Source of the DNA: an uncultured Armatimonadota bacterium
GTDB lineage: Bacteria > Armatimonadota > Fimbriimonadia > Fimbriimonadales > Fimbriimonadaceae
Assembly (NCBI GenBank): GCA_903927025.1
Contig: CAIYLG010000009.1
Span: 1 to 43,581 of the forward strand
DNA length: 43,581 bases
Direction of reading: 5' to 3'
The stretch's first letter is position 1; every line of letters begins with the position of its first letter. The notes under the pieces were generated by a model. It had not been told where the DNA came from. It saw only the letters and a list, made by a program, of their open reading frames with translations, and made no database searches. The position numbers and the translations under genes are program-made. This document shows, piece after piece, positions 1 through 43,581 of the stretch.

Positions 1-189
1 GCTGTCGTAGGCGTTGGCGGTGATGGCCTTGCCCTGGACTGCTGTTGCGAGTGCTCGAGCGTTGGTGTTGGCAGCGCCCTGTCGGCTGGCGTTAACCGAG
101 CTGAGGTAGGACGGGAGAGCGATCGCGGTCAAAATGCCGAGGATCAAAACGACGACGAGGAGTTCGATGAGTGTGAAACCTTTTTTCAT
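1..189 (-). CDS. Prepilin-type N-terminal methylation domain protein (partial)
   Basis: The gene starts at the ATG at 189-187 and runs off the left edge, so only the first 63 codons are visible. It begins MKKG|FTLIELLVVVLILGIL, the type IV pilin/pseudopilin signature: a short basic leader, the G|F cleavage site for prepilin peptidase, Glu at +5 of the mature protein and a long hydrophobic helix. This is followed by an N-terminal helix rich in Ala, Asn and Ser. Such proteins are processed and N-methylated at the inner membrane and assembled into type IV pili or type II secretion pseudopili. No clear Shine-Dalgarno precedes the ATG. The C-terminal globular domain lies outside the window, so pilin and pseudopilin cannot be told apart. 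The class is sure; the exact role is not. Confidence 0.9.
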   Translation of the reverse strand, partial: MKKGFTLIELLVVVLILGILTAIALPSYLSSVNASRQGAANTNARALATAVQGKAITANAYDS

Positions 190-294
190 GTTAGCTATAC
201 CATTAGAGGTCGGTAGCTAGGACCGCCTTCTGAGTAATAGATTGCAACACTTCAACAAACGCTTCCAGTCGCAATAACCGGGTCACGGACCGAC

Positions 295-314
295 GGTAAC
301 GCTTTCCCGTTACC
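295..314 (-). terminator. Weak hairpin downstream of the S9 peptidase gene
   Basis: GGTAACG (295-301) and CGTTACC (308-314) form a 7-bp stem with a 6-nt loop just after the stop codon of the peptidase gene on the minus strand. No U-tract follows on that strand, so it may be a weak terminator or an mRNA 3'-end stabiliser. Confidence 0.35.
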
Positions 315-332
315 CAGACCCAATAGCCAGCC

Positions 333-2948
333 TCATTCTCCTTTGTCCTTCATGTCAGCGGATCCAGAGTAGTTGTCCCCAATGAGGTGGCTGCAGAAGT
401 ATTCGTACAGCATCTCAGTGAAGTACGGTTGTAGATCTCCATAGCCGTGCGGCTTTCCAGGCATCACCATGTAGTCAAACCGCTTGTTGGCTCGAATCAG
501 AGCGTCCACCAGCCTAAACGTGCCTGCGTAGTGAACGTTATCATCCATGTCGCCATGGACCAGGAGCAGTTTTCCTTTAAGGTTTGCGGCGATCTCTGCA
601 TTAGTGGGAACGTGGATCTCAAAGCGAGTTGCAGCATCTGCTCCATCCTTCTTCACGACTTCAGTTGCTTGACCTCCATCAGTTGTTCCACCTTGCTGAC
701 GGCGACGCTGGCGAGCCTGGGGGTCTTCAGCCACGCCTTGTGAAAGGATTCGGTCGAGGATCACCGAGTCTTGGTAGGTCTGAGCAAAAGTCGCGTCGGC
801 ATCATCAGACTCTGTTTCATCTGGTGTTCCAGCAGCCTTTGCCACCGCGGCGGCCGCTACTTCACGCAATCCGTGGTACTGCTCGGACCAGTTCTGGTTG
901 TAGATGTTGTTGTCGTGGTTCCCGGAGCTGGAGACTCCAACCTTGAAGAAGTCATTGTAAGGTGGAAGAAGCATGGCGGCGGCAGTCATAAAGCCGCCCC
1001 CTGAATGTCCAAAAATGCCCACTCGGTCGGAATCAATCCAGGCGTACTTGGCGGCAAGCTGCTCAACGCCGGCTTTTTTGTCAGCGAGCCCATAGTCGCG
1101 CAGGTTGAAGTAGCCGTAAGTGTCGTATGCCTTAGACCTCTTAGGGTTTCCTCCTCGATTTCCAATCTGGATCACGATAAATCCGAGTTGAGCCAATCTC
1201 TGTGTCCCCGTATTCGCAGTGAAGGTCGTGTTGACGCTTTCGGTTTGGGGACCGGGATACACATTGAGAATGATTGGGTATTTCTTGCGCGGGTCAAAGT
1301 CAAAGGGCTTCCACATCGCCCCGTAGATGTCGGTAACACCATCTTCTGCTTTTACATGAAAGGTTTCCGGCATCTTCCAGCCAGTTTCTCTAAGTCGACT
1401 GAGGTCGGTCGATTCCAACTCCATCACTACCTTGCCGTTATCGTTCCGCACAACGGAAACAGGTGCAAGATCGACCCGTGAATAGGTATCGACCGCAAAT
1501 GAGTGGTTCTTGGGAGAAAGCACCGTGCTGTGGTCCCCGTCACCACTGTCCAGAACTGTCAGATCGGTGCCATCAAGTTTTGCCCGGTAAAGGTGAGCGA
1601 ACGTAGGGTTTTGGTCGGCCTCGCGCCCGTTGCCACGCAACCAAACCAGATGACGGTCTGCATCCAATTCCACGATTGCGTCCGTTCGGAATGGCTCCGT
1701 AGTAATCGCATTCTTCAACTTGCCGTCGTTGGAGTAAAGATAGTATCGGCCCCAACCCGAACGCTCAGACCACCAAATGAGGTCTCCGCCTGGTTTGAGA
1801 TACTTGACTGGCTGAGATCCGATAAAGCCTGTTTCGGTTTCCTCCGTGATAAGTGGTTTGACCGTGTTGAGCTTTGTATCGAGGTCGCAGAATTCGAGGT
1901 GGCGCTGCAGGCGGTCTCTCCTAACAAAGCGGAGGTGGTCAGTAGATTCGACCCAGTTCAAATTGAACAGCTGCTGGTCTTTCCACTTCTCAACCTTCAT
2001 CCGCTGGAGCTGCTTGGAATCCCGATGGAAAACGTACAGTTCGGTTTGCCGAACGTCAACGTCTCCAGGCATCGCATACTTATACGTAACAAGAGCGGGC
2101 CTTGGAGTGGCGAGGGAATTGACTAGGAAAAGCTCCTTAACCTTACGCGTATCGAATCGTTCGATGCTGAACGACTTGGAGTCAGTTGACCATTCTGCGT
2201 TGACGCGAATGCGCTTTTCTTTGACACCCGCCGCGGCGGTGCCAAAACCGTAGTATTTCTCCCCATCCCTAGTGAGCTGAACGGGCTTATCCTCTGCAGA
2301 CATCTCTGCAAAGTACAGGTTCTCGTCTTGAGCATACACATAAGCCTTTTTATCGGGAGACATGACGCGGAAGTTTTCGGTTGCTGGGGGTGCTGCACCC
2401 GCTCGATTGCCTTGCCTCCCGCCGCGTCCCTGTGCTGGCGGAGTCTCGTCTTCGGGAGGATCGTTCGGGCCAGGTTTACCGAGGGACGTTAGCTTTCCCG
2501 TTTCCCACACGTACTCATAGCGAATGCCGTCGAGCAGAAACCTGAATGCCTTTCCATCCTTTGTGAAGGTCAGAGTTGTGATCGGAAGATTGGTGCTGTC
2601 AAATGGTTTGTGTGCGAGTTCGGATAGCTGGCTTGCCATCTTTGCCGCGTCGAATAGAGGCTTTTTGGAGCGTGCTCTAGGATCAACGCGGACGAATCTC
2701 GTCCCGTTGCTGTCTTTCCAGCTGTACCAGAACACGTCTGTGTCATTGATCCAGTGCGGCACTAGGCTCGTTGAATAGACGTACTGGTTGATGTACTCAG
2801 TGGAGAACCGCGCTTCCAGCTTCCAATTGGCGTGATTAATTGGCTTGGGAAGCGTGTCTGCTGAGCAGATAGAGAAGATAGCGAACGACGCCGAGAGTCC
2901 AGCGAAGAGGGAGAGGCAGGGTTCTGAGGTCCCGGGCAAGTACCGCAT
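333..2948 (-). CDS. S9 family (DPP-IV-like) exported serine peptidase
   Basis: 871 aa. An N-terminal hydrophobic signal segment (about residues 12-28) indicates export. A long beta-propeller-like region follows (DPP-IV N-terminal type, with repeated WSTD/DGK-like blades), then a C-terminal alpha/beta-hydrolase domain. The catalytic triad is readable: Ser649 in GHSGGG, Asp802 in HGDMDDNVH and His834 in GKPHGYG, with the order and spacing of prolyl oligopeptidase clan SC enzymes. These enzymes release dipeptides or cleave oligopeptides after Pro/Ala. Two low-complexity inserts (Gly/Arg/Pro-rich near residue 175; Gln/Arg/Gly-rich near residue 750) look like surface loops. No Shine-Dalgarno is visible; a GATAAT box lies 6 nt before the ATG, suggesting a leaderless mRNA. 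It is divergent from the beta-lactamase-family gene at 3073. Family assignment is firm; the exact substrate is unknown. Confidence 0.93.
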   Translation of the reverse strand: MRYLPGTSEPCLSLFAGLSASFAIFSICSADTLPKPINHANWKLEARFSTEYINQYVYSTSLVPHWINDTDVFWYSWKDSNGTRFVRVDPRARSKKPLFDAAKMASQLSELAHKPFDSTNLPITTLTFTKDGKAFRFLLDGIRYEYVWETGKLTSLGKPGPNDPPEDETPPAQGRGGRQGNRAGAAPPATENFRVMSPDKKAYVYAQDENLYFAEMSAEDKPVQLTRDGEKYYGFGTAAAGVKEKRIRVNAEWSTDSKSFSIERFDTRKVKELFLVNSLATPRPALVTYKYAMPGDVDVRQTELYVFHRDSKQLQRMKVEKWKDQQLFNLNWVESTDHLRFVRRDRLQRHLEFCDLDTKLNTVKPLITEETETGFIGSQPVKYLKPGGDLIWWSERSGWGRYYLYSNDGKLKNAITTEPFRTDAIVELDADRHLVWLRGNGREADQNPTFAHLYRAKLDGTDLTVLDSGDGDHSTVLSPKNHSFAVDTYSRVDLAPVSVVRNDNGKVVMELESTDLSRLRETGWKMPETFHVKAEDGVTDIYGAMWKPFDFDPRKKYPIILNVYPGPQTESVNTTFTANTGTQRLAQLGFIVIQIGNRGGNPKRSKAYDTYGYFNLRDYGLADKKAGVEQLAAKYAWIDSDRVGIFGHSGGGFMTAAAMLLPPYNDFFKVGVSSSGNHDNNIYNQNWSEQYHGLREVAAAAVAKAAGTPDETESDDADATFAQTYQDSVILDRILSQGVAEDPQARQRRRQQGGTTDGGQATEVVKKDGADAATRFEIHVPTNAEIAANLKGKLLLVHGDMDDNVHYAGTFRLVDALIRANKRFDYMVMPGKPHGYGDLQPYFTEMLYEYFCSHLIGDNYSGSADMKDKGE

Positions 2949-2954
2949 CGAACA

Positions 2955-2985
2955 ATTATCGGGCGTAGCCCCAGTGGGAGGTCAA
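2955..2985 (-). promoter_or_regulatory. Candidate leaderless promoter of the S9 peptidase gene
   Basis: On the minus strand, TTGACC (2985-2980) and GATAAT (2960-2955) are separated by 19 bp. GATAAT ends 6 nt before the ATG at 2948, which would place the transcription start at or next to the start codon. The spacer is longer than ideal. Confidence 0.45.
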
Positions 2986-3072
2986 GGGTATGAAGTTTTT
3001 AACCTTCTTGATCAGTCAAATCCTCTCTGTTTCCGCGAAGGAAACGCCTTGGACGCAATTAAGGTCAACTAG

Positions 3073-4566
3073 ATGAGAATGTGTTCAACTGCCAAGATCC
3101 CTATCGCATCGTTGATTGCCGCCGCCGTAACCGTAATGGGACAAGCAAGTAGCCCTCAAACAGGCGCCCATGATGGCGTTGCAAGAGTTATTTCTGGTTT
3201 GGTTGCAGCACTCAATTCAAAGAGCGAGTCGGTCATGACTCAGTTTGTGAATTCAAACTTGGTGTCAAACGCTCCTGTTGAGCAACGAGTAAAGCGCTGG
3301 ATGGGTTTGGCAGAGAACGGTGCACCTTTCAAAATCGTACGAGAGCTTGAGTGGTCCAATGACCAGTCCACCTCAATTCTTGTCGATCGCCTCGGAAATC
3401 GAATTGCATTGATATCTCACTTCGAGGCTCAGCCAAGGGTCAAGCTGCTTGGAATTCAACTTGCCCCCGCATACACCAGAGAGGGTCTCGCCCCCGAACT
3501 TGCGAACTGGACCAACCTCGCCAACTTGTCGGCGAAAATTGCCAAAAAGTCGCAAGCTCCCGCGATGGGGATTGCGATGATCAGAAGAGGAGTTCCAAGT
3601 GAGGTCGCAACAGGCGTGACGAAAGTCGGTGGCAAAATCCACGTTCTGCCGGGGCAAGTTTGGAGCATCGGCTCGATTGGGAAGCCGTTGTGTGCGACTG
3701 TCATCGGTAGGCTCATCGAACTGGGGCGACTTCGTTGGAACGAAACGTTGAAGGAGGCGTTGCCTTCAGTTGCGATGAATTCGGACTGTGCTCAAATCAC
3801 CTTGGAGCAACTGATGCATCACCGAGGTGGGATTCGTCCGGATCTTGGATTCAAGGAGGCAGAAGTTAGGGCCATCGTTGGCGAGGCAAAGTCACCTTCT
3901 CAAATCCGAGCGAACTACGGCAGGGACATTCTGAAGCAGAAGCCAGTGGTGCCCCCCGGATCGCAGTTCATTTACTCAAACGCCGGATACGCAGTCCTGT
4001 CACTTGTGGCGGAGAAGGCCTATGGCAAAAGCTATGAGCAGATCCTCAAGGACCTGGTTTTTAAGCCTCTTGGACTCGACCACAGTTTCACTGGCACTGA
4101 TAAGCTTCCAACGGCTCGACCTTCTGGCCATACCGATGATGGATATAAGCTAACTCCTCAGGATGCCACCGGACCCATGGAATTCATGTTCGCCGGGGCC
4201 GGGGGTGGCATATACATGTCCGTGGGTGACCTTGCCCGATTTGGTCAAGCCCACCTCATTGGGCTCAACGGTAAAGACGGCTTTATGAAGGCCGCAACCG
4301 TACTCCGTTTACACAGCGGCGAAGCCGAAGGACAGCGGTTGCCCAGAAAATACGCCTGTGGTTGGGGGATTGAAACTCTACCGAACATGGAGCCATTTCA
4401 TGGGCACAACGGCTCTAATGGGACCATGCGCGCTGAGTTGGCGATCTTTCCCAGTGCCGGTTTGGTTGTGGCTGCCGCCGTCAATCGAGGCGGGGAAGCC
4501 GAGCCATCCCCAGCCATGGAGGCGGTTCTAGCTATCGGTGCCCGATATGCTCCGCGATCTAAGTGA
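3073..4566 (+). CDS. Class C beta-lactamase-family serine hydrolase
   Basis: 497 aa with an N-terminal hydrophobic segment (about residues 8-25) consistent with export. An N-terminal region of about 150 residues carries no recognised motif and may be a DUF3887/NTF2-like accessory domain. The penicillin-binding-fold domain follows with its three active-site motifs in order: Ser201-Ile-Gly-Lys204 (SxxK nucleophile), Tyr301-Ser-Asn303 (YxN) and His443-Gly-His-Asn-Gly447 (the HxG counterpart of KTG). Such enzymes include esterases, D-aminopeptidases and beta-lactamases; HxG instead of KTG argues more for an esterase/peptidase than a true antibiotic-hydrolysing AmpC. An AAGG about 8 nt before the ATG may serve as ribosome-binding site. 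The next gene starts in the other reading frame at or just after this stop codon. Confidence 0.9.
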   Translation: MRMCSTAKIPIASLIAAAVTVMGQASSPQTGAHDGVARVISGLVAALNSKSESVMTQFVNSNLVSNAPVEQRVKRWMGLAENGAPFKIVRELEWSNDQSTSILVDRLGNRIALISHFEAQPRVKLLGIQLAPAYTREGLAPELANWTNLANLSAKIAKKSQAPAMGIAMIRRGVPSEVATGVTKVGGKIHVLPGQVWSIGSIGKPLCATVIGRLIELGRLRWNETLKEALPSVAMNSDCAQITLEQLMHHRGGIRPDLGFKEAEVRAIVGEAKSPSQIRANYGRDILKQKPVVPPGSQFIYSNAGYAVLSLVAEKAYGKSYEQILKDLVFKPLGLDHSFTGTDKLPTARPSGHTDDGYKLTPQDATGPMEFMFAGAGGGIYMSVGDLARFGQAHLIGLNGKDGFMKAATVLRLHSGEAEGQRLPRKYACGWGIETLPNMEPFHGHNGSNGTMRAELAIFPSAGLVVAAAVNRGGEAEPSPAMEAVLAIGARYAPRSK

Positions 4567-4585
4567 AAACGCCGCTTCATTCTCA

Positions 4586-5590
4586 GTGTATTCTCGGGCA
4601 GTGATTGCATTCACTGCTTTGATTGCCGCAGCGGCGATGAGCCACACTGCTGCTCCACTGAAAATGTCAGGGTGGGTTATCTTCGATGATGACGGCACCT
4701 CCTACGCAACATTTAAGAAGCATGCCGCCCAGTTGGATGCGGTGAGCTTTTCTTGGATCGGCTGTGATCAAAAAGGTGTGATCAAGGAGCATGCACGTCC
4801 AACGGCGGCAGAAAAGGCTGAGATCGTCAGAATTTCTAAGAAAACTGGCGTCAAGGTCTACGCGATGGCAGTCAATGAAGGATTTACTCCGGCTGGATTG
4901 GAAGTTGCGATGGCGACAACAGAAGGCATGAAGGCGCATGCAGATGCGTTGGTGAAGATCGCCCTAGCTGCCGGAATTGACGGGATCGACCTCGACTATG
5001 AATCGCTTAAGGCTTCTGACAGGAAGAACTTCACGACACTTGTTGAAACCATCTGCAGAGCTGCCCACTCAAAGGGCCTCAGAGTAGTGATCGCGGTCCA
5101 CTCTAAGGAATCTGAACCTGGAACTTGGGACGGACCCATCGCGCAGGATTTCGCTGCCCTCGGTAAAGTCGTTGACTCGGTTCGAGTCATGACTTATGAC
5201 AATCACTGGGAAACCAGCGAAGCAGGTCCGATTGCTCCGCCGGATTGGGTGGCTTCGGTGATGAAGTTCTCTGCAACGCAGATTGCTCCGGGAAAGCTAG
5301 AGATGGGCATACCTGGTTATGGATACGACTGGCTAGACAAGAAAGCGAATGGGATCTCGTGGGCGCAATGGAGCCAGCTTCTCGCGGATAACGGCCCGGC
5401 GACTCGCGACAGTGCAAGTCACGAGATGGTGCTGAAGTACAAAGGACGAACCGTTTTCTTCTCAGATGCACAGAGCAATGTTCCGAAGTTTCCAATCGCC
5501 AGGAATCTTGGACTTAGGGGATTCGCTCTTTGGAGACTTGGTGCGGAAGATCCAAGGCTGTGGGACTTCTTTGACAGATTGAAAAAGTAA
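4586..5590 (+). CDS. GH18-like exported glycosidase
   Basis: About 334 aa from the GTG at 4586. The frame is open further upstream to an ATG at 4538 that would overlap the preceding gene by 29 nt. I prefer 4586 because it gives a compact signal peptide (MYSRAVIAFTALIAAAAMSH) instead of a long acidic leader. A third option is the GTG at 4601, which has a TATTCT box 6 nt before it. The fold is a (beta/alpha)8 barrel of glycoside hydrolase family 18: the signature DGIDLDYE carries Asp132, Asp135, Asp137 and the catalytic acid Glu139. YaaH/spore-cortex-lytic and chitinase-like proteins share this pattern. Later barrel strands are visible as VRVMTYDNHW and LEMGIPGYGYDW, and the end as GLRGFALWRLGAEDP. 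The likely substrate is a beta-1,4-linked N-acetylglucosamine polymer (chitin or peptidoglycan), but this is inference. Confidence 0.85.
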   Translation: MYSRAVIAFTALIAAAAMSHTAAPLKMSGWVIFDDDGTSYATFKKHAAQLDAVSFSWIGCDQKGVIKEHARPTAAEKAEIVRISKKTGVKVYAMAVNEGFTPAGLEVAMATTEGMKAHADALVKIALAAGIDGIDLDYESLKASDRKNFTTLVETICRAAHSKGLRVVIAVHSKESEPGTWDGPIAQDFAALGKVVDSVRVMTYDNHWETSEAGPIAPPDWVASVMKFSATQIAPGKLEMGIPGYGYDWLDKKANGISWAQWSQLLADNGPATRDSASHEMVLKYKGRTVFFSDAQSNVPKFPIARNLGLRGFALWRLGAEDPRLWDFFDRLKK

Positions 5591-5666
5591 CCGCTCACTA
5601 GGGATTGCCGTTTATGAAGCGGCAAAACCACACCGCGCTTCAAACCTAATTACGCTAAAATCAAGC

Positions 5667-5685
5667 CCGGCCTTCGCGTGGCCGG
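5667..5685 (+). promoter_or_regulatory. Leader hairpin touching the Shine-Dalgarno of the sugar ABC operon
   Basis: CCGGCC (5667-5672) and GGCCGG (5680-5685) form a 6-bp GC stem with a 7-nt loop. Its right arm overlaps the GGAGAG ribosome-binding site in front of the ATG at 5700, so folding could limit translation. A second inverted repeat, TTGCCG/CGGCAA (5605-5610 and 5620-5625), lies upstream and could be an operator or the end of the preceding transcript. A TAAAAT box sits at 5656-5661 without a convincing -35 element. Confidence 0.35.
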
Positions 5686-5699
5686 AGAGAGCTTCGAGG

Positions 5700-6740
5700 A
5701 TGATGACTAAGAAACTTCCGCTTCAACTGATCGCCATGGGAATGGTGGCCCTTTTTGCCGCGGGCTGCGGCAGCGGCTCATCGACGGACGGAGACAAGTC
5801 CGCTTCAACCGGAGGCAGCTCGGCGGGTAGTTCTACCCCTGGTGCAGGCGGTGACAAGAAGCCGTTGACCCTTGCCTTCGTAACTAACAATGCGTCTGAC
5901 TATTGGACGATTGCCCGTAAGGGAGTAGAGAAGGCGGAAAAGGAAGACCCTACCGTAAAGGTCGAATTCAAGATGCCAGCCAATGGAAGCGCTGCCGAGC
6001 AGAAGGAGATCTTTGACGACCTCCTTGCAAAGGGTGTTCAGGGAATTGCTGTGAGTCCAAAGGATCCTGCCAACCAGGTGGAAATGATCAACAGCGCCGC
6101 CAAAAAGGCACTGATCTTCACTCAGGACAGCGACGCCGCCAACACGGATCGAGCTTGCTACATTGGCACCGATAACTTTGCCGCTGGAAAGCAGGCAGGC
6201 GAAGAGCTAAAGAAGGCACTCCCCGGCGGCGGAAAGATCATGTTCTTCGTGGGATCCAAGGATGCCCAGAACGCCAAGGATCGATACGATGGTATTCAGG
6301 CTGCTCTGAAAGGTTCCAACATTGTAACGGTTGATATTCGAACCGACGAAGCAGACCACGCCAAGGCTAAGACCAATGTGAGTGACGCGATCGTCGCGAA
6401 CCCCGACCTAGTCGGTTTGGTTGGCCTGTGGAGCTACAACGGCCCAGCCATTCACAACGCCCTAAAGGATGCAGGAAAGCTTGGCAAGATCAAGATCGTC
6501 TGCTTTGACGAGGAGGACGAGACCCTCGCGGGCGTCAAGGACGGCACTATCAGCGCCACCATCGTTCAGCAACCCTTTGAGTTTGGTTACCAGGCCGTCA
6601 AAATCATGGCAAAGGTGCTTCGCGGAGACAAGTCGGACGTTCCGGCATCCAAGCAGAAGTTCGTCGAGACGAAGGTTATCAGCAAGGACACTGTTGACGC
6701 CTTTGCCGACAATCTGAAGAAGCAGCGCGCAGGAGGCTAA
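5700..6740 (+). CDS. Sugar ABC transporter substrate-binding lipoprotein (CUT2, ribose-type)
   Basis: 346 aa. A lipoprotein signal peptide ends in the lipobox LFAAGC with the acylated Cys23, followed by a Gly/Ser/Thr-rich linker of about 30 residues. The rest is a periplasmic-binding-protein type 1 fold (Peripla_BP_4): LTLAFVTNNASDYW opens the first strand, GIAVSPKDPAN and CYIGTDNFAAGKQAGEEL mark the ligand cleft, and GLWSYNGPAIHNALKDAG with VCFDEEDE lies in the second lobe. This protein captures a monosaccharide or polyol and delivers it to the permease. It heads a three-gene operon: its stop is 1 nt from the CTG start of the ATPase, whose Shine-Dalgarno lies inside its last codons. CUT2 relatives handle ribose, xylose, galactose or inositol; the substrate cannot be fixed from sequence. 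Confidence 0.93.
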   Translation: MMTKKLPLQLIAMGMVALFAAGCGSGSSTDGDKSASTGGSSAGSSTPGAGGDKKPLTLAFVTNNASDYWTIARKGVEKAEKEDPTVKVEFKMPANGSAAEQKEIFDDLLAKGVQGIAVSPKDPANQVEMINSAAKKALIFTQDSDAANTDRACYIGTDNFAAGKQAGEELKKALPGGGKIMFFVGSKDAQNAKDRYDGIQAALKGSNIVTVDIRTDEADHAKAKTNVSDAIVANPDLVGLVGLWSYNGPAIHNALKDAGKLGKIKIVCFDEEDETLAGVKDGTISATIVQQPFEFGYQAVKIMAKVLRGDKSDVPASKQKFVETKVISKDTVDAFADNLKKQRAGG

Positions 6741-6744
6741 CCTG
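6731..6744 (+). promoter_or_regulatory. Shine-Dalgarno AGGAGG followed by a CTG start codon
   Basis: A perfect AGGAGG (6731-6736) is followed after 5 nt by CTG (6742-6744). No ATG, GTG or TTG exists in this frame between the upstream stop (TGA at 6715) and the GTG at 6844. Starting at 6844 would remove the first strands of the nucleotide-binding domain, so CTG is the most plausible initiator. Confidence 0.75.
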
Positions 6745-8244
6745 GCCGAGGCGAAGCCGCTCATTGAAGTCCGGGGTGCCGTAAAGCGGTACCCCGGCGT
6801 CACCGCCTTAGGCGGCGTTTCTCTCACCATATATCCGGGCGAGGTGGTTGCCCTGATTGGAGAGAACGGCGCTGGCAAATCGACCTTGATGAAGATCTTG
6901 GGCGGACTTGTGATCCCTGATGTGGGCGAAGTCCTGATGGAAGGTCAAGCCGTCCAACTCGGGTCAGTCAACGATGCAATTAGCCTTGGCATTGGCTTGA
7001 TCCACCAGGAGCTCAACACACTGGACAACATTGACGTTGCCGGCAACGTGTTCCTTGGAAGAGAGCCTCGGAAGTTCGGCCTCCTCGATCGTGCCACCAT
7101 GCGCAGGGATGCCGAGACCCTGCTTGCCCGGTTAGGTTTGCCCATCTCTGTGGACACTCCCCTAGATCGGCTGTCGCTGGCCCAGAAGCAGATGGTAGAA
7201 ATAGCGAAGGCACTTTCCTTGAACGCAAAGGTCCTCATCATGGATGAGCCAACCTCCAGCCTGACCCTTACGGAAACCGAGCAGCTGCTGAAGATCGTGG
7301 AAGATCTGCGAACTCAGGGAGTGGGAATCGTCTACATTTCGCACCGACTCAGCGAAGTTATCCAAATTGCTGATCGAGTGGTTGCGATGCGAGATGGCCA
7401 AAACGCCGGAAATCTTGCAAAGCAGGAAATCACCCACGATGCGATGGTCCGACTGATGGTAGGCAGAGATTTGGAAAGGACGTCACGCGCCCCGTCTAAT
7501 GTCACCGCGAAAGAATGCCTTCAGGTACGAGACCTACGCACCGCCCGGTACCCCGGAAAGTCAGTCACATTTGAAGCTCGTGCCGGTGAAATCCTTTGCC
7601 TTGCCGGATTGGTTGGTGCGGGCCGGTCAGAAGTTGTCCAAGCGATATTCGGCACCGACCCTGCTTTGGGCGGGACAGTGACCTTGGACGGAGAGCCGAT
7701 TCCTTTAGGGAATCCCAAGAAGACAATTGATGCAGGCGTGTGCTTAGTTCCTGAAGATCGTCGGCATGTTGGGCTCATCGTGGAGTGGAGTGTCAAGACG
7801 AACATCACTCTCCCCGGCTTGGAAAAGTTTGCGCACTTTGGCGTGGTACGCCAGCGCGAAGAATTGGCGGCTGCATCGACGCAGTCCAAAACGCTAGGAG
7901 TCAAGACGCCGACGGTGGAAGGTCTTGTTGCAAACCTCAGCGGTGGCAATCAGCAAAAGGTTGTCGTTGGGAAGTGGATGCTGCAGAACCCCAAGGTGCT
8001 TATCTTGGATGAACCGACTCGCGGAGTCGACGTCGGAGCAAAGGCAGAAATCTACGAACTCATGCGACACCTCGCAAATCAGGGGGTGGCCATCCTGATG
8101 GTCAGCAGCGATATGGAAGAAGTGTTGGGAGTCAGTGATCGGGTAGCGGTAATGCATGAGGGCGCAATAACGGGTGTCCTAAACATCGATCAATTTAGCG
8201 AAGAGGCGATCATGCAGCTTGCAGTCGGTAAGGTGGCCGCGTGA
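6742..8244 (+). CDS. Sugar ABC transporter ATPase, duplicated domain (RbsA/MglA type)
   Basis: 500 aa when started at CTG 6742, the usual length for this family. The first domain begins PLIEVRGAVKRYPGVTAL, then Walker A GENGAGKST (about 40-48), signature LSLAQKQ and Walker B LIMDEPTSSL. The second domain has the degenerate Walker A GLVGAGRSE typical of RbsA-type proteins, the signature LSGGNQQK and Walker B LILDEPTRGVD. Two fused nucleotide-binding domains define the CUT2 class, so this single chain powers the RbsC-like permease encoded next. The stop overlaps the GTG start of the permease gene by 4 nt (GTGA), implying translational coupling. The CTG start is supported by a perfect Shine-Dalgarno and by homology upstream of every standard start codon. 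A gene caller that refuses CTG will truncate the protein by 34 residues. Confidence 0.95.
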   Translation: MAEAKPLIEVRGAVKRYPGVTALGGVSLTIYPGEVVALIGENGAGKSTLMKILGGLVIPDVGEVLMEGQAVQLGSVNDAISLGIGLIHQELNTLDNIDVAGNVFLGREPRKFGLLDRATMRRDAETLLARLGLPISVDTPLDRLSLAQKQMVEIAKALSLNAKVLIMDEPTSSLTLTETEQLLKIVEDLRTQGVGIVYISHRLSEVIQIADRVVAMRDGQNAGNLAKQEITHDAMVRLMVGRDLERTSRAPSNVTAKECLQVRDLRTARYPGKSVTFEARAGEILCLAGLVGAGRSEVVQAIFGTDPALGGTVTLDGEPIPLGNPKKTIDAGVCLVPEDRRHVGLIVEWSVKTNITLPGLEKFAHFGVVRQREELAAASTQSKTLGVKTPTVEGLVANLSGGNQQKVVVGKWMLQNPKVLILDEPTRGVDVGAKAEIYELMRHLANQGVAILMVSSDMEEVLGVSDRVAVMHEGAITGVLNIDQFSEEAIMQLAVGKVAA

Positions 8245-9260
8245 AGCACCTTATGCGCAAGGAGACAGGCATATTTGGCCTGCTTGTCTTGATGTGCCTC
8301 GTGACTTCGCTCAAGAGTCCACACTTTCTCAGTGCGGAGAACCTACAGAACACCGCTCGCCTGATCGGGCTGTACGGCATTTTCAGCATCGGCGCCGGCA
8401 TGGTGATCATCACTGGCGGCATTGACCTGTCAGTAGGTTCAATGTTTGCCCTTCTCGGCGTGATCCTTGCCATGTTGCTGGACCCCAAAGAGTCCAATTG
8501 GCCGAAGTTCCTGTCGTTCCTCAATGGCTCCCACTTCGCCTGGCCGCTCGTGATCCTCGCAATCATTGGATTGGGAACGCTGCTAGGCACATTTCACGGC
8601 TATCTGATCACTCGCGTGAAGCTTCAGCCGTTCATTGTCACTCTGTGCGGCCTCCTGTTTTATCGGGGCATGGCGCGGTTTGTTTCGGACGACAACACTA
8701 AAGGATTTGGCGATGCGAAGGGATTTGAGATCCTGCAAAAGGCAGCGACTGGGATGGTCTTTGGGGTTCCAATCACATTTGTCCTCCTGGTTATCCTTAG
8801 CGTAGTCATGTGGGTGGTGCTTCATCGAACCGTGTACGGCCGGCACCTTTTTGCGGTCGGACGAAACGAAGAAGCTGCACGATACTCTGGAATCAACACC
8901 CGGCGAATTATTGCAAGCACGTACATCCTTTCCGGATTTCTCGCAGGTGTCGCTGGAATCTTGATTGCGTTCTACACCAACAGCATTTCTCCAAGCTCAC
9001 ACGGAAACTTTTACGAGCTGTATGGCATTGCCGCCGCCGTTTTGGGTGGGTGCAGCCTTCGTGGTGGAGAGGGTTCCATCGTCGGGATCGTGCTGGGCAC
9101 GATCCTTCTTCAGGTCCTTCAAAACTTGGTCAACCTGCTTGGCATCCCAAGCTCCTTGAGCTTTGCGGTGATGGGTGCCGTCATTCTTCTTGGCGTCCTT
9201 GCCGACCAGTTGCTTACGAATCGGGCAAAGTCCGCCAGGACTAAGACTTCCGCCGCCTAA
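8241..9260 (+). CDS. Sugar ABC transporter permease (RbsC family)
   Basis: 339 aa beginning with GTG at 8241, overlapping the ATPase stop by 4 nt. The protein is strongly hydrophobic, with roughly 8-10 membrane segments. It contains motifs of the BPD_transp_2 family: GGIDLSVGSMFAL after the second helix, TLCGLLFYRGMARF, and the coupling region YAVG-like RHLFAVGRNEEAARYSGI, where the ATPase docks. The glycine-rich segment AAAVLGGCSLRGGEGS is also typical of RbsC/XylH relatives. It forms the membrane channel for the sugar delivered by the lipoprotein encoded at 5700. A hairpin terminator follows 21 nt downstream, so the operon is binding protein, ATPase, permease. Confidence 0.94.
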   Translation: MKHLMRKETGIFGLLVLMCLVTSLKSPHFLSAENLQNTARLIGLYGIFSIGAGMVIITGGIDLSVGSMFALLGVILAMLLDPKESNWPKFLSFLNGSHFAWPLVILAIIGLGTLLGTFHGYLITRVKLQPFIVTLCGLLFYRGMARFVSDDNTKGFGDAKGFEILQKAATGMVFGVPITFVLLVILSVVMWVVLHRTVYGRHLFAVGRNEEAARYSGINTRRIIASTYILSGFLAGVAGILIAFYTNSISPSSHGNFYELYGIAAAVLGGCSLRGGEGSIVGIVLGTILLQVLQNLVNLLGIPSSLSFAVMGAVILLGVLADQLLTNRAKSARTKTSAA

Positions 9261-9281
9261 ACGGCTTGCCACACATAAAGT

Positions 9282-9311
9282 GCGGGGCCAGCTCGAAAGA
9301 GCCGACCCCGC
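9282..9311. terminator. Hairpin between convergent genes
   Basis: GCGGGG (9282-9287) pairs with CCCCGC (9306-9311). Inside, GCTC-GAAA-GAGC forms a second stem capped by a GNRA-type loop, separated by a small internal loop. It is followed by TGTTT on the plus strand. It lies between the permease stop and the stop of the small gene on the minus strand and probably ends both transcripts. Confidence 0.6.
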
Positions 9312-9343
9312 TGTTTAGGGCGTGTGCAGTTTAAGCCTTGAGC

Positions 9344-9712
9344 TTATCGGCCGCGTCGCTCGTCTCGATCACGGCGATAGTCGCGGTCCCGTCGATCATC
9401 ACGGTCTCGGCGAACCTCTCGGTCGCGTCGCTCATCACGGTCTCTCCAGTCTCGATCTCTCCAATCTCGGTGATCATAGACGATAACATCGTGTCGAGGG
9501 GCTTCGTAATGATGGTGCTGATTGGAAAGAATCGCGGCACCGATCAGAAGTCCTACACCGATTCCAATGACAGCTGCATCGTCGTGACCGCGAACCACCA
9601 CGTGATCTCGTCCGCCGTCTCTCCAATCTGCTGCCGATGCCATTCCTGCAGTGCTCATCATCGTGGCGACTAGTCCGGCAGCTGCGAGGTTTCGAATAAT
9701 CATTGCTTTCAT
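9344..9712 (-). CDS. Small secreted protein with Arg-Asp-rich tail
   Basis: 122 aa. A signal peptide ends at ASAA (about residue 28), and there is a short hydrophobic glycine-rich segment VIGIGVGLLIGAAILS (about 48-63). The C-terminal half is made almost only of Arg and Asp with some Glu, Tyr and Trp (repeats such as DWRDRD, RRDRDDRRDRD). The repeats give an alternating-charge polyampholyte. No enzyme motif is present and I do not recognise a family; such tails bind metal, nucleic acid or other polyelectrolytes or act as flexible surface coats. The start has a good ribosome-binding site, GGAGAA, 5 nt upstream of the ATG. It lies tail-to-tail with the sugar transporter operon and in the same direction as the Gly-Tyr-rich secreted protein at 10098, with which it may form a functional pair. 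Confidence 0.7.
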   Translation of the reverse strand: MKAMIIRNLAAAGLVATMMSTAGMASAADWRDGGRDHVVVRGHDDAAVIGIGVGLLIGAAILSNQHHHYEAPRHDVIVYDHRDWRDRDWRDRDERRDREVRRDRDDRRDRDYRRDRDERRGR

Positions 9713-10032
9713 TTTCTTTCTCCATTCCAGGTTGCTCTCTCTGTTGATCGAGCCTTGTAATCAGATAAACGCAGGGTCGCTCCCGATGTTCTCCCGTCCA
9801 ACCTGTGGACGCTCTCAGGAATGGTCTTGGAGTTCTCCGCAGGCGCCTCGAATCATGGCTATTGAGAAGAATTGAACCTAAAAGTGCTTGCAGGTCCAGA
9901 AAAAGAACGGTGGATACAGCCGTTTACTAACAGGGAAATGGAGTAGTTCTTAAGACCTAGATTGAACCTATAAAGTCCATTTCGCGAAAACGGCTTTTCA
10001 CCGCGACACAACCGCTTAACGCACAAACCCCC

Positions 10033-10060
10033 TGGATGCTTCCGGTTAGGTTTGCATCCA
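10033..10060. terminator. Hairpin in the 385-bp gap 9713-10097
   Basis: TGGATGC (10033-10039) and GCATCCA (10054-10060) form a 7-bp stem with a 14-nt loop, extended by CC/GG beyond a bulge. On the minus strand it follows the Gly-Tyr-rich gene at 10098 and is trailed by GGGGGTTTG, so it may be a weak terminator. I see no gene in the rest of this gap; the promoter of the gene at 9712 should lie near 9725-9800. Confidence 0.4.
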
Positions 10061-10097
10061 AGGGATTTGAAAGTGTTGAGGTGACGAAAGCTAAGGG

Positions 10098-10442
10098 CTA
10101 GTGTCGATGACCGCCGAATCCTCGGCCATAGCTGCCGTGGTACCCACCGCGATAATAGCCGTGGCCGTAGTAGCCACCACCCCAATATCCGCCGATAACG
10201 ACGCTCGGCCCGACGTAGGCTGGAGCAGCGTAATAGGGGTCGACGTAGTATGGATCAGCGTAGTAGGCGGGACCGCCGATAACCACGCCAACGCCAAACC
10301 TAGGCCGGTAAGTGGAATGTCCAACGTATTCTCGGCCGCCGAAGTGATGGGAGTACCGATCTGCGCTCGCAAATCCAGCCGATGCCATCAGGCCAGCACA
10401 TACAAAGCCGACTGACAAATTCCTAATTCTGATTGCACTCAT
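10098..10442 (-). CDS. Small secreted Gly/Tyr/His-rich protein
   Basis: 114 aa. The signal peptide runs to about residue 27 (LMASAGFASA). The mature part is low-complexity, built of Tyr, Gly, Pro and His: PAYYADPYYVDPYYAAPAYV followed by GGYWGGGYYGHGYYRGG and ending in GGHRH. It has no catalytic motif and resembles bacterial 'YXWGXW' or glycine-tyrosine-rich envelope proteins only by composition. A strong ribosome-binding site (AGGAG, 7-8 nt upstream) supports the ATG. It lies downstream of, and probably separate from, the CUT1 operon because the operon terminator at 10503-10530 intervenes. Its signal peptide (NLSVGFVCAGLMASAG) resembles that of the neighbouring Arg-Asp-rich protein (NLAAAGLVATMMSTAG), which hints at common ancestry of the N-terminal parts. 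Function unknown. Confidence 0.7.
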   Translation of the reverse strand: MSAIRIRNLSVGFVCAGLMASAGFASADRYSHHFGGREYVGHSTYRPRFGVGVVIGGPAYYADPYYVDPYYAAPAYVGPSVVIGGYWGGGYYGHGYYRGGYHGSYGRGFGGHRH

Positions 10443-10502
10443 CTCAATTCTCCTGAAATGTGATTTGCATCTGAAAAATTCAGATGCCGCAAATATAGAA
10501 AC

Positions 10503-10530
10503 GGCAGATGCACCGTGTGTTGCACCTGCC
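10503..10530 (-). terminator. Rho-independent terminator of the CUT1 operon
   Basis: On the minus strand GGCAGGTGCA pairs with TGCATCTGCC (one G-T wobble) around an 8-nt loop, followed by GTTTCTATATTT. It lies 30 nt after the stop codon of the last permease gene. Confidence 0.75.
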
Positions 10531-10559
10531 GATAGCTGAGAAGTCGCTCAGAGAGCGGG

Positions 10560-11423
10560 CTAGCCCTTTAGACCCGTGATGGCGATTCCCTGAATGAATA
10601 GGCGCTGGGTGAAGAAGAACAGTACGATGACGGGCGCAATGACCATCGCTGACGCTGCCATCAACAGGTTCCATGAGGTTCCGCCGTTCTGGCTCTGATA
10701 GAACTGTAGGCCTAACGACAGGGTGAAGTTCTTCTGGTCCAGCAAGTAGATGAGTGGGCCGAGGAAGTCGTTCCAAGCCGCCATAAAGGAGAAAAGCGCG
10801 ACCACGGCTAGCGCCGCCTTGCTTAGCGGGAGAACGATGGTTCGGAAGATGCGCCACTCACTGGCACCATCAAGCTTTGCGGCCTCCGTGAGTTCAAACG
10901 GAATCGTTCGGAAGAACTGTCTGAGCAGGAAGATGCTGAATGCGGACCCGAACCAGGATGGAACCCACAACGGGCGGTAGGTACCGATCCACTCAAGATG
11001 CCGAAAAAGCGCGAAGGTCGGGACCATGAGTACCGGGAACGGCACCATCATCGTCGCTAGCGTGATGCCGAATGCCAGATCCCTACCTGGCCACCTGAGT
11101 CGTGCGAAGGAGTAGGCGACCACCGAGTTCGAGGCTACAGTTCCGGCAACGATCAGCGTGCAGAGCACGATCGTGTTCCGAGCATAAACGACGAACGGGT
11201 AGTAGCCCAGGGAGTCGTGCCCATACACTGCGGCGTCGTAGAAATTGCCCCACATGAACTTGGATGGAATCCACTTGATCGGCACTGTCATCGTCTCTTT
11301 GATGGGTTTCAGCGCGGTGAGGATCAGCCAGGCGAAGGGGAATAGGAAGACGATGGAAAGGCCTATCAGCGTAATCTGGATAAGGACCTTTCTGGCAAGT
11401 ATGAGTTTTTGTTGGCTCTGCAT
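10560..11423 (-). CDS. Carbohydrate ABC transporter permease, MalG type (CUT1)
   Basis: 287 aa with about six membrane segments. The first (LIGLSIVFLFPFAWLILTAL) is followed by the TALKP motif typical of MalG-like proteins. The EAA loop EAAKLDGASEWRIFRTIVLP is intact; it contacts the ATPase. The C-terminus ends QRLFIQGIAITGLKG, a characteristic family ending. It is the last gene of a three-gene minus-strand operon, 6 nt after the MalF-like gene, and a terminator follows. No ATPase gene lies in the operon; the MalK/UgpC-type protein at 38094 is a candidate partner. The family is certain, but the sugar (likely an oligosaccharide) is not determined. Confidence 0.94.
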   Translation of the reverse strand: MQSQQKLILARKVLIQITLIGLSIVFLFPFAWLILTALKPIKETMTVPIKWIPSKFMWGNFYDAAVYGHDSLGYYPFVVYARNTIVLCTLIVAGTVASNSVVAYSFARLRWPGRDLAFGITLATMMVPFPVLMVPTFALFRHLEWIGTYRPLWVPSWFGSAFSIFLLRQFFRTIPFELTEAAKLDGASEWRIFRTIVLPLSKAALAVVALFSFMAAWNDFLGPLIYLLDQKNFTLSLGLQFYQSQNGGTSWNLLMAASAMVIAPVIVLFFFTQRLFIQGIAITGLKG

Positions 11424-11429
11424 CCTGAA

Positions 11430-12311
11430 TTAGCCCTGATAGTGAACGTGCTTCTCGCTCATCTTAAGAGAGAAGATGGTGAGGATAAGAATCATCACGA
11501 ACATGATCCATCCCATGGCGCTGGCGTAACCCATCTTGTGGTACCGAAACGCGTTGTCATAAAGGTACTCGGTGTAGAAGTAGGTGGCATGAGCCGGAGT
11601 TCCGTTCGGGAACATGATGTAGGGAACGGTGAACACCTGCAGGGTTCCGATGATTCCCATAATCAGATTGAACAGAATGACAGGTGAGATCATCGGCAGC
11701 GTCACGTTCAGAGTTTTCTGCCAGCTGTTGGCGCCATCGAGGTCTGCCGCCTCTATTAGCTGAGTAGGCACATCCTGGAGCCCGGCCAAGTAAATGAGCA
11801 TCGCGTTGCCGACGCCCCACATACCCATGATCACGAGGGAGATTTTTGCCCACCCTGGGTCTCCCAACCAATTGGGACCGTGAATACCTACTTTCAACAG
11901 AATCGGGTTCAAGATTCCATGCTCCCCGTCCAATAGCCAGCGCCAAAGGATCGCGAGAGAGACTTGGGGCACAAGGGATGGGATGAAGAAGAACGTTCTG
12001 TAGGCGGCCATGCCCTTCGACTTCGTGTTCAGCAACATCGCCAGAATGACAGCGGTCATCATTCCCGCCGGTAGCGAGAGAACTGCGTAAAGCATCGTAT
12101 TTTTAAGGGCGGTCCAAAATAGGTCGTCCTTGAAAAGCGAGATATAGTTGTCCAGGCCCACAAAGATTGGCGGTTTGAGCACTGAGTAATCGCACAGGCT
12201 GAAGTACATCGAGGCGACGAGTGGATATCCCATAAAGATCAGAAATCCAAGCGCCCACGGCGAAGCAAATATTAGGCCAGCGAGGCCCTCCTTTTTAGAA
12301 ATGGATTTCAT
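11430..12311 (-). CDS. Carbohydrate ABC transporter permease, MalF type (CUT1)
   Basis: 293 aa with about six membrane helices, starting GLIFASPWALGFLIFMGYPL, the classic start of sugar permeases of the UgpA/MsmF type. The EAA loop EAADLDGANSWQKTLNVTLP is present for ATPase docking. Its start codon overlaps the stop of the binding-protein gene by 4 nt (ATGA), implying translational coupling, and the MalG-type gene follows after 6 nt. Together the two permeases form the heterodimeric channel. The length is normal for the family. Confidence 0.94.
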   Translation of the reverse strand: MKSISKKEGLAGLIFASPWALGFLIFMGYPLVASMYFSLCDYSVLKPPIFVGLDNYISLFKDDLFWTALKNTMLYAVLSLPAGMMTAVILAMLLNTKSKGMAAYRTFFFIPSLVPQVSLAILWRWLLDGEHGILNPILLKVGIHGPNWLGDPGWAKISLVIMGMWGVGNAMLIYLAGLQDVPTQLIEAADLDGANSWQKTLNVTLPMISPVILFNLIMGIIGTLQVFTVPYIMFPNGTPAHATYFYTEYLYDNAFRYHKMGYASAMGWIMFVMILILTIFSLKMSEKHVHYQG

Positions 12312-13651
12312 TCTTCGCCCCTGGCCTTTAGGCGCGCCAGGTATTTATCCAGCATCGGCTGCATACGGTTCGTGACATCGTCCAACGCCTGTTTGGGCGT
12401 TTTAGTCATCAAAGTGATTTCGCTCGTTGCGTTCGTAATTTCATCCTTGTACTGCGACCAGATGCCAAGTTTCGGCGCCGCGCATGTCGTCTTGCTGTAG
12501 GCCATACGGATGAAAAGCTTGATAAATGGGTTCGGATGGTGCTCGATGAACCCATCGCTTACTTTCTTAAGAGGGGTGAGCTTCTTCTGGCCGAGGCACA
12601 ACATCTCCAGCCCCTTTTGTGTCTCCACAAACTTTAGAAACTCGAATGCCTCTTTGACATGCTTGGCACCAGTGGGTATGCAGAGGACGTCGAGATCGAT
12701 CACAGTCGGATCCGGCAAGTTTGGTTTAGCCGCTGGGAATGGAGCCGCTGACCAGTCGAGCTTCGGACTGAACTTATGAACGAAGTTGTACATCCAAACG
12801 CCTTGGATTTCCATTGCGTTTTGACTCGTCATAAACGGATTTTGTGGGGAGGAGAAGGTTCCGTTGAATCCAGCCTGAAAGGACTGCATTGCGCTGGCAC
12901 CGTACTTCTTGGAAAAGCTCTGAACCCAGTCGTATGCTTCTACATTCTCCGGGCTGTTGAACGTGATTTTGTCCTTGCCGTCCCATAGCGTGCCGCCGAA
13001 AAATGGCCCCCAAGCCCAGTTCCACCACCCAGGTTCACTTGGCATAAATCCTGTGCGAACAAGGTGTCCATTTGGCTCTCTCTTGGTCAGTTTCTCTGCC
13101 ATGGTGAAGAGTTCGTCAAACGTTTTCGGCGGTTTATCCGGATCGAGTCCAACCTCGCGAAACAATTCGCGATTGTAGTGCATCGCCGTGGTAGCCGGAG
13201 TACTTGGGAGCGCGTACAGCTTGTTTCGAACGACACCCACGTTCCAAAACGCAGGAATGTAGTCTTCTTTGGTGATTCCTGCCTCGCGGCACATGTCATC
13301 GAGGGTGATCACTGCGTGATTGTCCGCGTATTGCGTGACGTTTTCGCCGTACAGCCCGACAACATCAGGCGGAATTCCACCTGAAATTGCCATGAGGGTC
13401 TTGTCCTCAATGCTGCTGATGGAAAGGATGTCGACCTGGATTTTGTCCTGCGACTTATTGAAGGCGTCGACCACCTTCTTCATCGCGTCAAACTCAAAGT
13501 CGGTCCACTTTTCCCAATACTGGACGTGTACCTTTTTGTCGGGCGGAGGAGCTTTGGTCAGCTGCTCGCTTTCAAATAGAACTCCAAATACAGCTATGGC
13601 AAGGACAGGGATTGTGAACGCATTTCGATCCACCCCAGGAGTCTGAGGCAT
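12308..13651 (-). CDS. Extracellular solute-binding protein, CUT1 sugar transporter
   Basis: 447 aa. Family 1 (SBP_bac_1) features: VQYWEKWTDFEFDAMKKVV at the start of the mature part, DVVGLYGENVTQYADN, LYALPSTPATTAMHYNRELF (hinge region) and NAMEIQGVWM. The N-terminus has a hydrophobic segment (about residues 12-26) but no lipobox cysteine, unlike most Gram-negative-like lipid-anchored relatives. It is therefore secreted or anchored by an uncleaved signal. An in-frame GTG six codons in is an alternative start; neither site has a clear Shine-Dalgarno. It leads the operon and captures an oligosaccharide for the two permeases. The gene is divergent from the aldo/keto reductase. Confidence 0.93.
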   Translation of the reverse strand: MPQTPGVDRNAFTIPVLAIAVFGVLFESEQLTKAPPPDKKVHVQYWEKWTDFEFDAMKKVVDAFNKSQDKIQVDILSISSIEDKTLMAISGGIPPDVVGLYGENVTQYADNHAVITLDDMCREAGITKEDYIPAFWNVGVVRNKLYALPSTPATTAMHYNRELFREVGLDPDKPPKTFDELFTMAEKLTKREPNGHLVRTGFMPSEPGWWNWAWGPFFGGTLWDGKDKITFNSPENVEAYDWVQSFSKKYGASAMQSFQAGFNGTFSSPQNPFMTSQNAMEIQGVWMYNFVHKFSPKLDWSAAPFPAAKPNLPDPTVIDLDVLCIPTGAKHVKEAFEFLKFVETQKGLEMLCLGQKKLTPLKKVSDGFIEHHPNPFIKLFIRMAYSKTTCAAPKLGIWSQYKDEITNATSEITLMTKTPKQALDDVTNRMQPMLDKYLARLKARGEE

Positions 13652-13747
13652 TCAGAGGTCACAGTCAAGCTGAAATGGCGTTCTTGGTCAAAATCAAGTA
13701 TCCACTTGCCAGATAAAATCGGGCTGGCATCGTAGAAAGGGATTAAG
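13652..13747. promoter_or_regulatory. Divergent promoter region of the CUT1 operon and aldo/keto reductase
   Basis: This 96-bp gap must hold both promoters. It contains a TAAAAT box and a small inverted repeat, CAAGT-ATCC-ACTTG (13695-13708), that could bind a regulator of both units. Neither promoter has a convincing -35 element, and the repeat is short enough to be chance. Confidence 0.3.
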
Positions 13748-14686
13748 TTGAAGCACAGAAATCTTGGAAATTCAGGCCTAATTGTCTCCGTCGTCGGCCT
13801 CGGCTGCAATAATTTTGGAATGCGAATTGACCTTGAGGCATCTCGCCTGGTCATCGATAAGGCCATCGATCTCGGAATTACGCTGTTTGACACTGCCGAC
13901 ATCTATGGCAACAGGGGCGGAAGCGAGACGATCCTTGGTGAGGTACTCGGAGCCCGTCGGGACAAGCTCGTCCTCGCGACCAAGTTTGCCGGGCAGATGG
14001 ATGATGACGGTCTCAAGAAGGGCGCGTCGCGGCGCTATATCGTGAAAGCAGTCGAGGACAGTCTGGCAAGGCTTAAAACGGATTGGATTGACCTCTATCA
14101 GCTCCATTTGCCGGACGCGCAAACACCCATGGAGGAGACGCTGCGGGCGCTTGACGACCTCATCCATCAGGGCAAGGTGCGATACATCGGGTGTTCCAAC
14201 GTTCCTGCGTGGGGGGTAGCAGACGCAAAGTGGACCGCGAAGTCCCTTGGACTCAATGCATTTGTATCTTGCCAGGACGAGTACAGCCTTCTAGTTCGGG
14301 AGGTTGAAAAGGAACTACTCCCTGCAGTGAACGCTTACGGCATGGGCGTATTGCCTTACTTCCCGTTGGCTTGCGGACTCCTCACCGGAAAGTACAAGGG
14401 GGACGTGATGCCAGAAGGCGCGCGGTTGACGAACACTCAACGGCTTGCGGATAAGTACATCAACGAAAAGAATTTCGAGATCATTGAGAAGCTAGAGGCG
14501 TTTTCGACAGAGCGAAGGCACACGCTGCTTGAACTTGCGTTCAGTTGGCTCGCCTCACAGCCGGGCATCTCCAGCGTGATTGCAGGGGCAACCAAGCCGG
14601 AGCAGGTCGAACAAAACGTCACCGCCGCGGATTGGGAGATGACTGCCGCGGAGTTAGCTGACATCCGCCAGATACTGAACTCTTGA
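13748..14686 (+). CDS. Aldo/keto reductase
   Basis: 312 aa from a TTG start, with AAAGG 7 nt upstream as ribosome-binding site. The opening strand LIVSVVGLGCNNFGMR and the full catalytic tetrad are readable: Asp48 and Tyr53 in FDTADIYG, Lys79 in LATKFAG and His120 in LYQLHLPD. The NADPH-binding end is VIAGATKPEQVEQNV. This is the YajO/Tas-like branch of the family (about 310-330 aa, GNRGGSETILGEVLG near the N-terminus), which reduces aldehydes or ketones, often sugars, with NADPH. Its divergent position relative to a sugar importer suggests a role in carbohydrate metabolism, but this is inferred from position only. Confidence 0.93.
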   Translation: MKHRNLGNSGLIVSVVGLGCNNFGMRIDLEASRLVIDKAIDLGITLFDTADIYGNRGGSETILGEVLGARRDKLVLATKFAGQMDDDGLKKGASRRYIVKAVEDSLARLKTDWIDLYQLHLPDAQTPMEETLRALDDLIHQGKVRYIGCSNVPAWGVADAKWTAKSLGLNAFVSCQDEYSLLVREVEKELLPAVNAYGMGVLPYFPLACGLLTGKYKGDVMPEGARLTNTQRLADKYINEKNFEIIEKLEAFSTERRHTLLELAFSWLASQPGISSVIAGATKPEQVEQNVTAADWEMTAAELADIRQILNS

Positions 14687-14750
14687 ACTCATCATTGCGA
14701 GACTCAGGGCCATATTCGAGAAGTGCCTCGGAAACCTGGGAATGTTCGGT

Positions 14751-14756
14751 TATGAT
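14751..14756 (+). promoter_or_regulatory. -10 box of a probable leaderless lipoprotein gene
   Basis: TATGAT lies 6 nt before the ATG at 14763, the spacing expected when transcription starts at the start codon. No -35 element is evident. Confidence 0.45.
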
Positions 14757-14762
14757 GCCAGC

Positions 14763-15134
14763 ATGGCATGCCGACTTAGAATCTGCCTCTTAGTCGGCGG
14801 CAGCGTCGCCGCCGCCATGTTCATCGCTGGGTGTAAAGACCATACTGGCGACGTCGTGGGTGTTTGGGATTGGGGAACCTACGCTGTGCATTTTGATGCC
14901 GACAAAAGCTGGGGCGCGACTGATAAGAAGCGGTCCAGCTTCGAGAGGATGGGCGGCGATTGGACTGCGTCTGGAGACAAGATTCACCTCAACTACGCCG
15001 GAGGTCCCACCCCTAACCCGGACGGTTCCACCTTCATCATGAGTGCCGACGGGCAATCGATGGAAGCGAGTATTGGCGCAATGGGAACGATGGTCAAGCG
15101 CCATCCAGGGGCAAGCTCCGATGTCAATCCTTAG
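14763..15134 (+). CDS. Small lipoprotein of unknown function
   Basis: 123 aa from the ATG at 14763. An in-frame ATG at 14742 would only add seven non-signal-like residues. The signal peptide is a clean lipoprotein type: basic start, hydrophobic core and lipobox FIAGC with Cys24. The mature part begins KDHTGDVVGVWDWGTYAVHF and alternates beta-strand-like segments (GGDWTASGDKIHLNY, STFIMSADGQSMEASIG). This is the pattern of small lipocalin-like or META-like beta-barrel lipoproteins that test 'value versus blank' in secreted domain families; no named family is recognised. It follows the reductase gene by 76 nt and has its own -10 box. No terminator was found directly after it, but a minus-strand terminator sits at 15266. 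Confidence 0.7.
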   Translation: MACRLRICLLVGGSVAAAMFIAGCKDHTGDVVGVWDWGTYAVHFDADKSWGATDKKRSSFERMGGDWTASGDKIHLNYAGGPTPNPDGSTFIMSADGQSMEASIGAMGTMVKRHPGASSDVNP

Positions 15135-15265
15135 CCTATCCGGGGCTTGCGGGAGTTTTCACGCCTGGGGCCTGGGTTTGAATCCAGGTCATGTCACTAA
15201 GAACCTTCAGCCTCATCCGTCGACTTAGTTCTGAAGCCTCAGTTCAAATTGAGACATGGCCAAAC

Positions 15266-15300
15266 AAAAAAAGGGTGCGGTCCCATCTGAAACCGCACCC
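15266..15300 (-). terminator. Rho-independent terminator of the Spy-like gene
   Basis: On the minus strand GGGTGCGGT (15300-15292) pairs with ACCGCACCC (15281-15273) around a 10-nt loop, followed by seven T. It lies just after the stop codon of the LTxxQ protein gene. Confidence 0.9.
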
Positions 15301-15310
15301 GCGTCAGGAT

Positions 15311-16378
15311 TTACCTGTCGCCGCCACCAGGGCCTCCGCCGCCAGGGCCGCCGAATCCGCCACCGCCGCCTCTGCCACCCTGTCCGCCAGGGCCTCCATG
15401 TCCACCCTGCCCGCCAGGGCCACCCATCGGTCGCTGCTCCTGAACGAACTTCTTCGTTCCGCCCAGCTTCTTCAAGGCTGCCTTTTGGTCACCAGTGAGG
15501 ACTGCGTCGATCGCCGTGTTCAGCTCCTGGTGCGCCTTCTCCATTTGAGGGTTCGGTCCGCCAGGGCCGCCTTGGCCGCCGGGTCCGCCGAATCCTCGGC
15601 CACCACCCTGTCCGCCTGGACCTCCTGGAGGTGGCCCACCGAAGCCGCCATCACCCCCCTGACCGCCGCCCGGAGGGCCACCAAAACCGCCCTGTCCGCC
15701 ACCGGGAGGAGGACCGCCGAATCCTCTGTCTCCGCCAGGGCCACCCTGTCCACCGGGTCCGCCGCGTGGTGGGCCCATCTTAGCGCGCTGTGCCTTCACG
15801 ATTGCGTCAATCTGGCTCTTCTGGTCACTCGAGAGGCCCAGCTCTGATTGGATCTGCTTATCAGCGGCGGCGCTGGAGCCAGCCATCTGAATCTTGATTT
15901 CCTTGAGTCGAGCCGCCTGGTCCGATGTCAGCACTTTGGCGAGCGACTTGTCGATCTCAGACTGGGCCTTTTCCATGTTGGCTCGCATCGTCTCCGGATC
16001 AGGACGCTCTCCGTCCTCGCCACCTTCTCCTGGAGGAGGAGGCATCATGCTGCGCATCTTCTCTCTGGCACGATCCATCACTTCACGGATCTGATCGCGC
16101 TGGTTTTGGGTCAGGTTAAGGTCTTTCGAGACATCGCGCCGATTCAGTATCTGGGCGGTGTGTGGCATCCCGATCATCGGTTCGCCCATCATTGGCCCAC
16201 CCATTCCGGGGCCGCGGCCGGGGCCTTGTCTCTGTCCACCATCCTGCGGAGGAGGAGGAGGTGCGTCCTGGGCACGGGCAGATCCGGTGGACATCACGAG
16301 CACCGTAGCGATTCCTGCAACGGCGGCGCTGGAGGCGAATGCTCTTCGAAAAGCTTCAGTCCAATTGAGTGTTTTCAT
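15311..16378 (-). CDS. Spy/CpxP-like LTxxQ protein with long Gly/Pro-rich domain
   Basis: 355 aa. The signal peptide ends at ARAQ (about residue 36). Four LTxxQ-like helical motifs are visible: LNLTQNQRDQIREV, VLTSDQAARLKEI, LGLSSDQKSQID and VLTGDQKAALKKL. These define the periplasmic Spy/CpxP chaperone family, whose members sense or buffer misfolded proteins or metals. Unlike the normal 150-170 aa proteins, a Gly/Pro/Phe/Gln low-complexity block of roughly 90 residues (repeats of GGPPPGGGQGGFGG type) separates motifs three and four, and a shorter one forms the C-terminus. The start has AAGGAG 7 nt upstream. It is divergent from the response regulator/kinase pair, as cpxP is from cpxRA in Escherichia coli. 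Direct repeats in the shared promoter suggest control by that regulator. A strong terminator follows. Confidence 0.85.
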   Translation of the reverse strand: MKTLNWTEAFRRAFASSAAVAGIATVLVMSTGSARAQDAPPPPPQDGGQRQGPGRGPGMGGPMMGEPMIGMPHTAQILNRRDVSKDLNLTQNQRDQIREVMDRAREKMRSMMPPPPGEGGEDGERPDPETMRANMEKAQSEIDKSLAKVLTSDQAARLKEIKIQMAGSSAAADKQIQSELGLSSDQKSQIDAIVKAQRAKMGPPRGGPGGQGGPGGDRGFGGPPPGGGQGGFGGPPGGGQGGDGGFGGPPPGGPGGQGGGRGFGGPGGQGGPGGPNPQMEKAHQELNTAIDAVLTGDQKAALKKLGGTKKFVQEQRPMGGPGGQGGHGGPGGQGGRGGGGGFGGPGGGGPGGGDR

Positions 16379-16447
16379 TTCTGATCTCCTTGTTTTGTCC
16401 GCAGGGCTCTTTGCTCTGCTTCGATGATTGAAGTTTCCTTCGGCGAG

Positions 16448-16464
16448 ATGAAGACAAAATGAAG
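16448..16464 (-). promoter_or_regulatory. Candidate response-regulator box for the Spy-like gene
   Basis: On the minus strand CTTCAT-N5-CTTCAT (16464-16459 and 16453-16448) is a direct repeat with an 11-bp period, the spacing used by OmpR/PhoB-type dimers. It lies about 70 bp upstream of the start of the LTxxQ gene. The same repeat occurs on the other strand before the regulator gene. Confidence 0.55.
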
Positions 16465-16506
16465 GTGAATTTATTTCACAAAATTCTTTGCCGACACGCT
16501 TCTGAG

Positions 16507-16535
16507 CTCTTCATGACCTCTTCATGTCGACATGA
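16507..16535 (+). promoter_or_regulatory. Candidate autoregulatory response-regulator box
   Basis: CTCTTCATG occurs at 16507-16515 and 16518-16526, giving CTTCAT-N5-CTTCAT with an 11-bp period. It overlaps a 14-bp perfect palindrome TCATGTCGACATGA (16522-16535). A TATTAC box at 16541-16546 is placed so that the repeat covers the -35 region, as in activator-dependent promoters. Confidence 0.55.
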
Positions 16536-16575
16536 CATCTTATTACAAAGTTTAGAAGGGAAAGAAGAAGTAGAG

Positions 16576-17247
16576 ATGAAGATCCTCCTTGTAGAAGATG
16601 AAAGGCCGCTCGCAACTGCCGTCACCCGCCTATTGTCCGATGCTGGGTGGCATGTAACATGGGAAGGTGATGGTGTAAAAGGGTGCCAAACAGCGTTGCT
16701 CGAAGAATTTGACTTGGTCATCCTTGATGTGATGCTTCCCGGCAAAAATGGCTGGGATATTCTCAACGAACTCCGATCTGGACGGCGGACGATGCCCATC
16801 CTGATGCTGACTGCGCTGGAAGATACCGAGGATAAAGTCAAAGGCTTGGAACTTGGCGCCGATGACTACCTTGCCAAGCCCTTTGAAGTCACTGAACTGC
16901 TTGCGCGCGTGAAAGCTCTTATGAGGCGGGATAAGCTCAACAAGGGGATGGTCGTCAAAATTGCCGACCTCGAAATCGACCGGAAGAGCCGCCACGTCAC
17001 GCGTGGCGGAAAGCAAATTGGGCTCACTCGCCGTGAGTACGACCTTCTGGAGGCACTCGCCTCCAACGAGGGAAGAGTTCTTAGCCGGGAGACAATTCAG
17101 GAACGGGTTTGGACCGACGAGGAGAGCTTTTCCAATACAGTGGATGTATTCATAGGCACATTGCGAAAGAAGATTGATGCCCCTTTTGACAAGAAGCTTA
17201 TCCATACCGTCCATGGATTTGGCTATGTTCTGAAAACAGAAGCTTGA
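16576..17247 (+). CDS. OmpR-family response regulator
   Basis: 223 aa from ATG 16576 (MKILLVEDERP). The open frame extends upstream to 16459, but the extra residues are not receiver-like and overlap the promoter repeats. The receiver domain has the acidic pair in VEDE, the phospho-acceptor Asp51 in LVILDVMLPG, Thr in LMLTALED and Lys in DDYLAKPF. The C-terminal winged-helix domain is of the OmpR/PhoB type: LTRREYDLLEALASNEGRVL, the recognition region ending SNTVDVFIGTLRKKID, and the wing IHTVHGFGYVL. It probably acts as a phosphorylation-activated transcription factor on its own gene and the divergent LTxxQ gene. The stop overlaps the TTG start of the kinase gene by 4 nt. Confidence 0.95.
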   Translation: MKILLVEDERPLATAVTRLLSDAGWHVTWEGDGVKGCQTALLEEFDLVILDVMLPGKNGWDILNELRSGRRTMPILMLTALEDTEDKVKGLELGADDYLAKPFEVTELLARVKALMRRDKLNKGMVVKIADLEIDRKSRHVTRGGKQIGLTRREYDLLEALASNEGRVLSRETIQERVWTDEESFSNTVDVFIGTLRKKIDAPFDKKLIHTVHGFGYVLKTEA

Positions 17248-18929
17248 CTGAACCCAACTCAAAGATGAGCCTATTCCCCTCCAGTGTTCGTGCGAAGCTC
17301 ACCCTTACCGCAGTCGCGGTAATGGGCTTGCTGTTCGTGCTCCTAGGTGCCGGGGTTGAAATTGCCGGCCGTCAGCAGATCATGTCCAGCGTGGATGGGG
17401 AACTGGCGCGACGAGCCGCACAAATCATTCGTGCCCACAAAGACTCTGACCGAGAGATGCGCCCGCCAGACGGTGTACCACCCCCAATGGTGTATGCACT
17501 GGGGCAAGATCGCGGACCCCGAGGAGGGAATCGACCGGGGGAGAATCCTCCCAATGACAATCGACCTGGTGATAACCGGCGAGGAAACCCGCCGGATCAG
17601 CAAGGCAACCGTGGCCCGCAGGGAGGCGGTCCGCCGCCTAACCAAGGAGGTGGACCAGACGGTCCTGGTGGGGGAGGAAGACGATTTGGAGGATTCCTCA
17701 GACGCCTTCGGGATATTGGCGACCCAACCCTCGCCGTAGGCCCGCGGTTTATCGTCACCAATCAGTCCCCACCCATCGCACCGCCTGAGATGCGAGAGCC
17801 CTACGATAAAGGGGCCGTTGCTCTGGCAAAGGTGAATCCAACCGTCTACTCCACGGTTTACATCGGAAACGGCGAATTGGCCCAAAAGATGCGGCTCATT
17901 ACTCAGCGTGCAAAGGACGAAGACGGAAGGGAATGGGTGCTCCAGGTCCCGTACCCACTCGGAGAAGTCGATAAGGCGCTGGCGACTCTTAGCACCACTC
18001 TCTTAGTGATCCTCCCCTTTGGCCTTTTGTTGACCGGCGCTGCTTGCTTGTTCCTGATGAGCCGTCTGATGCGTCCGATTCGCGAGATTGCTTCAACCAC
18101 GGCATCAATCAACGCCGAAGAACTTTCGGGGCGCCTCTCTACCAAGGGGACGGATGAGTTCTCCCAGCTAGCGGCAACGATCAATGCGATGCTTGGTCGA
18201 CTCGAAGAAGCATTCCGAGTTCAAAAGCTCACTATGGAGCAGCTCGAAGCGGTACTCAAGCAGCAGCGTCGATTCACTGCCGATGCTTCCCACGAACTCA
18301 AAACACCGCTCGCGGTGATCAAAGCAAACACCGGCATCATGCTTCACGGGTCTGATCTCAGTGAAGATGCGCGAAGCCAAATTGAAGCGGTCGACGCGGC
18401 CGCCGGTCGGATGAATCGGTTGGTTCAAGGCCTCATGGCGCTCGCCAAGGCAGATTCCGGATCTGCGCATCAGTCGGCCGCGCCCTTTGACTTGAAACTT
18501 ACCGTTCAAAATGCGATCGACCAGGTCCATCATAAGTCCACCCAATCGGTGAGTTATTCCGACGACGGAATGGATGGATTGGTAAATGGCTCGGAAAGAG
18601 ACATTGAGAGGGTATTCGTCAACCTCATCGACAACGCCTGCCGCTACATAGCCGACGATGGTCATGTCGAAGTTCAGGTTGAAAGACATCTCGATGAGGC
18701 CATCGTCACGGTTCGAGACAACGGTCTAGGCATCGCTCCCGAGCATCTGCCGCACCTATTTGAGCGGTTTTACCGGGCTGATGCCTCTCGATCCACAGGG
18801 ACTGGAGGAACCGGCCTTGGCCTTGCCATCTGTAAAAGCATTGTCGAATCCGTCAAGGGTTCCATCACTATTGAGAGTGAGGTTGGGAGAGGAACGACAG
18901 TAACTGTCTTGTTGCCACTGTCTTCTTAG
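17244..18929 (+). CDS. Sensor histidine kinase (partner of the OmpR-type regulator)
   Basis: 561 aa from TTG 17244, coupled to the regulator; ATG 17265 is an alternative start. The first membrane helix is at about 15-36, then an extracytoplasmic region that includes a block of about 60 Gly, Pro, Asn and Arg residues. The second helix (about 245-270) is followed by a HAMP linker (SRLMRPIREIASTT). The dimerisation domain has the phospho-accepting His350 in ASHELKTPLAV. The ATPase domain has the N box NLIDNACRYI, G1 DNGLGIAPEH, F box LFERFYRAD and G2 GTGLGLAICKSI. All catalytic boxes are intact. The Gly/Pro-rich sensor loop resembles in composition the low-complexity block in the divergent LTxxQ protein, suggesting the two interact in the periplasm; that part is inference. 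Its end is only 3 nt from the end of the convergent permease gene. Confidence 0.94.
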   Translation: MTEPNSKMSLFPSSVRAKLTLTAVAVMGLLFVLLGAGVEIAGRQQIMSSVDGELARRAAQIIRAHKDSDREMRPPDGVPPPMVYALGQDRGPRGGNRPGENPPNDNRPGDNRRGNPPDQQGNRGPQGGGPPPNQGGGPDGPGGGGRRFGGFLRRLRDIGDPTLAVGPRFIVTNQSPPIAPPEMREPYDKGAVALAKVNPTVYSTVYIGNGELAQKMRLITQRAKDEDGREWVLQVPYPLGEVDKALATLSTTLLVILPFGLLLTGAACLFLMSRLMRPIREIASTTASINAEELSGRLSTKGTDEFSQLAATINAMLGRLEEAFRVQKLTMEQLEAVLKQQRRFTADASHELKTPLAVIKANTGIMLHGSDLSEDARSQIEAVDAAAGRMNRLVQGLMALAKADSGSAHQSAAPFDLKLTVQNAIDQVHHKSTQSVSYSDDGMDGLVNGSERDIERVFVNLIDNACRYIADDGHVEVQVERHLDEAIVTVRDNGLGIAPEHLPHLFERFYRADASRSTGTGGTGLGLAICKSIVESVKGSITIESEVGRGTTVTVLLPLSS

Positions 18930-18932
18930 CCA

Positions 18933-20624
18933 TTACTGGTGACGGTTCCATTCAAGCGATATTGGAGCCACAAATATCCGAGCCAAAGGGATTGTAAGAA
19001 TCATGCCTGGTGTGAGTTGCGCTGACGAGAACAGCATGGGTGGGCAACAGGCGTTCTTAGCCGCAAGCATCACGACGGCTGCCGCGAGCCAAACTCCAAA
19101 GGTGAGTATGACCTCACGCCCGCGAAAAAGTCCGCGAGTGATTCCATTCGCGGCCGCAACACCGGCAAGGATCAATTTGGAGCCTAATGCCGCCCAAAGG
19201 ATGACCGTAAACAGCTCGTAAGGAATCGCAGAATGCGGGTCTGCATTGTGTTGCACACTTGCCTGGACCGCGATGACCGCAAGCGTCGCAACGAAGCTCA
19301 TCCCAATCGCTCCATTGCCGCTGATCTCTGCGGTAAGCAATAGCGTTAGCGCATTCCAGATCAGCACAAGGAGCCAAGCTACCGCAGTTGCTGTAAGCAG
19401 GATCTGCTGTTGCGACTGGAAATTGAACTCTAGACTCCCGGCACGAAGTCCAAATGGTGAGCTTGGAGCGTGCAGGCTGCACCATGCAAAAAGCGTCAAC
19501 ACAAGGAGCGCCCAAGAGATCAGCCCTGTACGCGCTGAACACACAAAAAGGGAACGCGTCACGTCTGTTCCAGACAACGGTCGGGTCGCCAGAAAGGGAT
19601 TGATCCGGCGATCTGGCATGAAAAGGTCTACCCTTCGGGGAGCCGAGCCCAACAGGAAACAGCTCATTATTACAAGGCCAATAAGCCATTCGGCACGATC
19701 ACCGATATTGTCCTGCGGCGTACCATAGGTTCCTAGGGTGTTCCAATGGATCAGCAGAGTGATTAAGGAGAATGAGAAACAGAAGAATCCTGTCACCCAG
19801 ATGGCAGCTTGGCCGTGCCGCCTTCGATCAGACCAAAGCAGTGTCTGCAGCTTCGACTTAAACGGCACCAACTTGGGAACTTCTCTCCGTTGACCAGCCT
19901 TTGTTGCCACGTCGATGTCAATTTTCGGCGGATAGCCGTGCCGCGCAGTTCGGAATCCAATGACAGCCAACGGAATACTCGCAAGTGTCAGCCCTACATA
20001 TAGCTCTATGAACTGAGTGAATGTGTGCCCGAGGATCGTCGTTACACTTGGCCCCATGAGACTGAATCCCATGAGAACAGTACATAGAAACGGCTTTACG
20101 AGTGGACCACGGATTCGTGACCAACAAACTGCTTGGAGACATAGGGTGAAACAAATGAGGCAAATTCCAACTTGGCAGGTGATGAGTGCTCCAGACTTAT
20201 CGAAGGCTAGCCATCCCATCCCTGCCGTTACAAGGATAACGACGCCCATTGAGAGTGCAGTGAAGAACATCTGAGCCGATATCAGCAACCCATCCGCGAC
20301 AGGAAGGGTCATCATTGCCACTGGGTAGGACGAGCCGTTTCCAATGGAGCCGTTCATGCTCTGCGGTGCTTCCGCATTTGCCTGGCGAAGGATGAAGATC
20401 AAACTCAGAATTACAATTCCTGCTAAGTCAAAGGTTGTGACCATCATCACAGCTAAAGTGCCAGCGGTGCTTCCGATGTTGGTGCTGATTCTGCCAAGCA
20501 GATGCATCAGGCCGATTAGGCCAACGGTGCCGGCCAAAATCTTGCCGTTGCGATCGAGGAATAGCCTCCCCATGGCTCCAACTGCCATCAGTTGGGATGG
20601 ATAGGGAAGGGTAGCGGATCTCAT
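18933..20624 (-). CDS. Large membrane protein, ABC transporter permease of a YtrA-type operon
   Basis: 563 aa with about 12 hydrophobic stretches (for example GTVGLIGLMHLLGRI, AQMFFTALSMGVVILVTAGM and VWLAAAVVMLAAKNA). No enzyme motif is present. The position is decisive: it overlaps by 4 nt the gene for an ABC ATPase, which itself overlaps a GntR regulator gene. Such regulator-ATPase-permease operons encode exporters for antibiotics, bacteriocins or lipids, or envelope-stress systems (YtrABC, BcrAB-like). The protein is longer than the usual 200-300 aa ABC-2 permeases and might be a duplicated permease, two halves of six helices. I could not identify internal repeats by eye. Export is inferred, and the substrate is unknown. 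Confidence 0.75.
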   Translation of the reverse strand: MRSATLPYPSQLMAVGAMGRLFLDRNGKILAGTVGLIGLMHLLGRISTNIGSTAGTLAVMMVTTFDLAGIVILSLIFILRQANAEAPQSMNGSIGNGSSYPVAMMTLPVADGLLISAQMFFTALSMGVVILVTAGMGWLAFDKSGALITCQVGICLICFTLCLQAVCWSRIRGPLVKPFLCTVLMGFSLMGPSVTTILGHTFTQFIELYVGLTLASIPLAVIGFRTARHGYPPKIDIDVATKAGQRREVPKLVPFKSKLQTLLWSDRRRHGQAAIWVTGFFCFSFSLITLLIHWNTLGTYGTPQDNIGDRAEWLIGLVIMSCFLLGSAPRRVDLFMPDRRINPFLATRPLSGTDVTRSLFVCSARTGLISWALLVLTLFAWCSLHAPSSPFGLRAGSLEFNFQSQQQILLTATAVAWLLVLIWNALTLLLTAEISGNGAIGMSFVATLAVIAVQASVQHNADPHSAIPYELFTVILWAALGSKLILAGVAAANGITRGLFRGREVILTFGVWLAAAVVMLAAKNACCPPMLFSSAQLTPGMILTIPLARIFVAPISLEWNRHQ

Positions 20625-21517
20625 CGTGAGGCTCCATGCGTCGGCCGCGAGTACCCGACGAAGATCTCATCGAGACTGGCGGACCGTTGATCTATGACTC
20701 TGGCTCCGAGTCTTTCTGCTTCCTCACGCAGAAGCTCGGGAGTCCCCTTTGAAAGTGCAGTCCATTCCCGTCCACTTCCTGAGATGGAGACGAGCCCCTT
20801 GAATATAGGCATCGAAAAGTTCGCTTTTTCGTAGACAAGCGTGCACGTTATGTGCTCCTCCTTAAGCGTATCGAGGGCGTCATAGAGTGCAATTTCACCA
20901 TTTTTGACAAGCGCTACATTGTCGGCTAGGCGATCCACTTCGGCGAGGTGGTGGGATGAAAGGATGACGGTTCGTCCTTCCTCGGCGATGGTCCGGACGA
21001 TGACAGAGAGAATGTCATGCCGAACGATCGGGTCCAATCCAGAAGAGGGCTCATCGAGAACGATCAGCGGGGGACGGTAGGCAAGGGCGGCCATCAGACC
21101 TGCTCGTGCGCGCTGTCCTTTTGAAAGGGTCGAGAGCTTGGCGTACAGGTCCAAGCGGAACTCCTTGGCAAGCTGGTCCGCGTACTCCTGGTCCCAAGTC
21201 GGATAGAAGCCCTGCATGTAGCGCTGGAGCTCATATCCGCGCATCCAGCCGGGCAGGATATCTTCCTCCGATAGGTAGCCAATCTGGGCTAATACTGGCA
21301 CTGGTTGTCTCGCTGGATCCATCCCGAAAACGCTTACCGTTCCCGTGTTGGGTTTCAGGAGGCCGAGCACATGCTTGAGAATTGTGGTTTTGCCCGATCC
21401 ATTTTCGCCAACGAGCCCTAGAACAGTTCCTTGGTCCACTTTGAGGCTGACATCGTTGAGGGCCAATTTCGACCCAAAGCTGCGGGTGACGTGATCAAGC
21501 TGAACAATGGAATTCAT
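20621..21517 (-). CDS. ABC transporter ATP-binding protein
   Basis: 298 aa. The nucleotide-binding domain has Walker A GENGSGKTT (about 37-45), the Q-loop region IGYLSEEDIL, signature LSKGQRARAGL (a Lys variant of LSGGQ), Walker B LIVLDEPSSGLDP and the H-loop VILSSHHLAEVD. A C-terminal extension of about 80 residues (from ALYDALDTLKEE) is typical of CcmA/BcrA-type exporters. It overlaps the permease gene (20621-20624) and the regulator gene (21514-21517) by 4 nt each, so all three are translated together. The protein provides ATP hydrolysis for the adjacent large permease. Confidence 0.95.
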   Translation of the reverse strand: MNSIVQLDHVTRSFGSKLALNDVSLKVDQGTVLGLVGENGSGKTTILKHVLGLLKPNTGTVSVFGMDPARQPVPVLAQIGYLSEEDILPGWMRGYELQRYMQGFYPTWDQEYADQLAKEFRLDLYAKLSTLSKGQRARAGLMAALAYRPPLIVLDEPSSGLDPIVRHDILSVIVRTIAEEGRTVILSSHHLAEVDRLADNVALVKNGEIALYDALDTLKEEHITCTLVYEKANFSMPIFKGLVSISGSGREWTALSKGTPELLREEAERLGARVIDQRSASLDEIFVGYSRPTHGASR

Positions 21518-21927
21518 GAAGGGTCTTCCTCAAGGGTTGGATCAGAAGGCGAAACAAGAACGGCAGAACGGCGACGCAGCAGATCAACGATCTCCTCGTC
21601 ACTAAATCCAAGCTGGTGGGCTTCGCTGAGGAGTGAGTCAATCCGGTCGGAGAGAATCCTCACTTGCTCACCTCGTGCCAGCGGAGAGCCAGCTTCCGAT
21701 ATGTAGGTTCCTGCCGTCCGCCGCTTCTCCACGACGCCAGAAACTTCCAGTTCTCGATAGGCCCTTGCCACCGTATTCGGATTCACAACAAGCTGCTCAG
21801 CCAGAACACGAATGGGCGGCATCTCATCCCCCGGCGACAAGCGCCCGGAGGCGACCAGGTACTTCACCTGGTTCACGATCTGAAGATAGATCGGGACCCC
21901 GTCATTAGTGGTGATGTGCAGCTGCAA
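21514..21927 (-). CDS. GntR-family regulator, YtrA subfamily
   Basis: 137 aa from a TTG start with AGGG 7-8 nt upstream. The winged helix-turn-helix is clear: GVPIYLQIVNQVKYLVASGR, PPIRVLAEQLVVNPNTVARA and YRELEVSGVVEKRRTAGTYI. The C-terminal part is only about 60 residues, without the large effector domain of FadR or HutC types, which places it in the YtrA subgroup. These repressors commonly control the ABC transporter operon in which they lie. A perfect inverted repeat 25 nt upstream of the start (21952-21973) is the obvious operator candidate. The inducer is not known; cell-wall-active compounds are typical for relatives. Confidence 0.93.
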   Translation of the reverse strand: MQLHITTNDGVPIYLQIVNQVKYLVASGRLSPGDEMPPIRVLAEQLVVNPNTVARAYRELEVSGVVEKRRTAGTYISEAGSPLARGEQVRILSDRIDSLLSEAHQLGFSDEEIVDLLRRRSAVLVSPSDPTLEEDPS

Positions 21928-21951
21928 TTATTTTCCCTGAATCTTGAATTA

Positions 21952-21973
21952 TTGTATTAGAGCAATAATACAA
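21952..21973 (-). promoter_or_regulatory. Candidate YtrA-type operator upstream of the regulator gene
   Basis: TTGTATTA (21952-21959) and TAATACAA (21966-21973) are perfect 8-bp inverted arms with a 6-bp spacer. On the minus strand they overlap the probable promoter (TTACAT, 18 bp, TACAAT), so binding would block transcription of the whole operon. GTATTA/TAATAC arms resemble sites reported for YtrA-type regulators, from memory. Confidence 0.6.
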
Positions 21974-22057
21974 GATGTAATCATGGAATGCAACCAAAAG
22001 TTTCTTGGAAAGAAATGAGCATCGAGAAATTTGGACGACCTCTGATATCGTGGAACG

Positions 22058-22420
22058 GTGGCAACTCTCGATGACGTGCGGCAATTCGCTCTAACACTTC
22101 CAGGTGCGATGGAGCGGACTGATGAATTCCGCTTTGACATTGAGTTGAAAGGAAAGTTGCGCTCCTTCGTCCACCTTTGGAGAGAGCGAATCCATCCCAA
22201 GAAGCCAAAGGTTCCTAACTTTGACGTGCTGGTCCTCTCAGTTCCTAGCTTGCGGGCCAAAGAGGAAATGCTTGCTGCCCACTCCAATTGGCTTTTCACC
22301 GAATCGCACTACGATGGGTACGCGTCGATTTTAGTTCGTTTGCCCGATGTTCCCAGAGACGAACTAGGTGGTCTCATCAAGCTGTCTTGGCAATGCGCAT
22401 CGAAATCCAACGTCGTTTGA
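22058..22420 (+). CDS. MmcQ/YjbR-family protein
   Basis: 120 aa from a GTG start. The opening DDVRQFALTLPGAMERTDEF and the following FRFDIELKGKLRSFVHLW match the MmcQ/YjbR family (CyaY-like fold, about 115-125 aa), and the end LPDVPRDELGGLIKLSWQ also fits. The family has a double-wing fold and has been suggested to bind DNA or other ligands, but its molecular role is unsettled. A TATCGT box 6 nt upstream of the GTG and the lack of a Shine-Dalgarno suggest a leaderless mRNA. The gene lies alone, convergent with the cytochrome peroxidase gene, with a shared hairpin between them. Confidence 0.8.
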   Translation: MATLDDVRQFALTLPGAMERTDEFRFDIELKGKLRSFVHLWRERIHPKKPKVPNFDVLVLSVPSLRAKEEMLAAHSNWLFTESHYDGYASILVRLPDVPRDELGGLIKLSWQCASKSNVV

Positions 22421-22438
22421 CTCGAACTTGAAATTTTA

Positions 22439-22477
22439 ATTCGAGAGCTCGGGGCCATCGGCACCGAGCCCTCGAAT
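22439..22477. terminator. Bidirectional hairpin terminator
   Basis: ATTCGAG-A-GCTCGG (22439-22452) pairs with CCGAGC-C-CTCGAAT (22464-22477), a 13-bp stem with one A/C mismatch. On the minus strand it is followed by TAAAATTTC. It separates the two convergent genes. Confidence 0.65.
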
Positions 22478-22486
22478 CAGTCCGTG

Positions 22487-23557
22487 CTATGGGTAGATCG
22501 GTTTGGTGAAGGAGCTATCTACAAGCGTCTTCAAGAACGCGACCAGCGCATCGTGGTCGCTTGCGTTCAAATGCACTCCGCCGTTTTCTCGTGCGAGACC
22601 TGGGTCCAATGTTTGGCTTTGGACGATTCCGCTGCTGTAGTGGCCCACCACTTCATCCAGGGTCGATATGCGGCCGTCATGCATGTAGGGCCCCGTAGCG
22701 GTCAAGTTGCGCAGTGAAGGGGTCTTGAATGTGGCGAAGTCTCTCGGGTTCTTTGTAACCCCTTCGCGACCGGCATCCGTTGGGTTTGCATCTAACCCGT
22801 TGTTGCGGAACTTGAAATCGCTAAAAAGCGGTCCCCCGTGACAGCGCGCACAGTCCCCTCCGAACTGACCGTTCCTAGGGTTGAATGGCGTCCTGAACAC
22901 GTCAAAGCCTTGCTGTTCTTGAGGAGTGAATTTGGCCAGTTTGCGTTGGACTAGATCAAATTTTGAGCTGCCAGCAAAAAGGGTGAGCTCATACTGCTCG
23001 AGCGCCAGTCCAATTCGGCCCGGAGTGATGCCTTTTGAACCAAACGCCTTAGCAAACTGAGCAGGGTACGTAGCGTCCTTCTGCAAGTTGGCCACTGCAT
23101 TTGCCAGCGTTTGGTTCATTTCGACTGGATTCTGAATCGGGTCCAGTGCCTGCGCCCGGAGTGTTGCTTCCCGACCATCCCAGAAGTAGTCGTGCTGATA
23201 GGCAAGGTTAAACAGCCCCGGCGCATTTCGAGTCCCCTTGGCACCGGTGCTGCCCTTGCTTAGCGCATTCCCTTGGTCGCTGAAGGCAGAGCCAGGGCGG
23301 TGGCAGCTTGAACATGCCTGCATCTTGTTGCCGGAAAGGAGCTTTTCATTGAACAGTCTCTGGCCGAGAGCTACGCCCTGCACGGTGAGTCGATTATCGG
23401 AAGGAAGAGGAGGGGCAGGCAAGCCTGCTGGAACCGTCAAGTTGTACGGGGTTGTCCCGTTAGGCAACGTTGGGGTGGTGGAGTTTTGTGCCAGAGCGGC
23501 GATCATTCCGGCTGCGCCGAAAGCTCCGCAGACCGATAGGGGCCAAGTCAATTTCAT
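22487..23557 (-). CDS. Di-heme cytochrome c peroxidase/MauG family protein
   Basis: 356 aa with a signal peptide (hydrophobic core about 8-22). Two heme c attachment motifs are visible: Cys82-Ser-Ser-Cys85-His86 and Cys236-Ala-Arg-Cys239-His240. The family motifs LFNEKLLSG, FWDGREATLRAQA, MHDGRISTLDEVVGHY and DHDALVAFLKTL are also present. Members reduce hydrogen peroxide in the periplasm, taking electrons from a small cytochrome or quinol chain, or oxidise protein side chains (MauG). A strong ribosome-binding site (AGGAGG, 6 nt spacing) precedes the ATG. Neither heme ligand is missing, so the protein should be active. A Thr/Pro/Asn-rich stretch after the signal peptide is a linker. Confidence 0.94.
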   Translation of the reverse strand: MKLTWPLSVCGAFGAAGMIAALAQNSTTPTLPNGTTPYNLTVPAGLPAPPLPSDNRLTVQGVALGQRLFNEKLLSGNKMQACSSCHRPGSAFSDQGNALSKGSTGAKGTRNAPGLFNLAYQHDYFWDGREATLRAQALDPIQNPVEMNQTLANAVANLQKDATYPAQFAKAFGSKGITPGRIGLALEQYELTLFAGSSKFDLVQRKLAKFTPQEQQGFDVFRTPFNPRNGQFGGDCARCHGGPLFSDFKFRNNGLDANPTDAGREGVTKNPRDFATFKTPSLRNLTATGPYMHDGRISTLDEVVGHYSSGIVQSQTLDPGLARENGGVHLNASDHDALVAFLKTLVDSSFTKPIYP

Positions 23558-23685
23558 CTAAGTCCTCCTGCTCCAGCTATGGAGCGACGCCTCTGGACCC
23601 TTCCTCCTTGAGCGTCCCAGCATAGTGAACTGCAAAGATGAGGAAAAGATGAGGGAGTTGCGACTGCTTCGGAAGTCCCGATGAG

Positions 23686-25869
23686 TTACTTGACTCTGCC
23701 GCGGAGAACCGTGATCGAGTGAGCCGGAAGTGAATACAAAGTTGTGCCTGTGGCCTGCACCGTGGTCTGCTCGACGGGGCCGTCTGGCTTGGCGTAGCCG
23801 CTCAGCAGGTTGCTGACCCATACGTAGTCCTTCGGCGAGAACTGGCTCACCGAGACCGCGCCCGTATATTGGTGAGTCGTACCGTTGGTAAATGCAACGG
23901 ACACAGAGTGGGCGGCGATATCCGTGTTAACCAGCATCAGCGAATACTGCCCGTCGGGCCTCTCCAGCGCATAGGGAAGCACCAACGGATTTCCAGAGGT
24001 GTCGGTAACTCCAGATGTGGCCGGAACCACGGTGTGGGGGCGATCGCCGGGAAGACACCACAATTTGCCCATCATCTGAGAAGAGTAGTACTGCGACGTC
24101 TCTTGAAGAATCTGGTCGGCGTCGTTACCCAGGAGCATTCCGATAAGTCCGTAGCTGGTTCCTCCATTGGAAAGAGAGTAGGGGAAGTACTGATAGTAGT
24201 AGGCCGCCGAACCACCACGTTTAAAGAATTCTCCCACAAATACCGCATGCCACAGAGCCCCCAGGACATCAACAATAGGTTGATCAGGTGCCGCACTCAG
24301 GTTGTACTCGGAGATGATCACCGGGGTTGATTTTGGGATTCCTGCTTTGCTGACCCAGTCAAAAATCGACTGCACCTCAGCTGGCTCTTGGGGAACGAGT
24401 GTCCAATCCAGCGCCGCCTGATAGAACGGATAGTGCTCCATCGACACGAAATTGAGGAGGTTTGCTGCTCCGTGACTCACTAGGTAGGCATAAAATCGCT
24501 TGAGGAAATCAGTATTGCCAGACGAGTCGGCCCACGTTTGAACACCATTGTAGGACGTCACCGGTCCCCCTAGCTTTGCCAAAGGGCATGCCTTGTGAAT
24601 GGCCGTCGCCCATTGGACGTAGAGTGCGGCTTCATCCTCCGGCGTGACCCACGCTCCATCGGGCTCCTCGCCAAGTTCAACGCCCTGAATCGGATAGTGC
24701 CTCTGAGTAAGGTACTGAACTTCCGCGACGGCATTCTCAGGAGTGCTGTAAAGCATCGGAACAGCAACCAGGGCGGGTTTATGTTGCTGAAGGCTCGACT
24801 GGAACTGGTAGTCCAAGCCGATCTGTTCGCTCTGCAGTACTTGCCCTGCAGCGCTATGCCAGGGATCGGTGGAAGACACGTAGGCCACGGTTTGGGTGAG
24901 ACTAGGCGAATGCACAACGTAGTCAGTGAACGTTCCGAAAGAGTCGACGGATCCGACGCCCACTTCGGCCACTGCATAGCCCATCTTATTTCGAGCGTCG
25001 CTGGATCCGTGTGTATCGTACGTCCCGGAGGACTGGGTCATCACGATTCGCACGTACTGGCACTGCACGGGAGTGGCGGCAACCTTTAGGGTCACCAGTC
25101 CCCCTTTTCCTGTGGTTACAGTTCCGTTTGGAAACGTAGCCCAATTGCCAACAGTAGGGTCGTATAGCGGATCATCGCCTGTCCAATACTGCACCTGATA
25201 GCTGACCGCGTACGGATTTGACCACTGGATTTGAACTGCGTTGACGCCCAGTGTCGAGCCTAGGTCGAGAAAGAGCCACTGAGGGTGTTGCGAGTCTGGA
25301 TCATGGGTGTACGCGGTGCTCAGGTACGGATCGCTTTTCCAATAAGAGCCTGTATCTCCGTCTGTCAGATCGCTGTATGCCAGGCTGTCGCCATAGTCGT
25401 AAGTCGCTCCGCGATGGGCGAGCGAATAGCCGTAGCTGTCCACAATCTTTGAACCCACGTTGGCGCTACTGGTGAAGTACCCCTGCTGATTAGCGGCGTC
25501 ACTCCATGTTCCAATTGGATTCCAGTGCCAATCCTGAACATTGAGTTCTGTGTACAGCCGGTAGGAAATGGTTCCGAATCCGGCTCCCAACATTTTTGAC
25601 ACGTTGATTGGCGCGAATAGCTGAGGGATCTCTCCGGCCGAAATAGAGTCAACTCCGGCACCGAATGCCCGATCCGGAAAGAGGTGGCTTAAGGTGTGAG
25701 TCGGGGTGATGTCCACACTGATCACACCTGAGCCGGGAACCAACGGGGGATTGTGCAGATTTTGAACTGGCAACCGCTTTGGCGGCTTTCTGAAGTGCTT
25801 GTGCGGCTTTACCTGCGCACAGACTGCCCCAAGCACAGCCAGACACGCAATCGCCGCAATGAACTTCAT
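23686..25869 (-). CDS. Exported clan GH-A-like glycosidase with inserted discoidin (F5/8C) domain
   Basis: 727 aa with a signal peptide (FIAAIACLAVLGAVCAQ). The N-terminal part resembles the start of a (beta/alpha)8 glycosidase: FGAGVDSISAGEIPQLFAP and GFGTISYRLYTELNVQDWHWN. A discoidin/F5-8C-type beta-sandwich follows at about 150-300, with LFLDLGSTLGVNAVQIQWS and YVRIVMTQSSGTYD. After that the barrel resumes with GLDYQFQSSL and GVELGEEPDGAW, where Glu402 would be the acid/base, and TPVIISEYNLS, where Glu521 would be the nucleophile. A beta-sandwich ends the protein (QYSLMLVNTDIAAHS). GH39, GH51 and GH79 are candidates; the family cannot be fixed by eye. The gene probably acts on a plant or microbial polysaccharide outside the cell. 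A TAATAT box 7 nt before the ATG and no Shine-Dalgarno suggest a leaderless mRNA. Confidence 0.8.
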   Translation of the reverse strand: MKFIAAIACLAVLGAVCAQVKPHKHFRKPPKRLPVQNLHNPPLVPGSGVISVDITPTHTLSHLFPDRAFGAGVDSISAGEIPQLFAPINVSKMLGAGFGTISYRLYTELNVQDWHWNPIGTWSDAANQQGYFTSSANVGSKIVDSYGYSLAHRGATYDYGDSLAYSDLTDGDTGSYWKSDPYLSTAYTHDPDSQHPQWLFLDLGSTLGVNAVQIQWSNPYAVSYQVQYWTGDDPLYDPTVGNWATFPNGTVTTGKGGLVTLKVAATPVQCQYVRIVMTQSSGTYDTHGSSDARNKMGYAVAEVGVGSVDSFGTFTDYVVHSPSLTQTVAYVSSTDPWHSAAGQVLQSEQIGLDYQFQSSLQQHKPALVAVPMLYSTPENAVAEVQYLTQRHYPIQGVELGEEPDGAWVTPEDEAALYVQWATAIHKACPLAKLGGPVTSYNGVQTWADSSGNTDFLKRFYAYLVSHGAANLLNFVSMEHYPFYQAALDWTLVPQEPAEVQSIFDWVSKAGIPKSTPVIISEYNLSAAPDQPIVDVLGALWHAVFVGEFFKRGGSAAYYYQYFPYSLSNGGTSYGLIGMLLGNDADQILQETSQYYSSQMMGKLWCLPGDRPHTVVPATSGVTDTSGNPLVLPYALERPDGQYSLMLVNTDIAAHSVSVAFTNGTTHQYTGAVSVSQFSPKDYVWVSNLLSGYAKPDGPVEQTTVQATGTTLYSLPAHSITVLRGRVK

Positions 25870-25995
25870 GGGATCTATATTATCGTCAGATTAACGCCCC
25901 TTTCCTTTTGCCGGAGTCACGTTTTTGGGACTTGAGGCTGCCCAGTCCAATTGTTCCACGAACTTCGAATTTTATTGAGGGGCTGGGATCACGGG

Positions 25996-26001
25996 TAAGT
26001 T
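25996..26001 (+). promoter_or_regulatory. Candidate -10 box of hslU
   Basis: TAAGTT lies 7 nt before the ATG at 26009, matching the spacing of other leaderless candidates here. TTATTG at 25972-25977 could be the -35 element with an 18-bp spacer. Confidence 0.35.
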
Positions 26002-26008
26002 GTTATTG

Positions 26009-27412
26009 ATGAACCTGCCTATAGAGGAACTTACTCCTCGCCAGATCGTAACGGAGCTAGATCGCTATATTGTTGGCCAAAACCAGGCAAAGCGAGCCGT
26101 TGCTGTCGCCCTTCGAAACCGGTACCGCAGGCAGCAGCTTCCGATTGAGGAGCGGGAAGACATCATGCCCAAGAACATCTTGATGGTCGGTCCCACCGGA
26201 GTGGGCAAGACGGAGATTGCTCGAAGGCTCGCTCAACTCGCGAGAGCTCCATTCATAAAGGTTGAGGCGACCAAGTTCACTGAAGTCGGGTACGTCGGGC
26301 GTGACGTTGAGTCCATGATTCGTGACCTAGCTGCCGCCGCAGTTCGACTTGTGGAGCGGGAAAAGATGGATGCGGTTTGGCCAGAAGCCAAGCGTCGCGC
26401 GATTGAGCGCATTGCAGAAATGATCGATGAGGAGATCCAGTCTGAGACTCCCGCCGAGGAACCGGTCGTCGGGGACAGCATTGACGAGGTCATCCCGTTC
26501 TACACAGGATATTCGCCAGAAGCGGCTCAGGCGAGAGCTGAGCGGCTGAAGAACCTTGAGGTGGAGATCGAAGAAGGGAAGCATGATCCCCGAGTGCTCG
26601 AAATCTACGTCGAAGAATCCAGCAACCCCTTCCTTCAAGTGTTCACCCCAGGCGGAATGGAAGAGATGGGGATCGACACGAATCAATTGGCCAGTCCCTT
26701 CCCATCCAAGCACGTTGCCAGGAAGATCACCGTCGCAGAAGCTCGGGAATCTATGGTAGATGACGAAGCCAAGAAGATGATCGATCGCTCCGCTGTGCAG
26801 CGCGAAGCGATCGTACGTGCTGAGCAGACTGGCATCGTGTTCCTCGACGAAATTGACAAGGTGGCTGGCAAGAGTGGAAGCTCGGGACCGGATGTCTCAA
26901 GGGAAGGTGTCCAGCGGGATCTCCTCCCCATCATTGAGGGCTCGACGGTTGCTACGAAATTTGGACCATGCCGAACAGACCATATCCTGTTCATTGCCGC
27001 TGGAGCGTTCCACATCTCCAAGCCAAGTGACTTGATTCCGGAGCTTCAGGGGCGATTGCCGATTCGAGTCCAGCTCGATTCACTCAATGAATCAGACTTC
27101 CGGCGGATCCTGTTCGAGCCCAAAAATGCACTCACCGTCCAATACCAAAAACTGTTGGAGGTTGAAGGCGTCGAGATCAGTTTCACAGAGGATGCCCTAG
27201 ACGAGATTGCCCGATACGCCATGCTGGTCAACGAGAAGATGCAGAATATCGGTGCAAGGCGTCTTCACACGATCATGGAACGGCTCCTTGAAGATGTGCT
27301 CTACGAAGCCCCCGAAATTGATACAAAGAAGATTGTCTACTCGGCCGAAACCGTGTCGGCAAGGCTGGAGAAGGTGGTTCGGGACAGCTCCCGAAGCAGC
27401 TTCCAACTATAA
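26009..27412 (+). CDS. hslU: ATP-dependent protease ATPase subunit HslU
   Basis: 467 aa from ATG 26009; TTG codons at 26000 and 26006 are possible but less likely. The start MNLPIEELTPRQIVTELDRY is the standard HslU opening. It has Walker A GPTGVGKT (61-68), the pore motif GYVGRDVESMIRDL, Walker B IVFLDEIDK with GVQRDLLPIIEGS, sensor 1 region HILFIAAGAFH, and the C-terminal end that normally activates HslV. The intermediate I-domain (about 110-230) is somewhat diverged but present. HslU unfolds proteins and feeds them into the HslV peptidase, and a hslV gene normally lies directly upstream. None is found in this window, so HslV must be elsewhere or another protease is used. The following lysozyme-like gene is close (55 nt) and may be co-transcribed. 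Confidence 0.95.
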   Translation: MNLPIEELTPRQIVTELDRYIVGQNQAKRAVAVALRNRYRRQQLPIEEREDIMPKNILMVGPTGVGKTEIARRLAQLARAPFIKVEATKFTEVGYVGRDVESMIRDLAAAAVRLVEREKMDAVWPEAKRRAIERIAEMIDEEIQSETPAEEPVVGDSIDEVIPFYTGYSPEAAQARAERLKNLEVEIEEGKHDPRVLEIYVEESSNPFLQVFTPGGMEEMGIDTNQLASPFPSKHVARKITVAEARESMVDDEAKKMIDRSAVQREAIVRAEQTGIVFLDEIDKVAGKSGSSGPDVSREGVQRDLLPIIEGSTVATKFGPCRTDHILFIAAGAFHISKPSDLIPELQGRLPIRVQLDSLNESDFRRILFEPKNALTVQYQKLLEVEGVEISFTEDALDEIARYAMLVNEKMQNIGARRLHTIMERLLEDVLYEAPEIDTKKIVYSAETVSARLEKVVRDSSRSSFQL

Positions 27413-27467
27413 ATTCTGCGGAGAGACGGCAAAGGGTGAGTTAGAATAAGTTGTGTTGGAGGCAAGG

Positions 27468-28913
27468 ATGCGACTTCGATTGATTGGAACTTTATTGGGC
27501 GCCGCTAGCCTGGTTTATTCTCAGGGGCAAAAAACGGTGCCTCTTCCGGCGGTTCCACCACCTTCACCGCAATTCTCCGCAGACGACAAGGCGAAAGTTC
27601 TTGGCTACTGGGCGCAGCCTGGTCGATACTTTGCTACGTCCCCGGCCGATGCCCAGGCTAAGGGGCTTTGGCAGGTACGACTCACGGTTAAGGGCTCCAC
27701 CTGGCTTTGGAATTACAACAAAGCCAGAAAGGTAAGTGCCCCACCCACGGAAAACGCCCAGCCGGCAAATTCCACCCAGAAGGACTGGGAGACTTGGGTG
27801 GTTGCCAAGTTGAATCGAGATCGTTGGGAAGCCCTCCAAGCAGCGCAGTCCGCCAATGAGAAAATCCTAGGCACTCGACTTCCTGTGCCAGACCGAACCA
27901 TCCCAACCGCTGAACCACCGGTTCCTGGACCGATTCCGGATGCACTTCTAGCCCTAGCCGGAGATCCACCAAAATTTGCAGAGGCGGTTGTGCCGATGGA
28001 GCATGACGTTGCTTTTGACGACATTACGCTTCAGTATCAGGACAACATCCGGGTCAGCAATCCCCGGTATCCCTACTACCGATTCGCCCGAGGTGTGAAC
28101 TCAGAAGGCGTAGCCGTCAAAGAAATGCCAACGGACCGGATGGATCACTTGTTCCGGCTGGCTTCGGTTTCAGAATCAGAAGCCCGGATCATGCGAGCGG
28201 TCTCGTTCCTTGAAGGTGGATTTGATGCCATCAACACCTACGACACCGGATTCGTCTCCATTGGGTTTATTCAGTTTGCCAGCCTCAAAGAAGGCGGCGG
28301 TTCCCTCGGCGAGTTCCTTCTGGAGTACAAGACGAAGAATCCCGATGACTTCAACCGGGATCTCCACCAGTTTGGCATCGACGTGACGCCGGCCGGGTTG
28401 CTTGATGTGCTTGACCTACAGACGGGAGCCGAACTGTTTGGGCCGGATGCCGCAATGAAGATCGTTGAAGATCCCAGGCTCGTTGCGGTGTTTCAACGGG
28501 ACGGATTGAAGAGCGATAGCTTTATCGCCGCTCAGATACGCTCTGCGAAGACTCAGTTTTTTCCCGCTGAAGATGCAATTAAGGTGACCGTCGGAGGCCA
28601 GACCCTAACCGGGAAGGTTTCCGATATCATTCGGTCAGAGGCGGGCTTGGCGACTCTGATGGATCGCAAGGTTAACACGGGAAAGATTGACCCATTCTTG
28701 TCCGTTGTGACGGACGTGGCCAACGCACTGAACGCCACATCTCTTTCTGATCTTGCTTCCCATGAAGCTGAAATCGTCCAAAAGATGAAGTATCGAAAGA
28801 ACTACCTTGGTGACACGACGCTTTCCCAACCCGATACGAGCCGATTGAGCCGATCCAACTCGAGTGGAAGTAGGGGCGGCACCAAAGGCAGAAATTCGCG
28901 CGGCCACGGTTAG
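27468..28913 (+). CDS. Secreted protein with a lysozyme-like domain (putative peptidoglycan hydrolase)
   Basis: 481 aa from ATG 27468, chosen because GGAGG lies 5 nt upstream and the protein then begins with a good signal peptide (RLRLIGTLLGAASLVYSQ). GTG 27453 and TTG 27456 are alternative starts. A Pro-rich linker region follows (about 115-180). Residues about 235-300 carry SFLEGGFDAINTYDTGFVS followed by IGFIQFASLKEGGGSLGEF. This pattern resembles lysozyme-superfamily domains that cleave peptidoglycan, with Glu249 as a candidate catalytic acid. The C-terminal tail is Ser/Gly/Arg-rich (SRSNSSGSRGG...). No database family is firmly recognised, so the hydrolase role is inferred from motif similarity and from the next gene, a GH20 hexosaminidase. 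The gene follows hslU closely. Confidence 0.65.
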   Translation: MRLRLIGTLLGAASLVYSQGQKTVPLPAVPPPSPQFSADDKAKVLGYWAQPGRYFATSPADAQAKGLWQVRLTVKGSTWLWNYNKARKVSAPPTENAQPANSTQKDWETWVVAKLNRDRWEALQAAQSANEKILGTRLPVPDRTIPTAEPPVPGPIPDALLALAGDPPKFAEAVVPMEHDVAFDDITLQYQDNIRVSNPRYPYYRFARGVNSEGVAVKEMPTDRMDHLFRLASVSESEARIMRAVSFLEGGFDAINTYDTGFVSIGFIQFASLKEGGGSLGEFLLEYKTKNPDDFNRDLHQFGIDVTPAGLLDVLDLQTGAELFGPDAAMKIVEDPRLVAVFQRDGLKSDSFIAAQIRSAKTQFFPAEDAIKVTVGGQTLTGKVSDIIRSEAGLATLMDRKVNTGKIDPFLSVVTDVANALNATSLSDLASHEAEIVQKMKYRKNYLGDTTLSQPDTSRLSRSNSSGSRGGTKGRNSRGHG

Positions 28914-28956
28914 CGCTGGTGTGCCCGGCCGCTAGTGCCCGTTTCCTGAGAAATAT

Positions 28957-31506
28957 ATGCTCCCAATTGCAATCTTAGTTGCGGTGGGTCAGGGTCAGCC
29001 GATCTTTGACTTTGACCTGCGGAACGGTTTGACGATTCGTGCTTCTGGTGTGCCGATTGTCTCCGGTGCAGGAATTCAGTATTACGAAGACGGTTGGAAG
29101 CAGGGCTATTACAGCACCAACGTTGAGTCACCAACCGTTCGTCAAATTGATGCAGACACCCTTGAGGAGAAGTTTGCTGGCTACGGGGGGATGGCTGTGG
29201 GCACGGTGGGCTACCACCGATCCGGGAACCACCTCAAGGTTCACTACGACCTTAAGTGGCTGGGGGATCATCCCGCGAAGCTTGAGATCACCCAAGGGCT
29301 GATCTCAGCAGAAGCCGTTCAGGGTGGAACTCTTAGCGTAGACGGCAAGCAGGGACGGTCTCCGCGATTATCAGCCTATGCATCTCGAAACGATATGGCG
29401 GAGCGTCGATATGGCCCAGATGGGACCTCGGTGCAATTCGACGGACCGTTGGTTAAGCTTGCCGTATCGACATCATCTCCATCCACCTTGTTCGACGCAC
29501 GCGGATACGCTCAAGACTATGCGGATGGGAAGTCTGTGCTTTGGTTTGGAGAACTCGGTCTAGACATATCTAAGGAGAAGCCGCTGGTTTACGATGTGGA
29601 CTGGGTGATCTCGCCGAATCCTGTTCCTGCTCCATCCTCTGCGGTGGCGCAAGTGACTTCGGAGGCTTCGAATACGGCGGTTGTTCCGGAAGAGATACCT
29701 CCATTAATCATCCCTCGACCCACAAGCAATAGCCTTCGGTATGGCACCTTGTTGGAGCTGAACGGCAAGTTTGATTTTCCCGCGGGCCATGTTCGCTTTT
29801 GGGAAGCGGACTTCCTGGGCGGACTGAAGCGGCGTTTTGCGCCTCCAACGCAAGACAAGTCTGCGCCAACCATTCATGTGGATGGAGGGGTTAGCAAGCT
29901 GGGTCTCCATGCTGGAGGTTTCCAGATTACGATTACGGCGACGAGCATCTCCGTCCTGGGAGAAGAAGATGAGGGACTGCACAACGGTCTGAGGACGCTC
30001 GCACAAATTGCGGTCCCCCACAATGGCAGGATCTCCCTTCCGCTTGGATATCTGGGTTCAAACCCACAAATAAAGTGGCGAGGGGTTCACCTGTTCGTTG
30101 GGCCCCAAGCGCAGAAGTTCCAACAGAAACTGTGGGAGCGAGTGCTTCTGCCGTTAGGATTCAACAAGGCAGTGCTTCAGTGCGAGCGAACTCAGTGGGA
30201 TTCCGTCCCAAGTCTGCGCGGTGCGCGTGAGTTTATGACGAAGACCGAACTTGCGGAGCTGTTTACATCCTATCGCAGTTGGGGAGTGGACCCGATCCCT
30301 CTCATTCAGAGTTTTGGCCACATGGATTGGCTGTTCGAGGGCGGCAACAACGCAGATCTTGCCGTGAACCCGAACGTCCTTTACACGATCGACCCGCGTA
30401 AGCCAAAGGCACAAGAGACTGTCAAAGCGATTTGGGAAGAAGCTTTTGAGCTGCTGAAGCCCTCCACGATTCATATCGGATGCGACGAAGTCGACATGTT
30501 GGGCTTTCCGCCAAACCACACTGCTTTGACCACCGAACTTTGGCAGAAGCAGATTCCGTTTCTAGGAGACATTGCCAAGAGTCACGGATCAAAGCTGATG
30601 CTGTGGGGGGACATCGCTCTGGCTCCATCTGAAGCGATAGATGCTCACAATGGCGAATCGAAGACGGAGGCGGCCAAGCGACGAGCGGCAATCCCGAAGG
30701 GATCCATCATTGCGGACTGGCATTACAAGGCCGATTCCAAGATTGAGAACTTCCTACCTTCATTGAGGTTGTGGAAGGACGAAGGCTTCATGCCGATCGC
30801 TTGCCCTTGGTATCAACCAGAGAACGTTCGAAGTTTGGACCTTGCCGCTGATGTGGAGCGATTGGGCACCCTGCAGACGACCTGGTGCGGCTACTTCAGC
30901 AACGAACAGGGAATGGTCGACAATTTTAACCAATTCTCCGCGATGGTGCTTGCCGCCGACTACTCTTGGAGCACACGCTACGATCGGATTGCAAACCTTG
31001 GCTATGACCCGGCTGAAGTGTTCCGTCGACTGTATTTCGGAACCCCTCGCCCAGTGTCCACTCGGCCGGGTACTCAAATCTACCAAGCCCCCCTTTCCGC
31101 AGAGTTGAGCGCTGGAGACCTTCGAATCAAAACTGGGGTCCCGTTGCAGCTTCGAAGCCTTCTTTCCGCTCCAACGGCTCCAACATCTCTTGTCTTACCG
31201 ACATCGGCAAAGGGAACCCATTTGGCGCTTGCCATGGATGCGCTGGACGTGTGCGACAGCGGGGAAGCGATCGCCAAACTTGTGATCGACCAGGGACCCG
31301 GAAAATCGCGTATCGAGCAGGAAATACGATATGGGCGAAATGTAGCAACCTCCGCCGATGACCAAGGGCTGCCGCTGGCCAGGCGCGCTCAGGGACTTTG
31401 CATCCTTGAGGTAGATCTGCCGTTTGGGGCAGTGCTCAAGACGTTGAAATTTGAATCCGTTGGGGCTCGCGGAGGCTTGCGAATCCATGGAATCACCGTT
31501 TGGTGA
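28957..31506 (+). CDS. GH20-like beta-N-acetylhexosaminidase
   Basis: 849 aa. A short hydrophobic leader (LPIAILVAVG) suggests export, but it lacks basic residues. The first 230 residues are beta-rich without a recognised family. A second region (about 255-360) resembles the GH20b domain that precedes the catalytic barrel (NSLRYGTLLELNGKF, EDEGLHNGLRTLAQI). The (beta/alpha)8 barrel has WRGVHLFVGPQ, FNKAVLQCERTQW and the conserved catalytic pair Asp510-Glu511 in HIGCDEVDML, which binds the substrate acetamido group and donates the proton. Substrates of the family are beta-GlcNAc or beta-GalNAc ends of chitin or peptidoglycan. A possible co-transcription with the lysozyme-like gene (43-nt gap) fits cell-wall or chitin breakdown. 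No ribosome-binding site is evident. Confidence 0.88.
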   Translation: MLPIAILVAVGQGQPIFDFDLRNGLTIRASGVPIVSGAGIQYYEDGWKQGYYSTNVESPTVRQIDADTLEEKFAGYGGMAVGTVGYHRSGNHLKVHYDLKWLGDHPAKLEITQGLISAEAVQGGTLSVDGKQGRSPRLSAYASRNDMAERRYGPDGTSVQFDGPLVKLAVSTSSPSTLFDARGYAQDYADGKSVLWFGELGLDISKEKPLVYDVDWVISPNPVPAPSSAVAQVTSEASNTAVVPEEIPPLIIPRPTSNSLRYGTLLELNGKFDFPAGHVRFWEADFLGGLKRRFAPPTQDKSAPTIHVDGGVSKLGLHAGGFQITITATSISVLGEEDEGLHNGLRTLAQIAVPHNGRISLPLGYLGSNPQIKWRGVHLFVGPQAQKFQQKLWERVLLPLGFNKAVLQCERTQWDSVPSLRGAREFMTKTELAELFTSYRSWGVDPIPLIQSFGHMDWLFEGGNNADLAVNPNVLYTIDPRKPKAQETVKAIWEEAFELLKPSTIHIGCDEVDMLGFPPNHTALTTELWQKQIPFLGDIAKSHGSKLMLWGDIALAPSEAIDAHNGESKTEAAKRRAAIPKGSIIADWHYKADSKIENFLPSLRLWKDEGFMPIACPWYQPENVRSLDLAADVERLGTLQTTWCGYFSNEQGMVDNFNQFSAMVLAADYSWSTRYDRIANLGYDPAEVFRRLYFGTPRPVSTRPGTQIYQAPLSAELSAGDLRIKTGVPLQLRSLLSAPTAPTSLVLPTSAKGTHLALAMDALDVCDSGEAIAKLVIDQGPGKSRIEQEIRYGRNVATSADDQGLPLARRAQGLCILEVDLPFGAVLKTLKFESVGARGGLRIHGITVW

Positions 31507-31576
31507 GCAAGAATTGTCCCGATTTTTGGCTTCAGGCGTAGGCGGAGGGCCTTTTGGCCCATGACCTCGTCGTTTT

Positions 31577-31637
31577 ACTGAACCTTGTCTTCTAAACAAG
31601 CGTTAGTGCCTTGTTGATAAAGGATTAAAGGTTCAGT
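31577..31637 (+). promoter_or_regulatory. Highly structured leader hiding the ribosome-binding site
   Basis: ACTGAACCTT (31577-31586) is perfectly complementary to AAGGTTCAGT (31628-31637), a 10-bp closing stem. Two small hairpins lie inside: CTTGT/ACAAG (31584-31600) and CCTT/AAGG (31609-31623). The right arm contains the AAAGG Shine-Dalgarno (31627-31631), and the stem ends 1 nt before the ATG at 31639. Folding would block translation, so a ligand-, temperature- or protein-dependent switch is possible. Confidence 0.55.
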
Positions 31638-31638
31638 C

Positions 31639-32001
31639 ATGGTCGGAGTGCTCGCTGTTTCATTTTGCGGAAGAAGGTCAGTAGACGGTTCTATTTGTCT
31701 GGATCTTTGGAGCTACCCGGACGGCACCTACAACCTGGTGGTTGAGCATCAGAACGATAAAGGAAAGGTCGAGGCAGCGTTTCCCTGCAGTTTGGGCCAA
31801 CTCGCAGGTGTCCTTTCAAGACGACCTCTCTCAATCTCCTCAGAGGACGGGGAAGTGATCGTTGAATTCTGCGGAGATGCGGTTTGTGCTGAGTTTGGCG
31901 CCCATGCCGGTGCCGGAAGCTTTCGGTACTGCATCCCGGTCGATGACTATCGAAGGGCGATTGAGTCCCTCGAATACAACGTGATCGGCTACGTAGCCTG
32001 A
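31639..32001 (+). CDS. Small hypothetical protein, 120 aa
   Basis: 120 aa with no signal peptide. The sequence is beta-rich and slightly acidic (VDGSICLDLWSYPDGTYNLV, ISSEDGEVIVEFCGDAVCAE) and contains five cysteines not arranged as a zinc finger. I recognise no family and no catalytic motif. The strongest feature is upstream: a 61-nt folded leader (31577-31637) sequesters its ribosome-binding site. The gene lies convergent to rplL and shares a bidirectional terminator. Codon use looks like its neighbours. Expression of this small protein is likely tightly controlled at translation, which argues that it is a real gene. Confidence 0.65.
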   Translation: MVGVLAVSFCGRRSVDGSICLDLWSYPDGTYNLVVEHQNDKGKVEAAFPCSLGQLAGVLSRRPLSISSEDGEVIVEFCGDAVCAEFGAHAGAGSFRYCIPVDDYRRAIESLEYNVIGYVA

Positions 32002-32025
32002 TCTGAAGGGGCTTCAAAGAGAAAC

Positions 32026-32060
32026 GGTCGCTGTGGAATTTCCACAGCGACCATTTCTTG
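32026..32060. terminator. Bidirectional terminator between the small gene and rplL
   Basis: GGTCGCTGTGGA (32026-32037) pairs perfectly with TCCACAGCGACC (32041-32052) around a 3-nt loop. On the plus strand it is followed by ATTTCTTGTTTTG; on the minus strand by GTTTCTCTTTG. Confidence 0.85.
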
Positions 32061-32076
32061 TTTTGGCTGAGTCGAA

Positions 32077-32469
32077 TTACTTGATTTCGACAGTGCCGCC
32101 GACTTCGGCAACCTGTGCCTTGATCTTGTCGGCTTCGTCCTTGCTGACTGCCTGCTTGATAGCCTTAGGTGCGCTATCAACGAGGTCCTTGGCTTCCTTG
32201 AGGCCGAGACCGGTGATCTCTCGGACAACCTTGATGACGTTGAGCTTGGAGTCGCCAGCCGATGTGAGAACGGCATCGAACTCGGTCTGCTCTTCGACTT
32301 CAGCTGCAGCGGCTGTGCCACCACCCATGCCTGCGAACATGGCTGGGTTGAATGAAGGAGCAGCTGCGGTTACACCGAACTTCTCTTCGAGAGCCTTCTT
32401 GAGCTCAGAGAGTTCGATGGCGGTCATGCCGCTGATCTGATCGACGATGGTTTCTACTGCGGTTGGCAT
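32077..32469 (-). CDS. rplL: 50S ribosomal protein L7/L12
   Basis: 130 aa from ATG 32469. The open frame extends upstream, but the extra residues lie inside rplJ. N-terminal dimerisation helices ([29 protein letters not shown]) are followed by an Ala/Gly-rich hinge, then the globular C-terminal domain with the canonical [20 protein letters not shown] and [20 protein letters not shown]. Several copies bind to L10 and form the ribosomal stalk that recruits translation factors. The gene follows rplJ with a 1-nt gap. A strong bidirectional terminator lies after it. The rplKAJL-rpoBC cluster is not continued here: rpoB is not downstream. Confidence 0.97.
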
Positions 32470-32470
32470 T

Positions 32471-33127
32471 TTAGGCGTTCTCCGTGGGTTCTGATGCAGG
32501 TGCATCAGCTTCTGTGGTTTCAGGGGAGGCATCAGCCTCCGGGGAAGATGTTTCTACCGCTGCTTCTGCAACAGGTGCTTCTTCGGCGGTTGGGGTGGGA
32601 AGCGGGCTTCCCTCGGCGACCTTGTCGGCGACGGCACCGATCGTTCGGATCGGTTCGGCGTACAGGGCCTCGATGGTGCCGACGAGGTTGCTGATCGGGC
32701 TGGCAATCAAACCGATTACCTGCGAGATGAGAACGTCCTTTGGCGGCAGTTCGGAAAGCGTTTGAACTTCAGCGGCAGTAAAGGCTTTGCCGCCAAAGAA
32801 AGCTCCCTTAACGATGAGTTTCTTGCTGGACTTCGCGTAATCAAGCAGCGCTTTCGCGACTTCAGCTTCATTCTCGAACACAAACGTAAAGGCCGTTGTG
32901 CCGTTATGAAGATCTGCCGGAAGCTTGGCTGTGTCTTCGCCTGCTGCGATGCGGAAGAGGGTGTTCTTCAGAACGTGAAGTTCACCACCCTTTGCTCGCA
33001 GGTTCTTGCGAAGCTCTTGGAGTTCCTTTACCTTCAGGCTCTTGTAGTCGGTAAAGACTACGCCAGCCGATTGGGCGTACCACTCTTTGGCCTGCTCGAT
33101 TGTGCGGGATTTTTGTGCTGTTGGCAT
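32471..33127 (-). CDS. rplJ: 50S ribosomal protein L10 with acidic C-terminal extension
   Basis: 218 aa. The core (about 1-173) is normal L10: [38 protein letters not shown] and [11 protein letters not shown]. The C-terminal helix that binds L7/L12 dimers is preserved in [20 protein letters not shown] tail of about 45 residues, rich in Glu, Ala, Pro, Thr and Ser, is added. Such a tail is absent from well-known L10 proteins, whose length is about 165-175. L10 anchors L7/L12 to the 23S rRNA and in many bacteria represses its own operon by binding its leader. A strong attenuator-like hairpin lies just upstream. rplA and rplK are not adjacent, since the upstream gene is an unrelated barrel protein. 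Confidence 0.96.
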
Positions 33128-33144
33128 TAGTTATTCGCACCTGT

Positions 33145-33196
33145 CCTCAAAAGCAAAAGGGACCTCCGCTCAGTCGAGTTTAGCGGAGGTCCCTTT
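33145..33196 (-). promoter_or_regulatory. Attenuator-like terminator hairpin in the rplJ leader
   Basis: On the minus strand AAAGGGACCTCCGCT (33196-33182) pairs perfectly with AGCGGAGGTCCCTTT (33170-33156) around an 11-nt loop, followed by TTTTGCTTTTG. The hairpin lies about 30 nt before the rplJ start and well downstream of the promoter candidate at 33323-33352. It is therefore positioned to abort rplJL transcription, as in L10-leader autoregulation. The rest of the 332-bp gap 33128-33459 holds that leader, the promoter and the terminator at 33394-33445. Confidence 0.75.
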
Positions 33197-33322
33197 CGGC
33201 GGTTTCCCGCAAAACGGATGAGGATCGCGATTGCGAAACTGTATTTACCTGTCGCCCCTCGGCTGGTCGACCCTAGGGTCGTTACGGCTTAGCCACCTGC
33301 TGTCTTTAGAGTGTTGGTGACA

Positions 33323-33352
33323 AGTATGACAGGAATTGACAGTGGATCGCAA
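33323..33352 (-). promoter_or_regulatory. Candidate rplJL promoter
   Basis: On the minus strand TTGCGA (33352-33347) and CATACT (33328-33323) are separated by 18 bp. This would give a leader of about 185 nt before rplJ, a typical size for ribosomal-protein leaders. Confidence 0.45.
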
Positions 33353-33393
33353 TGGCGACGCCCTTAGGCTAGGCTCTGTGCGCTTTTGAGAGG

Positions 33394-33445
33394 CGAACCA
33401 ACCCCACAGTCAACACTTGGAGGGGGTGACTGTGGGGTTGGTTCG
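33394..33445 (-). terminator. Perfect 18-bp inverted repeat after the barrel protein gene
   Basis: CGAACCAACCCCACAGTC (33394-33411) and its exact reverse complement (33428-33445) flank a 16-nt loop, 14 nt after the stop of the minus-strand gene at 33460. The U-tract is poor, but the stem is very stable; it most likely ends that transcript or protects its 3' end. Confidence 0.65.
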
Positions 33446-33459
33446 TGGTGAAGATAGGG

Positions 33460-34401
33460 CTAGAACTTGCCGTGGAAGAGGAGTCTAAGTGAGGCGAAGG
33501 CGACGAAGTCCTTTCGAATGTCGTCAATTACGCCGCCAGGATTATTGAGGTACAGCCCGGATATGGCCGTGAATTCGCCTCCCGCGAGCGGGACTCCAGA
33601 CGGCATGATCGTTCCATCTGCTTCAATAGAGAGCCAAGGTGCGGGATTGATTGCCAGAGCACCCAGGAAAATGGGTCTCAGCTCAAAGTTTGAGCTCACA
33701 CCGTTACCGGTGAAAGATTCCGAAACGAGCTGACCCTGTACCCGCGCTCTCAGGAATTCTGACAGTTGGTAGTCGTGGCCAATCCCAAAGGTGTAGACAT
33801 TTGCAGACAGGCCACCTGTCTCCGTAATGCTGGTGTATTGAACCTGAAGCTGATTCTTGTGGCCATCTAGGTAGTTGACCGAAAAGACATTGTTGTGGGT
33901 TCCGTCGAAGAGTGCGCCGTTGTTGGCGACCACCGTGCTTGCCGTATCAGGCCGAATCGCCTGAAACTGAAGCGATAGGGAAGTCGGGTCCTTTTCAGTA
34001 GGAGGCTTGACCACACCACGAATTCCGTAGTAACTGTCCGCGACGTCCAGTCGGCTCGAAGACGAGCGTCCCTTCGCTAAGAAGTATTGCTCTCCGTAAA
34101 AGAGCTGCAGGCGACTGTTGATACCAATCGTTGCCTGCCCCTGCTTGATATTGAACTTCCTGCCCTTGAATCCTGCGTATGTGTCACCTAAGGAAAGTGA
34201 GACTTCCTTAAAGACTGGCCCAGCCTGAATGAAGCTCGGAAGGGCCCACTGATACGGCTGCTCAGATTCGTCAACATCCGCCTGGATCGCTTTGACTGCT
34301 TTGGACAAGGGTGAATGGAACGACGGCGCCGCCACAGCAACGGTTCCGAGTCCCGAAATCATAAGACCAGCCACCGCTGCCCTTACAGGTTGGATCTGCA
34401 T
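33460..34401 (-). CDS. Probable outer-membrane beta-barrel protein
   Basis: 313 aa with a signal peptide ending VAVAA (about residue 25). The mature part shows many alternating hydrophobic strands (SLSLQFQAIRP, NQLQVQYTSITETGG, LRARVQGQLVSESF) and ends with LRLLFHGKF. A terminal phenylalanine preceded by alternating residues is the usual BAM-recognition signature of outer-membrane barrels. The organism would then have an outer membrane, consistent with the other exported proteins. I recognise no named family. A strong promoter lies directly at the start codon (-10 box TAGACT 6 nt upstream), so the mRNA is probably leaderless. A very stable hairpin follows the gene. Confidence 0.65.
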   Translation of the reverse strand: MQIQPVRAAVAGLMISGLGTVAVAAPSFHSPLSKAVKAIQADVDESEQPYQWALPSFIQAGPVFKEVSLSLGDTYAGFKGRKFNIKQGQATIGINSRLQLFYGEQYFLAKGRSSSSRLDVADSYYGIRGVVKPPTEKDPTSLSLQFQAIRPDTASTVVANNGALFDGTHNNVFSVNYLDGHKNQLQVQYTSITETGGLSANVYTFGIGHDYQLSEFLRARVQGQLVSESFTGNGVSSNFELRPIFLGALAINPAPWLSIEADGTIMPSGVPLAGGEFTAISGLYLNNPGGVIDDIRKDFVAFASLRLLFHGKF

Positions 34402-34407
34402 CTCTGA

Positions 34408-34436
34408 AGTCTACACCTGGCTAACGACAAACTCAA
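34408..34436 (-). promoter_or_regulatory. Leaderless promoter of the barrel protein gene
   Basis: On the minus strand TTGAGT (34436-34431), a 17-bp spacer and TAGACT (34413-34408) end 6 nt before the ATG at 34401. This is the best full promoter among the leaderless candidates. Confidence 0.6.
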
Positions 34437-34627
34437 GCAAAACTAGGTCCTGCCGGGAAGTTTTGTCCTTCACCAGAGTGAGAACACTCTACACCTGATC
34501 GACGAAATTGCCCGCCAATCGGCCACGGTTCCGTCGAGCGAGCGGGGAATGCGACTCATGTTTAGCCCTGAAGACTGGATTGACCTGACGAGCGGCAGAG
34601 GGTTAGCCTTTGAAAGAGTACATAACC

Positions 34628-34665
34628 AAAAAAATGGGGATCGTCACTTGGACGATCCCCATTTT
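34628..34665 (-). terminator. Rho-independent terminator of the lipoprotein gene
   Basis: AAAATGGGGATCGTC and GACGATCCCCATTTT form a perfect 15-bp stem with a 5-nt loop. On the minus strand it ends in seven T. It lies after the stop of the gene at 34717. In the 315-bp gap 34402-34716 I see only this, the promoter at 34408-34436 and no gene. Confidence 0.92.
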
Positions 34666-34716
34666 CTAAGAATCAGGAGCAACCATGGCTACCCCCATCC
34701 CTAGCGCGATTTTCTC

Positions 34717-35568
34717 TTACTGCTGGACGTCAAACTCGACTGAGTCAACGCCGGCGCGAGGAATCGCTGGGTGCTGGCTCAGAGCGTTGTACGTTCCGAA
34801 CACATCACCAACGTATGGGTCAGTTGCAACTGTGTCGACCGCGAACTTCACGTTCTTGATCAGTTTCGTCGCACCGTACTTGATCGTCAACGTGCCTGAA
34901 TATCCGGCGAATGACGGATCGTAGTAGGCCGTAACGAAAGCTCCATTAGCAATCCTCGCGTTGTTCGCAGGGAACTTCGCGTTGACGAAGTCTGGAATTG
35001 CCGGGATGCCGCTTGGCAACACTGGAACTCCAAAAGTAACTGACTGCATGGTCAGCTTGGAAGGAACGATTCCGGTACCACTCACGATAGTGAAAGGACC
35101 AGTGGCCGTCAACTTGTGGTTGCCTGGAATCAGAATCAGGTAGCCACTCAAAGAGCCGGTTGAGTCGATTGATACGCCGGTGTCTGCACCGTTGTCATAG
35201 ACTTCGAAAGCAATCGTCGATTGAGGCGCAGCCTTCTCTCCGATCACCTTAGGGCCCTGAGTGAGACCGATAATGATTGGCTTAGGCGGAATAACCGCAA
35301 CGTTTGATCCGGCAGGAATTGTCGTTCCAGCTGGCAGGCTTGCGTTAACCGTTGAACCGTTGACTGTGACCTGCACCTGCTGAGGAGTGGTTGAAGAACC
35401 AACTCCAGTGGTGAACGTCTGCGTCGTCGTCCCGACGCCGCCAGTTGTGTTAACGGTTCCTGATGAGCCGCTCACGTTTGAGCCACCACCACCGCAACCA
35501 ACCAATACTCCGCTGACGACTGCAGCGGCCGAAATAAAACCGTAAATGCTTAGTCTTTTTGAAACCAT
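34717..35568 (-). CDS. Lipoprotein of unknown function
   Basis: 283 aa from ATG 35568; the in-frame ATG at 35580 lies in the ribosome-binding site (GGGAGG, 4 nt before 35568), so the inner ATG is the start. The lipobox is VLVGC with Cys25, followed by a Gly-rich then Ser/Thr/Gly/Val-rich linker (about 26-75). The mature domain appears beta-rich (STIAFEVYDNGADTGVSID, LTATGPFTIVSGTGI, GTLTIKYGATKLIKNV), as in immunoglobulin-like or carboxypeptidase-regulatory-like surface domains. I recognise no family and no catalytic motif. A very strong terminator follows. The gene is on the same strand as the barrel protein gene at 33460, but the terminator separates them. Confidence 0.75.
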   Translation of the reverse strand: MVSKRLSIYGFISAAAVVSGVLVGCGGGGSNVSGSSGTVNTTGGVGTTTQTFTTGVGSSTTPQQVQVTVNGSTVNASLPAGTTIPAGSNVAVIPPKPIIIGLTQGPKVIGEKAAPQSTIAFEVYDNGADTGVSIDSTGSLSGYLILIPGNHKLTATGPFTIVSGTGIVPSKLTMQSVTFGVPVLPSGIPAIPDFVNAKFPANNARIANGAFVTAYYDPSFAGYSGTLTIKYGATKLIKNVKFAVDTVATDPYVGDVFGTYNALSQHPAIPRAGVDSVEFDVQQ

Positions 35569-35855
35569 TTTTCCTCCCATCTCAGCACACTTCCGTCAAC
35601 CGGATCGTGACTCAACTTACAACAAAACATACCGAAAACAGAAACCTACATTCCACGTGTCTCAAGATTAATGAGGCGTTGGCGCCGTTTCTCCCTCGTT
35701 CGTCAAAGCTGCTCCCCTTTGGAACAGGAATCCAATCTCGGCTTCCACGGCGAAGTTCGACTGCATTCAGGTACTTGAATTTCGAAGCCTACCTAACGGC
35801 ATCGGGGAGACGCCACATAGTGGGCCTATTCCCTCAAATACTTTCAACTTTTTTG

Positions 35856-35960
35856 TTGACCGAGCTGTAACGACACATAGTGTAAAGGATATTTTTTAAA
35901 ATTGCCTTATTTGACCTACACGTCACAGCGATAGCCAGCATTTATTGTAGGCTGTTTTTG
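35856..35960 (+). other. Possible small-RNA unit in the 449-bp gap 35569-36017
   Basis: TTGACC (35856-35861), 16 bp and TAGTGT (35878-35883) make a fair plus-strand promoter. Downstream, CCTACA/TGTAGG (35915-35951) closes a loop and is followed by CTGTTTTTG. A transcript of roughly 70 nt could be produced. No protein gene is convincing in this gap. Confidence 0.25.
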
Positions 35961-36017
35961 ATGATGTTTGGGCCAAAAGGTACATCCATTCGAACTTTTA
36001 ATTGAGTTTTCTGGCGT

Positions 36018-37886
36018 TTAAGCCTTCGGGATCGGTAGCCCAAAGGCGGCCAGGTAGCTCCTCTGCTTCTCAACGCGACCAGGAGAGTTCAAATCCACGG
36101 TGAAAGGTCGTCCTCTCGTGTCGACAATGATTCCGACGGTGCCACCCTCTACCTTGGCGGTAACAGGCTTGCCCTTGCCGGCTCCCATGTCAAATGTTTT
36201 GGCTGGAGCGATTTCAAGCGTCTTGAACTCCCCTACGCCGCATGGAATGATTTTGATTTGACCAAACGGAACTGTGAGGTTGACACCGTCTCCTGAAATG
36301 GTAACGCACGGTTCTCCGTCTTTGGCAGTGCCAACCGGGGCAATGCAGTGACCGCACTTGACGATGCAGTCTCGCTCAAAAACTTCTTTAGCAGCCTCGT
36401 AGAGGTGCTCGCTGAGAACGCCCAGGTGCGGCATCATGAAAATGCTGTCAACCGTCAGCATTGTGACTCCTTCAGGCTGGTAGGCATCCATCATCATAAG
36501 GGCCGATTGAGCGCGCTGAGGCGCGTGAGACAGTACACCGCCCGACCCAATCACCATATCCAAAGCCATCATGTTGACGAGCGATCCTCCGGACTGATCC
36601 TGGTTGAAGATCTGTCCAACATCACGCTGCTGAGCATTTCCAACAAGGTTTCGAGCCAAGCTCTTGTGGTGTAGGAATGCCAATCGAAGGGCTTCACGCG
36701 ACACCGCATGCTCGATGAGCAGGTCTTCATAAGTCTGCGGAATCGTGGTCGGCCGAATCATCTTGTTGCGAAGGCGATTGCGAACCTCTGCCGGATCAAT
36801 CTCAAATGGAAGCCATCGGGCAATGTTCTCAACCGTAGCCTCTTTGAGAACGTTGCAGATGGAATAGCTCATTCCAAGGTTGGCGGAAACTGTTCGGTTG
36901 TAGATGCGCTCGGTTGAATCGGCAAGGAACACCGAGAATACGTCGGTCGTCGCACCGCCGATGTCAACACCGAGGACGTTGATCTTTTCGTTTTCCGCAT
37001 ATTCCTTGAGCAACTTTCCAACTGCGTTTGGTGTTGCCATCACTTCCTCGCTCGTCCATTCCAACAATTTGGAATAGCCCGGTGCCTGCTGCATCACATG
37101 CTCCAGAAACATTTCGTGAATCTCTTCGCGGGCTGGTCCTAGATTTTCTCTATCTAAAGTGGGGCGGAGGTTGTCGACTACCTGAAGCTCGATCGCCTCT
37201 CCAAGGACCTTGCGAACGTCCTCGCGAGCATCCTTATTTCCTGCATAAATGATCGGGAGCTTCATGTCGCCAAATCGAGGTTTGGGGTCGGCTCTTCGTA
37301 CCACTTCGGCGAGATCAATGAGGTGAGATTTTGTGCCGCCATCTGTGCCGCCCGACATAAGGATGATATCGGGTCGAAGCTGACGAAGCCTCTCAACCTT
37401 CTGGTAGTCCTTGCGTCCGTCGTCGACCGACAGGGTGTCCATCAAGATCGCGCCGGCGCCGAGAGCCGCTCGCTCGGCAGACTCAGCTGACATCGTTTTT
37501 ACAACGCCCGCAACCATCATTTGCAGACCGCCGCCAGCAGAGGACGTGCTTACATAGAGGTCCGCGGAATCAAATTCATCCTTTACTCCGGTGGCGTCTC
37601 GAACGCCCCGCTTGAGCTGTCGCCATACACGGCCATCCTTCTGCAGCTTCCGCCGACCTTTCGTGAAGCCAACCGGCACAGTGGTCTCAGTGATCTCCTC
37701 TAATTCCGTGATGGAATTGAGAACGCCCAGGGTCACGTCTTCAAAAGGTCGCTCAACTGTTGTAGGTGCCTCACCTCGCGCCACGAGCCGGTATTCGCCC
37801 GTAACGTCGCTCTTTTCAATAAGAATCGCCTTGGTGGTTGTAGAACCGCAGTCAGTGGCAACAATGCGCCGGATGTCGGTGGACAT
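36018..37886 (-). CDS. glmL: GlmL/MutL-type ASKHA ATPase (glutamate mutase L family)
   Basis: 622 aa from ATG 37886; the frame is open two codons further to a TTG, but TATAAT lies 7 nt before this ATG. The phosphate-binding motif of the actin/Hsp70/hexokinase fold, VATDCGSTTTKAILIEK, starts the protein. The second conserved region INVLGVDIGGATTDVFSVF is clear, as are SSAGGGLQMMVAGVVK and MDTLSVDDGRKDYQ. The family is linked to cobalamin-dependent carbon-skeleton mutases (methylaspartate or ornithine mutase), probably as a reactivase. No mutase subunit (mutE/mutS-like) or B12-binding domain is encoded in the window, so the partner is missing locally. The gene is divergent from the ABC ATPase gene at 38094. 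Confidence 0.88.
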   Translation of the reverse strand: MSTDIRRIVATDCGSTTTKAILIEKSDVTGEYRLVARGEAPTTVERPFEDVTLGVLNSITELEEITETTVPVGFTKGRRKLQKDGRVWRQLKRGVRDATGVKDEFDSADLYVSTSSAGGGLQMMVAGVVKTMSAESAERAALGAGAILMDTLSVDDGRKDYQKVERLRQLRPDIILMSGGTDGGTKSHLIDLAEVVRRADPKPRFGDMKLPIIYAGNKDAREDVRKVLGEAIELQVVDNLRPTLDRENLGPAREEIHEMFLEHVMQQAPGYSKLLEWTSEEVMATPNAVGKLLKEYAENEKINVLGVDIGGATTDVFSVFLADSTERIYNRTVSANLGMSYSICNVLKEATVENIARWLPFEIDPAEVRNRLRNKMIRPTTIPQTYEDLLIEHAVSREALRLAFLHHKSLARNLVGNAQQRDVGQIFNQDQSGGSLVNMMALDMVIGSGGVLSHAPQRAQSALMMMDAYQPEGVTMLTVDSIFMMPHLGVLSEHLYEAAKEVFERDCIVKCGHCIAPVGTAKDGEPCVTISGDGVNLTVPFGQIKIIPCGVGEFKTLEIAPAKTFDMGAGKGKPVTAKVEGGTVGIIVDTRGRPFTVDLNSPGRVEKQRSYLAAFGLPIPKA

Positions 37887-37893
37887 GGGCAAG

Positions 37894-37899
37894 ATTATA
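37894..37899 (-). promoter_or_regulatory. -10 box of the glmL-like gene
   Basis: A perfect TATAAT (minus strand, 37899-37894) ends 7 nt before the ATG at 37886, pointing to a leaderless mRNA. No good -35 element is seen. Confidence 0.5.
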
Positions 37900-38041
37900 G
37901 ACTCGGATGGGGTGTCCCATCATCCTGCTAAGCGATTCCGAAGGGGGAGGAGCCCCGAGTTTTGCTGCCTGGAATTCAATTGGAGCCCAGGTTCCAAGAA
38001 TCCCGGTGTCCAATGTTCCCCTATTCGTGATTCCACTGAGT

Positions 38042-38047
38042 TATAAT
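38042..38047 (+). promoter_or_regulatory. -10 box upstream of the MalK/UgpC-type ATPase gene
   Basis: A perfect TATAAT lies 46 nt before the TTG start codon, giving a leader of about 40 nt with a GGAGG ribosome-binding site (38083-38087). Confidence 0.5.
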
Positions 38048-38093
38048 TGGCACGGCATCCCCCCAGGACGAACTGGCGGGGCGGAGGGTCTGA

Positions 38094-39242
38094 TTGGCTG
38101 GAGTTGCGTTTAAAGGCATCACAAAGGTTTTTGGTAAAGACGTTAAAGCGGTAAACAACCTTAACCTAGATATCAAGGATAAGGAATTTATGGTTCTGGT
38201 CGGTCCGTCGGGCTGCGGCAAGACGACGGCGCTGCGAATGGTCGCAGGACTTGAAGAATCTACCGATGGAGACATCATGATCGGGGAGACCCGGGTCAAT
38301 GACGTTCCGCCCAAGGATCGGGACATCGCGATGGTGTTCCAGAACTACGCGCTGTATCCGCACATGAACGTGTATGACAACATCGCGTTCGGTCTGCGAC
38401 TCCGCGAACTAAAGGGATTCTTCTGGCAGCTTCTCAACATGAGTGAAGCCCAGAAAATCAAAAAGGACATCGACTCCCGAGTAAGGGAAGTCGCCAAGAT
38501 GCTCGATATTGAGAAGTATCTGCACCGCCGTCCAAAGGAGCTTTCCGGAGGTCAGAGACAGCGTGTTGCCCTCGCTCGAGCTATCGTCAGAAAGCCAAAA
38601 GTTTTCTTGATGGACGAGCCTCTCTCGAACCTCGACGCAAAGCTTCGCGTCCAGACTCGTGCTGAGCTCATTCGCCTCCACAGACAGCTTGGTATCACAA
38701 CAATTTACGTTACGCACGACCAGGTCGAGGCGATGACGATGGGCCAGAGAATGGCCATCATGCGAGACGGCCTGCTCCAGCAGTGTGACGAGCCCGAGAA
38801 GGTGTACGCTTACCCAGCCAACAAGTTCGTTGCCAGCTTTATTGGCTCGCCTCCCATGAACTTCTTGGACGCAACCATCGTTGCCTCAGGCGGCACTTCA
38901 TTCGTAGATGTCGGCGAGTTCAAGCTTCCATTGCCTGCGGAGCACCCAGCAGCGTCAATGGTCGGCAAGAAGGTTGTTCTAGGCATTCGGCCAGAAGAAA
39001 TCTTCGATGCCGCTCTGCCATCTAACGTCACTCCGACAGACGCAAATACCATCACTGCGAAGGTTGACGTCTTGGAGCCACTCGGCCACGAATACGTTGC
39101 CTACCTCAGCGTGGGAATGTTGAGCATTATCGCCACGATTGACAATGAGACGAAACTGAAAGAAGCTCAGACATCTAAATTCACGATCAACCTCGATCGA
39201 ATTCACCTGTTTGACGCCGAAACGGAAGTCGCGATTCGATAA
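38094..39242 (+). CDS. Sugar ABC transporter ATPase, MalK/UgpC/MsmK type
   Basis: 382 aa from a TTG start with GGAGG 6 nt upstream. The nucleotide-binding domain has Walker A GPSGCGKTTALRM, the Q-loop AMVFQNYALYPHM, signature LSGGQRQRVALARAIVR, Walker B VFLMDEPLSNLDAKL and the H-loop TIYVTHDQVEAMTM. The C-terminal part (about 245-382) is a TOBE-like OB-fold regulatory domain as in MalK and UgpC, with LGIRPEEIFDAA near its centre. This class commonly serves several CUT1 importers. The importer at 10560-13651 lacks an ATPase, so this may be its motor. The gene stands alone with its own promoter and a textbook terminator, which fits a shared subunit. Confidence 0.95.
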   Translation: MAGVAFKGITKVFGKDVKAVNNLNLDIKDKEFMVLVGPSGCGKTTALRMVAGLEESTDGDIMIGETRVNDVPPKDRDIAMVFQNYALYPHMNVYDNIAFGLRLRELKGFFWQLLNMSEAQKIKKDIDSRVREVAKMLDIEKYLHRRPKELSGGQRQRVALARAIVRKPKVFLMDEPLSNLDAKLRVQTRAELIRLHRQLGITTIYVTHDQVEAMTMGQRMAIMRDGLLQQCDEPEKVYAYPANKFVASFIGSPPMNFLDATIVASGGTSFVDVGEFKLPLPAEHPAASMVGKKVVLGIRPEEIFDAALPSNVTPTDANTITAKVDVLEPLGHEYVAYLSVGMLSIIATIDNETKLKEAQTSKFTINLDRIHLFDAETEVAIR

Positions 39243-39256
39243 GCCAAACCTTCTGG

Positions 39257-39291
39257 AGAGCCGCTGTCAGTTAGACAGCGGCTCTTTTTTT
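39257..39291 (+). terminator. Rho-independent terminator of the ATPase gene
   Basis: AGAGCCGCTGTC (39257-39268) and GACAGCGGCTCT (39274-39285) form a perfect 12-bp stem with a 5-nt loop, followed by seven T. Confidence 0.97.
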
Positions 39292-39332
39292 GTCGGAACC
39301 TTCCATGCGCTAGGGGGTCCTAGGAGCCAGCC

Positions 39333-39833
39333 ATGCGAAAACTTCTATTTATCTCCCTCGTCCTCGCCGCATTTACTGCACCTGCAATCGGAGCCTTTCA
39401 GAATGAGCACCATCGTCAGCGCCACGGTGACGCTCAGCCGATCACAGTGAAGGTCGGTGACGAGCAAGTGATGTTTCCGGAAGCTCAGCCGCAAACCATG
39501 ATGGGGAGGGTAATGGTGCCGGTTCGAGGCATCTTTGAAAAGATCGGTGCCTACGTGGAGTACAACCCCGCGACCCACGTCATCGACATGCACTACCGAA
39601 ACGAATCGATCGAGATCGTGATGGGTAAGCGAATTGCCAATGTGAACGGAGCTGAGATCCTCATGGAAGTTCCAGCCGCAGAAGTGAACGGCAGCGCCCT
39701 GGTCCCCCTGCGATTCCTGGCAGAGTCGATGGGAGCCAAAGTCGATTTCGACGCACCGTCCAACACCGTGACAATTACCCGATCAGATAATTCCTTCGGA
39801 CAAGGTCACGACCGAAAGAAAGGCAAAGGCTAG
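39333..39833 (+). CDS. Secreted copper-amine-oxidase N-domain-like (stalk) protein
   Basis: 166 aa. A signal peptide (LLFISLVLAAFTAPAIG) is followed by a His/Arg/Gln-rich segment and the stalk domain: PQTMMGRVMVPVRGIFEKIG, VEYNPATHVIDMHYRNES and ALVPLRFLAESMGAKVDF. This domain, named after the N-terminal region of copper amine oxidase, occurs alone or in repeats in envelope proteins of many bacteria and is thought to mediate protein or surface interactions. The protein ends with a short Lys/Gly/His tail. AGGAG 7 nt before the ATG is the ribosome-binding site. A paralogue follows 95 nt downstream with very similar sequence, so this is a recent tandem duplication. Confidence 0.88.
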   Translation: MRKLLFISLVLAAFTAPAIGAFQNEHHRQRHGDAQPITVKVGDEQVMFPEAQPQTMMGRVMVPVRGIFEKIGAYVEYNPATHVIDMHYRNESIEIVMGKRIANVNGAEILMEVPAAEVNGSALVPLRFLAESMGAKVDFDAPSNTVTITRSDNSFGQGHDRKKGKG

Positions 39834-39909
39834 TTTCTAGCAGGTAACAAGGATCTGGGGAGTGCGGCTCGCGCCAAACGTCCCCTGCCTGAAACCTTTT
39901 CGCAGTGGC

Positions 39910-39926
39910 CTGATTCTAAGAATCAG
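39910..39926 (+). promoter_or_regulatory. 17-bp palindrome before the second stalk gene
   Basis: CTGATTCT-A-AGAATCAG is perfectly symmetrical around a single base and ends 2 nt before the ATG at 39929. It may be an operator or a tiny hairpin over the translation start. The core TTCTAAGAATCAG also occurs at 34663-34675, beside the terminator there. Confidence 0.3.
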
Positions 39927-39928
39927 CC

Positions 39929-40447
39929 ATGCGCAAACTGCTGATTGCCTCCATAGCCGTCGTTCTGTCCGCTTCCATCGCTTTTGGTGCTTCTCAAAAG
40001 TCACATGTCAAGCCAAAGCCTCCCGCGCCCAAGCCGATAGTAGTCAAGATTGGCGAGGATGAGGTGGCCTTTCCGGGAGCGCAGCCCCAGACAATGATGG
40101 GGCGAATCATGGTTCCCGTCCGCGGGATCTTCGAGAAGATTGGAGCTTACGTGGAGTACAACCCTGCCACCCACGTGATCACTTCCCACTATCAAAATGA
40201 GTCCATCGAAATCACGATGGGCAACAAGATTGCCAACGTGAATGGCGCTGAGATTGTGATGGAAGTGCCCGCCACCATCATCAACGGCAACGCTCTGGTC
40301 CCGTTGAGATTCCTTGCTGAATCGATGGGAGCCAAAGTCGATTTCGATGCCGCCACCAACACCGTAACGATCACGCCATCCGAGAGTTCGTTCGGAGGTG
40401 GAGAAAAGGGAGGATCAGGAACGATCCCCCCACTTTTCGTCCGCTAA
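39929..40447 (+). CDS. Secreted stalk-domain protein, paralogue of the preceding gene
   Basis: 172 aa. Signal peptide LLIASIAVVLSASIAFG, then a Lys/Pro-rich linker (VKPKPPAPKPIVVKIG) replacing the His-rich segment of its neighbour. The stalk domain is nearly the same: PQTMMGRIMVPVRGIFEKIG, AYVEYNPATHVITSHYQNES and ALVPLRFLAESMGAKVDF. The C-terminus is Gly/Ser-rich. Conservation is strongest in the domain and weakest in linker and tail, as expected if the fold is selected. No Shine-Dalgarno is visible; a 17-bp palindrome lies over the start region. The stop codon overlaps the stop of the convergent M14 peptidase gene by 3 nt, so there is no room for a separate terminator. Confidence 0.88.
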   Translation: MRKLLIASIAVVLSASIAFGASQKSHVKPKPPAPKPIVVKIGEDEVAFPGAQPQTMMGRIMVPVRGIFEKIGAYVEYNPATHVITSHYQNESIEITMGNKIANVNGAEIVMEVPATIINGNALVPLRFLAESMGAKVDFDAATNTVTITPSESSFGGGEKGGSGTIPPLFVR

Positions 40448-43035
40448 GGCGTATCGTCGGCCGGGACCACCGTGAGGTGGGAGAAATCCCGAATGGCATT
40501 GAAAACGAGATTGTACGAACCAACCGTTTCTCCGCGCCAAAACGGGTTGATGCTGAACAGCAGTACGTGTCCTTTGCCGACTGAGCAATCCACCACCGCG
40601 GCCTTGCCAGCCAACTCTTCTGGATGATCGATCATTCCGCTCATCAGCACCTTGTCTTTGTCCGCAAATCGAAGCAGGACGAGAGGTGCAGGTAGGCGGG
40701 CTCCAGCTCTTTGGCCGCCCTCTGGAGTATCGCCTGGCAGGGCCTTCGGCGTGTAGGGCGCTCGCCCCTGCACTACGTCGGGGTCAGTGGCAGAACCTCG
40801 ACCGCTTGCCCGTGCCCCAGTTGCGCCCCCGCGAGCACTTCCGCGTCCGCCGCCGAAGCCACCCCCTGACGTTAGAATCGCCGTGCTGTTCATATTGAAA
40901 TAGGCTCCCATAGAGTCCCCATAACCTTTCAGAACCGGCGATTCCTCGCTGACACGGTCTATCTGATAAACACCACCCGGTGCATTCAACGTCGACGGTT
41001 GGAATACCGAGACACCAGATGTGATCCCGTAGTCAATGGGAATTTTGCAGGCATTGCCGACGCAAATGAGAAGCCCACCTTCGTTGACGAACTTCTGAAC
41101 GTTCAACATTCCCTTCAACTCGATTCCACCCCGCATGTCATCGGTAGAGTCCGGCGCGCCGATATTTGGATACTGCTGAGTCGCCTTCCAAGGAAGCGGA
41201 TCGCCAACGACGGGGAGTCCGTTGACGATGGACTGCGCACTGCCACCTGTGTTGGGAATGAGAATTACATCAAACCGCTGTCGCAGATTGGCGTTGTCTC
41301 GAAGCTCATGAACCGAAACGTAGGTGTAAGGGATTTTTCGCTGATCGAACGCAATGCGAGCCCAGCCTTCATCCTGAGTGCTCGTCCAAGTGTGGACAAG
41401 CGCGATCTTCTTTCCGACCAGGCCGGCCGGAGTTTCCAGGCCAGTAACGCTTGCGTCGGCAGGTTTCATTGCTGCCGTCAGAATCTTGGTGTCCTTGACT
41501 CGCACAGTCTTAACGCCAAACAGGAGCCCCAATTCCCAGCCGGTGTCGTCGTACGATCGTGGGTCGGTTGGGTTGTAGTACTGCTTGTCCAGCATCATAT
41601 CAGCCATGCGGCTGTACGGCTGATCCATTCGAATGACCTTGGATCCCTTAGAGAATTTCCCGTCTGCGGTTTCGATGTCTTTCTCGAGGGTCTGGACTTC
41701 AACCCCCTGTTGGCGCATGATGTCGGCAAGGTGGGCTGTATTAGAGGAAGGAGATTTCGCATCAATGACCCATGCGGCTGGCCCTTCCGTTTTGGCCTTG
41801 GCAACCGATCTCTTTGCCTTGAGATAGTAGTTCCGAAGGAACTTTTCCTTCTCTGTGGCGACCTTGGACATCCCCATCAAAAGCGCAGACTGCATGATGT
41901 TGACGTTGTTTCTGATCGACCATCGCACTCGGGGGAACGGTGGGTTCGGCCGATACCATTCTCGCGTGGTATCTCCGGCTGACCGGATTCCAGTGTCCGC
42001 TCCAGAACCTCCAAAGGTCTCGTAAAATCGGCCGATGCCGTTGTGACCATTGGCGACATAGAACCCATAGCTGGGTGCCCAGCCATCGTAATAGTTGTGA
42101 GTCCAAACCCCAGGAACGCCTTTCTCGGTCATTTGCTGAATCTCGTTGTAGGCCATGTCCTGCCACTCTGAGATCACGATCGGGTCCAGCCAGGCATTGT
42201 AGGGGCCGGTGCCAGTGGAGATGTATAGGTAGGGGACTGATTCGTGCAGATCATGCAGCACCGTCGGTTTGAACTGAAGCCAGGTGCTCATGAGTGACTT
42301 GGAAAGGTTCAGAGCCATGGTTAGGGCATCGCGATTGTCGTCGTGTGCTACGTAGTGACCCCAATAGGCAAGAGGAATCGCTGTCTTCTTTGGGTTCTCC
42401 TTGCGGTAGCGGTAGAGATCAACCACTCTGTCTCTGCCGTCTACGTCCAGAACCGGCGTCAACATCACAATCTCATTTTTGCGTATGTTCTGGATAACCG
42501 GCTCTTCGCTTACCGCGAGCCGGTACGCGAGTTCCATCAACATCTCTGGGGGCCCTGTTTCAGGCGCGTGCATTCCGCCTGTCGCCCAATACATAGGCAG
42601 GCCCTTCTTGATAAGCGCCTCTGCCTCCGCGTCGTTCTTCAGTTTTCTAGGGTCGCCGAGGGTGCCGTTGATCTGCCTGTATTCATCCAGGTGTCTCAGG
42701 TTTCTGGAGTCGGAGATCACGGCCACGACCATTTCGCGTCCCTCTTCACTCTTGCCCATTGAAACCACCCGGATTCGATCGCTCGATCTCTCTAGGAGCC
42801 GAAGATAGTCGGCGGTCTGCTTGCTGTAGCTCAAGACATTGGGTGCGCCAACGATATGCCCAAGGAACTTGTCTGGAGACGGAACGGTCTTGCTGTACGG
42901 CAAGTGATCGACTAGATCGGGCAGAAAGAACGACTCCGTCGTAAATTCTTTGATCTTCTTTCCATATTCAAGATCATTCTGAGCGGCCGCCAAAGCGGGC
43001 AGTACAAGGCAAAAGAGCGCAAAGCATCGTCGCAT
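40444..43035 (-). CDS. Exported M14 zinc carboxypeptidase with GATase-like C-terminal domain
   Basis: 863 aa with a signal peptide (ALFCLVLPALAAAQ). The zinc carboxypeptidase domain (about 50-390) carries the ligands His156 and Glu159 in GMHAPETGPPE and His264 in HDLHES, and the likely catalytic Glu339 in RFYETFGG. VLDVDGRD corresponds to the NPDG-like region. Residues about 550-700 resemble a class I glutamine-amidotransferase-like fold (GKKIALVHTWTSTQDEGWAR, DVILIPNTGG, GGLLICVGNA), an arrangement known in some large M14 proteins. A Gly/Arg/Ala-rich insert (about 735-760) separates it from the end. The protein probably trims peptides outside the inner membrane. A GATAAT box lies 8 nt before the ATG. 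The gene meets the stalk-protein gene end to end. Confidence 0.9.
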   Translation of the reverse strand: MRRCFALFCLVLPALAAAQNDLEYGKKIKEFTTESFFLPDLVDHLPYSKTVPSPDKFLGHIVGAPNVLSYSKQTADYLRLLERSSDRIRVVSMGKSEEGREMVVAVISDSRNLRHLDEYRQINGTLGDPRKLKNDAEAEALIKKGLPMYWATGGMHAPETGPPEMLMELAYRLAVSEEPVIQNIRKNEIVMLTPVLDVDGRDRVVDLYRYRKENPKKTAIPLAYWGHYVAHDDNRDALTMALNLSKSLMSTWLQFKPTVLHDLHESVPYLYISTGTGPYNAWLDPIVISEWQDMAYNEIQQMTEKGVPGVWTHNYYDGWAPSYGFYVANGHNGIGRFYETFGGSGADTGIRSAGDTTREWYRPNPPFPRVRWSIRNNVNIMQSALLMGMSKVATEKEKFLRNYYLKAKRSVAKAKTEGPAAWVIDAKSPSSNTAHLADIMRQQGVEVQTLEKDIETADGKFSKGSKVIRMDQPYSRMADMMLDKQYYNPTDPRSYDDTGWELGLLFGVKTVRVKDTKILTAAMKPADASVTGLETPAGLVGKKIALVHTWTSTQDEGWARIAFDQRKIPYTYVSVHELRDNANLRQRFDVILIPNTGGSAQSIVNGLPVVGDPLPWKATQQYPNIGAPDSTDDMRGGIELKGMLNVQKFVNEGGLLICVGNACKIPIDYGITSGVSVFQPSTLNAPGGVYQIDRVSEESPVLKGYGDSMGAYFNMNSTAILTSGGGFGGGRGSARGGATGARASGRGSATDPDVVQGRAPYTPKALPGDTPEGGQRAGARLPAPLVLLRFADKDKVLMSGMIDHPEELAGKAAVVDCSVGKGHVLLFSINPFWRGETVGSYNLVFNAIRDFSHLTVVPADDTP

Positions 43036-43233
43036 AGTCCTAAATTATCCTTCGGCGCACATATCGGAAATTCCTTTTAAGATCTACTCTTGTTCACAGG
43101 AATGCCGTGTTCGAGGATCTATGTATGAAGAAACGGAAGTAATGCGCAAAAACGACATGAAAATTGCGCGAAAAATCGCAAAATAAGCAGTGTCGGCAAA
43201 GATACCATTACAACGCAGGAAAAATGCTCCGAA

Positions 43234-43488
43234 ATGTCTAAAAGGGTCCTGATGCTGATGCTATGGTATAGCGTTTTGGCGGTGAGCGGAGTAGTTGCGT
43301 ATTCAACTGTAATTTTGCCAAGTCGCTCTGACGCGCTACTCAGAGGACTGTCGCTTGGACGGGAATTGCCTGGAATCGGTCTGCCCAAGGTTGGAACTCT
43401 TGTTCACATGCCCGTGACTGACTTCTTCGGTAGAAAAATCGGTTCTTTCTCACTTTGCGTGGGTAGAAATAGTAGACACATTTCTTGA
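43234..43488 (+). CDS. Short exported protein, possibly a truncated redoxin
   Basis: 84 aa with an N-terminal membrane anchor or signal peptide (VLMLMLWYSVLAVSGVVAY). The rest (GLPKVGTLVHMPVTDFFGRKIGSFS) recalls the start of TlpA/AhpC-type redoxin domains, where a phrase like TDxxGKKV precedes the catalytic Cys motif. The ORF then stops after CVGRNSRHIS, before any CxxC. Either it is a small protein of its own or a gene broken by a frameshift; I could not find the remaining domain in another frame before the next gene begins 3 nt away on the other strand. A five-codon ORF (43224-43241), with AGGA before it, overlaps its start. Confidence 0.35.
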   Translation: MSKRVLMLMLWYSVLAVSGVVAYSTVILPSRSDALLRGLSLGRELPGIGLPKVGTLVHMPVTDFFGRKIGSFSLCVGRNSRHIS

Positions 43489-43491
43489 TGG

Positions 43492-43581
43492 TCACCTTGC
43501 TCGCAAGGCCTCCGGCGACAGATCAAGCTTTCCGTGCATAAGGTAGCTCATGAGGATCATGTGCTTTGGATTGGCGTAGCC
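43492..43581 (-). CDS. C-terminal end of an unidentified protein (partial)
   Basis: The last 29 codons and the TGA of a minus-strand gene that extends beyond the right edge. The visible end reads YANPKHMILMSYLMHGKLDL followed by SPEALRAR. It is helical and basic without a recognisable family. Open frame to the edge and convergent position support a real gene, but the fragment is too short to identify. Confidence 0.4.
   Translation of the reverse strand, partial: GYANPKHMILMSYLMHGKLDLSPEALRAR

Follow-up and report, generated by a model that had tools for sequence, protein, structure and literature searches.

Paired CTTCAT direct repeats between an OmpR/PhoB-family two-component operon and a divergent LTxxQ protein gene in the Fimbriimonadaceae

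A gap of 197 bp separates the gene for an exported LTxxQ protein (minus strand, start 16378) from the gene for an OmpR/PhoB-family response regulator (plus strand, start 16576), and it holds two CTTCAT-N5-CTTCAT boxes, each of which points at the gene adjacent to it. The paired boxes are a real, conserved regulatory feature and not a chance arrangement. Comparison of related loci makes it very likely that they serve a dedicated two-component circuit, in which the regulator would activate both its own operon and the LTxxQ gene. Direct activation of the two is the best reading because the boxes are conserved, lie 10 bp from a −10-like element, and covary with the recognition helix of the regulator.

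The DNA analyzed here (the window) is a stretch of 43,581 nucleotides, one entire contig of the genome referred to as G000. A preliminary description of this DNA had placed one CTTCAT direct repeat before each of the two genes, and both are found exactly there (Table 1), with half-sites repeating at an 11-bp period. Its gene calls also hold, with LTXXQ (PF07813) on the minus strand, Response_reg and Trans_reg_C on the plus strand, and a histidine kinase after them. Genome-wide box scans, here and below, are pattern searches. The exact pattern CTTCAT-N5-CTTCAT has five matches in the 5.25-Mb genome, two of which are in the divergent gap, and a control pattern written backwards has no match in the same 5.25 Mb. 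Of 20,000 dinucleotide shuffles of the 197-bp gap, 3 had at least one box and none had two.

A search of the family finds orthologues of the regulator in six genomes, with sequence identities of 86% (G004), 82% (G012), 80% (G019), 68% (G017), 67% (G005) and 63% (G020, another genus). Alignment of the gap across these relatives, as the preliminary description had suggested, shows that both boxes are conserved in five of the six orthologous loci, the exception being G017. In each of the five, the boxes face an LTxxQ-type gene in the divergent direction and the regulator-kinase operon in the other. The information per half-site column is 1.85–2.0 bits, compared to 0.4–0.8 bits in the flanks, in a set of related loci that are not statistically independent. 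The spacer letters have drifted, with 0.45 bits on the regulator side and 1.08 bits on the LTxxQ side. The distance between the boxes is about 720 bp in G012 and about 130 bp in G019, and each box is still near its own gene. This variation serves as a natural test and points to two independent sites, not to a single composite element.

Softer pairs are found beside more distant regulators. A divergent LTxxQ gene accompanies TTTCAT-N5-TTTCAT and TTTCAT-N5-CTTCAT in locus L015 (54% identity, another genus), and TTTCAC-N5-TTTCAT and TTTCAG-N5-TTTCAT in L091 (57%). In L013 (59%, another family of the order), the divergent gene is not of the LTxxQ type, and the pair is TTTCAC-N5-TTTCAT and TTTAAC-N5-TTTCAT. 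Among regulators from other phyla (at most 48% identity), the pair YTTCAY-N5-YTTCAT is present in none of the 19 loci checked, with weak or odd matches only in L084 and L085.

Table 1. Features of the window that bear on the proposed circuit
Feature	Position	Strand	Remarks
LTxxQ (Spy/CpxP-family) exported protein	15311..16378	−	355 aa; four LTxxQ motifs, two tandem repeats, Gly/Pro-rich loops
Putative −10 element GAAACT	16432..16437	−	10 bp downstream of box 1; nAnnnT enrichment at offset 10
Box 1, CTTCAT-TTTGT-CTTCAT	16464-16448	−	CTTCATTTTGTCTTCAT; upstream of LTxxQ gene; exact; conserved in L007, L008, L009, L011, L012
Box 2, CTTCAT-GACCT-CTTCAT	16509-16525	+	CTTCATGACCTCTTCAT; upstream of regulator-kinase operon; exact; conserved in L007, L008, L009, L011, L012
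Putative −10 element CATCTT	16536..16541	+	10 bp downstream of box 2; position-specific enrichment
OmpR/PhoB-family response regulator	16576..17247	+	223 aa; recognition helix SNTVDVFIGTLRKKI; Response_reg + Trans_reg_C
Cognate sensor histidine kinase	17265..18929	+	554 aa; Pro/Gly/Asn-rich insert in periplasmic sensor domain
Di-haem cytochrome c peroxidase (CCP_MauG)	22487..23557	−	Probable regulon member; Pfam on G019 orthologue
Related box, CCTCAT-CTTTT-CCTCAT	23638..23654	−	Upstream of G000 peroxidase gene, a probable further target; CTTCAY boxes in the orthologous promoters of two relatives

The regulator matches both the receiver domain (PF00072) and the winged helix Trans_reg_C (PF00486) above cutoff. 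An alternative ATG at 16459 (262-aa ORF) would cross box 2 and was rejected; the start at 16576 is backed by the alignment of relatives. The best NCBIfam model for the regulator is that of CztR/SilR/CopR (CusR), TIGR01387, with 238.9 bits, below its cutoff of 279.2. The scores are 165.9 bits for CreB (cutoff 273), 182 for PhoB (296), and 158 for PmrA (330), and CpxR is absent from the 25 best models. The kinase scores 121 bits with the CpxA model, compared to a cutoff of 486. The insert in its periplasmic domain has about 70 residues and is disordered, and the model of the kinase has a low pTM. Similar Gly/Pro/Asn-rich disordered inserts are common in the periplasmic parts of kinases of the family (L066, L067, L068, L082, L011, L012, L015 and the window kinase), and the insert is therefore not specific to this circuit.

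The LTxxQ protein scores 37.4 bits with PF07813 (cutoff 24.3, E value 4e-9), and its orthologues in L011 and L012 fall just below the cutoff. The LTxxQ-type motifs are located at residues 89, 150, 182 and 294. When trimmed by hand, the two halves of the protein align to each other with a z score of 13.8 relative to shuffles, and in each half a Gly/Pro-rich loop connects two LTxxQ helices. As judged from this alignment, the protein is an internal tandem duplicate. The AlphaFold model has a helical core, with many residues having pLDDT above 90, and disordered loops. This helical model superposes on Spy (5wnw) over 57 residues with an rmsd of 2.2, and it also aligns with CpxP (3itf). The Z scores from VIA-align are 5.4–5.7 for Spy and 4.9–5.0 for CpxP, among unrelated helical matches, and a Z score of about 5 is low for helical proteins. 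A Foldseek search with the model gave no match at E below 0.001, and the score with the Spy NCBIfam model is 32.6 bits (cutoff 174). The protein shares the LTxxQ motifs of Spy and CpxP, but differs from them in having two tandem units per chain and Gly/Pro-rich loops. Spy and CpxP work as dimers, and since the halves here are duplicated, it is plausible by analogy that this protein is a fused pseudo-dimer.

The circuit may respond to envelope stress, as the preliminary description proposed. A somewhat unlikely alternative to a sensor of misfolding is a metal-sensing system, in which a CopR/CusR-like regulator would control a metal-binding accessory LTxxQ protein, as in ZraP or CnrX. It concerns the signal only and is compatible with the proposed wiring. 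The best-scoring family of the regulator is indeed a heavy-metal subfamily, but the score is below cutoff, and the kinase sensor is not matched to a metal sensor. A stretch containing Met and His residues precedes the first LTxxQ motif in several orthologues; however, it is less marked in L012 and could reflect low-complexity drift. Moreover, none of the neighbouring genes examined at these loci encodes a metal exporter.

The distance between the boxes and the putative promoters is fixed. At 16 of 22 boxes, a −10-like hexamer, nAnnnT, begins exactly 10 bp past the end, compared to 5 of 22 for the best other offset. Among the family's regulator promoters, the hexamer is found at offset 10 in 24 of 29 cases and at any other offset in at most 5. 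The box therefore covers the −35 position, as is known for class II activators of the OmpR/PhoB type. The −10 elements match TATAAT poorly, as expected for activator-dependent promoters. Some OmpR-family regulators repress, and boxes near a promoter can act either way. The regulator might thus hold both promoters off until it is phosphorylated, or repress its own operon while activating the LTxxQ gene. The position of the box over −35, in the same orientation at the 24 promoters, and the poor −10 elements make such repressor or dual sites decidedly unlikely.

The letters of the box vary together with the recognition helix of the regulator next to it. Where this helix is VD/VE-[V/A]-[F/Y/H], position 2 of both half-sites is T in 11 of 12 cases, with one mixed case; where it is V[N/S/E]FH, this position is C in 17 of 17. 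The box search scored T and C equally. The Fisher p value for this distribution (11 TT and 0 CC versus 0 TT and 17 CC) is 5e-8, a significance that is inflated because relatedness was not corrected for, but the two classes separate completely. In G017, the deviant orthologue with a VEVF helix, the boxes are changed on both sides (CTTCAG-N5-TTTCAG and CCTCAG-N5-CTTCAG), and the LTxxQ gene is located downstream of the kinase. The covariation and the changes in G017 suggest that the adjacent regulator likely reads its own box, and the covariation is the strongest support for this, although indirect. Since there are about 46 response-regulator matches in G000, another paralogue could bind the boxes while the adjacent regulator acts elsewhere, and the related CCTCAY boxes show that near-identical sites are read by close paralogues. 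This alternative is highly improbable, as it runs against the covariation across the family and the joint change of regulator and boxes in G017. That the repeats arose by chance and have no function is a negligible prospect: the hexamer CTTCAT is short, but the conservation, the shuffles, the backwards control, the −10 spacing and the covariation all contradict it.

In a sister class with VNFH/VSFH helices (L020, L024, L167–L169, L171, L173, L178), CCTCAY-N5-CCTCAY boxes are located 39–47 bp before the start codon, likewise 10 bp from a −10-like element. The pairing of CTTCAY and CCTCAY with the two helix classes may amount to a specificity code within the family.

In G004 and G020, CTTCAY-N5-CTTCAT has no site in the genome beyond the two in the divergent gap, and the core is therefore a local circuit. 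The preliminary description had suggested a search for boxes upstream of envelope genes. Correctly oriented boxes precede the orthologous GspD secretin gene in G000 and G019, with a weaker version (TCTCAT-N5-CTTCAC) in G012, and a box precedes a CotH gene in G005. However, the gspD and CotH sites are not kept in every genome, and CotH was rejected as a shared target, only G005 having the gene. The Pfam matches of the box-associated targets are Secretin_N/GspD N0, CCP_MauG, and CotH. The broader pattern CYTCAYN5CYTCAT has 60 matches in six genomes, many of them inside genes, compared to 15 for the controls.

The di-haem cytochrome c peroxidase gene is preceded by CTTCAY boxes in G012 and G019, and the box of its orthologues in G000 and G004 is CCTCAT. 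The latter sites fit another helix class better and may belong to another regulator; a V[N/S/E]FH helix was found in none of the four G000 paralogues read. The differences may reflect a target moving between paralogous regulators. A CCTCAT-N5-CCTCAT box is also located 62–63 bp before the genes of similar exported proteins, L152 (G000:C15:181508) and L149 (G004:C137:27100).

In the proposed circuit, the kinase would sense a periplasmic condition and phosphorylate the regulator. A tandem dimer of the regulator would bind the two half-sites of a box, 10 bp upstream of the −10 element, and recruit RNA polymerase as a class II activator. Binding to box 2 would turn on the regulator-kinase operon, giving positive autoregulation, and binding to the oppositely oriented box 1 would turn on the tandem-duplicated periplasmic LTxxQ protein. 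This protein probably binds unfolded proteins, and it may also act back on the kinase. A small extra set of exported proteins, the GspD secretin, the di-haem peroxidase and, in some species, CotH, would share the box. The earlier proposal that the regulator drives itself and a Spy-like chaperone is thus retained as most likely on comparative evidence for the two promoters, with the likeness of the LTxxQ protein to Spy and CpxP holding at the level of the family.

The preliminary description had also called this locus Cpx-like. The Cpx system of gamma-proteobacteria, which is unrelated to this one, turns on both itself and its LTxxQ protein in E. coli. In Pseudomonas, cpxP adjoins cpxR and a direct-repeat regulator box is located at the LTxxQ promoter, and the Cpx box is GTAAA-N4-8-GTAAA (PMC5063474). 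The divergent layout of the present locus resembles this organization, with the LTxxQ gene adjoining an OmpR-family two-component operon under the same box. There are clear differences, however. Neither the regulator nor the kinase fits the Cpx profiles, and the repeats in the gap are not built on GTAAA. The LTxxQ protein is duplicated in tandem and carries long Gly/Pro loops, and the strict-site regulon is very small. Membership in the Cpx system is not borne out, and the label holds as an analogy only.

The recognition sequence had been considered new. Its exact consensus and its lineage are new details, as are the tandem structure of the LTxxQ protein and the small size of the regulon, but the box itself belongs to the known class of 11-bp TTCAY/TGTCAT direct repeats. 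The cre tag of CreB/BlrA, TTCAC-N6-TTCAC (PMC4689548), is nearly the same as the box here (TTCAT-N6-TTCAT) and has the same period, and the first half-site carries TTCAC in L009 and L012. In comparison, the regulator is far below the CreB cutoff, and no creD was seen in the examined neighbourhood. The PHO box of Streptomyces PhoP (GTTCACC-N4-GTTCACC) and the pho box of E. coli PhoB (CTGTCAT-N4-CTGTCAT) also have TCAY cores in direct repeats of 11 bp, to which OmpR/PhoB dimers bind in tandem (PMC4832192). The regulator here is not PhoB by its score, however, and the targets are envelope proteins. No known site matching the CTTCAT boxes was found in titles and abstracts, and literature searches found no paper describing this regulator-LTxxQ system.

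For Armatimonadota, a poorly studied phylum, a specific cis-element that can be tested is now available, together with its regulator and a small set of candidate targets. A layout in which a periplasmic LTxxQ protein and its own two-component operon diverge, with one box per direction, recurs here with a non-Cpx regulator. Moreover, the covariation of CTTCAY and CCTCAY with the helix and the fixed 10-bp spacing provide a simple rule for predicting targets of the OmpR-family regulators of the family. A very doubtful, but conceivable, reading is that the Fimbriimonadaceae independently evolved a Cpx-like feedback circuit, with a two-component system of the CusR/CopR type and a Spy-like protein fused as a double unit for its parts. 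Since the sensor, the putative chaperone and the candidate targets GspD and CotH share Gly/Pro-rich disordered segments, such a circuit could specifically guard the export of low-complexity envelope proteins of this sort, sensed by the kinase insert or the LTxxQ loops.

At 18933-21927, adjoining the kinase gene, the minus strand carries consecutive genes for a membrane protein that is probably an ABC permease, for an ABC ATPase, and for a regulator of the GntR family. We take them to resemble a YtrA-type unit.
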